Shown in pieces: positions 1 to 64,000 of a stretch of DNA of 64,000 nucleotides. The position numbers and the translations under genes are program-made. Every line of letters starts with the position of its first letter. The first letter of the stretch is position 1. The notes beneath the pieces were generated by a model that did no database searches, was not told the origin of the DNA, and worked only from the letters and a program-made list of their open reading frames with translations. Source of the DNA: Acidihalobacter prosperus (lineage in GTDB: Bacteria; Pseudomonadota; Gammaproteobacteria; DSM-5130; Acidihalobacteraceae); the NCBI RefSeq assembly GCF_000754095.2, contig NZ_JQSG02000001.1:605140-669139 (forward strand), given 5' to 3'.

Positions 1-1
1 G

Positions 2-523
2 CCGAGCACCGACTACCGGCTGGACAAGGCTGCGCAGCGGTTGCAGGCGAGCGGACGTTATACGGTCCTCGCGCATGTGGCCTGGGAGCAGCCCGGCTTG
101 CCGATGAACCAGGCGGTGCCCATCACCATCACGGCGGGCCGTGATTACGCGCCCTTGTATCCGACGCTGACCGCGCCGCGCTACGTCACCCAGGGCGGAC
201 GGTCGATCGAGGTACCCGGGCAGCAGCATCTCTACCGGCTGTCCGGCACCGTCAAGATCGTGCTCAGTCGCTACCTTCACCTGTACACCGATATGATCCT
301 CCAGGTTCCCAGCCAGCCCCTGGTCGGTCCCGACGGGCAAACGCGCTGGGTCGAGGATACCGCCGTGATCGACAAGCCGTCCGCACAGCCTGCTTCCGGC
401 GGCACCTTGACCGGCGTGCACATCGTCGAACACCGCCGTACCCGGAGCCGCGTGCTCAACTACGTCGACCAGCCTCTGCTCGGAATTCTGTTCGAGATCT
501 GGCCCATAGGCGATAGCCGCTAA
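2..523 (+). CDS. CsiV-like protein, C-terminal part (5' end outside window)
   Basis: The reading frame is open from the first bases of the window, so this is the last 173 residues of a longer protein. The visible part contains SGRYTVLAHVAWEQP, then LSGTVKIVLSRYLHLYTDM, then EHRRTRSRVLNYVDQPLLG near the end. This order of motifs resembles the CsiV family, small secreted proteins first described as peptidoglycan-binding in Shewanella. An internal TTG at 41 could be mistaken for a start, but coding sense clearly continues upstream of it. The N-terminus, and any signal peptide, cannot be seen. The gene is followed by an AT-rich spacer of about 87 bases. Family call is by motif recognition and is moderately sure. 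Confidence 0.7.
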   Translation, partial: PSTDYRLDKAAQRLQASGRYTVLAHVAWEQPGLPMNQAVPITITAGRDYAPLYPTLTAPRYVTQGGRSIEVPGQQHLYRLSGTVKIVLSRYLHLYTDMILQVPSQPLVGPDGQTRWVEDTAVIDKPSAQPASGGTLTGVHIVEHRRTRSRVLNYVDQPLLGILFEIWPIGDSR

Positions 524-610
524 ATATCGACTCTAATGTCAATTATTACTATATAATTATATCTTGCTGTATATAAAAGATATTTTTTGGCGATAACGGG
601 GGAGGGCTGG

Positions 611-2383
611 ATGCACGATTACCCACTACCGGGCGACATTCGGGAATCCCATCACCGCCAGGGCGACGATCTGCTCACCGCCGGCTTGGGCCTGGCCGGT
701 CTACGACAGGCGCGCAAGCCGGCGGTCGACGATCCATCCCGCCCCACGCCTCGCGAATTACGCCGGCGCGCGATACATGCCAGCTGGCGATCGAGTGCGG
801 ACCTGGATCCGGACGGGGGTTTCGGCAGCGTTTACGGGACGGTTCCAGATATCCCCGGCCGGGAATACCACGCCTTTGCCAGCCTGCCCGGCGCACGCGC
901 CTGTCATCGCGTGCTGCTGCAGGCGCCGGACCACTTCGACCATAAACGGCGCTGCCTGGTTGTCACCGCCTCGCCCGGTTCACGCGGGATCTACGGCGGA
1001 ATCGCGCTCGCCGGCGCCTGGGCCTTGCCACGCGGATGCGCCGTTGTCTACACCGACAAAGGCGCGGGCAGCGGCTACTTCGATGCCAAAAGCGGCACCG
1101 GCGTCCGTCTCGACGGTACCCGCGCGATCGCCGGCGAAGCGGCACTCGAATTCGCCCCTACTGTGGACGGAACGGATGCGGGCATCGCCATCAAGCATGC
1201 GCATTCGGGCGACAATCCAGAGGCCCGATGGGGCGACCACGTGCTGCAGGCCATGGATTTCGGTCTCGCAATGCTTGATCGCGCCTATCCCGACGCAGCG
1301 CCGTTCACCCCGGCAAACACCCGCATCATCGCCACGGGCCTGTCCAACGGCGCCTCGGCCGTGCTGCGCGCCGCCGGCGCCGATGTGCGTCAGGCATTCG
1401 ATGCAGTGGTGGCGGCGGCGCCCAACGTCCTGGTGGCGGACGGCGGCCGCGCCTTTTACGATTACACCTGCGAAATCGCCCTGTGGCTGGGCAGCGCCCT
1501 CGGCTCGCCATCGTTGATCGAAGTCGCGAAGGCCCGCCATGGCAATAACCTGCCGGATGACCTCGCCTGGAGCGAAACGCTGGCGGATGCCGGCCATCTA
1601 TCCTCCGCCTCGCCCGAGGCGCGATCGCAAGAGGCGCTGGAACGTCTGCTCGCGGCCGGTTGGCCCCCCGCCGCGCTGCAGGCGGCGCTGCTCACCGGGG
1701 ATATCGAAACCTGGCGCGGGGCGGGTGCCGCCTATGCCGGCGCTTATCTGCGTTGCCCGGCCGGCGGCTTGCCGGGCGACGAACGTTTCGAAGCGCTGGT
1801 GCCCGATGCGCAGGGCCGCCTGCACTCGGGCGGGGCGGCCCTGCGCGCCAGCTGGTGGCCGGACGCCCCCGGATTACCGCCCAGCCTGGGTGTGGTGCCC
1901 ACTAGCCTGGTCGCCGGGCAACCGTTGATCGAATCCGTTCTGCGCTTGCAGGCCCTGGCAACCGGTGACGATGCCGATGCCTGCGCGCTACGTAACGGTA
2001 TCGACGCCACTGCGGCTGCGCTACCGCATGCGGACCTGCCCCTGTGGATCGTTCATGGCGAAGACGACGGGCTCATTCCTCCGGCCTTCAGCAGCCTGCC
2101 CTACCATGCCTGGCTGCACGCGCACGGGCGCCACCCGATCTGCTGGCACGTGCCACACGTGCAGCATTTCGACGCCTTGCTCGGCTGGCCGGCATTGGCG
2201 GCGCGTTATCTGCCTCTGCTGCCGTATGCCTACGCGGCGCTGGACGCGGCATGGATGCATCTCGAAGCCGGCCAGACACACGCGGACGACAAAGCGGCGC
2301 CCATCAGGCTGCCGTCGCGCCCACGCGCCGGCGCGCCGCTTTCGCCCACCCATCTCGGGCTGGTCGCGCCGCCGGCAACCTGA
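611..2383 (+). CDS. D-(-)-3-hydroxybutyrate oligomer hydrolase
   Basis: This 590-residue protein looks like the 3HB-oligomer hydrolase family, which cleaves soluble oligomers of 3-hydroxybutyrate to monomers during polyhydroxybutyrate breakdown. The nucleophile elbow TGLSNGAS places the likely catalytic serine near residue 245. A late LWIVHGEDDGLIPP segment and HVPHVQHFDALL supply the probable Asp and His of an alpha/beta-hydrolase triad. I chose the ATG at 611 because a purine-rich GGGGGAGGG lies just upstream at 598-606; an in-frame TTG at 587 is the alternative. The N-terminus has no obvious signal peptide, which suggests a cytoplasmic enzyme, and the protein is shorter than the roughly 700-residue Ralstonia-type enzymes. 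It ends 13 bases from the convergent rarA gene. Confidence 0.85.
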   Translation: MHDYPLPGDIRESHHRQGDDLLTAGLGLAGLRQARKPAVDDPSRPTPRELRRRAIHASWRSSADLDPDGGFGSVYGTVPDIPGREYHAFASLPGARACHRVLLQAPDHFDHKRRCLVVTASPGSRGIYGGIALAGAWALPRGCAVVYTDKGAGSGYFDAKSGTGVRLDGTRAIAGEAALEFAPTVDGTDAGIAIKHAHSGDNPEARWGDHVLQAMDFGLAMLDRAYPDAAPFTPANTRIIATGLSNGASAVLRAAGADVRQAFDAVVAAAPNVLVADGGRAFYDYTCEIALWLGSALGSPSLIEVAKARHGNNLPDDLAWSETLADAGHLSSASPEARSQEALERLLAAGWPPAALQAALLTGDIETWRGAGAAYAGAYLRCPAGGLPGDERFEALVPDAQGRLHSGGAALRASWWPDAPGLPPSLGVVPTSLVAGQPLIESVLRLQALATGDDADACALRNGIDATAAALPHADLPLWIVHGEDDGLIPPAFSSLPYHAWLHAHGRHPICWHVPHVQHFDALLGWPALAARYLPLLPYAYAALDAAWMHLEAGQTHADDKAAPIRLPSRPRAGAPLSPTHLGLVAPPAT

Positions 2384-2396
2384 ACGGCCGGCACGC

Positions 2397-3737
2397 TCAC
2401 TCTTCCGATGCCCTGCGCGCCGCCTGGTCGCGCGCGCGCAGATCTTCCAGGCGGGCACGAATTTTGGCTTCCAGGCCTCGCGTGCTCGGTTCGTAATAAT
2501 GTTCTTCCGCCATGCCGTCGGGGAAATAGCGCTCGCCGGCGGCGTAGGCATCCTCCTCGTCGTGCGCGTAGCGATAATCCTTGCCGTAATCGAGGGAACG
2601 CATCAGGCCGGTCGGGGCATTGCGCAGATGCAGCGGCACCTCCAGCGTGCCATGGGCCCGCACCGAAGCCATGGCGGCCTTGTAGGCGGTATACACCGCA
2701 TTGCTCTTGGGCACCGCGGCGAGATACACCACCGTGTGGGCCAGCGCCAGCTCCCCCTCCGGGCTGCCCAGGCGCTCATAGGCGTCCCAGGCTGCACGCG
2801 CCATTTCCAGCGCGCGCGGGTCCGCGTTGCCGATATCCTCGCTCGCCATGCGCAGCAAGCGTCGCGCAATGTACAGAGGATCGCAGCCGCCATCGATCAT
2901 GCGGCAGAACCAATACAAGGCGGCATCCGGACTCGATCCTCTGATCGACTTGTGAAGCGCGGAAATCTGATCGTAAAAATACTCGCCGCCCTTGTCGAAG
3001 CGACGTAGCGACTGGCTCGCCGCCTCGCGCACCACGTCTTCGTCGATGCAGCCCCGCCTTGCCGCGTCGCCCGCCAGATCCGCCGCGAGTTCGAGCAGAT
3101 TGAGCGCACGACGCGCATCGCCGTCCGCGGCGGCGACGAGCATCGCAAGGGCTTCGTCGGCGATCACGAGCCCCTGCCCGCCCAGCCCTCGCTGCGTGTC
3201 GTCCAGTGCCTGGCGCAGCACATCGCCGATATCCTCGGCATCGAGCGCCCGCAGCACATAGGTGCGAACCCGGGACAGCAAGGCGTTGTTCAGTTCGAAG
3301 GAAGGATTTTCCGTCGTCGCGCCCACGAAGAAAACGGTGCCGTCTTCAACATGCGGCAAAAAGGCATCTTGCTGAGCCTTGTTGAAACGGTGGACCTCGT
3401 CGACGAACAACACGGTCGCGCGCTGCGAAGCCACGCGTGCGGCACGTGCCTGTGACACGGCCTCGCGTATGTCCTTGACCCCCGAAAGCACCGCCGAAAG
3501 ACTCAGGAACTGCGCATCGCCCTGGCGCGCCAGCAGGCGCGCCAGTGTGGTCTTGCCCGTGCCCGGCGGCCCCCAGAGCACCATCGAGTGCAAGCGACCT
3601 TCGGCGATCGCCCGCCACAACGGCTTGCCGGGCGCCAGCAAGTGCCGCTGTCCGATGAACGACCCAAGATCGACCGGGCGCATGCGGTCTGCCAGCGGCC
3701 GGTGGTCCGCGAATGCATTGTCGAGCAGATCCGCCAT
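2397..3737 (-). CDS. rarA: Replication-associated recombination protein A (AAA+ ATPase)
   Basis: RarA (MgsA) is a clamp-loader-like AAA+ ATPase that acts at stalled replication forks. The 446-residue protein shows RMRPVDLGSFIGQRHLL near the start, Walker A GPPGTGKTT, Walker B LFVDEVHRFNKAQQD and the C-terminal region typical of the family. I chose the ATG at 3737 (MADLLDNAF...) because it aligns with the start of known RarA proteins and leaves 13 bases after lolA. An upstream ATG at 3770 would add 11 residues and overlap lolA by 20 bases. It is the last gene of a probable ftsK-lolA-rarA unit, an order common in gammaproteobacteria. Confidence 0.95.
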   Translation of the reverse strand: MADLLDNAFADHRPLADRMRPVDLGSFIGQRHLLAPGKPLWRAIAEGRLHSMVLWGPPGTGKTTLARLLARQGDAQFLSLSAVLSGVKDIREAVSQARAARVASQRATVLFVDEVHRFNKAQQDAFLPHVEDGTVFFVGATTENPSFELNNALLSRVRTYVLRALDAEDIGDVLRQALDDTQRGLGGQGLVIADEALAMLVAAADGDARRALNLLELAADLAGDAARRGCIDEDVVREAASQSLRRFDKGGEYFYDQISALHKSIRGSSPDAALYWFCRMIDGGCDPLYIARRLLRMASEDIGNADPRALEMARAAWDAYERLGSPEGELALAHTVVYLAAVPKSNAVYTAYKAAMASVRAHGTLEVPLHLRNAPTGLMRSLDYGKDYRYAHDEEDAYAAGERYFPDGMAEEHYYEPSTRGLEAKIRARLEDLRARDQAARRASEE

Positions 3738-3750
3738 CGATTCGCTGACG

Positions 3751-4380
3751 CTACATGCCGTCGACGACATCCACGCCGGGCGGCGCGGAGAAACTGAAAT
3801 CGGACGCCGGCAATGCAGGATTGAGTGCGATGTGCGTCAGCTGGATCACGGTGCGGTGACCGAACTGATCGTAGAGCACCATCTGGCGAACCAGACCGGC
3901 ACTCAAGCCCAGCAGGATGCGATCGAATTGCGCGTTCCGTTGTTGTTTCGGTATCAGTTCCACCCAGTCGAGGCCTTCGCGGGCGCCATCATCGCTCAGT
4001 TTGAAGGATTCGCTCAGGGGCGTGCCGCCGCCGAGCAATGCAATCGGGGCCTGGCCGAGCTTCTTGGCAACCGGACTGACCGTGGCCTGCGCCAGGTCCT
4101 TGTCGTATATCCACATCTTCTTGCCGTCGGAGACGATCTGCTGCTCGTGCGGCTTGGCGTAGGTCCAGTTGAAACGGTCCGGACGGGCCAGTTCGAACGT
4201 ACCCGAGGTGGTGCGCAACAACGGTCCCTGCGTTTCATAGACACGCTGCACGAACTGCCCCTTGAGGCTGTGTGCCTGCTGGAAGAAGTGCTCCAGTTGC
4301 GCGATGGCATCGGCATGGGCCGGCAAGCCGCAGAGCAACCCGCAAGACAATAGCATCAGCCGCAGAAAACGAGGCAACAT
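3751..4380 (-). CDS. lolA: Outer-membrane lipoprotein carrier protein LolA
   Basis: LolA is the periplasmic chaperone that carries lipoproteins from the LolCDE exporter to LolB in the outer membrane. The 209-residue product begins with a clear signal peptide (hydrophobic LMLLSCGLLCGLPAHA followed by a likely cleavage site). The mature part has LKGQFVQRVYE and FNWTYAKPHEQQIVSDGKKMW, which are typical LolA stretches. The ATG at 4380 is preferred to a TTG two codons upstream at 4386; a GGAG lies about ten bases upstream. It sits between ftsK and rarA, its usual place. Confidence 0.95.
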   Translation of the reverse strand: MLPRFLRLMLLSCGLLCGLPAHADAIAQLEHFFQQAHSLKGQFVQRVYETQGPLLRTTSGTFELARPDRFNWTYAKPHEQQIVSDGKKMWIYDKDLAQATVSPVAKKLGQAPIALLGGGTPLSESFKLSDDGAREGLDWVELIPKQQRNAQFDRILLGLSAGLVRQMVLYDQFGHRTVIQLTHIALNPALPASDFSFSAPPGVDVVDGM

Positions 4381-4469
4381 GGTCAAAGGCTCCAGTGGGA
4401 TGATTGGGAAGTCGACAGGCCGGCGCTCATCTTAACCGCGCCGGGCGCTGTCGGGGAGAGCCGGTCGGT

Positions 4470-6776
4470 TCAGGCTTCCGGCGGGGGCGCGGCAATGACT
4501 TCCCGGTTGCCGTTGGACTGCACCGGGCTGACGATGCCTGCTGCCTCCATATCCTCGATCATGCGCGCGGCGCGGTTGTAGCCGATCTTCAAGCGACGCT
4601 GCACATAGGAGATCGAAGCCTTGCGCGACTCGGTGACAATGGCGACGGCCTGATCGTAAAGGGCGTCGGTTTCACGCCCTTCGTCGCCACCCTGCTCCAG
4701 ACCGGGAATGCCGTCGCCGGGCAATGGGTCGTTGACGATGGACTCGATGTAATCCGGACGTCCGCTGCGCTTGAGCGCCTCAACGACCCGATGCACCTCC
4801 TGATCGGCCACGAAGGCGCCATGTATGCGGTCCGGCAGTGCGCGGCCGGGCGGCAGATAGAGCATGTCGCCATAGCCGAGCAGCTGCTCCGCCCCCATCT
4901 GGTCGAGGATGGTCCGCGAGTCGATGCGCGATGAGACCTGGAATGCGATGCGGGTCGGGATGTTCGCCTTGATCAGGCCTGTGATCACGTCGACCGAGGG
5001 ACGCTGGGTAGCCAGAATCAGATGGATACCAGCCGCACGCGCCTTTTGCGCGAGACGAGCGATCAGTTCTTCCACCTTCTTGCCAACCACCATCATCATG
5101 TCGGCGAATTCGTCCACTACCACGACGATGTAGGGCAGTGTTTCGAGGGTGGGTGTCGGAGCTTCCGGATCGAACGCGGCGGCGGCATTATAAAGTGGAT
5201 CGGCAAGCGGCTGTCCCTGGTCGATCGCGTCCTGAACCTTGCGATTGAATCCGGCCAGATTGCGCACGCCGAGCATGGACATCAGCTTGTATCGGCGCTC
5301 CATCTCGGCCACGCACCAGCGCAATGCGTTGGCCGCGTCCTTCATGTCGGTGACCACCGGCGTGAGCAGGTGCGGAATATCGTCGTAAACGCTCAGTTCC
5401 AGCATCTTCGGATCGATCAGGATCATGCGCACGTCCCGCGCGCTCGCCTTGTACAGCAGGCTGAGCAGCATGGCGTTGACGGCCACGGACTTGCCGGAAC
5501 CGGTGGTGCCGGCCACCAGCAGGTGCGGCATGCGCGCAAGATCGGCCACCACCGGGATACCTGCGATATCCTTGCCGAGCGCCAGCGTCAGATGAGACTT
5601 GGAGTCGTCGTAGGCCTTGGAACGCAGCATTTCGGAAAGTGCGACCACTTCCCGGTGCTCGTTGGGAATCTCCAGTCCGATCACCGACTTGCCGGGGATG
5701 ACCTCGACGATGCGCACGCTTACCACCGCCAGCGCGCGCGCCAGATCCTTGGCGAGATTGGTGATGCGGCTCACCTTGATGCCGGCAGCCGGCTGCAATT
5801 CGAAGCGCGTGATCACCGGACCGGGATGCACCGCGACCACAGCAACCTCGATGCCGAAATCGGCCAATTTGAGCTCGACCAGCCGCGACATCGCTGCCAG
5901 CGCCTCCTCCGAGTACCCGGCATCCGACGCCTGCGGCGGGTCGAGCAGCGACAGCGAGGGCAGCCCGCCTTCGGCGGCCGCATCGAAGAGCTGTATCTGG
6001 CGTTCGCGCTCGACGCGTGCACTGATCTGGGGTTTGACCAGCTTCGGCTCGATCTTGGGCTTGGGCAATTGCGCCCGCTTCACCGTTTTCACCTTGACGG
6101 CGGTTTCGCGCGTCTGCCGCGCCCGATTCGCTTCGCGGCGCTCGCGCCAGACCGCAAGTCTGCGACTGATGGCCCGCCCGATGGCGACCGCCAGCCGGCC
6201 GGTCAGATCCATCAGGCGCAGCCACGACAGCCCGGTGGACAACGTCACGCCCGCCAGGAAGACGCCCAGCAGCATGAGGGTGGAACCCAGCCCGCCCACC
6301 ACCGGCACTAGGCGCCCGCTGACCAGGTCGCCCAGCACCCCCCCTGCATCCAGCGGCAGGTAGCCCGGCGCGAAGTGCTCGGAGGCAAGGCCGCAGCCCG
6401 AAGTCACCGTGACGGCGAAGCCCAGCCAACGCAAGGCGAAAGCCGCCGGATCGAATTCGCCGTCGCTCGGGCGGCCTCTGAACACCAGATAGCCGCTGTA
6501 GATCACCATCAGCGGCGCGAGATAGGCCATATAGCCGAAAAAATAGAGGAAGAAATCGGCGAACCAGGCCCCTGCTCGACCGGCCAGATTCGCCACTGGC
6601 CGCCCCGTACCGGTCTGCGACCAACCGGGGTCTCCAGCATGGTAGCTGAGCAGCGCGAGCAACAGGTACAGACCGGCCGCTCCGAACACGAACAGCGCCC
6701 CCTCGCGCAGCCCGCGTGCGCGGCTGACATTGAGTGCGCGCAGCCAGCTGCGCCTCGAAGTGGAGGAATCGACCAA
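4470..6776 (-). CDS. ftsK: DNA translocase FtsK
   Basis: FtsK anchors in the divisome and pumps DNA to resolve chromosome dimers at dif with XerCD. The 768-residue protein has about four N-terminal membrane segments (residues ~25-190), a short basic linker, the RecA-like motor with Walker A GTTGSGKS (~residue 430) and Walker [13 protein letters not shown], and a C-terminal winged-helix gamma domain containing [20 protein letters not shown]. The linker is much shorter than in E. coli FtsK. The start is uncertain: the frame opens just after an in-frame TAG about 30 bases upstream and offers a TTG at 6776 but no ATG before the first membrane segment. An AAAGGA lies further upstream and would suit a non-canonical ATT better than this TTG. 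Confidence 0.93.
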
Positions 6777-6947
6777 GAACTTTATACCCTGAATGAAATA
6801 TCCTTTCTATGAGTTTGATAGATCGGACATTTTATTTCAAATCCGCGTCAGACGACGTAGCAGCGCACTGCGCGCCTCCCAATCTGACACGTTTTGCCGA
6901 TGCGGGTGGTTTCAAGCTACCATCCGCGCGATTGAAAGCCGAGGTGA

Positions 6948-7973
<1,026 letters not shown>

Positions 7974-8003
7974 GGACCGGCAGACCCGGCGGGAGTCGCG
8001 CGC

Positions 8004-9158
8004 GTGGCGCTTGAGGTCAGCATTCATCAGGGACTGGGGGAGATCGCCCCCGAAGCCTGGGATGCACTGGGCGGCGCGCGCGACCCCTTTCTGAGCCACG
8101 CCTTCCTGCACGCACTCGAAAACACCGAATGCCTGCAGCCCTACGGCTGGCACCCTCATCACCTGCTCGTCCATGACGACGGGCGCCTGGTCGCGGCCAC
8201 CCCGCTGTACGCCAAAACTAATTCCTACGGCGAGTTCGTCTTCGACTGGTCTTGGGCCGGCGCCTACGAACGCAACGGTCTGTCCTATTACCCCAAACTG
8301 GTCGCCGCCGTCCCCTACACCCCGGCAACGGGAAGGCGGCTGCTGATCGCTCCCGACGCCCCGCAACCCGAAGCCCTAGTCGACCTCATGATCGAGCAGA
8401 CGATCGAGTTCGCCCGGCGCAATGGCCTGTCGGGCGCGCACTGGCTTTTCACGCAGGAGGACGAAACCGAACGCCTGCAACACCATGGTCTGATGCGCCG
8501 GCTCGGCTGCCAGTACCACTGGGAAAACCGCGGCTACGGCAGCTTCGACGACTTCGTCGGCACGTTCAGTTCGCGCAAGCGCAAGAAGGTTAACCGCGAA
8601 CGGCGACGGGTATCCGAGCAGGGCGTCACGCTGCATGTGCTGCACGGCGACGAAGTGGACGAAACGCTGATCGCAACCTTCCACGATTTTTACCTGAACA
8701 CCTTCGAACGGCACATGGGCGTGCCGACGCTGACCCTCGATTTCTTCCGCAAGATCGCACATTCGCTGGGACGTCGCTTCGTGCTGGTCATGGCCAGACG
8801 TGGGGGCGAATGGATTGCTGGCGCGGTGAACTTTCGCGGCGACGACACCCTGTATGGACGCTACTGGGGCTGCCGGGAAACGATCGAGGATCTGCATTTC
8901 GAGGCCTGCTATTACCAGGGGATCGATTACTGTATTGCCGAGGGCCTGCAGCGTTTCGAACCCGGCGCGCAGGGCGAGCACAAGATCGCGCGCGGTTTCC
9001 TGCCGACCCGCACCTGGTCGGCTCACTGGATCGCCGATGCCGGTTTCAGACCTCATCTCGAGGCCTTCTGCCGCCGCGAAGAAACCGCCATGAGTCGCGA
9101 GTGCGAATCACTGATGAGCCTCTCGCCGTATCGTGTAGACGCGGATCCCACGGCATGA
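8004..9158 (+). CDS. FemAB/GNAT-like protein of the DUF482 (peptidogalycan biosynthesis) family
   Basis: This 384-residue protein matches the DUF482 family, predicted acyltransferases with a GNAT-like fold related to FemAB aminoacyltransferases. Recognisable parts are DPFLSHAFLHALE near the start, YGEFVFDWSWAGAYERNGL, FSSRKRKKVNRERRRV in the middle, and FEPGAQGEHKIARGFLPT near the end. The start is a GTG at 8004 with GGGAG eight bases upstream. Its stop overlaps the aat start (ATGA at 9155-9158), so the two are probably translationally coupled. The substrate is unknown. The pairing with aat, an aminoacyl transferase of similar fold, is common in proteobacteria. Confidence 0.85.
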   Translation: MALEVSIHQGLGEIAPEAWDALGGARDPFLSHAFLHALENTECLQPYGWHPHHLLVHDDGRLVAATPLYAKTNSYGEFVFDWSWAGAYERNGLSYYPKLVAAVPYTPATGRRLLIAPDAPQPEALVDLMIEQTIEFARRNGLSGAHWLFTQEDETERLQHHGLMRRLGCQYHWENRGYGSFDDFVGTFSSRKRKKVNRERRRVSEQGVTLHVLHGDEVDETLIATFHDFYLNTFERHMGVPTLTLDFFRKIAHSLGRRFVLVMARRGGEWIAGAVNFRGDDTLYGRYWGCRETIEDLHFEACYYQGIDYCIAEGLQRFEPGAQGEHKIARGFLPTRTWSAHWIADAGFRPHLEAFCRREETAMSRECESLMSLSPYRVDADPTA

Positions 9159-9973
9159 GTGAACTGGCCTGGCTGAATCCGGCCGATCCCGAACAGCCCT
9201 TTCCGCCGCTGGAGGCCGCCCTGAAGGAGCCCGACGGGCTGCTCGCAGCCGGTGGCGGGCTTGAACCTTCGCGCTTGCTCAGCGCCTATCGCCAGGGGAT
9301 ATTCCCTTGGTACGAAACCGGCCAGCCGATCCTATGGTGGTCGCCTGATCCGCGCGCGGTGCTGTTTCTGAATGAATTCAAGCTTCACCGCAGCCTGCGC
9401 AAAGCCTTGCGCAACAAAGGTTTCTCGGTCGACCTCGATACCGATTTCGCAGCGGTCGTGGGCGCGTGCGCGGCACCTCGCGGCGACACCCGCGGCACTT
9501 GGATCACTCGTGAGATGCAACGCGCATATATTCGGCTGCATACGCTCGGGCACGCGCACTCGGTCGAGGTTCGTGATGCGCAAGGCGTGCTCGTCGGAGG
9601 ACTGTACGGCGTCGCCATCGGGCGTGTGTTTTTCGGCGAATCGATGTTCAGCCGGGTCAACGACGCCTCCAAAATCGCCTTGACCACCCTCGCCTGCCAG
9701 CTGGATGCCTGGGGATTTCCCCTGATCGATTGTCAGCAGGATACCGCCCATCTCGCGCGCTTCGGCGCGCGCCCAATAGCGCGTCGCGCATTTGCGCGGT
9801 TGCTCGACGCCTATTGCGGCCAGCCTGGCCCGGGACGCTGGGTGTTGGACGAGCAGCTACATGCGGATGTCTGGCAGCCCGGCATGGGGCGAGACATGGA
9901 TACGGGCGGGCCACGCGGCGGAATCGCGTCACGGTCGGACAAGCCCGCGGGCACGGATCGCCCCGGCGGCTAG
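9155..9973 (+). CDS. aat: Leucyl/phenylalanyl-tRNA--protein transferase
   Basis: Aat transfers Leu or Phe from tRNA to proteins with N-terminal Arg or Lys, marking them for ClpAP degradation by the N-end rule. The 272-residue protein shows the family hallmarks EPDGLLAAGGGLEPSRLL, YRQGIFPWYE and WWSPDPRAVL, followed by GGLYGVAIGRVFFGESMFS and LIDCQQDTAHLARFGA. The ATG at 9155 overlaps the previous stop. The final TAG lies inside a CTAG that also holds the stop of the convergent phosphorylase gene. Confidence 0.96.
   Translation: MSELAWLNPADPEQPFPPLEAALKEPDGLLAAGGGLEPSRLLSAYRQGIFPWYETGQPILWWSPDPRAVLFLNEFKLHRSLRKALRNKGFSVDLDTDFAAVVGACAAPRGDTRGTWITREMQRAYIRLHTLGHAHSVEVRDAQGVLVGGLYGVAIGRVFFGESMFSRVNDASKIALTTLACQLDAWGFPLIDCQQDTAHLARFGARPIARRAFARLLDAYCGQPGPGRWVLDEQLHADVWQPGMGRDMDTGGPRGGIASRSDKPAGTDRPGG
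9970..9973. other. CTAG stop-stop overlap of aat and the phosphorylase gene
   Basis: Read on the plus strand, TAG ends aat; read on the minus strand, TAG ends the phosphorylase gene. The two convergent genes thus share four bases and there is no room for a terminator between them. Confidence 0.9.
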
Positions 9974-10710
9974 AGCAGCGGCATTAAGGCCTCAAGCATG
10001 CGGGCGACATCGCGCATGCCGATGTCCAGATTCTGCCCCACCTCTTCCATGGTGATTTCACCCGTGCCGCGCCCGGCCGCCCAGTTGGCCACCACCGCGC
10101 AGGTCGCATAACTCAGACCGAGCTCGCGTGCGAGTCCCGCCTCCGGCATGCCGGTCATGCCGACAAGATCGCAGCCATCGCGCGCCATGCGGTCGATCTC
10201 GGCAGTGGATTCCAGGCGGGGACCCTGGGTGGCGCCATAGGTGCCGCGATCCACATGCCCAATCCCGGCCGCCGCGCACGCGGCAATCATGGCGTGGCGC
10301 AGTTCGAGGCTGTAGGGTTCCGTGAAATCCACGTGCGTGACCTGCTTGAGGCTGCCCTCATAAAAGGTATGCGCGCGGGACCAGGTGTAATCGATGATCT
10401 GGTCTGGAATCACCAGACAAGCCGGTTTCATCCGCTCGGTGATGCCGCCGACCGCAGCAACGGCAATCACCTGCTCGACACCGATGTGGTGCAGTGCCCA
10501 GAGATTGGCACGGTAATTCACCTGGTGAGGCGGGATGGTGTGACCGGGTCCGTGACGCGGGAGGAAGGCCACCTCGCGCCCGAACAGATGTCCATGGGTT
10601 ACCGGGCCGGAAGGTTCGCCGTAGGGCGTGTGAATCACCTCTCGGCGGGCGATCTCGAGACTGCCGAGCCTGGTCAGGCCGGTGCCGCCGATGATGGCGA
10701 TCGCGCTCAT
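9970..10710 (-). CDS. S-methyl-5'-thioinosine phosphorylase (MTAP/PNP family)
   Basis: This 246-residue nucleoside phosphorylase shows the N-terminal IIGGTGLTRLGSL, the phosphate-binding LPRHGPGHTIPPHQVNYR and MTGMPEAGLARELGL. Near the base-binding site it has ANWAAG rather than the Asp-containing segment that human-type MTA phosphorylases use to hold adenine. That argues for the Pseudomonas-type enzyme, which splits methylthioinosine to hypoxanthine in purine and methionine salvage. The adjacent hypoxanthine phosphoribosyltransferase fits this, as it would use the hypoxanthine. The start ATG overlaps the hpt stop by four bases. Confidence 0.85.
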   Translation of the reverse strand: MSAIAIIGGTGLTRLGSLEIARREVIHTPYGEPSGPVTHGHLFGREVAFLPRHGPGHTIPPHQVNYRANLWALHHIGVEQVIAVAAVGGITERMKPACLVIPDQIIDYTWSRAHTFYEGSLKQVTHVDFTEPYSLELRHAMIAACAAAGIGHVDRGTYGATQGPRLESTAEIDRMARDGCDLVGMTGMPEAGLARELGLSYATCAVVANWAAGRGTGEITMEEVGQNLDIGMRDVARMLEALMPLL

Positions 10711-11312
10711 GCCAAATGCTCGGCTTCGGCCACGGCATAGATGCCGGGCGCATTGCGCAGAAATTCGTGATAGTCGAGTCCGTAGCCGAACACGTAGCGG
10801 TCGGCCACCGCGAGGCCGGCGAAGTCGGCCTTGATGTCTCGAAACTTGCGATCATGCTGCTTGTCGACGAGCACGGCCGTGCCCACGCTCTGGGCACCCG
10901 CCGCGCGGCAGCTCTCGATGACCGCGTGCAGGGTGTGTCCTTCGTCGAGAATGTCGTCGATGACCAGGACATGGCGACCATCGAGCGGAATCTTGGGATG
11001 CACCCGCCATTGCACGTCGTGCCCCTGGGTGCCGCTTCGATAGCGTGTCGCATGCAGGTAATCGACCTGCAGGGGGAAGTTAAGACGGGTCAGCAGCTGG
11101 CCGGCAAACACGAATCCGCCCGTCATCACCACCAGCAGCAAGGGGTTCAGTGAGCCATAGGCCTGGCTCACCGAAGCCGCCAGCGCGTCGATCGCCCGCT
11201 CCACCTCCTCGGCGCTGTGCAGGCAGTCGGCTTCGCGCAAAACGCGGGCCGCGTCGTCGGGACCCGGCCCAACGGACGGCACGGTCCGTTCATCGGAGTG
11301 AGTGCCGCCCAT
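10707..11312 (-). CDS. hpt: Hypoxanthine-guanine phosphoribosyltransferase
   Basis: The enzyme converts hypoxanthine or guanine plus PRPP into IMP or GMP. The 201-residue protein contains the PRPP-binding signature VLVIDDILDEGHT and a flexible-loop region around YLHATRYRSGTQG. A strong AAGGAG lies six bases before the ATG at 11312. It is the middle gene of a dsrE-like/hpt/phosphorylase unit, with a 10-base gap upstream and an ATGA overlap downstream. Together with the phosphorylase it forms a short salvage route from methylthioinosine to IMP. Confidence 0.92.
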   Translation of the reverse strand: MGGTHSDERTVPSVGPGPDDAARVLREADCLHSAEEVERAIDALAASVSQAYGSLNPLLLVVMTGGFVFAGQLLTRLNFPLQVDYLHATRYRSGTQGHDVQWRVHPKIPLDGRHVLVIDDILDEGHTLHAVIESCRAAGAQSVGTAVLVDKQHDRKFRDIKADFAGLAVADRYVFGYGLDYHEFLRNAPGIYAVAEAEHLA

Positions 11313-11322
11313 CGTCGTCTCC

Positions 11323-11691
11323 TTAGTAGGTGAAGGTGACGGTGTCGTCGTCCATCGCCTCGCTGATCACGTAGGCGCCGCCGACGGTTTCCTCGATCTC
11401 CGGGATCAGGTCGTTGCCCCACAGATCCAGGGTCGGGGTGCAAACCTTGAAGGACACACCGGCCTCGTGAGCGTCCTTGATGAAATCGTAGACCGACTTC
11501 TCGCTGCCTTCCTGAACGAACAGCTTTTCCGCAACGCCGGTCTTGGCCAGCTCGCCGGCACGGGCGGTCAGGATCACTTCAACTTCGTATTCCATCGCCG
11601 CGGCCACCGTGGCCTGGAAGAAGGGCGCACCCAGCTCAGAGGGATTGGCGGGATCGGTGTTCACCATCACGATCAACAGCTTGTCAGCCAT
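11323..11691 (-). CDS. DsrE-family protein
   Basis: The 122-residue protein has the compact alpha/beta layout of DsrE/DsrF-like proteins: KLLIVMVNTDPANPSELGAP at the start, EVILTARAGELAKTGVAEKL in the middle, and a single Cys in FKVCTPTLDLWG. That Cys may be the sulfur-carrying residue known in related sulfurtransferases, but the exact subfamily cannot be told from sequence by eye. The ATG at 11691 has GGAG seven bases upstream; a longer frame to 11736 lacks such support. It leads the operon with hpt and the phosphorylase, although a functional link to purine salvage is not obvious. Confidence 0.8.
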   Translation of the reverse strand: MADKLLIVMVNTDPANPSELGAPFFQATVAAAMEYEVEVILTARAGELAKTGVAEKLFVQEGSEKSVYDFIKDAHEAGVSFKVCTPTLDLWGNDLIPEIEETVGGAYVISEAMDDDTVTFTY

Positions 11692-11725
11692 GGGATCACT
11701 CCATAGTGCATCGAAAGGAGGCGGC

Positions 11726-11731
11726 ATTATA
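11726..11731 (-). promoter_or_regulatory. Candidate -10 element of the dsrE-like/hpt operon
   Basis: The minus strand carries a perfect TATAAT about 35 bases before the start codon of the dsrE-like gene. The -35 position at 17-bp spacing (TGGCAA) matches the consensus poorly, so the call rests mainly on the -10 hexamer and its position. Confidence 0.4.
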
Positions 11732-11803
11732 GGCATGCGCCCTGGGCTTTGCCACCTTTAGCACTCACTAATATTTCGGGTCGTCAAGCAAACCGACGCG
11801 CAC

Positions 11804-12730
11804 TCAATCCCGAGGAGCATGCCCCAAGAGCGCATCGAGCTCTGCGCCATTGCGCTCCACCTCCTCGAGTCCGGCTCCGATGGCCTCTTCCGCGCGATGG
11901 AATTCCATCAGACCGATGTGCGCCAGCCTGGGCGCGAGCAGCACGTCCGGCGGGTCGCCCGCCATGCGGCTTCGGGTGATCCGCACCGACATGATGTTGA
12001 GGCTGCGGGCGACGACTTCGAGTATCGACGGCCATTCCACCTCCCGCTTGTCGCCTGAGCGCCGAACAAGCCGTGTCAACCAGCGCATCCATGGACTGGC
12101 GGTCAGCGCGCCCTCTTCCACCTGGGTTTCGAGCGGTGGCGGATCGGGCGCCTCAGGATCGGGAATTTCGTGCCGACGCAGCAGGTCGGAGTTCAGGTCC
12201 ACGGCGATGACTATATCGGCGCCCAGCGCACGGCACAGGGACACGGGCACCGGATTGACCAGGCCGCCGTCGACCAGCCAGCGTCCCTCGCGCTGAATCG
12301 GCGAAAACAGGCCTGGCAAGGCGATCGAGGCCCGGACAGCGGCGAGAATCGACCCTTCGCGCAGCCATACCTCGTTGCCGCTGGTCAGGTCGGTGGCAAT
12401 CGCCCCGTACGGCACTCGGCAGGTGGCGATCTCGTGCTCTGGAATCAGCGACTCAAGGGCATCCAGCAGGCGCGCGCCATCGATCAGGCCGCCATTGAAA
12501 CGGACATCGAGCAGGCTCACCATCTCCCGCCATGTCAATCGCTCCACCCATTCGCCGAAAGGATCGAGCATGCCGGTGACGTAGGCTGCGCCGACCAGCG
12601 CGCCGATGGAGGTTCCCGTCACCACGTCCGGCTCGATGCCACGCGCCTTGAGCGCACGGATGATGCCGATATGCGCCCAACCGCGTGCCGAACCGCTGCC
12701 CAGTGCGAGGCCGATGCGCGGGCGCTTCAC
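11804..12730 (-). CDS. Patatin-like phospholipase (RssA type)
   Basis: The 308-residue protein is a patatin-fold lipid hydrolase. It has the oxyanion motif GSGSARGWAHIG, the serine nucleophile in GTSIGALVGAAY and the catalytic Asp in VDGGLVNPVPV, giving the expected Ser-Asp dyad. The C-terminal ~110 residues lie outside the patatin core and carry a stretch resembling SLNIMSVRITRSRM found in RssA-like proteins. No signal peptide is seen, so it is probably cytoplasmic. The start is a GTG that overlaps the stop of the upstream channel gene in a GTGA. Its natural lipid substrate is unknown. Confidence 0.9.
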   Translation of the reverse strand: MKRPRIGLALGSGSARGWAHIGIIRALKARGIEPDVVTGTSIGALVGAAYVTGMLDPFGEWVERLTWREMVSLLDVRFNGGLIDGARLLDALESLIPEHEIATCRVPYGAIATDLTSGNEVWLREGSILAAVRASIALPGLFSPIQREGRWLVDGGLVNPVPVSLCRALGADIVIAVDLNSDLLRRHEIPDPEAPDPPPLETQVEEGALTASPWMRWLTRLVRRSGDKREVEWPSILEVVARSLNIMSVRITRSRMAGDPPDVLLAPRLAHIGLMEFHRAEEAIGAGLEEVERNGAELDALLGHAPRD

Positions 12731-13845
12731 GCTCCGCTCCCTACCGGTACACCAGCGGGTGCACTGGCGAGATGCAGCGTTCGGGTCGGGAATGCGATCT
12801 GCGCGCCATGCGTGTCCACGATGTCAGCAATTTTCAGCAAAACGTCCTGCTTGACGGCGAGATATTCCGCCCAGGCCGTGGTGCGCGTGAAGCAGTAGAC
12901 CATGAAATCGCAAGACGACTGATTGAAGGCGCTGAAATAGACCATCAGCGTCTGCGTGGTGTCGATATCGTCGCGTGCGCGCAGCATCGACTCGACCTCC
13001 GCCACGATCGGCCCCATTGCAGCAAGGTCGTCGTAGCGAATGCCGATGGTCTCATAAATGCGGCGGTGGCTCATGCGCGACGGATTGACCACGGCCATGC
13101 TGGCGAACATCGAATTCGGCACATACACGGGACGCTTGTCGAAACGCCTGATCCGCGTCAGCCGCCAGCCGATGTCTTCCACCGTGCCCTCGATGTCGCG
13201 ATCGGGCGAACTGATCCAGTCGCCGACCGCGAACGGACGATCGAGGTACAACATCAGGCCGCCGAAGAAATTCGCCAGGATGTCGCGCGCGGCAAAACCG
13301 ATGGCGATACCGCCGATGCCGCCGAACGCCAATACCCCGGAAACACTGAACCCAAGGCTTTGCAGGGCGATCAGTGCGCCGGTGATCAGCACCGACGCCC
13401 GCACCAGTCGGCCCATGGCCTTGACCGTGGTCAGATCGACCGGCTCGCCGCGTGCCTGCCGGTGTTCCACCAACCCCAGCTCTATTTCCTGTGCAAAGCG
13501 CACCACGAACCAGACCAGCGATCCGATCACGCCGACCGTACGCAGCGGATTGACGGCGGTAAACAATGTGGCGCCGGTATCGTGGAGAATGATATCGCCG
13601 GCGAAGCCGATGCCAATTACCCACACCAGCAGACGCAGCGGCCTCCTGGCTGCATTGACCAGCGCGTCATCCCAGATATTGCGGGTCTTGGCCGTCTGCC
13701 GACCCAGCCGGTCGAGCAGGCGTCCGACGAGCATGTTGGCCGTGACCGCCGCAAACACGACCAGAAACACCTGCAACACCCAACCTGCCATGTCGTGCCG
13801 TTGCATGAACGACGACGCCATTTGCACGATTTGATGCCAATCCAT
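12727..13845 (-). CDS. Small-conductance mechanosensitive channel (MscS family)
   Basis: The 372-residue protein has about five hydrophobic segments in the first 190 residues. The pore-lining TM3 region reads LAFGGIGGIAIGFAARDILANFFGGL, in parts, with the glycine/alanine pattern of MscS. It is followed by the cytoplasmic beta domain GDWISSPDRDIEGTVEDIGW and VYVPNSMFASMAVVN. Such channels release solutes upon hypo-osmotic shock. The protein is longer than E. coli MscS because of an extra N-terminal membrane region. The gene is coupled to the patatin gene downstream through a four-base overlap. Confidence 0.9.
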   Translation of the reverse strand: MDWHQIVQMASSFMQRHDMAGWVLQVFLVVFAAVTANMLVGRLLDRLGRQTAKTRNIWDDALVNAARRPLRLLVWVIGIGFAGDIILHDTGATLFTAVNPLRTVGVIGSLVWFVVRFAQEIELGLVEHRQARGEPVDLTTVKAMGRLVRASVLITGALIALQSLGFSVSGVLAFGGIGGIAIGFAARDILANFFGGLMLYLDRPFAVGDWISSPDRDIEGTVEDIGWRLTRIRRFDKRPVYVPNSMFASMAVVNPSRMSHRRIYETIGIRYDDLAAMGPIVAEVESMLRARDDIDTTQTLMVYFSAFNQSSCDFMVYCFTRTTAWAEYLAVKQDVLLKIADIVDTHGAQIAFPTRTLHLASAPAGVPVGSGA

Positions 13846-13875
13846 GCGACTCCCTTGCCCTTGGATCAGGACGAT

Positions 13876-14928
13876 TCAGACGTTGAGCTCTGCCGAGGAC
13901 GACGTCAACAGGGGCGACAGAACCGCGACGGCTGCCGACCATTCGGGTCGCGACCGCAGGCGAGACAACCCCATCGCTGAGCCCTGGCCGTGCATCCGAG
14001 CCAATCGAACCTGCGCTACCGGGTCGGGCTCGCGTGTCTCCAGCGCCTCAAGCATCTCGGCAGCGCCCTCGGGGTGATTGCAGACCAGCAGCATATCGCA
14101 GCCGGCCGAGAGCGCCGCCTCGGCACGTGCCGCATATCCACCGACGTGTTCGGCCCCGGCCATGCTGAGATCGTCGCTGAAAATCGCGCCCGAGAAGCTC
14201 AGGCGTTCGCGCAATACGGTTTGCAGCCAGAACCGAGAGAAGCCGGCCGGTAATGGATCAACCTGGCTGTATTGCACATGCGCGGGCATGATCCCGGCCA
14301 ACGTGCCATCCATTAGCTGCGCGAACGGTCGCAAGTCGTGCGCCTCGATTTCCTCGAACTCGCGCGCATCCACCGGCAGCGTGAGATGCGAATCCTCACG
14401 CACGCCGCCGTGCCCCGGAAAATGTTTGCCCACCGCCTGCATGCCGGCGCCGCGCATGCCGCGGACATAGGCCTGCGCCAGGGCGATCACGGCCGCCGGC
14501 TGACGGTGAAACGCCCGGTCGCCGATCACGCCGCTCAAGCCATGCGCCAGATCAAGCACCGGTGCGAAGCTGAAATCCACGCCTACGGCGCGCAATTCTG
14601 CCGCCATCAACCAACCGGCGCGCTCGGCAAGCTGCAGGCCCTGGTCGCGGTCCCGATCGTACACGCGGCCCAAAGCGGCGGCAGGCGGCAGGCGCGTGAA
14701 GCCGTCGCGGAAACGCTGCACACGCCCGCCTTCGTGATCCACCGCGATCAGCAGATGCGGATCGCGCAAGGCATGGATTTCGGCCGTCAGCTCACTCAGC
14801 TGGGCGACGTTTTCGAAGTTGCGGGTAAAGAGAATCACGCCGCCCGTACGCGGGTGCGTAAGACTCCGGCGCGCCTCAGCGGTCAACGTCGGACCGTCGA
14901 TATCGAGCATGACCGGGCCAAGCCCCAT
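13876..14928 (-). CDS. nagZ: Beta-N-acetylhexosaminidase (peptidoglycan recycling)
   Basis: NagZ is a cytoplasmic family 3 glycoside hydrolase that removes GlcNAc from anhydro-muropeptides during cell-wall recycling. The 350-residue protein starts MGLGPVMLDIDGPTLT and has GVILFTRNF, LLIAVDHEGGRVQRF and the signature KHFPGHGGVREDSH containing the catalytic histidine; FSDDLSMAGA supplies the nucleophile Asp. The ATG at 14928 is preceded by GAGGG at good spacing. Longer reading frames run into the tRNA-Leu gene and are not real. Confidence 0.95.
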   Translation of the reverse strand: MGLGPVMLDIDGPTLTAEARRSLTHPRTGGVILFTRNFENVAQLSELTAEIHALRDPHLLIAVDHEGGRVQRFRDGFTRLPPAAALGRVYDRDRDQGLQLAERAGWLMAAELRAVGVDFSFAPVLDLAHGLSGVIGDRAFHRQPAAVIALAQAYVRGMRGAGMQAVGKHFPGHGGVREDSHLTLPVDAREFEEIEAHDLRPFAQLMDGTLAGIMPAHVQYSQVDPLPAGFSRFWLQTVLRERLSFSGAIFSDDLSMAGAEHVGGYAARAEAALSAGCDMLLVCNHPEGAAEMLEALETREPDPVAQVRLARMHGQGSAMGLSRLRSRPEWSAAVAVLSPLLTSSSAELNV

Positions 14929-14976
14929 CCTAACGCCCTCGGAAAACGGATCGATGCGCCGCAAGCCCGACTGGGG

Positions 14977-15061
14977 TGGTGCCCGGAGCCGGACTCGAAC
15001 CGGCAAGGCCAAGGCCGGGGGATTTTAAGTCCCCTGCGTCTACCAGTTTCGCCATCCGGGC
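14977..15061 (-). tRNA. tRNA-Leu (anticodon TAA)
   Basis: The minus strand folds into a class II tRNA of 85 bases including the encoded CCA. The acceptor stem is GCCCGGA/TCCGGGC, the anticodon stem GGGGA/TCCCC encloses loop CTTAAAA (anticodon TAA), a variable arm follows, and the T arm has GGTTCGAGTCC. It is the last of three tRNA genes downstream of pgsA, at the position of E. coli leuZ, which has the same anticodon. Confidence 0.97.
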
Positions 15062-15084
15062 CGGCATATGCATGATTCAGGGAA

Positions 15085-15158
15085 TGGAGGCTGGGGTCGG
15101 AATCGAACCGGCGTACACGGCTTTGCAGGCCGCTGCATAACCACTCTGCCACCCAGCC
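15085..15158 (-). tRNA. tRNA-Cys (anticodon GCA)
   Basis: The minus strand gives a 74-base cloverleaf with acceptor stem GGCTGGG/CCCAGCC, encoded CCA, anticodon loop CTGCAAA reading GCA, and T loop GGTTCGATTCC. It stands at the position of E. coli cysT, between tRNA-Gly and tRNA-Leu. Confidence 0.97.
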
Positions 15159-15172
15159 TTGGGTTGCGCCGG

Positions 15173-15178
15173 ATGATA
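15173..15178 (-). promoter_or_regulatory. Candidate extended -10 of the tRNA-Cys/tRNA-Leu genes
   Basis: On the minus strand TGC precedes TATCAT, forming an extended -10, placed 14 bases before the mature 5' end of tRNA-Cys and just after the terminator that follows tRNA-Gly. The -35 region is poor. A separate promoter here would explain expression of the two downstream tRNAs despite the terminator. Confidence 0.4.
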
Positions 15179-15198
15179 GCATCATCGGCGCCGACACG

Positions 15199-15224
15199 AA
15201 AAACCCCGGCGATGCCGGGGTTTT
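15199..15224 (-). terminator. Rho-independent terminator after tRNA-Gly
   Basis: A perfect 7-bp stem CCCCGGC/GCCGGGG with a three-base loop is followed on the minus strand by TTTTT. On the plus strand it ends in TTTT, so it could work both ways. It separates tRNA-Gly from tRNA-Cys. Confidence 0.85.
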
Positions 15225-15233
15225 AAGAGAATC

Positions 15234-15309
<76 letters not shown>

Positions 15310-15320
15310 GAAGGGCGACA

Positions 15321-15349
15321 ATCCTATCGGCCCGGTATTTTTATGTCAA
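15321..15349 (-). promoter_or_regulatory. Sigma-70 promoter of tRNA-Gly
   Basis: On the minus strand a perfect TTGACA (15344-15349) and TAGGAT (15321-15326) are separated by exactly 17 bases. Transcription would start a few bases before the mature tRNA-Gly 5' end. The bases after the -10 are G+C-rich, as in growth-rate-regulated stable RNA promoters. Confidence 0.75.
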
Positions 15350-15372
15350 CCAGGTTTCGGAGACCTCGTCGA

Positions 15373-15410
15373 CCCCGCCACATAGCCTGTCCGGTCGTTC
15401 GGTGGCGGGG
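15373..15410. repeat. Inverted repeat between pgsA and tRNA-Gly
   Basis: A perfect 9-bp arm pair, CCCCGCCAC and GTGGCGGGG, is separated by 20 bases. There is no T-run on either side, so it is not a standard terminator. It may limit read-through from pgsA or form a processing site. Confidence 0.5.
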
Positions 15411-15485
15411 CCGCATTTATATGTCATTCGAATCAAGCCGTCAACGGTTTACGCGTATCGGATCGCGACGACCCGGCATTGACGC

Positions 15486-16031
15486 TCACGGCCTGAAGGC
15501 CGCCGTCAGGTATTTGATCATCGAGATCAACGTGAAAAAGGCCGCGACATACAATAGCACCAGGCCGAGCTGACGAATGTCGATACCGAAGAGCGGCCAC
15601 TGGTAAAGCAGCAGCACCAAGGCCCCCATCTGAGTGGCGGTTTTCAATTTGCCAACGAAGGCGACCGCGACCTTGCGGCGCTCACCGACCTCCGCCATCC
15701 ACTCACGCAATGCCGATACGGTGATTTCGCGCCCGATGATAACGATCGCCGGAATGGTCAGCCAGGGCGATGCATATTGCTCCACCAACATCACCAGTGC
15801 CGCGGTCACCATCAATTTGTCTGCAACCGGGTCCAGAAACGCGCCGAAGCGAGAAGTCTGATTCCAGCGACGCGCGAGGTAGCCATCAGCCCAGTCCGTG
15901 ATGCCCGCGAGCGTGAATATCAGCGCGCTCACGGGCGGCGCCCAATGCCATGGCAGATAGAACACCAGAATGAATACCGGGATCAACGCAATCCGCAGCA
16001 GTGTAAGCATGATGGGAATGTTGAAGATCAT
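15486..16031 (-). CDS. pgsA: CDP-diacylglycerol--glycerol-3-phosphate 3-phosphatidyltransferase
   Basis: PgsA makes phosphatidylglycerol phosphate, the committed step to PG and cardiolipin, in the inner membrane. The 181-residue protein has about four to five membrane segments and the CDP-alcohol phosphotransferase signature, visible as DWADGYLARRW followed by GAFLDPVADK, with the metal-binding aspartates in place. The start MIFNIPIMLTLLRI is typical of the family. Its ATG overlaps the uvrC stop by four bases, so it is coupled to uvrC. Confidence 0.96.
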   Translation of the reverse strand: MIFNIPIMLTLLRIALIPVFILVFYLPWHWAPPVSALIFTLAGITDWADGYLARRWNQTSRFGAFLDPVADKLMVTAALVMLVEQYASPWLTIPAIVIIGREITVSALREWMAEVGERRKVAVAFVGKLKTATQMGALVLLLYQWPLFGIDIRQLGLVLLYVAAFFTLISMIKYLTAAFRP

Positions 16032-17866
16032 CCAGTATCGCCATGAAAATGTTCATATATCTGCTCGGCCAGGTGCAGACTGATGCCTGGCACCTTGGCC
16101 AGTTCCTCGACCCCCGCTCGCTCGATGCCACGCATGCCGCCAAAATGCATCAATAGCTGTTGACGGCGTTTGACTCCCAGGCCGGGGATCGACTGCAGGG
16201 GTGAAGTGGTGCGGGCCTTGGCGCGCCGCTGGCGGTGACCGCTGATGGCGAACCGATGCGCTTCGTCGCGGATCTGTTGCACGAGATGCAGTGCCAGGTG
16301 GTGCGAAGGCAGTCTAACGGGCGCGCCATGACGACTCAAGGTGAGCGTGTCGAGCTCGGGGCGGCGGCCTTCCCCCTTGGTCACGCCGACGATCGCCGTG
16401 TCGGCAACCTGGAGTTCCTCAAGCACGCGCTCGGCTTCGTGTACCTGACCTCTTCCGCCATCGATCAGCAGCACGTCGGGCATCGCCCCGTCGCTCGATT
16501 TGAGGCGGGAGTAGCGACGTGTGAGCGCCTGACGCATTGCGGCATAATCGTCGCCCGGCGTAATCCCCTCGATGTTGAAGCGGCGATAATCCGACTTGAT
16601 CGGACCTTCCAGGCCGAATACCACGCACGAAGCGACGGCGGCCTCTCCACGCGTATGACTGATATCGAAACATTCGATGCGCGCGGGTGGCTGATCCAAC
16701 GCCAACACCGACTGGAGCGCTTCCAGACGCTTGGAAACGTTGGCGCGCCCCGCCTGTCGCGCGAGCAATGCCTGCTCGGCATTCTGCGCCGCCAACCCAA
16801 GCCAACGTGCCCGCTGCCCACGCACGGCGCCAGTGATGCTGACGCGTCGCGATGTCTGCGCGGAAAGCACCTCGGCCAGTACAGCCGGGTCCTCCGGTGA
16901 CGGTGCAGCAATGATCTCCGACGGCGTCTCGCGGTCCAGGTAATACTGCTCCAGAAAACCCTGCATCGCTTCGGCGGCCTCCATATCGGCCGGGATTTTC
17001 GGATACAGCGCCTTGTTGCCCAGATTGCGGCCTCCTCTTATGCAGAACACCTGAACGCAGGCATGTTCGCCTGCACGTGCGAGCGCGACCAGGTCGACGT
17101 CTCCACCTTTCTCCGAACTGACGTACTGGCGTTCGCTGATCTGCCTAAGCGTATCGATCTGGTCGCGGTAGCGCGCCGCCCGCTCGAATGCCAACTCGGC
17201 GGAAGCGCGCGTCATTTCACCGACCAGCTCCTCGATCAACTCGCCTGAATGGCCTTCGAGAAAGCGCACGGCCCGGTTGATGTCCGACTGGTAGTCAACC
17301 GGGGCGACATAGCCGACACAGGGCGCGGTACACCGCTTGATCTGGTACTGAAGACATGGACGCGTACGATTGGCGAAAAAGCTGTCTTCGCACTGCCTGA
17401 CGCGAAACAGGCGCTGTAGCGTGCCCAATGTCTCCCGGACGGCCTGCGCGGAGGGATAAGGCCCGAAGTAACGGCCCGGTGCTTTTTTGGGGCCGCGGTG
17501 AAAACCGATCCGCGGATAATCTTCATCCTTGGATACGAAGATATAGGGGTAACTCTTGTCGTCGCGAAGCAATACGTTGTAGCGAGGCCGATGCGCCTTG
17601 ATGAGATTGTTTTCGAGCAGGAGCGCTTCGGCCTCGGTGTGGGTGACCGTGACCTCCATGCTCTGTATTTGTGCGACCATCGCACGGATACGGGGGCTGG
17701 CCACGCGCCCGCGGAAATAGCTGGAAACGCGCTTCTTGAGATCCTTGGCCTTGCCGACATAGAGCAATTGCTGGTCGGCCCCCATCATGCGATAGACGCC
17801 CGGCCGGTGGGTCAGGCTCTTGAGGAAGCGGGCGGCGTCGAAAACCGGCTGATCAGGCTTGTCCAT
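16028..17866 (-). CDS. uvrC: Excinuclease ABC subunit C
   Basis: UvrC makes both incisions around DNA lesions bound by UvrAB. The 612-residue protein has an N-terminal GIY-YIG domain (GVYRMMGADQQLLYVGKAKD), a central Cys-rich and UVR region, an RNase H-like nuclease domain starting ECFDISHTRGEAAVASCV, and C-terminal helix-hairpin-helix motifs (LQSIPGLGVKRRQQLL). I chose the ATG at 17866 (MDKPDQPVF); it overlaps the upstream glycosylase gene by 14 bases. Another ATG at 17899 would overlap more and add residues that do not resemble the family. Confidence 0.96.
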   Translation of the reverse strand: MDKPDQPVFDAARFLKSLTHRPGVYRMMGADQQLLYVGKAKDLKKRVSSYFRGRVASPRIRAMVAQIQSMEVTVTHTEAEALLLENNLIKAHRPRYNVLLRDDKSYPYIFVSKDEDYPRIGFHRGPKKAPGRYFGPYPSAQAVRETLGTLQRLFRVRQCEDSFFANRTRPCLQYQIKRCTAPCVGYVAPVDYQSDINRAVRFLEGHSGELIEELVGEMTRASAELAFERAARYRDQIDTLRQISERQYVSSEKGGDVDLVALARAGEHACVQVFCIRGGRNLGNKALYPKIPADMEAAEAMQGFLEQYYLDRETPSEIIAAPSPEDPAVLAEVLSAQTSRRVSITGAVRGQRARWLGLAAQNAEQALLARQAGRANVSKRLEALQSVLALDQPPARIECFDISHTRGEAAVASCVVFGLEGPIKSDYRRFNIEGITPGDDYAAMRQALTRRYSRLKSSDGAMPDVLLIDGGRGQVHEAERVLEELQVADTAIVGVTKGEGRRPELDTLTLSRHGAPVRLPSHHLALHLVQQIRDEAHRFAISGHRQRRAKARTTSPLQSIPGLGVKRRQQLLMHFGGMRGIERAGVEELAKVPGISLHLAEQIYEHFHGDTG

Positions 17867-18497
17867 CGAGGTAGTCGCGCGCCCGCTGCACGACGGCATC
17901 GAACATCGATTCGGTCAAACGTCGCGTCTGCGTGTTGTAGCGGCTGCAATGGTAGGAGGCGAGCAAGTGCCGGTCGTCAGGCAGGTCGTATTCCGCAGCG
18001 TGGGCAAACGGGTATTCCGCCTGCCTCAATCCGAGCGCACGGATCGTGGCCTTGTGCGCTACGCCACCCAACACCAGTATCAGCGCTCGCGGAGGCAGCG
18101 CCTGCAGCTCCGCAGCAAGATAGGCATTGCAGGTCGCAACCTCCCCGCCCGTGGGTTTGTTTTCGGGCGGCAGGCACTTGACCGCATTAGTAATGCGGCA
18201 ATCTTGCAAGATCAGGCCATCATCCGGTCCAGTGACCTCGGCCATATTCGAAAAGCCATGCCGATGCAGGCAGCGGTAAAGGAGTATGCCCGCATAGTCT
18301 CCGGTGAAGGGACGCCCGCTGGCATTGGCGCCATGCATGCCGGGGGCCAGACCAACTACAAGCAGGCGGGCTCGCCGCGCACCAAAGGGAGCGACCGGCG
18401 CGCAATGGTAGGCGGGGTGTTTGCGTTTGACCGTATCGAGGAACCCGGTCAGACGCTCACAGCGCCTGCATGCCGCATCGAAATCCTGCGTGCTCAC
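17853..18497 (-). CDS. Uracil-DNA glycosylase, family 5-like (UDGb)
   Basis: The 214-residue protein has the motif GLAPGMHGANASGRPFTGD and a second active-site segment YHCSRYNTQTRRLT, which resemble the iron-sulfur family 5 (UDGb) enzymes. An early CRRC and later Cys residues could bind the cluster. Such enzymes remove uracil and some deaminated purines from DNA. The start is a GTG within a GTGA overlap with the CYTH gene. The gene lies directly upstream of uvrC, giving a base-excision enzyme and a nucleotide-excision enzyme in one unit. Assignment to family 5 rather than 4 is by motif only. Confidence 0.8.
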   Translation of the reverse strand: MSTQDFDAACRRCERLTGFLDTVKRKHPAYHCAPVAPFGARRARLLVVGLAPGMHGANASGRPFTGDYAGILLYRCLHRHGFSNMAEVTGPDDGLILQDCRITNAVKCLPPENKPTGGEVATCNAYLAAELQALPPRALILVLGGVAHKATIRALGLRQAEYPFAHAAEYDLPDDRHLLASYHCSRYNTQTRRLTESMFDAVVQRARDYLDGQA

Positions 18498-18985
18498 GGG
18501 CAGCTGCCCCGGGACGCCCCCCAGGCCTTGAAGGGGTGAGCGACCAGGCTGACGTTGTAGTAACGGACGTCATCGGATACTTCCGTGCCCAGCCATGGCG
18601 GCCGAGCAAACGACTCGTCTTCCGACGCCAGCTCGATTTCGGCCACGATCAGGCCCTCATTGTCGCCCTCGAAGACATCGATTTCCCAGTGGTGACCGGC
18701 ATGTTCGACGATATGGCGAGTCTTCTCTATCAAGGGCTTCCGGCAAAGTCGATCGAGCATTTCATGTGCGTCATCGAGCGGGATCGGGTACTCGTATTCC
18801 AGGCGAGAGACGCCCAGCGTAGCCCCTTTGATGTTGAGGTATGCCGCACTATCGGACACCCGAACCCGCACCGAACTGGTTTCGGCCGGCCCGAGATAGC
18901 CCTGCCGGTAGCGGATGCTGCGCGACGCCTGATGCCGCCAGGCATCGGAAGTCACCAGGAATTTGCGCTCTATTTCGGTAGGCAT
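18494..18985 (-). CDS. CYTH-domain protein (triphosphate tunnel metalloenzyme)
   Basis: The 163-residue protein begins with the hallmark EIERKFLV (E4, E6, K8) and carries further tunnel residues such as RVRV, LNIKG, YEYPIP, EKTRH and WEIDVFEG, ending with IVAEIELASE. It is a complete stand-alone CYTH domain. Relatives hydrolyse inorganic tripolyphosphate or other triphosphates; a few are adenylate cyclases. The substrate cannot be read from the sequence. It is the first gene of the probable CYTH-UDG-uvrC-pgsA unit. Confidence 0.88.
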   Translation of the reverse strand: MPTEIERKFLVTSDAWRHQASRSIRYRQGYLGPAETSSVRVRVSDSAAYLNIKGATLGVSRLEYEYPIPLDDAHEMLDRLCRKPLIEKTRHIVEHAGHHWEIDVFEGDNEGLIVAEIELASEDESFARPPWLGTEVSDDVRYYNVSLVAHPFKAWGASRGSCP

Positions 18986-19049
18986 CGATTCTCCCTCGGA
19001 CCCACGGCACGCACGCGCGCCGAAGGTGGCAGCGCGTATCGCAGCGGCT

Positions 19050-20024
19050 TCAGAATTTCAGGATCGCCGATCCCCAGGTAAAGCCGCCGCCAAAGGCCTC
19101 CATGAGCACGGTTTCGCCCCGGCGGATACGCCCGTCGCGAACGGCGACATCCAGCGCCAGCGGCACCGAAGCGGCTGAGGTATTGCCGTGCTGATCCACG
19201 GTCACTACCACGCGCTCCATCGGCATGCTGAGCTTGCGTGCAGTGGCATTGATAATGCGGATATTGGCCTGATGCGGCACCAGCCAGTCGACGTCCGACT
19301 TGCTCATGCCATTCTCTGCCAGCGTCTCGTCGACGATGCGACCGAGCGTGTTGACCGCAATCTTGAATACTTCGTTGCCGCGCATCTTGACCTTGGCTTC
19401 GCCGGCCTCCAGGTGTTCGTGCCCTTCAGAGACTCCGTACGGCACATTGAGCAGCGATTCGTAGCGACCGTCGGCATGCAGATGCGTGGATAGAATGCCC
19501 GGCGTTTCGCTCGCCTCCAGTATGACGGCGCCGGCGCCGTCGCCGAACAGCACGCAGGTGGAGCGGTCGCTCCAGTCGAGAATGCGCGAAAAGGTTTCGG
19601 CGCCCACCACCAGGGCGCAGCGCGCGCTGCCGGCACGGATGAATTTGTCTGCCACGCCAAGGGCGTAGACAAAGCCGGTGCAGACGGCCTGGATGTCGAA
19701 GGCAGGGCACCCAGCCGCGGCGCCCAGACGCGCCTGGAGCAGGCACGCCGTGCTCGGGAAGATGCGATCGGGCGTCGTCGTTGCGACCACGATCAGATCG
19801 ATCTCGTCGGCGCGACGCCCCGCCATTTCCAGTGCGCGGCGCGAAGCGGCCTCGGCCAAATCGCAGGTGGCTTCCCCCTCTGCCGCGATATGACGCTTCT
19901 TGATACCTGTCCGTTCGGTGATCCACTGATCGCTGGTTTCCACCATGCGCTCGAGATCCTGGTTGCTCAGGATTCTCTCCGGCAGATAGCCGCCTGTTCC
20001 CGCGATCCGCGCGTAGATGCTCAT
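19050..20024 (-). CDS. fabH: 3-oxoacyl-[acyl-carrier-protein] synthase III
   Basis: FabH starts fatty-acid synthesis by condensing acetyl-CoA with malonyl-ACP. The 324-residue protein has the active-site Cys in [11 protein letters not shown], the His in VPHQANIRI and the Asn in [14 protein letters not shown], a complete Cys-His-Asn triad. The C-terminus [14 protein letters not shown] is typical. Its ATG overlaps the plsX stop by four bases. In E. coli fabD, fabG and acpP follow; here a 64-base gap and the CYTH gene follow instead. Confidence 0.97.
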
Positions 20025-21049
20025 GCGCTCGCGCGCCTGGCCAGTAATGCCTCCAGCTGGCTGTCGATGCGGGCCGGCACGGCCTTTTCAACCTCCAGTC
20101 GCGCCACCTCGATGGCGGTGCGCAGGGCCACGCTGTCGGAGGAGCCATGGCTTTTGACCACGATACCGCCGAGGCCCAGAAAGCTGGCACCATTATATTT
20201 GCGCGGATCTATCCGGCGTTTGAGCGCACCGAGCACCGGTGCGGCGCACAAGGCCGCGAGCCGGGTCATCCAGGAACGGCTGAATTCCTCGCGCAGAAAA
20301 TGCGCAATGGTCTTGGAGGTACCCTCCATGGTCTTGAGCGCGACATTGCCTGCGAATCCGTCGCACACCACCACGTCGACCTCGCCGAGGAAGATGTCAT
20401 TGCCTTCCACGAAGCCGATGTAGTTGAGATCGCTGTTTTCGAGCAATTGCGCGGCGCCGCGAACCTGGTCGTTGCCCTTGATGTCTTCCTGGCCGATGTT
20501 GAGCAGGCCGACGCGCGGACTCGCCTGATTGTCGACGGCACTGACCAGTACCGACCCCATCACCGCGAACTGGTACAACTGTTCGGCCGAACAATCGACA
20601 TTGGCCCCGAGATCCAGCACATAAGTATGCCCCTTGATCGCGGGAATCGTGGTGCAGATCGCGGGCCTATCGATACCCGGCAAGGTCTTGAGCACGTATT
20701 TGGCGGTGGCCATCAGCGCGCCGGTGTTGCCGCCGCTGACGCAAGCCTGCGCATTGCCCTGCTTGACGAGATTGATCGAGACACGCATGGACGAATCCTT
20801 TTTGCCGCGCAGTGCCTGTGCGGGCGGCTCGTCCATGCCGACGGTCTGGGTGGTGTGTAGCACGCTCAGGCGCTCGCCTTCGCTGGCGCCCAGGCGCGAC
20901 AGTTCGGCTCGTATGACCTGTTCGTCGCCAACCAGAACCAGGCTGAGATCGCTGTGTTCACGGACCGACTCGACGGCCGCTGGAACCGTCACGGAGGGCC
21001 CGATGTCGCCACCCATGGCGTCCAGGGCGATCGTGATGATGCGCGTCAT
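20021..21049 (-). CDS. plsX: Phosphate acyltransferase PlsX
   Basis: PlsX converts acyl-ACP to acyl-phosphate for the first acylation of glycerol-3-phosphate. The 342-residue protein has the expected start [20 protein letters not shown], plus [10 protein letters not shown] and [18 protein letters not shown]. It lies in the conserved order yceD-rpmF-plsX-fabH, with a four-base overlap to fabH and a short gap after rpmF. Confidence 0.97.
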
Positions 21050-21120
21050 GCAAGCCTCCGGCGCCGCAAGGATCGCGGCGCCTCTGTCATAACCGACAAA
21101 TCCGGATGGGATTTGCGAGC

Positions 21121-21309
21121 TTATTCCTCGGAAACGGCTTCCGGCTTGATTACTTGACGACCGCGGTAGAAGCCGTCAGGCGTGATGTGATGACGGCGGT
21201 GCGTCTCGCCCGTAGTCGGGTCGACGGAAAGCGCCGGCGGCTTGAGGGCGTCGTGCGAGCGGCGCATGCCGCGGCGTGACGGGGTGGTACGTCCTTGCTG
21301 AACAGCCAT
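21121..21309 (-). CDS. rpmF: 50S ribosomal protein L32
   Basis: The 62-residue basic protein starts [20 protein letters not shown] and continues with [21 protein letters not shown], typical of L32. It has no zinc-binding cysteines, so it is the Cys-free form usual in gammaproteobacteria. It lies between yceD and plsX, 17 bases after yceD. Confidence 0.97.
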
Positions 21310-21326
21310 GTGTTTCTCTCCAGTTA

Positions 21327-21848
21327 TCAGTCTTTCAATGTTCGCAACACGTCGAACGGATTGGCCGCCTGCTCGGGCTTCGGCTTCTCGTCAACTTCGG
21401 GTCCGGCCAGCCAGACCAGATTTTCCTGGTCGCATGCTTCGCGCGAGCCGTGTCGCGGGATCAGCGGCAGGGCAAGCAAAACCTCATCCTCCAGCAGATC
21501 CCGCAAATACAGTCCGTCTTCGCCCACCACCAAGCTCTCCGGACCTGGCTCGACCGTACCGACCGAACCATCGATCAGTTCCAGACGCTGCCGCTGGTCG
21601 AGTTCGAAGCGGACCTCGCCCAAACAGCGCTCGCAGCGCAGCAGCAGCTCGGCTCGACAATCGAGGGCGACGAAAGGCCGCCGATCGATATCCCGCTCGA
21701 AGCGAAATTCAACCTCGATAGGGTCGCCTTCGGCCACGACGACCTCGAACAGCCGCGGCAGTTGCCGGACGGGCACCCGCCCTCGCAACACCCGGCCTTG
21801 CTCCGCCGCCCTGATCGGGTCGATACGCTGAGGCAGCTTGTCAGACAT
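21327..21848 (-). CDS. yceD: YceD/DUF177 family protein (23S rRNA accumulation protein)
   Basis: The 173-residue protein has the DUF177 signature [20 protein letters not shown] with a CxxC pair, then an acidic stretch and [17 protein letters not shown]. coli YceD and plant homologues affect 23S rRNA accumulation. It heads the rpmF-plsX-fabH unit, its usual position, and is divergent from the pyruvate carboxylase genes. Confidence 0.93.
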
Positions 21849-22009
21849 AAGCCGTCAATTTTACTGGCTTTATGAGGGCTCTGTCAAAGCCTGCCAAGGG
21901 CGCGCGACCTGCGTTGCGCGGTTGCCCGCACACGGTCTTGCTGGGATACTTTCGCGGGCGCCAGCGCCGACACCCCCCCGAGCGACCACGCAGCGGCCAT
22001 AATAACGCC

Positions 22010-23428
22010 ATGATCAAGAAAATCCTTATTGCCAATCGTGGCGAGATCGCCGTGCGCATCATCCGCGCATGCGCCGAGCTTGGCATCACATCCGTCGCAG
22101 TCTACACCGACGCGGACCGGCACGGACTGCATGTCAAGAAAGCCGACGAAGCGTACTACATCGGCCCTGACAGTCAGTCCGGCTACCTGAGCGTGCACCG
22201 CATGGTAAACCTGGCTCGCGCTTCGGGCTGCGACGCCATCCACCCGGGCTACGGCTTCCTGTCCGAGAACGCCGCCTTTGCGCGCCAGTGCGAGGCGCGC
22301 GGCATCGCTTTTATCGGCCCCAGCGCCGCAGTCATCGAACGCATGGGCGACAAACTGGCCGCGCGCGCGGCCATGATCGCCGCGGGAGTTCCCGTCGTCC
22401 CCGGCAGCGAAGGCAATCTCACCAGCATCGAAGAGGCGCTGTCCCTGGCGGATGGGATCGGCTATCCGGTCATGCTCAAGGCCACCACCGGAGGCGGTGG
22501 TCGCGGCATCCGCCGTTGCGACAGCCCTGACGATCTTCGGCGCCACTATGACCGCGTCCTCTCCGAAGCGACCAAGGCCTTCGGCTCGGCCGAGATATTC
22601 ATGGAAAAGGCCGTAGTCGATCCGCGGCATATCGAAGTCCAGGTGTTGGGCGACACGCACGGTCAAGTCGTACACCTATTTGAACGTGACTGCTCGATAC
22701 AGCGCAGGCACCAAAAACTGCTCGAAATCGCGCCCTCGCCACAACTCGACGACAAGCAGCGCGCATACGTCGGCGAACTCGCGGTGCGAGCCGCGCAGGC
22801 AGTAGACTACACCAACGCCGGGACAGTCGAATTTCTGCTGGACCGCGACGGCAGCTTCTATTTCATGGAAATGAACACGCGACTGCAGGTCGAGCATCCC
22901 GTCACGGAAATGATCACCGGTGTCGACCTGGTGCAATCTCAGATCAACGTGGCCGCCGGCTTGCCGCTCGGTTACACACAAGCGGACATCGCACGTAACG
23001 GTTATGCGATCGAATTCCGGATCAATGCGGAGGATCCGCAAAACGACTTCCTGCCGAGCTTCGGCCGCATCACGCGCTATTTCGCGCCGGGCGGGCCCGG
23101 CGTGCGTACGGATGGCGCCATCTATACCGGCTATTACATACCGCCGCACTACGATTCGATGCTGGCCAAACTGATCGTTTGGGCGCCCGACTGGGACGGT
23201 CTGTTGAGACGTGCGCGCCGCACCTTGCACGATATCGGCGTGTACGGCGTCAAGACCACGATCCCCTACCACCTGCAAATTCTCAACATGCCGGCATTTG
23301 CCGAGGGGCGCTTCGACACCGGCTTCGTCGAGGCGCATCCCGAATTGACCGAATACTCGCTCAAACGCTCATCGCGCGAGGTGGCCGCCGCCATCGCCGC
23401 CGCGCTTGCGGCCCATCACGGCCTATGA
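22010..23428 (+). CDS. pycA: Pyruvate carboxylase subunit A (biotin carboxylase)
   Basis: The 472-residue protein is an ATP-grasp biotin carboxylase: [21 protein letters not shown] at the start in parts, [15 protein letters not shown], the ATP-binding [12 protein letters not shown] and the catalytic [14 protein letters not shown]. On its own it could be AccC, but it is followed after 16 bases by a carboxyltransferase fused to a biotin domain. That makes a two-subunit pyruvate carboxylase the best call; it supplies oxaloacetate to the TCA cycle and to gluconeogenesis. The ATG at 22010 matches the universal [12 protein letters not shown] start. Confidence 0.88.
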
Positions 23429-23444
23429 CCCAGCGGGACAGACC

Positions 23445-25283
23445 ATGACACAGGTACACATCACCGACACCATTCTCCGGGATGCCCACCAGAGCCTGAT
23501 TGCCACGCGCTTGCGGACGGAGGACATGATCCCGGCCTGCGAACGGCTGGATCGGGCCGGCTACTGGTCGCTCGAAGTCTGGGGCGGCGCCACCTTCGAC
23601 GCCTGCCTGCGCTTTCTCAAGGAAGATCCATGGGAACGTCTGCGCAAGCTGCGCGAAGCCCTGCCGAACACGCGGTTGCAGATGTTGCTACGCGGACAGA
23701 ACCTGCTCGGCTACCGCCACTATGCCGACGACGTAGTGCGCGATTTCGTGGCCTGCGCCGCCGGCAACGGCATCGACGTGTTCCGCATCTTCGATGCGCT
23801 CAATGACCTGCGCAACGTGAAGACGGCCATCGAAGCGGTCAAGCACGCGGGCAAACATGCCCAGGGCGCGATTTCATACACCCAAAGCCCCGTGCATACC
23901 GTCGAACAGTTCGTACGCCAGGCCAAGCAGCTGCGCAAGCTGGGTTGCGACAGCCTCGTCGTCAAGGACATGGCCGGCCTGCTGACGCCTTTCAATACGG
24001 CCGAGCTGTTTGCGGCACTCACCGATGCCGTCGACTGTCCGGTCCACCTGCACACACACGCCACCTCGGGGCAAGCCGAGATGTGCCACCTCAAGGCCAT
24101 CGAAAACGGCTGCCGCCATATCGACACCGCCATCTCGGCCTTCGCCGGAGGCACCAGCCATGCGCCCACCGAAGCCATGGTTGCGGCCCTGGCCAACACG
24201 CCGTACGACACCGGGCTGGATCTCGGCTTGATTCAGGAAATTGGCTTCTATTTCCGCGAGGTGCGCAAGAAATACCACCAGTTCGAAAGCGAGTACACCG
24301 GTGTCGACACCCGCGTGCTCAGTAGCCAATTGCCTGGGGGCATGATCTCCAATCTGGTCAACCAGCTCCGCGAGCAGGGGGCGCTCGACCGTTTTGGCGC
24401 GGTACTTGCCGAAATCCCGCGCGTCCGCGAGGATCTTGGCTATCCGCCGCTGGTCACGCCGAGTTCGCAGATCGTGGGTACCCAGGCCGTACTCAATGTC
24501 ATCACCGGCGAGCGCTACAAAACCATCACCAACGAGGTGAAGATGTATTTCCAGGGGCGATACGGCCGCGCACCCGGCCGGGTCAATCCGGTCGTGCGCC
24601 GCCAGGCGATCGGCAACCAGGAAACCATCACGCAGCGCCCTGCCGACCTGCTCCCCCCGGAAATGGATCGGCTGCGCCGGGAGGCCGGCGAGTTCGCGCA
24701 TACGGAAGAAGATGTGCTGACCGTCGCCATGTTCCCCGAAATCGGGGCCGAGTTCCTCAAGCAGCGCGCCGAATCCACGCTGCAACCGGAGCCTCTGCTC
24801 CCACCCGCGCCACCGCAGAGGGAAGCGGCCGCGCCCCGTGCCGCGCCGCTGGAGTTCAATGCCACCCTGCATGGCGAAACCTACCATATAAAGGTCACCG
24901 GCAGCGGGCATCGACGCGATGACATCAGGCCGTTTTATGTCACCGTCGACGGCATCCCCGAGGAAATCATGCTCGAGGTCCTGGACGAAGCCGAACTCGG
25001 CGGAGAAGGCGGCGAAGCTGCGCAACGCACCCGCGCGGGCGGCAGCCTTCGCCCGCGCGCCACGCGCCCGGGACAGATTTCCACCACGATGCCGGGCACC
25101 GTCATCGAAGTGCTGGTCGAAATCGGACAAACCGTCAAGGCCGGCGACCCGCTGCTCATCATCGAAGCGATGAAAATGGAAACCGAGATACAGGCCGCCA
25201 TCGGCGGTACGGTGCAGACTATTCACGTGGTCAAGGGAGACAGCGTGAATCCGGACGAAACCCTGGTTGAAATTGCGCCATGA
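23445..25283 (+). CDS. pycB: Pyruvate carboxylase subunit B (carboxyltransferase plus biotin carrier)
   Basis: The 612-residue protein has an N-terminal carboxyltransferase TIM barrel (ITDTILRDAHQSLIATRLRT, VKDMAGLLTPFNTAELF), a conserved carboxylase domain, a Pro/Ala-rich linker around residues 450-475, and a C-terminal biotinyl domain with the EAMKMETE site. The layout equals both the oxaloacetate decarboxylase alpha subunit and PycB. No membrane beta or small gamma subunit gene is present, and a biotin carboxylase gene is next door, so pyruvate carboxylase is favoured. The ATG at 23445 follows pycA by 16 bases; the stop overlaps the Maf gene (ATGA). Confidence 0.88.
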   Translation: MTQVHITDTILRDAHQSLIATRLRTEDMIPACERLDRAGYWSLEVWGGATFDACLRFLKEDPWERLRKLREALPNTRLQMLLRGQNLLGYRHYADDVVRDFVACAAGNGIDVFRIFDALNDLRNVKTAIEAVKHAGKHAQGAISYTQSPVHTVEQFVRQAKQLRKLGCDSLVVKDMAGLLTPFNTAELFAALTDAVDCPVHLHTHATSGQAEMCHLKAIENGCRHIDTAISAFAGGTSHAPTEAMVAALANTPYDTGLDLGLIQEIGFYFREVRKKYHQFESEYTGVDTRVLSSQLPGGMISNLVNQLREQGALDRFGAVLAEIPRVREDLGYPPLVTPSSQIVGTQAVLNVITGERYKTITNEVKMYFQGRYGRAPGRVNPVVRRQAIGNQETITQRPADLLPPEMDRLRREAGEFAHTEEDVLTVAMFPEIGAEFLKQRAESTLQPEPLLPPAPPQREAAAPRAAPLEFNATLHGETYHIKVTGSGHRRDDIRPFYVTVDGIPEEIMLEVLDEAELGGEGGEAAQRTRAGGSLRPRATRPGQISTTMPGTVIEVLVEIGQTVKAGDPLLIIEAMKMETEIQAAIGGTVQTIHVVKGDSVNPDETLVEIAP

Positions 25284-25864
25284 GCCGGCAGCTGATACTG
25301 GCGTCGTCCTCCCCCTACCGACGCGAGCTGCTCGCCCGGCTTGAACTCCCCTTCGAAACGGCCGCGCCAGCCATCGACGAAACGCCAGCACCGGATGAAC
25401 CGCCCCGCGCACTGGTTGAACGCCTATCCCGCGACAAGGCCGGCGCCTTGCGTCCGCGCTTCCCGCATGCCCTGCTGATCGGCTCCGATCAATGCGTCGT
25501 GCTCGATGACCGAATCGTCGGCAAGCCAGGCACGCACGAACAGGCAAGATCCCAGCTGCTGGCGGCTTCGGGACGAAGCGTAGCCGTCCATACCGGGCTA
25601 TGCCTGCTGGACGCCGCCACCGGCGTCCGCTGGGAGGATGTGGTGAGTTACGAGATCGAATTCAGGGAACTCGATGCGGATGAAATAGAACGTTATCTGC
25701 AAGCCGAGCGCCCTTACGACTGCGCCGGCAGCGTCAAGTCCGAGGGGTTGGGCGTATCCCTGCTCAGGCACATGCGCGGGGACGATCCGAGTGCCCTGGT
25801 CGGGCTACCCTTGATACGGCTGTGCGATATGTTGCGTGCGGCGGGCATCCAGGTACCTGCGTAG
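25280..25864 (+). CDS. Maf-family nucleotide pyrophosphatase (YceF-type)
   Basis: The 194-residue protein starts LILASSSPYRRELLARLELP and has LLIGSDQCVVLDDRIVGKPG, where the catalytic base region reads SDQ as in the YceF subfamily, and a C-terminal GLPLIRLCDMLRAAG. YceF-type Maf proteins hydrolyse 7-methyl-GTP; others act on dTTP/UTP. In E. coli yceF lies between rluC and yceD, and here it keeps that place and orientation although pycAB lies in between. It overlaps pycB by four bases. Confidence 0.9.
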   Translation: MSRQLILASSSPYRRELLARLELPFETAAPAIDETPAPDEPPRALVERLSRDKAGALRPRFPHALLIGSDQCVVLDDRIVGKPGTHEQARSQLLAASGRSVAVHTGLCLLDAATGVRWEDVVSYEIEFRELDADEIERYLQAERPYDCAGSVKSEGLGVSLLRHMRGDDPSALVGLPLIRLCDMLRAAGIQVPA

Positions 25865-25896
25865 CCAGGCGGTCGCCGCGCAACGGTCATGCCGGC

Positions 25897-26565
25897 TCAG
25901 GCGGCGGCACGGTAATCACGAAGCCAAGCCGGCAGATCGGTGATGCGGTCGAGAATCGTCAGAGGCGACAGGGCCTGCAGATGGGCCTCGGGATGGACGC
26001 CATAGCTCACACCGATCGCTGCCGCACCGGCGTTGCGGGCCATCTCCAGATCGAAGGTGGTATCGCCGATCATCAAGGTTGCCGTGGGCGTCACGCCACA
26101 GACCGATATCAATTCCTCAAGCATGGCCGGATGGGGTTTCGACCGGCTTTCATCGGCGCAACGCGTCGCATGGAAGCGTGGCGCCAAGCCGGTCGCCTCC
26201 AGTCCGCGATCCAGACCGGCCCTGCCCTTGCCCGTGGCAACCGCGAGCAGATAGCCGTCGCGCTCAAGTTCGTCCAGCACATCGCCCACTCCGGGAAACA
26301 ACTGCTGGGCCACGTTCTCGCCGTGCATGAATGCCTCGCGATAAGCAGCCGCGAAACGCGCGACGAAGTCATGATCGGCACCTTCGTACAAGCTGCATAC
26401 CGCCTCTTGGATACCCAACCCGATGATGCGGCGGATGGCGGGCGCTGGCAGCGGGTCGAGCGCGAGCGTACGCATCGCACGCTGCATGCTGGCGACTATT
26501 CTCGCCTCCGAATCCATCAGCGTGCCATCCCAGTCGAACACCAGTAAGGAAAATTCTCGTTTCAT
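25897..26565 (-). CDS. HAD-superfamily hydrolase (phosphoglycolate phosphatase-like)
   Basis: The 222-residue protein has HAD motif I (FDWDGTLMDSE), motif II within LLAVATGKGR, the lysine in RSKPHPAML and motif IV MIGDTTFDLEMARNAG, with an alpha-helical cap after motif I. This is the small-phosphatase subclass typified by phosphoglycolate phosphatase, but the substrate is not evident. It overlaps rluC by four bases and probably forms a two-gene unit with it, a common pairing in gammaproteobacteria. It is convergent with the Maf gene across 32 bases. Confidence 0.9.
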   Translation of the reverse strand: MKREFSLLVFDWDGTLMDSEARIVASMQRAMRTLALDPLPAPAIRRIIGLGIQEAVCSLYEGADHDFVARFAAAYREAFMHGENVAQQLFPGVGDVLDELERDGYLLAVATGKGRAGLDRGLEATGLAPRFHATRCADESRSKPHPAMLEELISVCGVTPTATLMIGDTTFDLEMARNAGAAAIGVSYGVHPEAHLQALSPLTILDRITDLPAWLRDYRAAA

Positions 26566-27524
26566 GCGGACTCCAGGCTGTCCAGGCAGCCTTGCAGATC
26601 GGGCGGCAGGTCGGATTTGAAATGGTAACGACGACCGGTGACAGGCATTTGAAAGCGCAATTCGGCTGCGTGCAGAAACTGGCGCCTGAGCCCCAGCGCG
26701 CGATTGCCTCGATCGGCGCCGAAGTCGCCGTAGCGGGCATCGCCCACGACCGGATGACCGATATGGGCTGCATGCACGCGGATCTGATGTGTGCGGCCGG
26801 TGCCGATGCGCACCTCCATCAGGGTATGCTCGGGCAATCTGCGCATCGGCTTGAACTCGCTATGCGCCTCGATGCCGTGATCATCAACGCTGACATTGCG
26901 TCTGCCTCCTCGCTCTCCTTCTCGGATCAGCGGCAGATCGACCTGCCTTGCACCGCCTTGCCAGGCACCGTGCACCAGAGCCAGATAGCGTTTGTCCATT
27001 CCGTCGCCGCGCAGCAGGGTATGCAGACGCGTCAGGCACTCCCGCGACTTCGCGATCAGCAAAAGGCCACTGGTTTCGCGGTCAAGACGATGCGCCAACT
27101 CCAGAAACGGCGCATGGGGTCGGGCGGCACGCAGCGCCTCGATCAGACCGAAGCGCAGCCCGCTGCCGCCATGCACCGCGAGGCCGGCCGGTTTGTCCAG
27201 CGCGATCAGATCGTTATCCTCGTGCATGATCGCGGCTTCGATCCGGGCCAGCAACGCTTCCGGAACATCCTCCGCCGCGCCAATCGACGGCTGCACGGAA
27301 ACCGGCGGCACCCGCACGGTATCACCCTGCTCGAGACGGTGCATGGGCTTGACCCGACCGCCGTTGACCCGAACCTCGCCACGTCGGACGATGCGATATA
27401 TCAAGCTTCGGGATACACCCTTGAGTTCGCGCAGCAGGAAGTTGTCCAGTCGCTGCCCCGCATGGCGTTCGTCGATCACCAGCTGCCGCACCCGAGGTGA
27501 ATCGTTTTGCGAAGTCGTTTTCAT
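26562..27524 (-). CDS. rluC: 23S rRNA pseudouridine(955/2504/2580) synthase
   Basis: RluC makes three pseudouridines in 23S rRNA. The 320-residue protein has an N-terminal S4 RNA-binding domain (GQRLDNFLLRELKGVSRSLI), a linker, and the RluA-type catalytic motif AHRLDRETSGLLLIAK with the nucleophilic Asp. Later RTHQIRVHAAHIGHPVVGD is typical. Its position, divergent from rne, is the same as in E. coli and supports RluC rather than RluD or RluA. Confidence 0.93.
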   Translation of the reverse strand: MKTTSQNDSPRVRQLVIDERHAGQRLDNFLLRELKGVSRSLIYRIVRRGEVRVNGGRVKPMHRLEQGDTVRVPPVSVQPSIGAAEDVPEALLARIEAAIMHEDNDLIALDKPAGLAVHGGSGLRFGLIEALRAARPHAPFLELAHRLDRETSGLLLIAKSRECLTRLHTLLRGDGMDKRYLALVHGAWQGGARQVDLPLIREGERGGRRNVSVDDHGIEAHSEFKPMRRLPEHTLMEVRIGTGRTHQIRVHAAHIGHPVVGDARYGDFGADRGNRALGLRRQFLHAAELRFQMPVTGRRYHFKSDLPPDLQGCLDSLESA

Positions 27525-27553
27525 AAATCCATGATATCAGCACACAACCGGCT

Positions 27554-27582
27554 TTGATGCGCACGCGCATCCTTGCTATATT
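27554..27582 (+). promoter_or_regulatory. rne: Sigma-70 promoter of rne
   Basis: TTGATG (27554-27559) and TATATT (27577-27582) are separated by exactly 17 bases. Each hexamer differs from consensus at few positions. Transcription would start near 27589, about 410 bases before the rne start codon. Confidence 0.6.
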
Positions 27583-27638
27583 TGCAAGGGGCATTAGCGA
27601 TACGCAACACAAAAGCCCCATACAGCAGTGATTTCCCC

Positions 27639-27662
27639 GTGATCGGGCCAGGCCCGGATCAC
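27639..27662 (+). repeat. rne leader stem-loop 1
   Basis: GTGATCGGGCC pairs with GGCCCGGATCAC around a single central A, with one extra base in the 3' arm. The tip can open to a larger loop in RNA. There is no T-run after it. Confidence 0.6.
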
Positions 27663-27668
27663 TCCAGG

Positions 27669-27690
27669 GTCGTCTCCGGATCGGAGAGAC
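27669..27690 (+). repeat. rne leader stem-loop 2
   Basis: GTCGTCTCCG pairs with CGGAGAGAC around a GAT loop, nine pairs with one bulged G. It follows stem-loop 1 by six bases, so the two could stack. Confidence 0.6.
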
Positions 27691-27783
27691 CCCAATACGT
27701 AAGGTACCGTTTGACCTTGTTCATGGATGGCTTCTGCACGACTCTCACATACGGCGGACGAATCTCGCTTCCCGTATCGTCGT

Positions 27784-27814
27784 GCATGGGTCGGCCGGCC
27801 ACCCGGCGCCATGC
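27784..27814 (+). repeat. rne leader stem-loop 3
   Basis: GCATGG pairs with CCATGC, and the G+C-rich interior between them can extend the structure. It lies about 190 bases before the rne start codon. Confidence 0.45.
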
Positions 27815-27999
27815 AGGGCACAAAAACGGCATGACAACACTTAGAGCCTCGCGTCGCCACGACTGGCCGACCCAGACACAACGGTTGATCCGCGACTGGC
27901 TGACCCTGTACTTCGGCAGCCTGTTCCACGCGGATCACCATGCACCCGGTCAGCCCCGGGTCCTGGCGCCCGGGCTCTCCTTCAGAGACACGCCAATCC

Positions 28000-30789
28000 A
28001 TGAAACGCATTCTGATCAATGCCACCCAGCCGGAAGAGCTGCGCGTGGCCATGGTCGACGGCCAAAAGCTGTACGACCTAGACATCGAAGTTCCCTCGCG
28101 CGAACAGAAGAAGTCCAACGTCTACACAGGCATCATCACCCGGGTTGAACCCAGCCTGGAAGCCGCCTTCGTCAATTTCGGCAGCGAACGTCACGGCTTT
28201 CTGCCGTTCAAGGAAGTCGCACGCGAATATTACGCCGAGGCGGTAAGGGACGGGGCCTCGCGACCGACCATCAAGGAGGCGCTGCGCGAAGGCCAGACGC
28301 TGCTCGTGCAGGTCGAAAAGGAAGAACGCGGCACCAAGGGCGCGGCCCTCACCACGTTCATAAGCCTCGCAGGACGCTATCTCGTCCTGATGCCGAACAA
28401 TCCCCGTGCCGGTGGCGTCTCGCGCCGTATCGAAGGTGATGACCGCAGCGAGCTGCGCGATGCGATGAGTCAGTTGGAGGTGCCCGAGGGCATGGGCTTG
28501 ATCGCGCGTACCGCTGGCGTCGGGCGATCGGCCGAAGAACTGCAGTGGGATCTCGACTACCTGATGGTGTTGTGGGAGGCGATCCGCACGGCTTCGTCCG
28601 AACGCAAGCCCCCTTGCCTGATCTACCAGGAAAGCAACGTCATCATTCGGGCGCTTCGCGATCACTTCCGCAACGACATCTCGGAAGTGATCATCGACGA
28701 CGCCAAAATCTACGAGCAGGCACTCGACTTCGTTCGCCAGGTCATGCCCCAGAGCGCGCGGAAACTGAAGCTCTATGAGGACCGCGTGCCCCTGTTCAAC
28801 CGCTACCAGATCGAAAATCAGATCGAAAGCGCATTCGAGCGCGAGGTCAGGCTGCCGTCCGGTGGCGCCATCGTCGTCGACCACACCGAAGCACTGGTGT
28901 CGATCGACGTGAACTCGGCGCGCGCAACCAAGGGTGGCGACATAGAGGAAACAGCGCTCAACACCAATCTCGAAGCAGCGGACGAGGTCGCACGTCAGCT
29001 ACGTCTGCGTGATCTCGGCGGTCTCGTGGTGATCGATTTCATCGACATGGCGCCAAGCAAGCATCAGCGCGAAGTCGAAAATCGCCTGCGCGACGCGCTC
29101 AAGCTCGATCGCGCACGCGTTCAGATCGGTCGCATCTCCCGTTTTGGCTTGCTGGAAATGTCGCGTCAGCGACTGCGCCCCTCCTTGGGCGAATCGAGCC
29201 ACATCGTGTGCCCCAGATGTAGCGGTCACGGCACCATCCGCGACGTGGAGTCCCTTGCGCTTGCGGTCATTCGCCTGATGGAAGAAGAAGCGATCAAGGA
29301 CAAGACCTCCCAGCTGCTCACCAAGGTACCGGTTGAAGTGGGTACGTTCCTACTCAACGAGAAGCGCAGCACGCTGACCGATATCGAGCAGCGCCACCAG
29401 GTGCGTATCGTAGTCGTGCCGACACCCTCGCTGGAAACGCCGCACTTCGAACTGGAACGGATACGCGATGACGGCAAGACCAAGGACGGGGATAGCGAAG
29501 CCGCCACGCAACACAGCTACAAACTAATCGACACTCCGCCCGAGCCGAGCGTGCAGGCCACCGCCAAAGCGGGCGGCGCTTCGCAGCCGCAGGCTCCCGC
29601 CGTTTCCATGGTTGCGCCGCCGCCGACGGCAATGCCCACGCCGACCACCGAAACCGGAGCGCCGGCCCCGTCCGGGGATGGCATCAAGCCGGGGCTGATC
29701 ACGCGCATCTGGCACAGCCTGTTCGCGCCGATGCCCGAGTCCGGTGGCGACGCACGTCAGACCGAAGAGCGCATCCAGCGCCCTCGCCCACAGGCGCGAA
29801 TCACGCCTTCCTCTGGCGGCACCACCGACCCGCAGCAGGAAAAGCCTCGCGCGCGACGAGACAAGCCGGCGCGCACCGAAGACCAGCGTCGTGGGGAAGC
29901 CCGCGCAGACGGACGGCGCGCGGCGACCGGGCAGGCACGAAACGGCGAAAGGCCAGAGAACGCCAAGGATACGGAAGCTGCGCGCAAGTCGAACACGCCC
30001 GATGGAGAAACCGGCTCGCGCGTCGAAACCGCAAATACCGGGGACGAATCTCAGGCACCCCGCTCTCGCTCCAGCCGCCGCCGTTCCAATCGCCGCCGCG
30101 GACGCAACAGGGAGTCGGGTGATCGAAGCGAAGCAGCCGAAAATGGGCAGCAGGCAGACGCATCGGAACACGTTTCGCAGAACACGGATGCGCCCGCTGC
30201 CGCGGACAGGCCGGCAGGCGACGATGAAGGCGCGCGCGACGACGGTTCGCCGAACACGGGACGCAGTCGCAATCGTCGCCGGCGCGGCGGCCAGCGACGC
30301 TCACCTGATGCAGATACGGCTGCAGTCGCGGCGTCTCCGCAACAGACGGAGGCAGAGCGGCCCCAAACGGCACAACAACGCCCTTCCACGTCCGCGGAAA
30401 GCTCCGCTCCGAATGTCTCGATGACGACCACACCCCCCGAGTCCAGGCACGCAGACGAAGGTGGTGAAACCAGCCGCAACTCCAAGCCAACGGCAGCTCC
30501 GGGCTCCTCGGCGGAGTCGAAGCCGCAGGTGGCGGCGCAGCCTGCCGCGGCCAACATACCGCCACAGACCGCTCCCGCAGAACGCCCAGCGGCGCAAGAC
30601 CGCCCCGAGACTAGTGGCGGCGATCGGCCGCCGGCCTCCAAGCCCGAGACCGCGCCGGCGACGGAAAGCCGTGAGCCTGCGTCCAGACACGCACCGAGCG
30701 TCAAGCCGGCCGATCTCTCGAAAGAAGTCGCCGCTGCGGAACGCCCCGAGTCGCCCGCCTCGACCTCAAATAAGACGGCCGAAGGCTGA
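28000..30789 (+). CDS. rne: Ribonuclease E
   Basis: RNase E is the main endonuclease of mRNA decay and rRNA/tRNA processing and the scaffold of the degradosome. The 929-residue protein has an S1 domain (~residues 35-120), the 5' sensor region, the DNase I-like catalytic part with [18 protein letters not shown] and VVIDFIDM, and the Zn-link CPRCSGHG with cysteines at 404 and 407, the same numbers as in E. coli. After about residue 510 it becomes a long low-complexity tail rich in Pro, Ala, Glu and Arg, with two Arg-rich patches ([15 protein letters not shown] and [13 protein letters not shown]) that probably bind RNA. I chose the ATG at 28000 ([10 protein letters not shown]) over an upstream frame start. 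Confidence 0.97.
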
Positions 30790-30795
30790 CGGTCC

Positions 30796-30830
30796 AGGCC
30801 GTTCCGCCCTAAGCATGGACGGAACGGCCT
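30796..30830. terminator. Terminator-like hairpin between rne and the phosphatase gene
   Basis: A perfect 11-bp stem, AGGCCGTTCCG with CGGAACGGCCT, encloses a 13-base loop. On the plus strand it is followed by a moderately T-rich CTTAATCTT. It lies 7 bases after the rne stop, between convergent genes, so it may serve both. Confidence 0.7.
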
Positions 30831-30847
30831 CTTAATCTTGCGACGTC

Positions 30848-31330
30848 TCAGCCTAACTGCCGGCGTATCTCGGCAATCAGGCCCTCTCCAGCTGCCTCGA
30901 CCATGTCCAGCACACGCTCAAACCCTTCGCCCCCCCCGTAATACGGATCCGGCACTTCGATAACGCCAAGTTCCGGCGCAAAGCTCATCAGCAACTGCAC
31001 CGATGGCAGCGATTGCAAGCCAAGTCCCTGATCGCGCAAGGCATCCAAGTTGGCCTGATCCATAACCAAAACATGGGCGAAACGCGTCAGATCGGCTGAC
31101 TCGATACGACGTGCCCGCTGCGACGACAGATCGTATCCGCGCCTTCGGGCTGCCGCCTGCATCCGCCTGTCTGGCGGCTCGCCGACATGGTAGGCATGCG
31201 TGCCCGCCGAATCCACGCGCACACGGCCTGCAAGTCCAGCCCGTTCGAGTTGGCGCTCGAATACGCCCTGCGCTGCAGGCGATCGGCAGATGTTGCCCAT
31301 GCATACAAATAGCACCCCGATATCCTGCAT
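30848..31330 (-). CDS. Low-molecular-weight protein-tyrosine phosphatase
   Basis: The 160-residue protein has the P-loop VCMGNICRSP near the start (Cys10, Arg16) and the acid Asp in PDPYYGG near residue 128, both needed for catalysis. Bacterial members often act on tyrosine kinases of polysaccharide export or on arginine phosphates, but no such partner gene is nearby. It lies 84 bases downstream of bioA on the same strand. It is convergent with rne. Confidence 0.93.
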   Translation of the reverse strand: MQDIGVLFVCMGNICRSPAAQGVFERQLERAGLAGRVRVDSAGTHAYHVGEPPDRRMQAAARRRGYDLSSQRARRIESADLTRFAHVLVMDQANLDALRDQGLGLQSLPSVQLLMSFAPELGVIEVPDPYYGGGEGFERVLDMVEAAGEGLIAEIRRQLG

Positions 31331-31414
31331 CTTTACTTCCTACCGATATTGAAACGGGTTGGATACCCATGACTCATGGCAAACGCAAACTCCATGTCCA
31401 TCATGTCCGGCCAT

Positions 31415-32767
31415 TTAATCGCGCGTGGCCAGATCGATACCTTCGGTCGCGACCGTAGCCAGAAAGTCGATCTGATCCGGTGTGATGACGTAAGGTGGCA
31501 TGAAATACACCACATTACCCAGTGGTCGCAGCAACGCGCCGCGCGTGAGCGCGTGCTGGTAGACACGCAGACCGCGCCGTTCCTGCCAGGGATAGGGCAC
31601 ACGTCTAGCCTTGTCCGCCACCATCTCGATGGCCAGCACCATTCCCGTCTGACGGATTTCGGCCACATGCGGATGATCCTTCAAATGCGCGACTGCTTGT
31701 CCCATATGGGTCGCCAGTTCGCGATTCCGGGCGATGACATCATCCGACTCGAAGATATCGAGCGTGGCCAGTGCGGCGCTGCAGGCAAGCGGATTGCCGG
31801 TATACGAATGCGAATGCAAAAATGCCGTCATGCGTTCGTAATCATCGTAAAATGCCTGATAGATCCGATCATGCGTCATCACCGCGGCAAGTGGCAGGTA
31901 CCCTGCCGTCAGCCCCTTGGAAAGGCACATGAAATCCGGGCTGATGCCGGCCTGCTCGCAAGCGAACAATGTACCGGTGCGGCCGAAGCCAACGGCAATT
32001 TCATCGGCGATCAGGTGCACGCCCTGTCGGTCGCAGGCCGCGCGCAGTAAACGCAGATATTCAGGATCGTACATGCGCATACTGCCGGCGCACTGAATCA
32101 AAGGCTCGACGATAACGGCACAGGTTTCATGTGCGTGGCGCGAAAGCGCCGCCTCCATGTGCGCGAACTGCCGGCGCGCTACATCGGCACACGACTCGCC
32201 GGGTTCACGGGCATAACAATCCGGGCCAGGCACCACGATCGACTCCATCAGCAAGGGGGCATACGTTTCCTTGTACAGAGAAACGTCGCCGACGGATAAC
32301 GCCCCCAGGGTCTCGCCATGGTAGCTGTTGGACAGGCAGATAAATCTCGTTTTCCCGGACTGCCCGAGATTGCGCCAGTAATGAAAACTCATCTTCAATG
32401 CAACCTCGACCGCTGCCGAACCATTATCGGCATAAAAGCAACGGCTGAGTCCCGGTGGCGTGATGTCAACCAGGCGTTCGGCGAGCCTGACTGCCGGCTC
32501 GTGTGAAAAACCGGCCAGAATGACATGTTCGAGGGTGTCAAGCTGGGCTTTGACGGCCGCGTTGATACGCGGATTGACGTGACCGAAGATATTGACCCAC
32601 CAAGAACTCACCGCGTCGAGATAGCGTTTGCCCTCGAAATCCTCGAGCCATACGCCATCGCCTCGGCGTATGGGTACCAGCGGCAGAGTTTCATGGTCTT
32701 TCATTTGCGTGCAGGGGTGCCAGAGCACCGCCAGATCGCGATCGTGCAGATTCTGATTGTCTTGCAT
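31415..32767 (-). CDS. bioA: Adenosylmethionine--8-amino-7-oxononanoate transaminase
   Basis: BioA makes 7,8-diaminopelargonate in biotin synthesis, using S-adenosylmethionine as amino donor. The 450-residue class III aminotransferase has WHPCTQMKDHE at the start and DAVSSWWVNIFGH, typical of BioA, then DEIAVGFGRTGTLFACE and the PLP lysine in CLSKGLTAGYLPL. The other bio genes are not in the window, so bioA stands apart from them here. The ATG at 32767 has only a weak ribosome-binding site. Confidence 0.94.
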   Translation of the reverse strand: MQDNQNLHDRDLAVLWHPCTQMKDHETLPLVPIRRGDGVWLEDFEGKRYLDAVSSWWVNIFGHVNPRINAAVKAQLDTLEHVILAGFSHEPAVRLAERLVDITPPGLSRCFYADNGSAAVEVALKMSFHYWRNLGQSGKTRFICLSNSYHGETLGALSVGDVSLYKETYAPLLMESIVVPGPDCYAREPGESCADVARRQFAHMEAALSRHAHETCAVIVEPLIQCAGSMRMYDPEYLRLLRAACDRQGVHLIADEIAVGFGRTGTLFACEQAGISPDFMCLSKGLTAGYLPLAAVMTHDRIYQAFYDDYERMTAFLHSHSYTGNPLACSAALATLDIFESDDVIARNRELATHMGQAVAHLKDHPHVAEIRQTGMVLAIEMVADKARRVPYPWQERRGLRVYQHALTRGALLRPLGNVVYFMPPYVITPDQIDFLATVATEGIDLATRD

Positions 32768-32925
32768 GCGGGTATCCGGAGAATCGAGACTCGGCGACTC
32801 ACCGCACGGTGCCGCGATCGAGGCGCCGGGTCTTGATGGAACGAGGCCTCCAGCTCGCAGGCGGGAGGAAGTGATCAGGCGGGCAGTCTAGCAGCCGTTG
32901 CCAAGTACAGGCCAGTCAACCCGAT

Positions 32926-34406
<1,481 letters not shown>

Positions 34407-34410
<4 letters not shown>

Positions 34411-36215
34411 GCTGGATCCTGCCCTCGGCGCATTGTCCCTCCCGTCACGGGGTCCCCGCCACCATAAGTGAAGGCATGGCTAAGATAGTCGGGAGGATCA
34501 AGTTCCAGAAAACGATAAAGGTTCGTCAGGTGGAGGCGGTAAAGCCGGTCGAAATCGCTGACCGATCCCGATGGGTTGTAGTCTCCGAACCACCAGCACC
34601 AGTCGGAACCCTCGCAAATGGCCAGCTGCTCACTTGCGCGATGCAGGCTGTCTTCGCTCAGTTTATGCTCGGCAAGCGCATTATCGTATGCCTGCTTCGC
34701 CGCGATGAGCATCGACCAGCCCTGATTCTTGTCATGGTCGCCGATCCAGGTGGAAAATGTGCCATAAACCCAGCTGCCCGAAACAATGCGCCTGAGCCTG
34801 TCTGTTGGTGGCTGTGCGGGTGTTGTCTGGCGGGCGGAAGATTTTGTGGTCATTTCCTGTGCCAAGGCTACGCCTTGCATGCCCTCCCCTACCGAATCCA
34901 CGAGCGTGAGTGCTTCCGAAAATGTCGTCATCTGGATCATGGGGTGTTCAGCCAGCAGGCTGTAAAGTCTGGAGAGAAAATAATATCCATTGGCCGGGTA
35001 GTATTCCCAGGCATTCTCGCCATCGAGGATCACGGACACGATCTTGGGCGCGGCGTGTCCTTCCTCTTGGCTGACGGCCATGGTTTCGAGTTCATGCACG
35101 AAATTAGCCGCAGCGTCATCCCCATGCCAAGTCGAATAAGTGAACCCGATGGCGTCGGATAATTTGTCATCGCGAAAAAAACACCGAACCCCACTGTCGC
35201 CATAACGATACGGCGTATAGAGCCAGTCTCGCGATTCCATTAGTTTTCGACCGGATGCCTTCAGGCTGTTGGCCAATACCGTTTCTCCGCTGGCTGCCCA
35301 GCGGAACCCGGCTTGCCCCAGCATATCCAGTGTCGGTCCGCTGATGCTGCCCTCCGATGGCCAGCATCCCTTCGCGGACATTCCGAAGACACGCTTGAAT
35401 ACCGCCTGCCCATGTTCGAGATGCCAACTCACCCGTCTGACGCCATCCGGGTATCCCTTGGGCTCCTCGGGCAACACGACCTCGGGCCAAGCTTCACGCG
35501 CACTGGACAGATCTATCATGAGCGGCATGATCGGATGGCCATACGGCGTCAGCGACAGTTCGATCCTTTCCTGTTTCGCGAGCAAACGGTAACGGTCCAA
35601 CAGTCGTGTCAGGTTTTCGCCGATGACTTCGATCAACACGCGCCGGTCGCGCATCGAGAAGTGCGTACCCTGTTCGATGAGATGTTTGATGCGAAGGTCA
35701 CTGCGCCTCAGGGTTTCCCCCATCCAGGCCAGGTGATACCAGACGAGCAGATCCACGAGAAACTGATCGGATACGTAGTCGATCGTATGGTCCTGGTGCT
35801 GCATCCAGGCGACCATGTCGACAAGCCCCTTGAAGATGGGCCAGGGCTCGACCATATGCGTACGGTTTGCCTTAAGACATGACTGCGCGAGCCAAAGACG
35901 CTGCTCGGCGCTTTGCGGCATGTCCTCCGCCCCTAGCGCCGCCAGCAGTGGGTCTCGAATCGCCTCTCCCCGCTCGAGCCATGTCTCGATCTGAATGGCG
36001 TAATCCTCGATCTGCTCCAGCAGGATCGGTGCGAAATTGACCACGGCACGCGCATCGGGCTCGGACTCGAGATGCGCCACCATGTCCGTGTAATCCTTGA
36101 TCGCGTGCAAGTAGGTCCAGGGGAGTTGAAATACGCCGCTGGCATGATCGCGATATTCAGGCTGGTGCATGTGCCAGCAAAGCACCAATTGAATCGGCTT
36201 TAGTTTATCGGGCAC
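34407..36215 (-). CDS. Glycoside hydrolase family 57 protein
   Basis: The 602-residue protein has the GH57 motifs in order: [13 protein letters not shown] at the start, [10 protein letters not shown] with the likely nucleophile Glu, [14 protein letters not shown] with the likely acid Asp, and a C-terminal helical part rich in Trp ([29 protein letters not shown]). Family members are alpha-amylases, glucanotransferases or branching enzymes; the exact activity is not evident. I chose a GTG at 36215 because it begins the family-like sequence [14 protein letters not shown] (GTG read as Met) and overlaps glgC by only 11 bases. ATG codons at 36275 and 36290 would overlap glgC much more. Confidence 0.88.
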
Positions 36216-37470
36216 GGCGACGCGGAGCTCCCAGCATGTCTGAAGTGACCAGTACCACACCGCCCGGTGAGACATGAAAGCGCCGGGCATCCTCTTCCAG
36301 ATTTTCGCCGATCACCATGCCTTCAGGCACATGACATCCTTTGTCAACGACGGCACGTTTGATGCGGCAATTCTTACCGACATGCACGTCCGGCAAAATC
36401 ACGGAATCCTCTATCAATGCATGGGCGTCGACTTCCACATTGGAAAACAGGAGAGAATGACGCACCAAGGCTCCCGAAATGATGCAACCGCCGGACACCA
36501 TTGAATCCACTGCCATGCCTCGACGATCATCGTCGTCGAACACGAATTTCGCTGGCGGCAATTGTTCCTGATAGGTCCAAATCGGCCAATCCTGATCGTA
36601 GAGATTGAGCTCGGGCGTAACGCCGATCAATTCGAGGTTGGCGGCCCAGTAGGCATCCACGGTACCGACATCCCGCCAATAAGCCTGCGTATCCGTCTGG
36701 GTGTCCCTATAAGGGAACGCCATCACGCGATACCGCCCCACGATATGCGGGATGATATCCTGCCCAAAATCATGATTCGACTTGGACACATCGGCATCGC
36801 GCACCAATTGCTCATATAGAAACGAGGCGTTGAAAACGTACACGCCCATCGATGCCAGTGCGCGATCTGACTTGCCCGGCATCGGCGATGGATCCGCCGG
36901 CTTTTCCTGAAATTCATAAACCTGCCCCGTTTGATCGCAGGCCATCACGCCGAAAGCCTTGGCCGTGTCCAAATCCACCTCGAGACAGGCCACGGTCATA
37001 TCCGCATTGGTATCCACGTGATAGGCGATCATGTCGCCATAGTCCATTTTGTAGATATGATCTCCAGCGAGTACCAGAATGTATTCCGGGTCATGCTCGC
37101 GGATGATATCGAGATTTTGATAGACGGCGTCCGCGGTACCGGCATACCACGAGGTATCCACACGCTGTTGCGCCGGCCATATCTCCACAAATTCGTTGAA
37201 TTCGCCGCGTAGAAAGCCCCAACCTTTCTGCACGTGTTGAATCAGCGAGTGGGCTTTATATTGAGTCAATACCGCAATGCGACGAATGCCCGAATTGATA
37301 CAGTTGGCAAGCGGGAAATCGATGATACGGAATTTGCCGCCGAAAGGGACGGCTGGCTTGGCTCGCCAGGCGGTCAGGTCCTTTAGCCGAGCTCCGCGTC
37401 CGCCTGCCAGAACCAGTGCCAGGGTGTCTCTGGTCAGACGGCTGACGAAGCGTTGCGACTGCACTTTCAT
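36205..37470 (-). CDS. glgC: Glucose-1-phosphate adenylyltransferase
   Basis: GlgC makes ADP-glucose, the first committed step of bacterial glycogen synthesis. The 421-residue protein has [36 protein letters not shown], the substrate-loop [27 protein letters not shown] and a C-terminal left-handed beta-helix with repeated hexapeptides ([15 protein letters not shown]). The ATG at 37470 has AGGA nine bases upstream; a GTG six codons earlier (37488) is an alternative. It is divergent from glgB and leads the glgC-GH57-malQ unit. Confidence 0.95.
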
Positions 37471-37635
37471 GTTGCCGGTTCCTATCACTTGACGGATGGG
37501 AGCTTACAAACACTGTCGCGGCCCCAGGTTAACCCAGGATGCTCGTGCTAGACTGCTGACGTCGAAAGCGTACTGGAAATCGACGCCCGCTTACAATCTG
37601 GCACGTCAATCAAGACAAGGCAAGGACAAGCTGGC

Positions 37636-39813
37636 ATGACGAACGCACTTTCCGGTGATCTCGGCCGCATCCTGGAGGCCAGACACCATGATCCCTTCGG
37701 CTTTCTGGGCTTGCACGCCGAAGCAGGCGGTTCGATCGCGAGGGCGTATCTACCGCACGCCGTCGAGGCCTGGATAGGCGCTGACCGATTGCCGATGACG
37801 CCACTCGAACAGGCCGCAGGCCTGTTCGAGTGGCGTGGGTCCGCCGACGTCTTGCCGGCACATCCGCTCGTGCACTGGACGGAAAGCAACGGCGACGCCC
37901 ATGAGCGGCATGACCCTTACAGCTTCATGCCGCAACTCAGCGAGTTTGACCTACAGCTGATCAACACTGGCAAGCACTGGCATGCCTACCGCATTCTCGG
38001 CGCACATACGTGGCAAGTCGACGGCGTGGCTGGCGTTCGGTTCGCGGTCTGGGCTCCGAATGCCGAACGTGTCAGCGTGATTGGCGACTTCAACCACTGG
38101 GACGGACGCTGCCACCCCATGCGCGTACGTGGCGGCACCGGTATCTGGGAGCTGTTCCTACCGGATATCGCGATCGGGTGTCTGTATAAATTCGAATTGC
38201 GCAATCGGCACAGTGGCCAGATCGTCACCAAAATCGATCCCTACGCCCGTCAATTCGAGCTGCGGCCGCAAACCGCCTGCATCGCCATCGCCGACAGCAC
38301 CTATGAATGGCAAGACCATGACTGGCTGGAGGCACGCAAATCCAGCGATTGGCTACATGCCCCCATGTCCGTCTTCGAAGTGCATCTGGGCTCATGGCAG
38401 CGCGACGACCAGGGGCATTTCCTGGACTATCGCACGATCGCGGACCGCCTCACGGCCTATGTCCGCGAACTCGGTTTCACCCATGTGGAACTGCTGCCGA
38501 TCACCGAACATCCGCTCGATGCCTCATGGGGTTATCAGACCACCGGGTATTTCGCGCCAACCAGCCGGTTCGGTGCGCCAGACGACTTCCGCTATCTTGT
38601 CGACCGGCTGCATCAGGCAGGCATCGGCGTACTGCTCGACTGGGTGCCAGGGCATTTCCCGCGGGATGAGCATGCACTTGCCCGCTTCGACGGCACGCCT
38701 TTGTACGAACACGCCGACCCGCGTCTCGGAGAACACAGGGACTGGGGCACCTATATCTTTAACTATGGTCGAAATGAAGTACGCAATTTCCTGATCTCCA
38801 GCGCCATGTTCTGGGTCGAGGAGTTTCACATCGACGGGCTGCGCGTCGATGCAGTGGCATCGATGCTCTATCTGGACTATTCACGCGAAGCCGGCGACTG
38901 GCTACCTAATAAATTCGGCGGCAATGAAAACCTCGAAGCCCTCGATTTTCTGAGAGAGCTCAACGCCACCGTTCAAGGCAACCACCCCGGCGTACTGATC
39001 ACCGCCGAGGAATCCACCGCCTGGCCCCAGGTAACTCGCCCCCCCGATCTCGGTGGCCTGGGCTTTGCAATGAAATGGAATATGGGGTGGATGCACGACA
39101 TCCTGCAATATTTCGGCAAGGATCCGATACACCGCCACTTTCATCACGACCAGCTGACTTTCGGCCTGCTCTACGCGTTCACGGAAAATTTCGTATTGCC
39201 GTTCTCGCACGACGAAGTGGTGCATGGCAAACGGTCGCTACTTTACCGAATGCCTGGGGACGAGTGGCAGCGTTTTGCCAATCTGCGCCTGCTTTACGCA
39301 TTCATGTACACCTACCCAGGGAAAAAATTACTTTTCATGGGATGTGAATTCGGACAAGGGAGCGAATGGAACTTTGATGCTCAGCTCGACTGGTATGTCA
39401 CGCAATACGCGCATCATCAAGGCGTTCGCGCGCTGGTGAGCGATCTCAATCGCCTTTATCGAGACAATGCGCCCCTGCATCGCCAGGATTTCGAATGGCA
39501 GGGCTTCGAATGGATAGATTGCCACGACGCGGCCCAGTCGGTGATCAGCTTCATGCGCAAGGATGATGCCGGCAGGCATCTCCTGGTCGTATGCAATTTC
39601 ACGCCGATTCCACGACAGCAATACCGACTGGGCACGCCACACCACGGCGTTTACCGCGAAAAATTCAATTCCGACTCCACCTATTATGGCGGCACGAATA
39701 CTGGCAATCCACCGCTGATGCAGACCGAACCGACCCCCTGGATGGGGCGTGAGCGTTCGCTTTCGCTACAGTTGCCTCCGCTCGGTCTGCTGGTGCTTGA
39801 GCCTGCCGACTGA
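37636..39813 (+). CDS. glgB: 1,4-alpha-glucan branching enzyme
   Basis: GlgB creates the alpha-1,6 branches of glycogen. The 725-residue protein has two N-terminal beta-sandwich modules (the second with [18 protein letters not shown]) and a GH13 catalytic barrel with [19 protein letters not shown], the nucleophile in [17 protein letters not shown], the acid/base in [11 protein letters not shown] and [14 protein letters not shown]. The C-terminal domain ends [11 protein letters not shown]. This is the full-length, E. coli-type form with both N-terminal modules. It is divergent from glgC across about 165 bases; no glgA or glgP gene follows. Confidence 0.97.
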
Positions 39814-39973
39814 ACGATCGGCAAGTCGGCAAGGGGCCGTGGGGTGGACTCGCCGAGCCGAACTGATATGATCGCCGCCGCGCGAAGCCAACACTGCGGC
39901 TGGGCGCGCCCCCGGCGCGCCCTGTGCGTATCAGGCCGGCCTGGGAACAAGGCAACCGGTGGCTGGCGAAAAA

Positions 39974-40066
39974 TGGCGGAGAGGGTGGGATTCGAACCCA
40001 CGTGGGGCGGTAAAGCCCCCAACCGATTTCGAGTCGGTGCCGGTGTGACCGCTTCGGTACCTCTCC
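39974..40066 (-). tRNA. tRNA-Ser (anticodon CGA)
   Basis: The minus strand folds into a 93-base class II tRNA with acceptor stem GGAGAGG/CCTCTCC, encoded CCA, anticodon stem ACCGA/TCGGT around CTCGAAA (anticodon CGA), a long variable arm GGGGGCTTTACCGCCCC and T arm GGGTTCGAATCCC. It lies alone between glgB and mltF, convergent with glgB. Confidence 0.97.
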
Positions 40067-40076
40067 AAGGGCGCGG

Positions 40077-40082
40077 ATTGTA
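40077..40082 (-). promoter_or_regulatory. Candidate extended -10 of tRNA-Ser
   Basis: On the minus strand TGT precedes TACAAT, an extended -10 located 10 bases before the mature 5' end of tRNA-Ser. The region after it is G+C-rich. The -35 is weak, as is common with extended -10 promoters. Confidence 0.45.
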
Positions 40083-40145
40083 ACAACCCACGACCGCTAG
40101 AGGAAGCGAAATCGGGCATGAGATGCATCGCCCCCCTCCACTCAC

Positions 40146-41621
40146 TTGACGGGTGACCGCTTGATCAATCTGAAGACGCGTCGCGGACGCCGCCAACTGA
40201 TTCGAATCGCCGAAATCGCCGCCTTCATCGCGCTGATGAGCACGACGCTCGTCTATGTCCTCTCACGCACACCGGATACCTTGCTGGATCGGATCAAGGC
40301 CAGCGGCGTGCTGGTTGTGGCGACACGCAACGGCCCCACCACCTACTACCAAGGCCCCGATGGCCCAACCGGCTTCGATTACGATCTCGTGGAAGCCTTC
40401 GCTCACGAACTGGGCGTCAAGGTCAAATGGGTTTTCCCCGACAATTTCTCCGACCTCTTGCCCATGGTCGAATCGGGCCGAGTCGACATGGTAGCTGCGG
40501 GGATCGCGATCACGCCCGGACGCGCCGAACGTGTACGGTTCGGCCCCGCCTATCAAACCATACGACAGGAGGTCATCTACCGCGCCGGTGAACCGCGCCC
40601 ACGCAGCGTATCCGACTTGATCGGCAAGCGCTTGGCTGTGATCGCAGGCAGCAGTTTCGAGACCAGGCTGCGGCAGCTCAAGAAAAAATATCCTCAACTT
40701 GGCTGGCAGGCGGAATCGGATACCGATATCGAGGAGCTGTTGTACCAGGTCGCGACGGGCAAGCTCGATTACACGCTGGACGACTCCAACGACGTTACGC
40801 TAAACCGCAGATTCTATCCCCAGATCGCGGTTGCCTTCAGCATAGGCTCCCCCCAGAAACTGGCATGGGCGTTCCGACGCGATGACGACAGCAGCCTTTA
40901 TCATGCAGCCAAAGCATTTTTTGCCAAAATCGAGAAAAATGGCGAACTGCACCGGATTACCGAGCGTTACTACGGTCATGCCCGAAGCTTTGATTATGTG
41001 GGCACATTCACTTTCATGAAGCATGTCGCTCAACGCCTACCGCCGCTGATTCCGCTGTTCAAGGCCGCGGCCAAGAAATACCACATCAGCTGGCGGTTGC
41101 TGGCGGCCATCAGTTACCAGGAATCCCACTGGAATCCTAATGCCACTTCGCCCACCGGGGTGCGAGGACTGATGATGCTGACGCGCCCGACCGCCGAGCA
41201 TCTTGATGTTGAAAACCGCCTAAATCCGGAACAGAGCATCATGGGCGGGACCCGCTATTTTCTCAAACTGCGACGCGAACTACCTGCCAGCATCAAGGAA
41301 CCCGACCGCACTTGGTTCGCCCTGGCCGCATACAACATAGGCCTTGGCCACGTCATGGATGCGCGACGTTTGGCCGTCAGGTTCGGCAAAAATCCGAACA
41401 GCTGGCCAGACGTGAAGCAGATACTCCCTTTATTGAGCCAGAGACGCTGGTACCGACAGACCAAATTCGGTTACGCGCGGGGCCGCGAACCGGTCCAATA
41501 CGTGCAAAATATTCGCAGTTATTTCGATATTTTGATCTGGCTCCGCGACCACAATCAGAAAGGCCAGAATTTGAATACGCCACTGCCAAGCTCGTTGCTG
41601 AATACGCCACCGAGCCTGTAA
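40146..41621 (+). CDS. mltF: Membrane-bound lytic murein transglycosylase F
   Basis: The 491-residue protein has one N-terminal hydrophobic segment (IAAFIALMSTTLVYVL), a type 3 solute-binding-like domain (residues ~45-275, with GFDYDLVEAFAHELGV and MVAAGIAITPGRAERV), and a C-terminal lytic transglycosylase domain with the catalytic Glu in ISYQESHWNPNATSPTG and WFALAAYNIGLGHV. This order is diagnostic for MltF. The start is uncertain: TTG at 40146 or TTG at 40161, neither with a clear ribosome-binding site. It is convergent with tadA across 19 bases; in E. coli mltF also lies beside tadA. Confidence 0.92.
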   Translation: MTGDRLINLKTRRGRRQLIRIAEIAAFIALMSTTLVYVLSRTPDTLLDRIKASGVLVVATRNGPTTYYQGPDGPTGFDYDLVEAFAHELGVKVKWVFPDNFSDLLPMVESGRVDMVAAGIAITPGRAERVRFGPAYQTIRQEVIYRAGEPRPRSVSDLIGKRLAVIAGSSFETRLRQLKKKYPQLGWQAESDTDIEELLYQVATGKLDYTLDDSNDVTLNRRFYPQIAVAFSIGSPQKLAWAFRRDDDSSLYHAAKAFFAKIEKNGELHRITERYYGHARSFDYVGTFTFMKHVAQRLPPLIPLFKAAAKKYHISWRLLAAISYQESHWNPNATSPTGVRGLMMLTRPTAEHLDVENRLNPEQSIMGGTRYFLKLRRELPASIKEPDRTWFALAAYNIGLGHVMDARRLAVRFGKNPNSWPDVKQILPLLSQRRWYRQTKFGYARGREPVQYVQNIRSYFDILIWLRDHNQKGQNLNTPLPSSLLNTPPSL

Positions 41622-41640
41622 GGCGAATGCCGCACTACCT

Positions 41641-42120
41641 CTATCCTCGCCGCGCTCTAAAGAATGTCCGCAGTCGCTCGCCAGCAATCTCGCCAAGCAC
41701 GCCACCCCTGACCTGCACCCGATGGAGATTGTGCGGTGATTGCAGAATATCGAACACGCTGCCCGCCGCGCCAGTGCGAGGGTCATAGGCGGCGAAAACG
41801 ACGCGATCCAGGCGCGAATGCAGCATCGCGCCGGCACACATCGGGCATGGTTCGAGCGTGACGTAAAGCGTGCACCCCGCCAATCGGTAATTGCCAATGG
41901 TTTCGGCTGCCTCGCGCAGCGCGAGTATCTCGGCATGTGCGGTCGGATCGTTGCTCGCCACCGGACGATTCCACCCCTGGCCCAGCACCCCGCCTTCGCG
42001 CACCACCAACGCACCTACCGGCACCTCGCCATCCGCGGCCGCCCTGTCGGCCAGAGACAGCGCACGTCGCATCCATTCGCGATCGGCCTCTGGCGGCGTG
42101 CCTTGAGGTGCTATTCCCAC
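41641..42120 (-). CDS. tadA: tRNA-specific adenosine deaminase
   Basis: TadA converts A34 to inosine in tRNA-Arg(ACG), an essential step for decoding. The 159-residue protein has zinc ligands and catalytic Glu in [14 protein letters not shown] and [12 protein letters not shown], and the typical [17 protein letters not shown]. The start is a GTG at 42120 that lies within the last codons of guaA, a 10-base overlap. It is the third gene of a guaB-guaA-tadA unit. Confidence 0.95.
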
Positions 42121-43688
42121 TCGATGGTGCCGGGCGGTTTGCCGGTCACGTCATAGACCACACGGGTGATGCCGTCGATCTCGTTGACGATACGCCGCGA
42201 TACGTGATCTAGGAATTCGTAGGGCAGATGCGCCCAACGCGCGGTCATGAAGTCGACGGTTTCCACCGCCCGCAGCGCAACGACGTAATCGTAGCGACGG
42301 CCGTCGCCCATGACGCCGACTGCCTTGACGGGCAGGAATACCGCGAAGGCCTGAGACACCTTGTCATAAAACCCATAAGTGCGTAGTTCTTCGATGAAAA
42401 TGGCATCCGCACGCCGCAGCAGCTCAACGTAAGCGGGCACGACTTCTCCGAGAATGCGCACACCCAGTCCAGGGCCTGGGAACGGATGGCGGTACACCAT
42501 TTCGTGTGGCAGCCCAAGCTCAAGCCCGATCCGGCGCACTTCGTCCTTAAACAATTCGCGCAAAGGTTCCACGAGACCGAGCTTCATGTCCTCCGGCAGC
42601 CCCCCGACATTGTGATGCGATTTGATCACATGCGCCTTGCCGGTCTTGCTGCCGGCCGATTCGATCACGTCGGGATAGATGGTGCCCTGGGCCAACCATC
42701 GTGCATCGGCGATTTTGGACGCTTCTTCGTCGAAGATTTCGATGAACAGACGCCCTATCGTCCGGCGCTTTTCCTCCGGGTCCGTCACGCCGGCCAGCGC
42801 CCCCAGGAAGCGGGCGGCGGCATCGACGCGGATGACTTCCACGCCCATATGGTCGGCGAAGGTTTTCATGACCTGATCGCCTTCGTGCAACCGTAACAGA
42901 CCGTGATCGACGAACACGCAGGTCAGTTGATCGCCCAACGCCCTGTGCAGCAGCGCGGCCACCACCGACGAGTCCACGCCGCCGGAAAGACCGAGTATCA
43001 CGCGGTCGCGACCGACCTGCTCGCGTACGCGCGCCATGGCGTCGTCGATGATGTTGGAAGCCGTCCACAGCGGGCGGCAGCCGCAAATGTCGATCACAAA
43101 GCGCTGAAGGATACGCGCGCCCTGGCGGGTATGGGTGACCTCCGGGTGGAACTGGACGCCATAATAATGCCGGTCCTCATCGGCCATCCCCGCAAGCGGC
43201 GCACTGTCCGTGCTCGCCATCAGCTTGAACCCCGGGGGTAGCGCGCATACGCGATCTCCATGCGACATCCACACGTCGAGCAGACCATAGCCCTCCGGGG
43301 AGATCTCGTCCTCGATGTCACGCAGCAGCGCGCTATGCCCGCGCGCGCGCACGCGGGCATAGCCGTATTCGCGATGCGCGCTCACCTCGACTTCGCCGCC
43401 AAGCTGTGCCGCCATGGTCTGCATGCCGTAGCAGATGCCGAGCACTGGCACGCCCAGTTCGAAAACAGCGTTGGGTGCGTGTGGCGCGGCTTCGCCCACG
43501 GTCGATTCCGGGCTGCCGGACAGAATGATGCCCGCAGGGGCAAATTCGCGCACCGCCTGGGATGTCATGTCCCAGGGGTGGATTTCACTGTAGACCCCAG
43601 CCTCACGCACACGCCGGGCGATCAGCTGTGTGTACTGCGAGCCGAAATCGACGATCAGGATCTTGTCAGAATGGATGTTATCGGTCAT
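42111..43688 (-). CDS. guaA: GMP synthase (glutamine-hydrolysing)
   Basis: GuaA aminates XMP to GMP. The 525-residue protein has an N-terminal class I glutamine amidotransferase domain with catalytic Cys in [11 protein letters not shown] and the His/Glu pair in VQFHPEVTH, then the ATP pyrophosphatase P-loop [15 protein letters not shown] and the C-terminal dimerisation domain ending PGTIEWE. I chose the ATG at 43688 ([18 protein letters not shown]). It follows guaB by 40 bases. Confidence 0.97.
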
Positions 43689-43728
43689 CGGCTCCAGGCC
43701 TGGCTCAGTTTGATGCGTAGGGGTCTGA

Positions 43729-45189
43729 TCAATCGATACGGTAATTCGGCGCTTCCTTGGTGATCGCGACGTCGTGCACATGGCTCTCGCGCATCCCGGC
43801 GTTGGTCACGCGGACGAATTCGGGCTTGGTACGCATGGCGTCGATATCGGGCGCTCCGACGTAACCCATGCTGGAACGCAGCCCGCCCAGCAACTGGTGA
43901 ATGATCCCCGAAATCGAGCCTTTATAGGGCACGCGCCCCTCGATGCCTTCCGGCACCATCTTCTCGACCGCCGAGCCCTCTTCCTGGAAATAACGGTCTG
44001 AGGAACCCTTCTGCATCGCGCCGAGCGACCCCATGCCGCGATAGGATTTGTAGGATCGTCCCTGGTAGAGTTCGACCTCTCCGGGCGCCTCCTCGGTTCC
44101 GGCAAACATGCTGCCGATCATGACGCAGTGTGCGCCGGCGGCGATGGCCTTGGCGATGTCGCCGGAAAAGCGGATACCACCGTCGGCGATGAGGGGCACA
44201 TCCGTGTCCTTGAGCGCTTGATAGACGTTGTCGATGGCGCTGATCTGCGGCACGCCGACCCCGGCCACGATTCGCGTGGTGCAGATCGACCCCGGACCGA
44301 TGCCGACCTTGACCGCATCCGCACCGACATCGACCAGCGCAGAGGCGGCGGCACCGGTGGCAATGTTGCCGCCGATGACCTGCAACAGGGGAAAGTTACG
44401 CTTGACCCAGGCCACGCGGTCGATAACGCCTTGCGAATGGCCGTGGGCGGTGTCGACGATCAACACATCGACGCCCGCCTCGACGAGCGCCTCGACGCGC
44501 GCCTCGGTCCCCTCGCCGGTACCGACCGCAGCGCCGGCCCGCAGCCGACCCTCGCCATCCTTGCAGGCGTTCGGATAATCGCTGGATTTCTGGATATCCT
44601 TGACCGTTACCATGCCGCGCAATTGGAAATCGTCGTTAACCACCAGCACCTTCTCGATGCGGTGTTTGTGCAGCAAACCGCGAATTTCATCGAGACCCGC
44701 CCCCTCGCGCACGGTCACCAGGCGGTCGCGCGGCGTCATGATGCTCTGTACCGGCGCATCCAGGTTTTCTTGAAACCGCATGTCCCGGCTGGTCACGATG
44801 CCGACGAGGTCCTGGCCATTGACCACCGGCACACCGGAAATGTTGTGCGCTCGCGTCAGCGCCTGCAGTTCGCGGATACTGATGTCGGGCGTGACCGTGA
44901 TCGGCTGCGTGATCACGCCACTCTCGTATTTCTTGACCTGTCGGACCTGGAGCGCCTGCTGATCCACCGTCATGTTCTTGTGGATGATGCCGATGCCGCC
45001 CTCCTGGGCCAGCGCGATGGCCAAACGGGCCTCGGTCACCGTATCCATCGCCGCGGAAACCACGGGGATGTTAAGACGGATCTCGCGCGTCAGGCGGGTT
45101 TGCAGATCGACATCGCGCGGCATGACCCGGCTGTGCGCCGGCAGCAGCAGGACGTCGTCAAAGGTGAGGGCTTCCTGAACGATTCGCAT
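43729..45189 (-). CDS. guaB: Inosine-5'-monophosphate dehydrogenase
   Basis: GuaB oxidises IMP to XMP with NAD, the committed step to guanine nucleotides. The 486-residue protein has [20 protein letters not shown] at the start, a pair of CBS domains (~residues 90-205), the catalytic Cys loop [13 protein letters not shown] and the flap region around [10 protein letters not shown]. The ATG at 45189 is the family start. It leads the guaB-guaA-tadA unit and is divergent from xseA, as in E. coli. Confidence 0.98.
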
Positions 45190-45223
45190 GGCGTGACCCC
45201 GGGCTGGCTTAATTAAACCGGCC

Positions 45224-45252
45224 ATTATAGATTTTGCGGGTAGTTAGGTAAA
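45224..45252 (-). promoter_or_regulatory. Sigma-70 promoter of guaBA
   Basis: On the minus strand TTTACC (45247-45252) and a perfect TATAAT (45224-45229) are separated by exactly 17 bases. The predicted transcript start is about 30 bases before the guaB start codon. Confidence 0.65.
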
Positions 45253-45275
45253 CTTCGGGATTGCATCCAGGCCAT

Positions 45276-46634
45276 ATGCCCATGACCGAACCCACAGCGC
45301 ACGAAATACTCAGCGTTTCGCAGCTCAACGCCAGCGCACGTCAATTGCTGGAAGGTGCTTTTGGCCTGACCTGGGTCGAAGGCGAGCTGTCCAATCTTTC
45401 CCGGCCGGCCTCCGGGCATCTGTATTTCACTCTCAAAGACGGCGGCGCACAGATACGAGCCGCCATGTTTCGCAATCGCAATCAGCTCCTGCGCTTCGCG
45501 CCGCTCGCCGGCCAACAGGTGCTGGTACGCGGTCGCGTCAGCCTGTACGAAGCCAGGGGCGACTACCAACTGATCGTGGAGCACATGGAAGAGGCCGGCG
45601 AAGGCGCCCTGCGCAGGGCCTTCGACGCACTGCGCCTCAAGCTTGCCGCGGAAGGTCTCTTCGACCCAGCCAACAAACGCCCCCTGCCGACCTATCCGAA
45701 TCACATCGGCATCATCACTTCGCCCACCGGGGCGGCCCTGCGCGACATTTTGAGCGTGCTACGCCGACGCTTCCCGGCGATTCCCGTTCTCGTCTATCCG
45801 GCCACGGTACAGGGCCGGGAAGCAGCTCCCAGCCTCGTGGCGGCTCTCAAGCAAGCCAATCACGACTCTCGCTGCGACGTCCTCATCGTGAGCCGAGGCG
45901 GCGGCTCGCTGGAGGACTTGTGGGCCTTCAACGAGGAAACCGTGGCCCGCGCGATCGCGGCATCGCGTATCCCCGTGATCAGCGCGGTCGGGCACGAAAC
46001 CGATGTGACGATCGCCGATTTCGCAGCCGACGTCCGCGCTCCCACGCCTTCGGCAGCCGCGGAACTGGCCAGCCCGGACCGGGAGGCGCTCGTTGCACGC
46101 CTGCGCCATGACGCCTTGCGCCTCCGGGCGGCCATACGCAGGCCGCTCGGCGCGGCCTTGCTGCAGATCGATTCGTTGTCTGGGCGCCTTGCCCGTCGAC
46201 ACCCTCTGAGCCGGCTGCAACAGCAAAGTCAGCGGCTGGATGAACTGGAAGGCCGGCTTCGCCAGGCTCAACATCGTCATCTGCAACGCCTGCAAGCCGC
46301 GCTGCAGGCCAGTCGATTCCGGCTGCGGGCAAGCTCCCCGGCTAAACGGCTGGCGCTGGACGGAACGAGGCTCGCACGTGCGCGTCAAGCCCTGCCTGCC
46401 GCCACGGGCGCACGCCTTCAAGCCGCTGGCGAACGGCTCGCCGGCCTGGTCCGCACGCTGGAGGCCGTGAGCCCGTTGGCGACGCTTGGACGAGGTTACG
46501 CAATCCTCCTCGACGAACGGGGACGGGCGGTGCGCGAAACGGCGCAGGCGCCTCCCGGCAGTGAAATCGAGGCGCGCATCGCTCACGGGCGACTACGCTG
46601 CCGGGTACTCGCGACGCCGACAGGTAACGACTAG
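45276..46634 (+). CDS. xseA: Exodeoxyribonuclease VII large subunit
   Basis: XseA, with XseB, degrades single-stranded DNA. The 452-residue protein has an N-terminal OB fold (LSVSQLNASARQLLEG, WVEGELSNLSRPASGHLYF), the catalytic core with IGIITSPTGAALRDIL, LIVSRGGGSLEDLWAFNEE and SAVGHETDVTIADFAAD, and a C-terminal coiled-coil region rich in Arg, Gln and Leu. It starts at ATG 45276 or at ATG 45282 two codons later. Its stop lies in a CTAG shared with the convergent phosphatase gene. xseB is not in the window. Confidence 0.95.
   Translation: MPMTEPTAHEILSVSQLNASARQLLEGAFGLTWVEGELSNLSRPASGHLYFTLKDGGAQIRAAMFRNRNQLLRFAPLAGQQVLVRGRVSLYEARGDYQLIVEHMEEAGEGALRRAFDALRLKLAAEGLFDPANKRPLPTYPNHIGIITSPTGAALRDILSVLRRRFPAIPVLVYPATVQGREAAPSLVAALKQANHDSRCDVLIVSRGGGSLEDLWAFNEETVARAIAASRIPVISAVGHETDVTIADFAADVRAPTPSAAAELASPDREALVARLRHDALRLRAAIRRPLGAALLQIDSLSGRLARRHPLSRLQQQSQRLDELEGRLRQAQHRHLQRLQAALQASRFRLRASSPAKRLALDGTRLARARQALPAATGARLQAAGERLAGLVRTLEAVSPLATLGRGYAILLDERGRAVRETAQAPPGSEIEARIAHGRLRCRVLATPTGND
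46631..46634. other. CTAG stop-stop overlap of xseA and the CbbY-type gene
   Basis: The same arrangement as at 9970-9973: the palindromic CTAG contains the TAG stops of both convergent genes. Confidence 0.9.
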
Positions 46635-47398
46635 CGGTCGAGACAGCCCCGCAACGCAGGCAGCGTCACCATCGGCGCCAGGCCGGCACATCCGCCGTGC
46701 AGCACGCGGCAGGGGTTGTGGGCATCGCCAAGATGGTCGAGCACCGCGCATGCACCGTCGAAATCATGATCGCGCGTGTAGTCGTTGACCGTCACCAAAG
46801 TTCGCAGTCCTGCACCACGGGCTGCGAGCAGTCCGTTTTCCGAATCCTCGATCGCCAGACAGTCGTCGGCTGCGAGTCCGAGCTGCGACAACGCATGGGT
46901 GAAGATATCCGGAGCCGGCTTCTTGGCCGGCACGACATCCCCGGCCGCAATCACACCGAACCACCCCACCGACTCGTCCCCAAGCGTCGAACGCAGCAAG
47001 CCGGTCACGTTTTCAGGTGTGGTGGTGGTCGCAATGGCCAGTGTCATGCCGGTATCCCGAGCCTCCCGAAGCAACCGTTCGACACCGGGACGCAGCGGTA
47101 TTTCGCCTTGCCCAAGCAATTCGAGATAGTGGCGCGTCTTGTTGCGGTGCAGCCCAGCGATGAAGTCCTCAAGCGCACCCTCCGCAGGCTTGAAATCGGG
47201 GCGGTGCCGCTGTATGTAATGAGCGATACGCTCCTTGCCGCCAGTCACCGCCAGCAACTCGCCGTACAGGGCCGGCGTCCACTCCCAGTCGAGACCGGCA
47301 TCGGCGAAACTGCGGTTGAAGGCCGGCCGATGGCCGTCCCGCTCGGTATCGGCCAATGTACCGTCCACATCGAAAATCAGGGCCTTGATACTACTCAT
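46631..47398 (-). CDS. CbbY-type HAD phosphatase
   Basis: The 255-residue protein has HAD motif I (FDVDGTLADTERDGHRPAFN), GLDWEWTPALYGELLAVTGG, the motif II region LAIATTTTPENV, the Lys in PAKKPAPDIF and the acidic motif AIEDSENGLLAARGAG. These match CbbY, which removes the RuBisCO inhibitor xylulose-1,5-bisphosphate in Calvin-cycle bacteria. No RuBisCO gene is in this window. The ATG at 47398 is the family start. It overlaps the convergent xseA stop by four bases. Confidence 0.88.
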   Translation of the reverse strand: MSSIKALIFDVDGTLADTERDGHRPAFNRSFADAGLDWEWTPALYGELLAVTGGKERIAHYIQRHRPDFKPAEGALEDFIAGLHRNKTRHYLELLGQGEIPLRPGVERLLREARDTGMTLAIATTTTPENVTGLLRSTLGDESVGWFGVIAAGDVVPAKKPAPDIFTHALSQLGLAADDCLAIEDSENGLLAARGAGLRTLVTVNDYTRDHDFDGACAVLDHLGDAHNPCRVLHGGCAGLAPMVTLPALRGCLDR

Positions 47399-47477
47399 GA
47401 TCGTCTGCTTGGGTCGTCGGACTGGCGTCGCGCCGCCCCGCCTGGCGCCGGCAGGTGCCAGGCGGGGCGGCACAAGC

Positions 47478-48254
47478 TCAGAAGTGGTAGAAGATGCCTG
47501 CGAACGCGCCTTTGAATTTGATGTCGCCGTTGGGGTCGATATTGCTGCTGGCGACCTTCAACTCCATTTGACGATAACCGGCCTGCAGACCCAGGCCGAT
47601 GGGCGTTTCATAGGCGATTTTCGCCTGGTAGTCGGCGAAATAGTTCGTGCCATTGCCTATGTAGCTACCATCGACCGCCGCGCTCAACCCGGTCAGCGGC
47701 AGGTCCGCATGCAGGCCGGCATAAAGCATCGGCACCGCCACCGAGCCGCTGGCCGAGCTCGATTGATTGCCGCTCTTGAGGTCGGCGCTCAGGCTCATCG
47801 CCTTGACGTCGAGACCCAGACGGAGCTGCACGATATTGTTGATGGGCTGATAGTAGAAAATGAAGTCGGTCTGCGTCAGCTTGAGCTGGCTGCTGACCTG
47901 CTGGTTGGCGGTATAGGTCTGCCCGCCATAAGTGATCGTCCGCGACAACACCTGGCTGCCACTGGTATCGATACGCGAATAGCGAACCTCGACATCCGGC
48001 AGCACCGGGATCGGGTGCTGGATATCGACCCAAGCGTAGCCCTGACTCTTGCTGCTCAGACCGAGATCGCTCTTGAGATTGACGTTGCTGGACGACTGAC
48101 CGCCGGTCGTATAATGAACATAACCACTGGGCTGCTGCGACCAGATGCCGGCTCCAAGGCTCACGTTGAAGCCGAGCGCCGCGTGTGCCGAGCCCATCGA
48201 GCACAGGCCTAGCGTGCAACCGCCGAGGGCGGCAAGCGCATGTCGGATTGCCAT
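47478..48254 (-). CDS. Outer-membrane beta-barrel protein (TIGR04219-like)
   Basis: The 258-residue protein has a signal peptide (LAALGGCTLGLCSMGSAHA), then alternating hydrophobic/polar strands, many Ser/Gly turns and a C-terminal Phe (GAFAGIFYHF), as expected for a small outer-membrane barrel. The start LGFNVSLGAGIWSQQPSGYV of the mature part and the spacing of strands resemble the TIGR04219 family, whose function is unknown. The ATG at 48254 has AAGGAG ten bases upstream. It lies downstream of nothing on its strand and is divergent from dksA. Confidence 0.75.
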   Translation of the reverse strand: MAIRHALAALGGCTLGLCSMGSAHAALGFNVSLGAGIWSQQPSGYVHYTTGGQSSSNVNLKSDLGLSSKSQGYAWVDIQHPIPVLPDVEVRYSRIDTSGSQVLSRTITYGGQTYTANQQVSSQLKLTQTDFIFYYQPINNIVQLRLGLDVKAMSLSADLKSGNQSSSASGSVAVPMLYAGLHADLPLTGLSAAVDGSYIGNGTNYFADYQAKIAYETPIGLGLQAGYRQMELKVASSNIDPNGDIKFKGAFAGIFYHF

Positions 48255-48480
48255 GTCTTGAATACTCCTTGCGTGATCTATAGTTCGTATCGGATGGAGC
48301 TTGCCAGGACGGCCGCGCGCAGACCAAAGCGCCGCCGACCCATGGATTCTAACATGCGGCATGATCCAGGAGGCATGGACCGCGCTCGCGGCTTGCATGT
48401 CGCCCGGACATCTGCTACTAAAATCGCCTTTTCGCGCCCGGTGTAGAATACGGGTTGTTATGTCCCAGCTGGAGTAGACC

Positions 48481-48930
48481 ATGGCCGCTAGCGACCAGAA
48501 TGCCAACACCCCCGTCCGCTCACCTGTCGCGGGTATCGCGCCTTATGAGCTCAAAGAGGGCGAGGAGTACATGAATGACGCGCAGCGCGAACACTTTCGC
48601 CATATCTTGCGCGCCTGGCGGCAAGAGTTGATGGAAGAAGTCGACCGCACCGTCGAGCACATGAAAAGTGAAGCCGCCAACTTCGCCGACCCGGCCGACC
48701 GTGCGACCCAGGAAGAGGAATTCAGCCTGGAGCTGCGCACCCGCGACCGCGAACGCAAACTGCTCAAGAAAATATCCGAGGCTCTCGACGACCTCGATCA
48801 GGGGGAATACGGTTACTGCAAGTCCTGCGGCTCGGAAATCGGCATCCGGCGCCTTGAGGCCCGCCCCACCGCCACGCTGTGCATCGAATGCAAAACCCTG
48901 CAGGAGATCAAGGAAAAGCAAATGGCGTGA
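48481..48930 (+). CDS. dksA: RNA polymerase-binding transcription factor DksA
   Basis: DksA binds the RNA polymerase secondary channel and works with ppGpp in the stringent response. The 149-residue protein has the coiled-coil tip DPADRA with its acidic residues and a four-Cys zinc finger (CKSC and CIEC flanking GIRRLEARPTA). The full length matches E. coli DksA, so the ATG at 48481 is preferred to the internal ATG at 48571. GGAG lies six bases upstream. The gene is coupled to gluQRS through a GTGA overlap. Confidence 0.97.
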   Translation: MAASDQNANTPVRSPVAGIAPYELKEGEEYMNDAQREHFRHILRAWRQELMEEVDRTVEHMKSEAANFADPADRATQEEEFSLELRTRDRERKLLKKISEALDDLDQGEYGYCKSCGSEIGIRRLEARPTATLCIECKTLQEIKEKQMA

Positions 48931-49910
48931 CGAGTCCGGATGCGGGCGCGCCCGGCAATCGCGCCGCCCGCGCCGAAGCCTCGATCAACCACACGAGCGA
49001 ACCGGCCCGCCCCCGCGCCTACCGCGGCCGGTTCGCGCCCTCGCCCAGCGGTCCCTTGCATCTCGGATCCCTCGCCACGGCCCTGGCAAGCCGTCTTGAA
49101 GCCATCAGGCACCAGGGGGAGTGGCTGCTGCGCATTGAGAACATCGATCCGCCGCGCGAAGTGCCCGGTGCCGCCAGCGCAATACTGCGCACCTTGGAAC
49201 AGCATGGATTTGCCTGGGATGGGCCCGTCGTGTACCAGCGCGACCGCACGTCCGCCTACGCAGATGCCGCCGAATGCCTGCTTTCCGAGCGGCTTGCCTA
49301 TCCCTGCGCCTGCACCCGGCGCGATCTGATCCGCAACCACCAGGGTCTGCCGCACTACCCCGGCACCTGCCGCACAGGCCTGCCACCGGGCCGCCGCGCG
49401 CGCGCGCTGCGGGTGCTGACGCATGATCGGCCGATCGGCTTCGACGACCGGCTACAGGGTTGGCACGCTGCGTATCTGGAATCGGAGGGTGGAGACTTCG
49501 TGATCAAGCGGGCAGACGGCTATTACGCCTACCAGCTCGCCGTAGTCGTCGATGATGCCTGGCAAGGTATCAGCGACGTGGTGCGGGGCATCGATCTCCT
49601 CGAATCGACGCCGCGCCAACGCCATCTGCAGGATTGCCTGGGCTTGCTGGCGCCTCGCTATGCGCACCTACCGCTTGTCGTCGGCCGGGAGGGCACCAAG
49701 CTGAGCAAGTCGGCCGGCGCGGCGGCACTCGATACAGGGTGCCCAGGGGAGAACCTCTGGCGAGCGCTGTGGGCCTTGGGTCAACAGCCGCCACGGGAGT
49801 TGCGGACGGGTGAACCTCGCGACCTCTGGGCCTGGGCAGGCGAACATTGGGCACTCGATGCGTTGCGCGGCGTAACCACGTGCTCGGCGCCCATTCACCC
49901 GAACCAATAG
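48927..49910 (+). CDS. gluQRS: Glutamyl-Q tRNA(Asp) synthetase
   Basis: GluQ-RS attaches glutamate to queuosine in tRNA-Asp. The 327-residue protein is a GluRS catalytic core without the anticodon-binding domain: GRFAPSPSGPLHLGSLATAL holds the HIGH-like motif, CACTRRDL and a later Cys could bind zinc, and GREGTKLSKSAGA is the KMSKS-like motif. The start is a GTG at 48927 overlapping the dksA stop; AAGGA is 11 bases upstream. The dksA-gluQRS pair is conserved in gammaproteobacteria. The first 35 or so residues are an extra tail without family resemblance. Confidence 0.95.
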   Translation: MTSPDAGAPGNRAARAEASINHTSEPARPRAYRGRFAPSPSGPLHLGSLATALASRLEAIRHQGEWLLRIENIDPPREVPGAASAILRTLEQHGFAWDGPVVYQRDRTSAYADAAECLLSERLAYPCACTRRDLIRNHQGLPHYPGTCRTGLPPGRRARALRVLTHDRPIGFDDRLQGWHAAYLESEGGDFVIKRADGYYAYQLAVVVDDAWQGISDVVRGIDLLESTPRQRHLQDCLGLLAPRYAHLPLVVGREGTKLSKSAGAAALDTGCPGENLWRALWALGQQPPRELRTGEPRDLWAWAGEHWALDALRGVTTCSAPIHPNQ

Positions 49911-49914
49911 CAGA

Positions 49915-52362
49915 TCAGGCCGTGGTCTCGGATCCCATTATCGGCAGCGGTCCACCGCCATCGTGCGATTCGGCGGCGAGCCCTACCAACGACACCAAGT
50001 TGATATCGCCGACCATGACTTCGGCGAGGGTGCCATTGGCGTGCCATCGCGGCAAGGCCAGTGATATGCAGAAGTCCTCGGTCGCGCGCGAAACATAGAT
50101 GCTCGAAAGATAACTGCGTTGCCCGCGGCGCAATTCCCGGAAATAGGTTCGATCGGCCCGATTCATTCCTTCCCCGCCGCGCTTGATCAACCCGCGCATG
50201 CCGGGGTTGAGCCAGTTCGCACCCTGCTGGATGCCGCGCGCATCGAGGCGGAACACCAGTTCGAAAGCCGAATAGCGTCCGAACCATTGATCCACGGCGT
50301 CGGCATCGCCTGTATGCGGGAATGTGGCCAAGGCGTTCTCGAGCGCGTGACGCCAGGCTGCAAGCCCGAGTACACGCGGCATTTCAGTCACGACCGGCGG
50401 CGTGCCTTCTGTCACGATCACGCTGCCAAGACGATCCTTGGCGGCGCGTTTGAGTTGGGCGGCACGGGTACTCGCCATCACGCTATCGCTCATTGGTCCG
50501 GTCCGGCCGTTTACCACGACGACCGATAAGGTGGCCACGGGGTGGTACTGTCCGTCCTGGGTACCGAAATAACCTAGATCAAGATCGCTTTCGTCATACA
50601 GATGGGGGGCAAGTTCATGGAAACGGTCGATCAGCCAGCGCAGACGCGCATCAAGCCCCGGCGCCCTGGCGGGCGCAACCAACAGAAAGTCGTCGCCGCC
50701 AATATGCCCCAGCTCCGCTTCCGGCAAGCCGTCGAATCCCTTGCGCAGGATTTCGGCAAGCACCTTGATCATGGCGTCCCCGCGGACGAAGCCGTAGCGG
50801 TCGTTGAACGCCTTGAAATGATCGAGGTCCAGATATACCAACTGCAAGGCCTCGCCACCGGCGAGCCGCTGTTCTATCAGGCTACGCAATACTGGCCCGG
50901 TCGGCAGGCCACTCAATGGGTGTACGCTGGGTGGCAGCCGGACGTTCAGCAAATGGTCAAGCACACCAAGCAAAACCAGGGTACCCATGTAACGGCCATT
51001 GTCGTCCACCACGACCCAGGGTTGCGCGCGCCCCCCCGTCTCGTAGAGCCGCCTCAGCAGGCTGTGCGCATTCACGCGGGCGCTCAATATCTGTTCGAGC
51101 GGATGGATATGCCGCCCGACCGCCTCCCAGGCCGGTGCCGTCAGAATGCGCCTGGAAAGAAAACCCAGAGGCCGGCCCTGCTCCAGCACGATGATATGTT
51201 CGAGCGCGGTATTGCGCATAAATGCCTGCCGTGCCGCCACCATCTCGGCACCGATCGACACCGTCTCGCCATGGCTCAGGAAATCGCCCAGTCGCACCAG
51301 AGGCCGCATTTGGCGGTTGCGCCCCTGAGACAGGACAGGTAGCGCCGCCGCATCCGCCAAGCCCGGCATCGGGCGCGCAAAATAGTAGCCTTGGGCATAC
51401 CCGACCCCAAGATCGCGGCACAGCTCGACATCCTCGACGTTCTCAAGGCCCTCGGCGATGGAAACACAACCCAACCGTTGCGCCATCGATATCAGCGCCT
51501 CAAGTACGCCAACGCGCATTCGGCTGTTGTGCACGCCGTGCACCAAGGCTCGGTCGATCTTGACGAAATCGGGACGCAACGTCGCCAACAGGTTGAGGCC
51601 GCTGTAACCCGATCCGATATCGTCCAGGGCGATTCTGAAACCCATCGCCTTGAGACGGTCGCAGGCGGTCGCCAGCGCCTCTGGGTCTTCCACCTGCTCG
51701 CTCTCCACGACCTCGATGACTACCTCATGCGGCGGTACACCGAGATCCTGCATCAGCCCGAAAGATGGATGAGCCGCGAAATCGCTTTGCAGCAGACTGT
51801 TCGGCATGGCGTTGATGAAGATCGGCATGCCCTGCGGCAATAGCCTTTTCTTGACGGAAAGCGCGCTGGCCTGGCAGACCAAGTCGAAATCGGTCAGACG
51901 CCCGGCACGACGTGCGATGGAAAACGCCTCGCCACCGCCCAGGCGGCCGGCCGCGCCAAGATCGACACGGCACAAGGCCTCATAAGCGAATATCCTGCCT
52001 GTCTGGTTGAGGTCGACGATCGGCTGGATGTCGCTGCAGATACCGTCATTGAGTTCGCCATTGATCCAAGAATGATGGATACGTGCATGCAAGGCCTCCA
52101 TGGGCGTGAGCCTGCGCAGCAGCTCCACCATGGGCAAGGCTGCCGTCGGGTCGTCCAGCTCGAGCGCCAGAACGCCGGCGCGGGCTGTCTCGGGCAGCGT
52201 CAACAACAATCGATCGAGAAGATCCGCCAGATCGTCCGCCGCATGATCGAATATCCATATACCGGCATCGTCGTCCAACGGCTCGCCCCAGGCATGCCAC
52301 TCACCGGGCACGGATCGGTCTCCCGCCCTGACCAGCAAATGAGCCCGGCTACGATGTTTCAT
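49915..52362 (-). CDS. EAL-CBS-GGDEF cyclic-di-GMP protein with C-terminal sensor-like domain
   Basis: The 815-residue protein has an EAL phosphodiesterase domain (~residues 90-330), a CBS pair (~360-480), a GGDEF domain (~495-650) and a C-terminal ~130-residue PDC/Cache-like domain (FRELRRGQRSYLSSIYVSRA). In the EAL domain the key residues look present: YEAL, INAMPNS, VIEVVES, LDDIGSG, VKID, AEGLE and AQGYYF. The GGDEF site reads IGGDDF, with Asp for the usual Glu, while DLDHFKAFNDRYG is intact. It is probably an active phosphodiesterase with a regulatory or weak cyclase domain. No membrane segment is seen. The start may be ATG 52362 or ATG 52419; a TATAAAT near 52404 favours 52362. Confidence 0.85.
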   Translation of the reverse strand: MKHRSRAHLLVRAGDRSVPGEWHAWGEPLDDDAGIWIFDHAADDLADLLDRLLLTLPETARAGVLALELDDPTAALPMVELLRRLTPMEALHARIHHSWINGELNDGICSDIQPIVDLNQTGRIFAYEALCRVDLGAAGRLGGGEAFSIARRAGRLTDFDLVCQASALSVKKRLLPQGMPIFINAMPNSLLQSDFAAHPSFGLMQDLGVPPHEVVIEVVESEQVEDPEALATACDRLKAMGFRIALDDIGSGYSGLNLLATLRPDFVKIDRALVHGVHNSRMRVGVLEALISMAQRLGCVSIAEGLENVEDVELCRDLGVGYAQGYYFARPMPGLADAAALPVLSQGRNRQMRPLVRLGDFLSHGETVSIGAEMVAARQAFMRNTALEHIIVLEQGRPLGFLSRRILTAPAWEAVGRHIHPLEQILSARVNAHSLLRRLYETGGRAQPWVVVDDNGRYMGTLVLLGVLDHLLNVRLPPSVHPLSGLPTGPVLRSLIEQRLAGGEALQLVYLDLDHFKAFNDRYGFVRGDAMIKVLAEILRKGFDGLPEAELGHIGGDDFLLVAPARAPGLDARLRWLIDRFHELAPHLYDESDLDLGYFGTQDGQYHPVATLSVVVVNGRTGPMSDSVMASTRAAQLKRAAKDRLGSVIVTEGTPPVVTEMPRVLGLAAWRHALENALATFPHTGDADAVDQWFGRYSAFELVFRLDARGIQQGANWLNPGMRGLIKRGGEGMNRADRTYFRELRRGQRSYLSSIYVSRATEDFCISLALPRWHANGTLAEVMVGDINLVSLVGLAAESHDGGGPLPIMGSETTA

Positions 52363-52470
52363 GACAGCCCGTGATATCGATGACGCAAAAATAAAGGCAT
52401 TATTTATACCAGCCCGCATGACCGCCCTGCGCGCGCCCCATAGGGGTGCGTGGCGCGCCGATCGACCTCA

Positions 52471-53784
52471 TCAATCGATTCGCCTCCTCCTGGCGCGCGC
52501 GCTATCGGACCAGTTCGCACCAATACCGTGCATGGGTAGGCGCCACAGCAGGATCGCGCCGGACAGGAACAGTATCAAGATCGAAAGTATCGAAAGACGG
52601 GGATCATCGCTCACAAGTGCGGTCACCCCCATCAGCAAGGGGCCGATGACCGCGGCAAACTTGCCGAGCATATTGTAGAAGCCGAAAAATTCCCCGGATT
52701 TCTCGCTTGGGATCAGGCGCGCGTACAGCGCCCGGCTAAGACCCTGTACGCCACCCTGTACGAGACCTATCACGGCAGCAATGGCATAAAACTCCCAAGT
52801 GCTGTGCATAACGGCGGCCCATAGGGTCGCCAGCACATAGACGCCTATCCCGAACAAGATCGCGGTACGGGTGCCGATGCGCTCGCCGAGATAACCGAAG
52901 GCAATGGCGGCGGGAATTCCGACGAACTGCGTCAGCAACAGCGCGGCGATCAGTTGCTGACTGCCGAATCCCAACGACATCGCATAATTGACCGCCATGC
53001 GGATCACGGTATTGACGCCGTCGATGTACAACCAATAGGCCAGCAGGAAACCGCCGACCAGTTTGAGGCTGCGGATATGGCGCAGTGTTTCCAGCAACTG
53101 TCGCCATCCCGCCCGGGCGACTTTCCCCCAGCCCGCGACGGGGCTGCCTCCATCGGGTTCGGGCACGCGAAGCAACAACGGCATGCTGAATACGCCCCAC
53201 CAAACAGCCGTCAACAGGAACGCACCCTTCACCGCCTCCGCCGCATCACTCAGCCCGAACCGGCTCGGCCAAAGTGTCAATGCGACACAAACCGCGAACA
53301 GCCCTCCGCCGCCGAGATAGCCAAGCCCGTATCCGAGCGAGGAGACGCGATCGTAGTCCCGCGGCTTGGCCACGGCCACGAGCAGGGCATCGTAGAAGAT
53401 ATTGGCGCCCATGTAGCCGATGACGGCAACGGTATACAACACGGCGGCATACTGCCAATGCCCGCCGCCCAAGAGAAACATCGAAGCCGTACCCGCGATG
53501 CCCAGCAGCGTGAACAGTGCAAGGAATCGCTTCTTGGTACGCCCGCGGTCCGCCATGGCGCCGAGTACCGGGGCCAGCAATGCGATCAGCAGGCTGGCTG
53601 TCGAATTGACCACTCCCAAATGGAAGGTGATCGTTTCCGAGGGCTGCCCTCGGCTCCAGTATTCACGGAAAAAAATGGGGAAAAAACCAGCCATGACGAC
53701 CGTGGCGAACGCCGAATTGGCCCAATCATAGAGCGCCCAAGCGACAATGCCTCTCCCCTCGGGAAGATCCACCCTGCCAGGCAC
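52471..53784 (-). CDS. UMF1/Atg22-type MFS transporter
   Basis: The 437-residue protein has about 12 membrane segments. It starts with WALYDWANSAFATVVMAGFFP, a hallmark of the UMF1 family related to yeast vacuolar effluxer Atg22, then LAPVLGAMADRGRTKKRFLA (an MFS loop motif) and a later GLVQGGVQGLSRALYARLIP. Substrates of bacterial members are unknown; amino-acid export is a guess from Atg22. The start is a GTG that follows the DUF1631 stop with no gap (TGA then GTG), so the two are probably coupled. Confidence 0.9.
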   Translation of the reverse strand: MPGRVDLPEGRGIVAWALYDWANSAFATVVMAGFFPIFFREYWSRGQPSETITFHLGVVNSTASLLIALLAPVLGAMADRGRTKKRFLALFTLLGIAGTASMFLLGGGHWQYAAVLYTVAVIGYMGANIFYDALLVAVAKPRDYDRVSSLGYGLGYLGGGGLFAVCVALTLWPSRFGLSDAAEAVKGAFLLTAVWWGVFSMPLLLRVPEPDGGSPVAGWGKVARAGWRQLLETLRHIRSLKLVGGFLLAYWLYIDGVNTVIRMAVNYAMSLGFGSQQLIAALLLTQFVGIPAAIAFGYLGERIGTRTAILFGIGVYVLATLWAAVMHSTWEFYAIAAVIGLVQGGVQGLSRALYARLIPSEKSGEFFGFYNMLGKFAAVIGPLLMGVTALVSDDPRLSILSILILFLSGAILLWRLPMHGIGANWSDSARARRRRID

Positions 53785-56121
53785 TCACATGCCTTGCTGG
53801 AGGTTGCCGAGCACCGAAAGCAGTGCGCGGTCCACCATAGAGGCGTCCTCGATGACGCGCGCTCTACCCTCGCGTATTTCGTGCGCAAGCCCGTGTGTAT
53901 TCATCTCCGCAACCTTCACGCCCTGACGATTGACGAAGAAATACTTTCCACTAATCACACTTTTCCAGGAGAGTTTGATGCGGAGTTCGCGGCCTTCGCG
54001 ATCGGTCCAGTCCAGCCAGGTGCCCTCCCCCATGGACTCGGCGCGGTCATAAAAATGATCCAGCGGACCCTCTTCGGTCAGTCTCGGCATGACGCTGCCC
54101 AGGAAGCGGCCTTCGTCGATCATCCGGTTGATTTGAGCAGCCTTGCGCGCCATGAACGATTGCGCATCGGGCAATTCTTCCTGATGCGCATCCGTCGGGT
54201 GGTCTTCCTTCGCTTCTGTTGCCACGCCTTGCGTCTCGCTGGACACCTCGGGCGGAGTCGTCGGTGTCGGCCTGTGAGCACGCGCCAGGCGGGTGTGCTC
54301 CACCGCCAGACAGTTCAACAGGCGCTCGCGCCCCGCCGGCGGCAGACGCAGGCGCTCCATGCCGTCACGCAGGGCCCGCAGCAGTGCGGGCAATGTCTCG
54401 AGCAGCTGCCGGCGTGCCGCTTCAGACTCCTTGGGCATCAGGCTCCAGACCAGGGTCGAAGCCACATTCAGCACGCGATCCCAGGTTGGAGAACCGGCAC
54501 CCTCCAAACGATAGATGCCCGCCAACAGATTCGACCAAGGGCCTTTAAGAAAGGCCGCGGCCGGCTCCGGCAAGATCGCTTCACCGATGGTTTCATCGAT
54601 AGCGGTCGCGGCTGCAGCCTTGGCGACCGCACGCGATTCCGCCTGGCGGGCCTCCCCAACGGCCTCTTCTTCACGAACAGATGAACGATGTTCCGATTGT
54701 TGCAGCCAGTCCTCGAATGTCTCGAGCACATCCGAAAACACCTGCACATTGTCCTCGAACTCGTCGATGACGCGGTCCACCAGACGCTGGATGCAGGGCA
54801 ACAGGCCGTCATCCGGATCGTCTGCCTCTGGAGACCAACCGACGGCGGCGCGCGCCATCTGATTGAGCAGACGTCTGACCGGGTGCTGCCGACGCGTGAA
54901 GAACTCCGCATCGATAAGCGCCGCCTTGAGCACCGGGATCTGAAGTCTCGCAACGGCACCCTTTATCTCTCCCGGCAGGTCCGGATCTTCGAACAGGAAA
55001 TCGAACAGCATGGCGACGACATCGATGGTCTTGTCCTCCATCGGCCGTATCACCGTTGCCATGCCAGCCGCGGTACCGCTTTCGATCAGCCCGCGCTTGA
55101 GCGCCTCGGTGTTGAGCGACAAACCGCCATCGACGAAGTACTGTCCTACCGCAGGCGCCACCTGCAGTCGGGACAAAGCCTCCACCACCGGCAATCGCGG
55201 GGCATAGCCTACGCCGCCTTGCCCGCCACCCGCCGGACCCGCGGCCGGGTAGGAAGCCGTGGCGCGTACCCCATTGCCGTACAGGAAATTGCGCAGCGCC
55301 TGCGCTATTTCGTCCTCGCGCTCGGCGCCTTGATCGATTGCTTCACCGGATCCGACCTCCGCATTCGGCGCGGCACCCCCCCGGGCATTCCGCGGGCGAC
55401 GCGCCTGGCCATGGCCTGCATCTGCGCTGCTCAGGGTCGGCAGGATGCCGTTTTCACGCAGAATGACATTGATTCCGGCATAGAAATCGCCCAGCGTATT
55501 GATCACATCCTGATCGAAAAGCTTGTACAGCAGCAGGCGCGTATGGATATCGATTTCGAGAGCAGACGCGGCTTCCTGGAAGGCGCCGCAGATCACATCC
55601 GGCCCGATGGCGGCCACTTCGTCGACCGCAGGCGCGGACGTGCCGGCCATCGCTGCAAGACGCTGGCCGATCAGGTAGAGCGCCTCAGCGTAAAGCCGAC
55701 GGGCCTTGGTTACCATGGCGTCTACGGCCAAACGCTCCTCAAGCTCGTCGGTCTCGATCAGGCTCAATTCGGCGTCCTGCGCATTGCGCTGCGCTTGTGG
55801 CGGTGGCGGCCTGCGATCGTTCAATGCCTGATCGAAACGCTTGAGAATCAGCGCGGCGAAATCCGCCTCCAGCGTCGGGCGCTTGAGGCGAATCTCGCGC
55901 ATGGCGTCGAAGAAGGTGGCCTGCTGCTGGTTGCTTTCGGCTCGGTCTGCACGCGCGAACAGCGCATCGTCCACCTGTTCGAGCATGACATGCAGGCGCT
56001 GCGTCAGCCCCTTGCGGATCTGTTCCCTGATCCTGGCCGCCAATTGGCTGCGTTCAACCGCGCCCAGCCTGTTCCGCTGCGGGTCCAGTGAAACGACGTT
56101 CTCGGATCGAGATTGGCTCAT
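53785..56121 (-). CDS. DUF1631 family protein
   Basis: This 778-residue soluble protein resembles the DUF1631 family of proteobacteria. Visible parts are DDALFARADRAESNQQQATF early, LYKLFDQDVINTLGDFYAGIN, a Gly/Ala-rich middle, and a C-terminal module LDWTDREGRELRIKLSWKS with YFFVNRQGVKVAEM, which looks like a small beta-barrel of the PilZ type seen in this family. There is no signal peptide or membrane segment. The function is unknown. The ATG at 56121 (MSQSRSENVV) is preferred; longer frames to 56208 run into the intergenic region. It is upstream of the transporter and the cyclic-di-GMP protein on the same strand. Confidence 0.85.
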   Translation of the reverse strand: MSQSRSENVVSLDPQRNRLGAVERSQLAARIREQIRKGLTQRLHVMLEQVDDALFARADRAESNQQQATFFDAMREIRLKRPTLEADFAALILKRFDQALNDRRPPPPQAQRNAQDAELSLIETDELEERLAVDAMVTKARRLYAEALYLIGQRLAAMAGTSAPAVDEVAAIGPDVICGAFQEAASALEIDIHTRLLLYKLFDQDVINTLGDFYAGINVILRENGILPTLSSADAGHGQARRPRNARGGAAPNAEVGSGEAIDQGAEREDEIAQALRNFLYGNGVRATASYPAAGPAGGGQGGVGYAPRLPVVEALSRLQVAPAVGQYFVDGGLSLNTEALKRGLIESGTAAGMATVIRPMEDKTIDVVAMLFDFLFEDPDLPGEIKGAVARLQIPVLKAALIDAEFFTRRQHPVRRLLNQMARAAVGWSPEADDPDDGLLPCIQRLVDRVIDEFEDNVQVFSDVLETFEDWLQQSEHRSSVREEEAVGEARQAESRAVAKAAAATAIDETIGEAILPEPAAAFLKGPWSNLLAGIYRLEGAGSPTWDRVLNVASTLVWSLMPKESEAARRQLLETLPALLRALRDGMERLRLPPAGRERLLNCLAVEHTRLARAHRPTPTTPPEVSSETQGVATEAKEDHPTDAHQEELPDAQSFMARKAAQINRMIDEGRFLGSVMPRLTEEGPLDHFYDRAESMGEGTWLDWTDREGRELRIKLSWKSVISGKYFFVNRQGVKVAEMNTHGLAHEIREGRARVIEDASMVDRALLSVLGNLQQGM

Positions 56122-56311
56122 GGTCCACCTATTCCGTCGCATCAAGCGAACGGCTGCCGAGGTCTGGCATATAAGACTATCGGTTGCCCCCATCACCAAC
56201 CCTTGCACATCCGACGGACTGCTGCCGGGAGCCGACCAGCGGCTGCCCCTGCTCGCGGGTCGACAAACGCGTTAGAATCGCCGCCAGCCCAAATCCAAAC
56301 GAGTTTCATCG

Positions 56312-57577
56312 ATGTCCGTGTTCCCAGTTCGTCGACGCAGCACACCCGTCATAATCGGCAACGTCACCATCGGCGGTGACGCGCCCGTGGCGGTGCAGTC
56401 CATGACCAATACGGATACGGCCGACCCGGTACGCACGGCCATTCAGGTGGCCGAACTGGCGCGTGCCGGCTCGGAGCTCGTACGCATCACCGTGAATACC
56501 GAGGAAGCCGCTGCCGCCGTTCCTGACATACGCAACCGGCTCGACGCCATGGGCATCGACGTCCCCCTCGTGGGCGACTTCCATTTCAATGGGCATAAAC
56601 TGCTGTCCAAATATCCGGATTGCGCCGCCACGCTGGCAAAATATCGTATCAACCCAGGCAACGTCGGGCGTGGCAGCAAGCGCGACACGCAATTCGCACA
56701 GATGATCGAACTCGCCTGTCGATATGACAAGCCGGTTCGCATCGGCGTCAACTGGGGATCGCTCGACCAGGATCTGCTGGCGCGCAAGCTGGACGAAAAC
56801 GCCCGGCTTGCGCGCCCGCTGCCCCTCGAAACCATCACCCACGAGGCCCTCCTCGCCTCCGCGCTCGACAGTGCTGCGCGCGCAGAGGCGCTGGGGCTTG
56901 CGCACGACCGCATCATTCTTTCCTGCAAGCTCTCCGGCGTGCCGGATCTGATACGCGCCTATCGCGATCTGGCCGGACGCTGCGATTATCCGCTTCACAT
57001 GGGCCTTACCGAAGCCGGCATGGGCACCAAGGGCGTGGTGGCCTCAACGGCCGCGCTCTCGATTCTGCTCGCCGAAGGCATCGGCGACACCATCCGCATC
57101 TCCCTCACGCCCGCACCGGGTGGCGAGCGCACAGAAGAAGTCATCGTCGCCCAGGAGATACTGCAGTCCCTCGGGCTACGCGCGTTTTCGCCGCGAGTCG
57201 TCGCCTGCCCCGGCTGTGGGCGCACTTCGAGCAGTTATTTTCAGGAACTGGCCGAATCCATTCAGGCCTATCTGCGCGAGCAAATGCCGGGCTGGAGGTC
57301 GCGTCATCCAGGAGTCGAATCCATGTCGGTCGCGGTAATGGGCTGCGTGGTCAACGGACCCGGCGAAAGTCGGCATGCGAACATCGGCATCAGCCTGCCC
57401 GGCACCGGCGAGACGCCCGTCGCCCCGGTTTATGTGGACGGCGAGAAAACCGTGACCCTCAAGGGGGAGCGTATCGCCGAGGAATTCCAGGCTCTGGTCA
57501 CGGAATACGTCCAGACGCGCTACCCGCAGGCATCGCCATCCGAAGACCCTCTTTGCGCACCCGCCTCGACACGCTAG
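56312..57577 (+). CDS. ispG: 4-hydroxy-3-methylbut-2-en-1-yl diphosphate synthase
   Basis: IspG (GcpE) is the [4Fe-4S] enzyme of the non-mevalonate isoprenoid pathway that makes HMBPP. The 421-residue protein has [19 protein letters not shown] at the start, RINPGNVG, and the three cluster cysteines in CPGCGRTSS and GCVVNGPGE, followed by the Glu that completes coordination. The length and the insertion near residue 270 are those of bacterial IspG. The ATG at 56312 lacks a strong ribosome-binding site. It is divergent from the DUF1631 gene. Confidence 0.96.
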
Positions 57578-57687
57578 CGTTTGCCGCCAACGGTCCGCAT
57601 GCGAGTGGAATTTTCCGTGCCGCGAATGGTCCTAGAGTCGCCTCGTAACGGATAGACAATGCTGCTGGGCAGCGACTCCAGGAAAAC

Positions 57688-58674
57688 ATGGCATTCATTC
57701 CAGGCTTAACTGCCCGCTACCGATCGACCCGCAAACACGCGCAGCGAATGACGTTGTGCGGCACGCTGTGCTGCATGCTAGCCGGCCAGGCGGCCTTCGC
57801 GGCCGGCAGCACCCCGTCCGATCGACACTTCGATCACGATCACTATCTGATCCCCGGCTTCAGCGCCCATCTGATCGATACGGATATGCTGGTGTATCAG
57901 GATCTGCTGGCGGCCCGCCGCGCCGCACGGCGCCGCGATACCCTGCGCCTGCGAATTGCGCTCGCGGATGCGAACGGCCACTTGCTGCAGATGGCCACGC
58001 CGCCCGCCCTGGCCAGCCTGCGCGACCACATCGTCAGCGTGTCGGACGGGCTAAGGCGCGCCGCCGCCGGCCATGCCGCCCTACCCTGGGCGCCGCTGAT
58101 CCAATCAATCCGTCGCCTCCCCATGCCCAATGCCGACCGTTCGGCCCGCAAACGACTTCTGTCAACGGCGGGACGGGGGCAGGCCCTGGCCGAAGCCGGT
58201 CGGTTCAAGGCCGCGCGCTTGCGTATTCATCGGCTTATTTCTGAAATCGAGATCACCGCCCACGTGTTCCCCATCGTACGGCTGCGCCGGGAAGTCCGCT
58301 CGGCCGTCGATGCGGCTTCCCACGGCGGTCCGCACTGGCAAGGGGCGAGCCAGGCCATCAAGCGCGCGATCCACGACACGCAGTGGCTGATTCGCCCCGC
58401 CGGTCGCGACATGATCCGCGCCTACGACGCCGCGGTCGCCGCCTATGCGGAATGGCCTCGGCAGTACGATGCCCGCCGCTCGCTCGGCCAGGCGAGCTGG
58501 TATCTGCAGCACGTATCAGCCATGCGCAGATTGGCCGACCGCTTCCGCAAGGTCGCAGATGAACATCCGCTGTCGTTATCTGACATAGCGCACCTGCAGC
58601 ATCAACTGGCCTTGGGCATCCACCGCTCCCGCGACGCTTTGTCGCAGCATGTCGGCACCGCATCCGCGGGCTGA
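57688..58674 (+). CDS. Secreted helical protein of unknown function (possibly YfdX-like)
   Basis: The 328-residue protein starts with a signal peptide (basic residues, then LCGTLCCMLAGQAAFAAG). The mature part is almost all helical, rich in Ala, Arg and His, and seems to have two related halves: one around DLLAARRAARRRDTLRLRIA and one around RGQALAEAGRFKAARLRIHR, each followed by a Pro-containing turn. This pattern recalls YfdX-type periplasmic proteins, but I cannot make a firm match. CAGGAAAAC just before the ATG gives a fair ribosome-binding site. It lies between ispG and the cyo operon; no clear partner is evident. Confidence 0.65.
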   Translation: MAFIPGLTARYRSTRKHAQRMTLCGTLCCMLAGQAAFAAGSTPSDRHFDHDHYLIPGFSAHLIDTDMLVYQDLLAARRAARRRDTLRLRIALADANGHLLQMATPPALASLRDHIVSVSDGLRRAAAGHAALPWAPLIQSIRRLPMPNADRSARKRLLSTAGRGQALAEAGRFKAARLRIHRLISEIEITAHVFPIVRLRREVRSAVDAASHGGPHWQGASQAIKRAIHDTQWLIRPAGRDMIRAYDAAVAAYAEWPRQYDARRSLGQASWYLQHVSAMRRLADRFRKVADEHPLSLSDIAHLQHQLALGIHRSRDALSQHVGTASAG

Positions 58675-58893
58675 AGCCGGGACGATGGCACGGCGGCCCG
58701 CGCCATAGCCTGCGATTATTGGCGCCGCAGCAAAAAATGGTCTAGGAACCCTGCTTTATCAGCAGATCAAAATCCACCCAACATGGTCGCATGACCGCGC
58801 CGAATTGCACGCGCCCATGCACTTACGGCTGGTGAAATCTCGTCCTTGTATATTACAATATAAGGATAAGTCTATATATCGTACTTATAAGCG

Positions 58894-58930
58894 CAGAACC
58901 GTAATCGATAGAGCCTCGCTGAGGGTTCTG
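58894..58930. repeat. Dyad upstream of cyoA
   Basis: CAGAACC pairs with GGTTCTG across 23 bases; inside the second half a smaller CCTC-GCT-GAGG hairpin competes with it by one base. It lies just before the perfect dyad at 58939-58967. Confidence 0.4.
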
Positions 58931-58938
58931 ATGTCGAT

Positions 58939-58967
58939 GTGTTAGACCCGCGACGCGGGTCTAACAC
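58939..58967. repeat. Perfect 14-bp dyad upstream of cyoA
   Basis: GTGTTAGACCCGCG and CGCGGGTCTAACAC are exact reverse complements around a single A. After it comes GTTTAGG, which is too poor in T for a standard terminator. It could be an attenuator, an mRNA-stabilising hairpin or a binding site for a dimeric regulator. Confidence 0.6.
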
Positions 58968-59111
58968 GTTTAGGTAGGACGCCGCAGGATGTCGAGTCGT
59001 CACCAAGGCAACTCGCCGCACATGCGGTCAGGTTGTCGATTCAGACGCCGGCGGAGCATCGCCGGTGCGAGCGTCCGTCCATTCACTCGTGCAGGGAGAG
59101 AGGATCAAAAG

Positions 59112-60062
59112 ATGTCCCGAGAGAAATTCCCAGGCGCACTTCGCTACCTAGCGCTGATGCCGCTCCTGTTCCTGGGGGGGTGCAGTACCCAACACTTCTG
59201 GCTGTTCAACCCCAAAGGGCCGATCAGCGAAACGGAATTGCACTACCTGATCCTCGATGTCGCCGTCATGCTCGTCATCATCATTCCGACGACATTGATG
59301 GTGATCTGGTTTCTCTGGCGCTATCGCAAAAATGCCAAGACCCAGGCTGCCTACGATCCCAACTGGACTCACTCCAACATACTCGAGGTGATTGTCTGGG
59401 GCGTGCCGGTAGTAATCGTGGCGATCCTGGGATACTACTCCTATGTCGGCATTCACGAGGTCAATCCCTACAACCCCACGATCCTCGCCTCCAAGGCACA
59501 GTCGGGTGCAGACCCGCTAGAAATCGATGTCGTCACCACCGACTGGCAATGGCTGTTCATCTACCCCAAACAGCACATCGCGGTTTCCAATGAGCTGGTC
59601 ATCCCGACCCATACCAAAGTCGATTTCCGCCTGACCTCCACTTCGGTGACCAACAACTTCTTCATACCGCAGCTTGTCGGCCAGATCTACATCATGCCCG
59701 GCATGCGGACCAAGCAGAGCCTGCTCGCCGAACACGCCGGCGAATATCACGGCTTCTCGGCCTCGCTGAGCGGCGGCGGATTCGCCTGGATGAACTTCAA
59801 GACCAAGGCCGTCAGCCAATCGGACTTTGACACCTGGGTCGCAAAGGTCCAGCAAAGCGATACGCATATGAGCTATGCCGACTTCGAGAAATTCGCCCGC
59901 CCCACGGTCAACATCGGCGGCAAGACGACGTATTTCTCCAATGTGGAGCCGGGTCTGTTCACGCAGGTCATCAAGGCAGCCAAGGCGGGCAAGGTCTACC
60001 CGACGCCCAATGCACTGACTGAAAACATGCAGTCAGAAGAATTCTTGAAGCACTCCAACTAA
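59112..60062 (+). CDS. cyoA: Cytochrome o ubiquinol oxidase subunit II
   Basis: The 316-residue protein is a lipoprotein: basic start, hydrophobic stretch and lipobox LGGC with Cys24. Two membrane helices follow (LILDVAVMLVIIIPTTLMVI and ILEVIVWGVPVVIVAILGYY, in parts), then the periplasmic cupredoxin domain with VVTTDWQWLFIYP. The cysteines and other ligands of a CuA centre are missing (NNFFIPQLVGQIYIMPGM has none), so this is a quinol oxidase, not a cytochrome c oxidase. The ATG at 59112 has AGAGAGGAT upstream. It starts the cyoABCD unit. Confidence 0.95.
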   Translation: MSREKFPGALRYLALMPLLFLGGCSTQHFWLFNPKGPISETELHYLILDVAVMLVIIIPTTLMVIWFLWRYRKNAKTQAAYDPNWTHSNILEVIVWGVPVVIVAILGYYSYVGIHEVNPYNPTILASKAQSGADPLEIDVVTTDWQWLFIYPKQHIAVSNELVIPTHTKVDFRLTSTSVTNNFFIPQLVGQIYIMPGMRTKQSLLAEHAGEYHGFSASLSGGGFAWMNFKTKAVSQSDFDTWVAKVQQSDTHMSYADFEKFARPTVNIGGKTTYFSNVEPGLFTQVIKAAKAGKVYPTPNALTENMQSEEFLKHSN

Positions 60063-60080
60063 GTCAGGAGGATCTCCGTA

Positions 60081-62195
60081 ATGCTTGTCGATCTACAAGG
60101 ACCATGGAACCCGTTATTCGGGCGCCTGGGCTTGCTGCTCGAGGTTCACTACAACAACCCGGTCCTCTTCTTCGCGTTTGAGCTGTCGGTCGTTGTCGGC
60201 GTGATTCTCCTGTTCTGGGCAACCTGTGCGCGCAAATGGGGTTATATCTGGCGCGAATGGCTCACCACCGTCGATCACAAGAAAATCGGCGTGATGTACA
60301 TCGTCGTCGGACTCGTGATGATGTTCCGCGGCTTCTTCGACGCCCTGATGATCCGTTCGCAGCAGGCCATTGCCGTCGGACCCGATTCACCCGGCGTGCT
60401 GGGCGCGGCACACGGTTACCTGCCGCCCTACCACTTCGATCAGGTATTCACCGCCCACGGCATGATCATGATCCTAGTCGCGGCGACCCCGATCCTCGTC
60501 GGCATGATGAATATCATCGTGCCGCTGCAGATCGGCGCCCGCGACATGGCCTACCCCTACCTGAACGCGCTCGGCCTGTGGCTGACCGTGGTCAGCGCGG
60601 CCCTGGTCATGATCGCGCTGTTCATCGGCGACTTCTCGCATGCCGGTTGGGTGGGCCTCGCGCCATTGACCGAGCTGCCGTATAGCCCGGGCGTCGGCGT
60701 CGACTACTGGATCTGGTCCATACAGATCGGCAGTGTCGGCACGACCATGGGTGCCATCAACCTGATCGCAACCATCATCAAGATGCGCGCGCCGGGCATG
60801 ACCTGGGGCCGCATCCCGGTGTTCACCTGGACCTCGATGGCCTCCAACATCATCGCCCTGACCTCGTTCCCGGTCCTCGGCGTGACGCTGGCCCTCCTGA
60901 CCTTCGACCGCTACCTCGGCACCCACTTCTTCACCGTGGGACTGGGCGGCGACCTGATGATGTACACCAACCTGTTCTGGATCTGGGGCCATCCGGAGGT
61001 CTACTTCGTGGTCCTGCCGGCCTTCGGCATGCTTTCGGAGATCATCCCGACGTTTTCCGAAAAACCGCTGTTCGGCTACGTCACCATGGTGATTGCGTCG
61101 ATGGCCATCGCGGCGGTTTCGTGGAGCGTGTGGCTGCACCACTTCTTCACCATGGGTGCCGGTCCCAACGTCAACGCTTACTTCAGCATCGCCACCATGC
61201 TTGTGGGCATCCCGACCGGCGTGAAGGTGTTCAACTGGGCATTCACCATGTACCGCTCGCGGATGCGCTTCGACACCCCCATGCTGTGGGCGATCGGCTC
61301 CGTGTTCCTGCTGATCTCCGGCGGCATGACCGGCATGATGCTGGCGGTGCCCGCGATCAACTACATCGTACACAACAGCGTGTTCGTGATCGCGCACTTC
61401 CACAACATGTTCCTGCTGATTGTCTATGCGGCGTTTGGTGCGGTGACGTACTGGTTCCCGAAGGTATTCGGCTTCACGCTCGACGAGCGCTGGGGCAAGC
61501 GTTTCTTCTGGTTCTTCACCGCCGGCACGCTGATGGTGTTCATTCCCATGTACACCCTCGGTTTCATGGGAATGACCCGTCGCCTGGACTACGTCAGCCA
61601 CACCGCCTGGTGGCCGCTGCTCAACGCCGAAATGGTGGGTATCGGCCTGTACGCGATCTCCATCGCCTGCTTCGTCATGCAGCTTGCGGTCAGCATCCGC
61701 GATCGCGAGAAGAATGCGGTCGGCGCCGACGCCTGGGGCACCTCGCGCACGCTGGAATGGGCCACCCATTCGCCGGTGCCGTACTACAACTTCGCGGTCA
61801 CGCCGATCATCCATGACCGTGACGAATGGGCCTGGCGTCGCAAGCATGGGCTGACCAGCCTGAAACCGGATCGCTACGTCGACATCCACATGCCTAAAAA
61901 CACCGCGGTGCCGCTGGTGCTGGGCGTGCTGTCGCTGGCCTTCGGTTTCGCCATGGTCTGGCGCATCTGGTGGCTGGCCGCGATCAGCGCGATCGCCATG
62001 CTCCTGGTGATCATCTATCGCTCCTTCGACAAGGACACGGACTACATCATTCCGGCGTCCGACGTGGAGCGGATGGAAAAGGAGATGCTGGCGCGTGCCG
62101 AGCGTGTCGAGGGAAATGCGCCGGCGCCCGGCGGCGCTGCCGGCGGAGCCTATGCCTCGCCACAGGCACCCTCTAAGCGTCACCAAGGCGACTGA
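60081..62195 (+). CDS. cyoB: Cytochrome o ubiquinol oxidase subunit I
   Basis: The catalytic haem-copper subunit, 704 residues and about 15 membrane helices. Ligands are visible: the low-spin haem His in FTAHGMIMIL, the CuB and Tyr-linked His in GHPEVYFVVLPAFG, the HH pair in WLHHFFTMG and the high-spin and low-spin haem His in IAHFHNMFL. The start DLQGPWNPLFGRLGL is typical of CyoB. The last 35 residues after the final helix are a low-complexity tail rich in Ala, Gly and Pro. AGGAGG nine bases before the ATG is a strong ribosome-binding site. Confidence 0.97.
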   Translation: MLVDLQGPWNPLFGRLGLLLEVHYNNPVLFFAFELSVVVGVILLFWATCARKWGYIWREWLTTVDHKKIGVMYIVVGLVMMFRGFFDALMIRSQQAIAVGPDSPGVLGAAHGYLPPYHFDQVFTAHGMIMILVAATPILVGMMNIIVPLQIGARDMAYPYLNALGLWLTVVSAALVMIALFIGDFSHAGWVGLAPLTELPYSPGVGVDYWIWSIQIGSVGTTMGAINLIATIIKMRAPGMTWGRIPVFTWTSMASNIIALTSFPVLGVTLALLTFDRYLGTHFFTVGLGGDLMMYTNLFWIWGHPEVYFVVLPAFGMLSEIIPTFSEKPLFGYVTMVIASMAIAAVSWSVWLHHFFTMGAGPNVNAYFSIATMLVGIPTGVKVFNWAFTMYRSRMRFDTPMLWAIGSVFLLISGGMTGMMLAVPAINYIVHNSVFVIAHFHNMFLLIVYAAFGAVTYWFPKVFGFTLDERWGKRFFWFFTAGTLMVFIPMYTLGFMGMTRRLDYVSHTAWWPLLNAEMVGIGLYAISIACFVMQLAVSIRDREKNAVGADAWGTSRTLEWATHSPVPYYNFAVTPIIHDRDEWAWRRKHGLTSLKPDRYVDIHMPKNTAVPLVLGVLSLAFGFAMVWRIWWLAAISAIAMLLVIIYRSFDKDTDYIIPASDVERMEKEMLARAERVEGNAPAPGGAAGGAYASPQAPSKRHQGD

Positions 62196-62276
62196 TGCGG
62201 GAAACCCGGTCGGCGCCTTGGGCGTCGACCGACCGCCCGAATCCAAACGAACGTTTTTCGCTAGGAGTATCGATTC

Positions 62277-62906
62277 ATGAGTTCACATTCCGCTGAGAGT
62301 GTCGATCCCGGCAAGGTCTCGCTTTGGGATTACGAGCATCACGGCCACGATCCGATCTCGACCCGGACCCTCGGTTTCTGGCTGTACATGCTCAGCGATG
62401 CCATGATCTTCGCGGCGCTGTTTGCCGCCTACGGCGTCTATGTGCGCAATGCCGCCGGCGGCCCCACCGAAGCCGACATCATCCACCCCATCTACGCCAT
62501 GTGGGAAAGCGTGGTGGTCTTCACCAGCGTGTTCGCCTATGGCCTCGGCATGGCAGCGCTCAAGAAAGGCAATCGCGCCGGCGTCATCAACGGCCTACTG
62601 GCGGCCTTCGCGCTCGGCCTTGTATTCCTGGGCATGGAATACAAGGAATTTGCCGACCTCATCGCGGACGGCGCCGTGCCGCAGCGCAGCGGCTTCCTGT
62701 CGGCCTACTGGACCATCGTGCTGACCCACGGCCTGCACATGATCTTCGGCCTGCTGTGGATGCTCGTCATGCTGTTCCAGGTCATGCGCGAGGGCTTCAC
62801 CCAGAACGTGGTCTACCGACTGATCAACCTGCGCCTGTTCTGGCACTTTCAGGCCATCATCTGGGTCTGCGTCTTCACGTTCGTTTATCTGAAGGGGGTG
62901 CTCTGA
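62277..62906 (+). CDS. cyoC: Cytochrome o ubiquinol oxidase subunit III
   Basis: The 209-residue protein has five membrane helices and typical subunit III stretches: STRTLGFWLYMLSDAMIFAA near the start, LGMEYKEF, GLHMIFGLLWM and LFWHFQAIIWVCVFTFVYL at the end. It begins 81 bases after cyoB, a larger gap than the others in the unit, with TAGGAG before the ATG. Its stop overlaps the cyoD start (TGATG). Confidence 0.96.
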   Translation: MSSHSAESVDPGKVSLWDYEHHGHDPISTRTLGFWLYMLSDAMIFAALFAAYGVYVRNAAGGPTEADIIHPIYAMWESVVVFTSVFAYGLGMAALKKGNRAGVINGLLAAFALGLVFLGMEYKEFADLIADGAVPQRSGFLSAYWTIVLTHGLHMIFGLLWMLVMLFQVMREGFTQNVVYRLINLRLFWHFQAIIWVCVFTFVYLKGVL

Positions 62907-63256
62907 TGTCGCACGGACACGACAATCCGCTCGATCATCCCGAGGTCCAGCTGGCCAGCCCGCGCGGCTACCTTGTCGGTTATGTTTTCGCACTGGCGAT
63001 GATGATCCTTTCTCTGGGGCTGGTAAAAAGCCATGCGCTGCCGCCGGCGGGGCTCATGACCGTGCTCTCGATCATCGCCCTGGTGGTGATCCTGGCGCAG
63101 CTGTACTTCCTGTTCCACCTGGATCTGTCGGAAACCCAGATCTGGCACACGGTCGCCCTGGTGATGACCGTGCCATTGTTCATCATGGCTGTCGGCCTCA
63201 CGATCTGGATGTTCTACACGCTGCACATGCGGACGATGATCCCGGGGCTGGGGTAA
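62906..63256 (+). CDS. cyoD: Cytochrome o ubiquinol oxidase subunit IV
   Basis: The 116-residue protein has three membrane helices and the CyoD pattern GYLVGYVFALAMMILSL, then AQLYFLFHLDLSETQIWH. A larger open frame in the same phase begins far upstream inside cyoC, but the ATG at 62906, overlapping the cyoC stop, is the true start. GGGGGTG precedes it. Confidence 0.95.
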   Translation: MSHGHDNPLDHPEVQLASPRGYLVGYVFALAMMILSLGLVKSHALPPAGLMTVLSIIALVVILAQLYFLFHLDLSETQIWHTVALVMTVPLFIMAVGLTIWMFYTLHMRTMIPGLG

Positions 63257-63307
63257 CGCGCGCACTGGTTGTAGAATCGTCGGTTTTAACCGATGGACTA
63301 CCACGTC

Positions 63308-64000
63308 ATGAGCAATCCGACCGAAACGCAGCCAGCCGCCGATCCGAAACATGTCGTCGAGGGGGAAATGACCCTCACGGTGCGCATCATCGGACTCGGC
63401 ATCGGCAGTCTGGTGCTGTTGGCCATTGTGCTGGGCATCTGGCGGGGGCTGGAAAGCCCCCTGCCACTCAAGGGCGCGATCGTCGACGGCCTGATGCTGT
63501 CGGAGGTCATCTTCGCCATCGCGCTGATCCTGCTCGGCAGCATCGTAGAGGGTTTCGGTTACGGGCTTTCGCTGGGCACCCGCTGGCCATATACCCGCAA
63601 TATCGTCATCCTGATGCTGCGCGGCGACCCCGAGGCCGCCCATCGCGTACTGGCCACGGCGGTTGGACTGACGGCAGTGGCGCTCGCCGTCCTGCACCCC
63701 GACAAGATGACCTTTACCGGCGTCGGCCTGATCGTGATCACCGCCCTGTTCGGCATGGGTACGCTGTACGTCCTCGCCGGGCGGGCACCGGCCTTCGTCC
63801 ACGGCACCCACGGCATGCTCGCCTACCTGGTATTCCTCAACTACCTGGTCGGACTCGCCTATCCGGGGATCGACTTGTTTGCCTACGTAAACGCCACCGT
63901 CGCGCTGCACGCCCTGCTGTTCACGATTTTTATGGGCGGCATGGTCACCGGCCAACGTGGCTTCGGGCAGGCCATCGAACCCTTTCTACACCCCAGGAAG
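63308..64000 (+). CDS. Multi-pass membrane protein of unknown function, 3' end outside window
   Basis: The frame is open from the ATG at 63308 to the end of the window, 231 codons, so the C-terminus is missing. An in-frame ATG at 63293 is an alternative start. About six membrane helices are visible. Several carry histidines in or near the membrane: EAAHRVLATAVGL, FVHGTHGMLAYLVFLNYL and NATVALHALLFTIFMGGM. Such His-bearing helices recall membrane haem-binding proteins such as haem A synthase, but I cannot place it in a family. It follows cyoD by 51 bases on the same strand, so a role in oxidase assembly is a fair guess. Codon use looks like that of its neighbours. Confidence 0.75.
   Translation, partial: MSNPTETQPAADPKHVVEGEMTLTVRIIGLGIGSLVLLAIVLGIWRGLESPLPLKGAIVDGLMLSEVIFAIALILLGSIVEGFGYGLSLGTRWPYTRNIVILMLRGDPEAAHRVLATAVGLTAVALAVLHPDKMTFTGVGLIVITALFGMGTLYVLAGRAPAFVHGTHGMLAYLVFLNYLVGLAYPGIDLFAYVNATVALHALLFTIFMGGMVTGQRGFGQAIEPFLHPRK

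Follow-up and report, generated by a model that had tools for sequence, protein, structure and literature searches.

A structured leader before the RNase E gene of Acidihalobacter prosperus and its possible role in feedback control

RNase E is a major initiator of mRNA decay. In Escherichia coli, its level is set through the leader of its own message. Feedback of rne through its 5' UTR is established in E. coli (PMC3997798, PMC10989929), where, according to PMC3997798, the primary cut in the leader is independent of RppH, yet control is lost in a 5'-sensor mutant. Such feedback is also indicated in Synechocystis, in which a long leader is cut by RNase E at a U-rich site, and PMC10989929, which reports this, describes rne control in other lineages as little known. 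In addition, rne-II is listed in PMC2864571 as a separate candidate structured RNA of Pseudomonadales, so that more than one family of rne leaders exists.

Here we describe the region 5' of rne in a window of 64,000 nucleotides (the whole stretch of DNA that was analysed), in which the following parts can be distinguished.

27554..27582, plus strand: sigma-70-type promoter TTGATG-17-TATATT with TG before the -10, the only such site in 1.1 kb and conserved in relatives
27588..27619, plus strand: hairpin A (GGGGC/GCCCC), where the transcript is predicted to begin; folds in four genomes
27625..27636, plus strand: linker GCAGTGATTTCC, identical in four genomes and fitting the RNase E consensus
27639..27662, plus strand: hairpin B, 10 pairs with one bulge; folds in four genomes
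27667..27692, plus strand: hairpin C, 11 pairs with one bulge; folds in four genomes
27700..27731, plus strand: most conserved block, a small hairpin AAGGU/ACCUU and then TTCATGGAT at 27720-27728, distinguished by identity and by a complement to the rne start
27723..28148, plus strand: candidate upstream frame of 141 codons, in the -1 frame over the rne start, open in G000-G002
27843..27978, plus strand: 3' part of the leader with a conserved core at 27843-27931, distinguished by identity
27984..27988, plus strand: weak Shine-Dalgarno-like AGAGA before rne, present before rne in all five family genomes
28000..30789, plus strand: rne (RNase E), by NCBIfam NF008074 and Pfam RNase_E_G and S1

The product of rne is RNase E by its NF008074 score (913 bits against a cut-off of 908) and by the matches to Pfam RNase_E_G and S1. 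A divergent gene of the RluA/RluC family starts at 27524; it scores 333 bits with the RluC model, under the cut-off of 378, and lies over the cut-off of the RluA-subfamily model. Five family genomes were compared, namely the window's own (G000), two of the same genus (G001 and G002) and two of a second genus (G003 and G004), and fourfold-degenerate sites of G000 against G001 and G002 served as the neutral baseline (identity of 52% and 50% for rne and of 45% and 42% for rluC). The nearest named relative found is an Acidihalobacter MAG (L020), with 72% identity in Rne.

The first-pass annotation had placed a clear promoter about 410 bases before rne, and this promoter was found again. On both strands of 27200-28300 it is the one sigma-70-like site, where shuffles expect 0.3; the count alone is weak evidence, to which conservation in relatives adds. 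G001 and G002 retain the two hexamers and most of the spacer (identity of 27551-27585 to G000, 94% and 86%), and G004 has both hexamers with a spacer of 16 nt, so that the hexamers are present in four of the five family genomes, G000 itself counted. The transcript is predicted to start at about 27588, which would give a leader of about 412 nt up to the rne ATG. The fold of 27589-28030 reaches -176.4 kcal/mol (z -4.35), and none of 100 shuffles was as low. The in-frame ATG at 27940 was considered as the start of a longer RNase E N-terminus and rejected, because 27932-27970 keeps only 56% identity in G001 and 23% in G002. In the window at 27555-27591, the -10 hexamer lies between the inverted repeats CCTTGC/GCAAGG, and GATGCG/CGCATC covers the -35 end and the spacer; neither pair of repeats is intact in G002.

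Compared with the E. coli system, this locus has several common features. First, the gene is the same, and it is divergent from an rluC-type gene, as rne is from rluC in E. coli, where yceQ is annotated between them. Second, the predicted leader lies 5' of rne, as does rne5, the RNase E 5' UTR element of E. coli. Third, the predicted leader length of 412 nt is near the 361 nt given for E. coli in PMC10989929. Sequence likeness is a different matter: the hairpins had been judged not recognisably those of E. coli, and the leader indeed matched neither rne5 nor rne-II. Rfam searches at gathering score, and with E up to 5 on 27300-28200, returned no rne family and nothing over its gathering score in the leader; a sub-threshold sX13 match on the minus strand (E 1.9) was taken as chance. 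With strict filters, rne5 (RF00040) passed its gathering threshold of 180 bits in 0 of 56 genomes and in 1 of 14 controls, E. coli being among the four controls with a match; the window gave no match, nor did the rne locus of any of the five family genomes. Its sole match in the family (G003, E 7.4) is on a contig other than that of rne. For rne-II (RF01756), which sits in the rne 5' UTR, none of the 56 genomes was over the threshold of 50 bits and all nine matches were below it, with 0 of 14 controls passing and hence no positive control; the sole match in G000 (E 3.76) is likewise on a contig other than that of rne. The host, judged by its nearest named relative, does not belong to the Pseudomonadales, unlike the hosts of rne-II. 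The leader can thus be described, by these comparisons, as a structured rne leader like that of E. coli which has no Rfam match and appears to be a member of neither rne5 nor rne-II. As its promoter and hairpins recur in close relatives, it is probably a real control region of RNase E's own gene. It may have evolved independently, as the first-pass annotation suggested, or it may be an old leader that is shared with E. coli and has diverged beyond recognition, because the rluC-type divergence and the leader length resemble E. coli, although the sequence does not; neither the linker nor the GCTCCC motif treated below occurs within 450 nt upstream of rne in E. coli. The Synechocystis leader differs in that its cut lies in a run of six U and in that premature termination was proposed there (PMC10989929), of which the window has no sign.

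The order promoter, hairpin A, linker, hairpin B, hairpin C is common to G000, G001, G002 and G004. Three stem-loops had been noted after the promoter, and all three fold at the places listed and recur in these four genomes, with stems that are partly or wholly different in sequence. Two of them had been described as nine to eleven pairs long and six bases apart; the lengths stand, at 10 and 11 pairs, and the spacing is 4 bases in the present fold. For statistical support, each piece was folded per genome against 2000 dinucleotide shuffles and the p-values were combined by Fisher's method. For G000, G001, G002 and G004 respectively, hairpin A gave p of 0.024, 0.12, 0.024 and 0.059 (combined 0.0016), hairpin B 0.017, 0.020, 0.0015 and 0.057 (combined 3e-5) and hairpin C 0.008, 0.001, 0.42 and 0.001 (combined 5e-6), and B and C jointly reached a combined p of 1.7e-7; these combined values overstate independence, as four genomes are few and three of them belong to one genus. 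In G002, hairpin C folds no better than shuffles and B with C is not significant (p 0.11). In longer folds, other pairings replace hairpin A in G001 and hairpin C in G002. The sequence identity of hairpin A (61% in G001, 63% in G002) and of 27663-27695 around hairpin C (58% and 61%) is near the neutral level, and that of hairpin B is 83% in both genomes.

The linker is kept far more strictly. Its 12 bases, GCAGTGATTTCC, are unchanged in G000, G001, G002 and G004, and 27625-27638 is 100% identical in G001 and G002 (14 of 14 and, with one gap, 13 of 13 positions). When 70 leaders were searched for AGTGATTT, it was present in four, every one from the family of Acidihalobacter. With an arrow for the cut, GA↓UUU in the linker fits the RNase E cleavage consensus RN↓WUU given in PMC10989929, which predicts a cut between 27631 and 27632. 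The linker is mostly unpaired in G000 and partly unpaired in G001, G002 and G004, several of its bases having an unpaired probability of only 0.1-0.5 in G001 and 0.3-0.6 in G002. Among the relatives, G004 gave no blast match upstream of rne, and despite this it has the promoter hexamers, a 5'-terminal hairpin and two tandem hairpins of other sequence (hairpin A wholly different, hairpin B different) and the same linker GCAGTGATTTCC. In the same genome (locus L111), a trpF-like frame about 1.3 kb upstream of rne and a trpB-like frame, both recognised by eye, take the place of rluC. In G003, of the same family, the motif search upstream of rne found none of the leader motifs; in its leader (L110), ACGCTCCCG at -207 could, by eye, pair with CGGGAAGCGT near -30. 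A lack of the stems in close relatives, which the first-pass annotation had named as a refuting outcome, was looked for and did not refute it, as four of the five family genomes have them. The first-pass annotation did not name the two parts that proved most conserved, which are the linker 5' of hairpin B and the block at 27700-27731. Taken together, its observation is confirmed, and its interpretation as a control element is partly supported.

Based on this arrangement, we propose that RNase E limits its own synthesis through the leader, by cleavage of the linker, a reading in which our belief and our doubt are about evenly balanced. A 5'-terminal hairpin should hinder 5'-end-dependent entry of RNase E, and the transcript would begin with such a structure in hairpin A. 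When in excess, RNase E would next gain entry at an internal site: hairpins B and C, standing in tandem, would dock on the enzyme, which would cut the adjoining linker at GCAGUGA↓UUUCC. The cut mRNA, now bearing a 5' monophosphate and deprived of hairpin A, would be degraded quickly. According to PMC9841416, cleavage by E. coli RNase E can be helped by a structured element next to the site, which may be as simple as a stem-loop. Pairing of the block 27700-27731 with the rne start could add a translational layer, which is possible because the 9-nt complement exceeds shuffles. The promoter, the hairpins and the linker are present as sequence in four family genomes and the block in three; from them we infer transcription as such, the docking, the RNase E cut and its effect on rne. 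Because the order of parts is conserved, Rfam has no match and a single precise cut site is predicted, the proposal can be tested in one experiment.

The same block allows a different explanation, namely that pairing of 27720-27728 with 27996-28004 would keep the rne start hidden, to be opened by RNase E, temperature, pH or an sRNA. The block was found in three family genomes (G000-G002), with an identity of 100% in G001 and 97% in G002, and its TTCATGGAT is a perfect complement of the rne start over 9 nt including the ATG. Compared with shuffles, this complement has p of 0.016 in G000, 0.002 in G001 and 0.016 in G002, and p of 0.0006 within the block of G000, and the pairing is present in both the minimum-energy and the consensus folds. 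However, both arms are invariant and therefore offer no covariation, the three genomes are not independent, both arms contain the self-complementary CATG, and in G003 and G004 the longest complement to the rne start is 5 nt, the same as in shuffles. We consider sequestration of the start codon unlikely as the main mode of control.

The leader 3' of this block was folded as well. The core 27843-27931 is 90% identical in G001 and 80% in G002, and AGAGCC (27843-27848) with GGGCTCT (27972-27978) forms a possible closing helix just 5' of the ribosome-binding site. When single-genome folds of -160..-14, -270..-160 and -277..-14 were carried to the other two genomes, none of 18 comparisons had significantly fewer broken pairs (lowest p 0.09). 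The structure that single and consensus folds draw 3' of 27731 is accordingly not claimed, covariation support being absent. The conserved 3' part also contains a direct repeat of 17 nt, CCACGACTGGCCGACCC at 27857-27873 and CCGCGACTGGCTGACCC at 27890-27906, at 88%.

A further explanation involves translation of the leader. In bacterial leader peptides and overlapping upstream frames, a short frame overlaps the start of the gene that it controls. The candidate frame here begins at ATG 27723, within the conserved block, and it would overlap rne by about 149 nt, out of frame and with a putative hydrophobic segment. Ribosomes in this -1 frame would overrun the rne start and lower initiation at rne, and, as RNase E works at the membrane, the message could be brought there by the hydrophobic segment; we regard this explanation as unlikely. 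In favor of this explanation, the frame is open 5' of rne in all five family genomes, it is open over 277 nt of equal length in G000-G002 with ATG 27723 kept in all three, and indels keep the -1 frame in the window's genus, in the Ectothiorhodospira group and in the L049/L053 pair. In addition, a block-permuted, BLOSUM-based test of amino-acid-level conservation gave p of 0.0095, 0.0265 and 0.016 in three groups, and there is a class-wide excess of hydrophobic segments over the other two frames. Several results argue against it. In the window's genus the p of 0.0095, which was obtained over -277..-15, weakens to 0.051 and 0.16 when two shorter stretches are tested, and 0.0075 is obtained for an antisense frame; in the three-group test, too, individual other frames come out at similar values, and over 45 gapless leader pairs the mean z is 1.49 against 1.32 and 1.02 in the other frames. 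The substitution counts in G000-G002 are flat over the codon positions, without concentration at third positions or synonymous excess. No Shine-Dalgarno sequence lies at normal distance before 27723, and the other ATG, at -169, is ATA in G001. The frame is also absent in E. coli, where 3 codons only are open. It has no Pfam or NCBIfam match, and its segment at 27885-27926 is only moderately hydrophobic over 14 residues; all five family genomes stay under the hydropathy cut-off used below (0.94-1.59 over 14 residues).

Another explanation is a passive long leader, whose structure would only stabilise or space the mRNA with no feedback. It would fit G003, which lacks every motif searched for, but conservation of the linker and of the block 27700-27731 far exceeds that of fourfold sites, and we think a purely passive role quite improbable. 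Premature termination at hairpin B or C, for which two strong tandem hairpins early in the leader might speak, is very improbable and was rejected: hairpins B and C are not followed by a U-run, and the search for terminator-like sites found none. The proposed cleavage of the linker by RNase E is the reading that we prefer for this leader.

The -1 frame was also followed across the Gammaproteobacteria. The first leader set consisted of L006-L099 less the 19 of 94 in which patterns found no rne start (75 leaders) plus the five family genomes, 80 in all; the second consisted of 80 regions hand-chosen among the matches listed (of 200) plus 17 motif loci, of which 90 of 97 were kept, 14 of them motif-picked. 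The sets of 72, 69 and 90 leaders are those left after near-duplicates and short leaders were removed. Upstream of rne, the -1 frame, which reads CAT GAA across the rne start, is open for at least 40 codons in 37 of 69 non-redundant leaders, against 29 for frame 1 and 8 for frame 0 (shuffles, mean 18.2, highest of 30 being 23), and in 45 of 90 leaders of the second set, against 29 and 13 for the other frames (shuffles, mean 24.0, highest of 40 being 31). Openness alone is not specific, because frame 1 also exceeds shuffles in the first set.

Hydrophobicity separates the frames more clearly. A segment of 14 residues with a mean hydropathy of at least 1.6 is encoded in the -1 frame of 17 of 69 and 22 of 90 leaders, compared with 1 of 69 and 2 of 90 for frame 1 and 0 of 69 and 1 of 90 for frame 0, which makes 39 cases among 159 leaders, compared with 4 for the other two frames combined; when the second set was shuffled, the number of such segments averaged 3.2 and never exceeded 7. 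Of the 22 cases in the second set, 5 came from the 14 motif-picked leaders and 17 from the other 76, so that the excess holds without the loci picked by GCTCCC (17 of 76 against 2 and 1 in the other frames), and it also holds without leaders that have a divergent ORF of at least 70 codons starting within 210 nt (19 of 96 against 1 and 1). The median start of the segment is -130 (quartiles -157 and -115), and an in-frame ATG lies within 40 codons upstream of it in 30 of the 39 cases, mostly without a good Shine-Dalgarno sequence. As examples, L021, L024, L023, L046, L143, L185 and others have a hydrophobic segment at about -160 to -75, such as LPWLCACALLL or SWWCLCALLLM. In the Thioalkalivibrio group there is one single-base gap, upstream of the candidate start, and in Natronospirales the -1 frame is broken. 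A Pfam and NCBIfam search of four such peptides gave no family and one sub-threshold S21 match only. The best 10 residues of the window have a mean hydropathy of 1.29, compared with 1.82, 1.48, 1.65 and 1.80 in G001-G004, and the window's leader thus appears to have only a weak version of the class-wide hydrophobic frame.

Hydrophobicity with little else conserved would suit a role in membrane targeting or ribosome traffic. Judging from these frames, one might suppose that in many Gammaproteobacteria translation of the frame brings the rne message to the inner membrane and holds down initiation, that RNase E destroys its own message there, and that the window represents a weakened member in which the hairpins and the linker serve as the entry site; we offer this as a speculative and rather unlikely extension. 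Should the class-wide frame be translated, the nuclease would be bound to the membrane and its message linked to the membrane as well, which would add a new layer to RNase E control. We believe that this class-wide lead deserves separate study. Among the matches listed in a search of open-licence papers, titles and abstract openings mentioned neither an overlapping frame nor a GCTCCC motif at rne.

This motif belongs to a second class-wide pattern. When 8-mers were counted in 67 rne leaders (other Gammaproteobacteria with G003 and G004, near-duplicates kept), GCTCCCAT and CTCCCATG were the most frequent, with 21 each, mostly about 170 nt before rne, and many leaders have a matching GAGC about 22 nt upstream of rne. 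Both arms together with the rne start were found in 17 of 274 class genomes, representing 15 families, compared with 200 of 274 for the rne start alone and 0 of 274 for a control pattern with both motifs permuted; the exact two-arm pattern is absent in G000, G003 and G004, the family genomes in this draw. Rfam, searched at gathering score with 18 rne loci that contain one arm or both, gave nothing. The arms are complementary, and the statistical support for their pairing is weak: for the 27 leaders with both arms (22 non-redundant), p was 0.047 with a 2-nt bulge and 0.86 and 0.72 with bulges of 1 and 3, and by duplex energy a long-range helix of -240..-100 with -50..-8 reached p of 0.05 or less in 3 of 72 non-redundant leaders, as expected by chance. 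For example, L013, L015, L048, L049, L056, L081 and others have GCTCCC(ATG) at about -170 and a GGTYGAGC-like sequence at about -22, and the two are mutually complementary.
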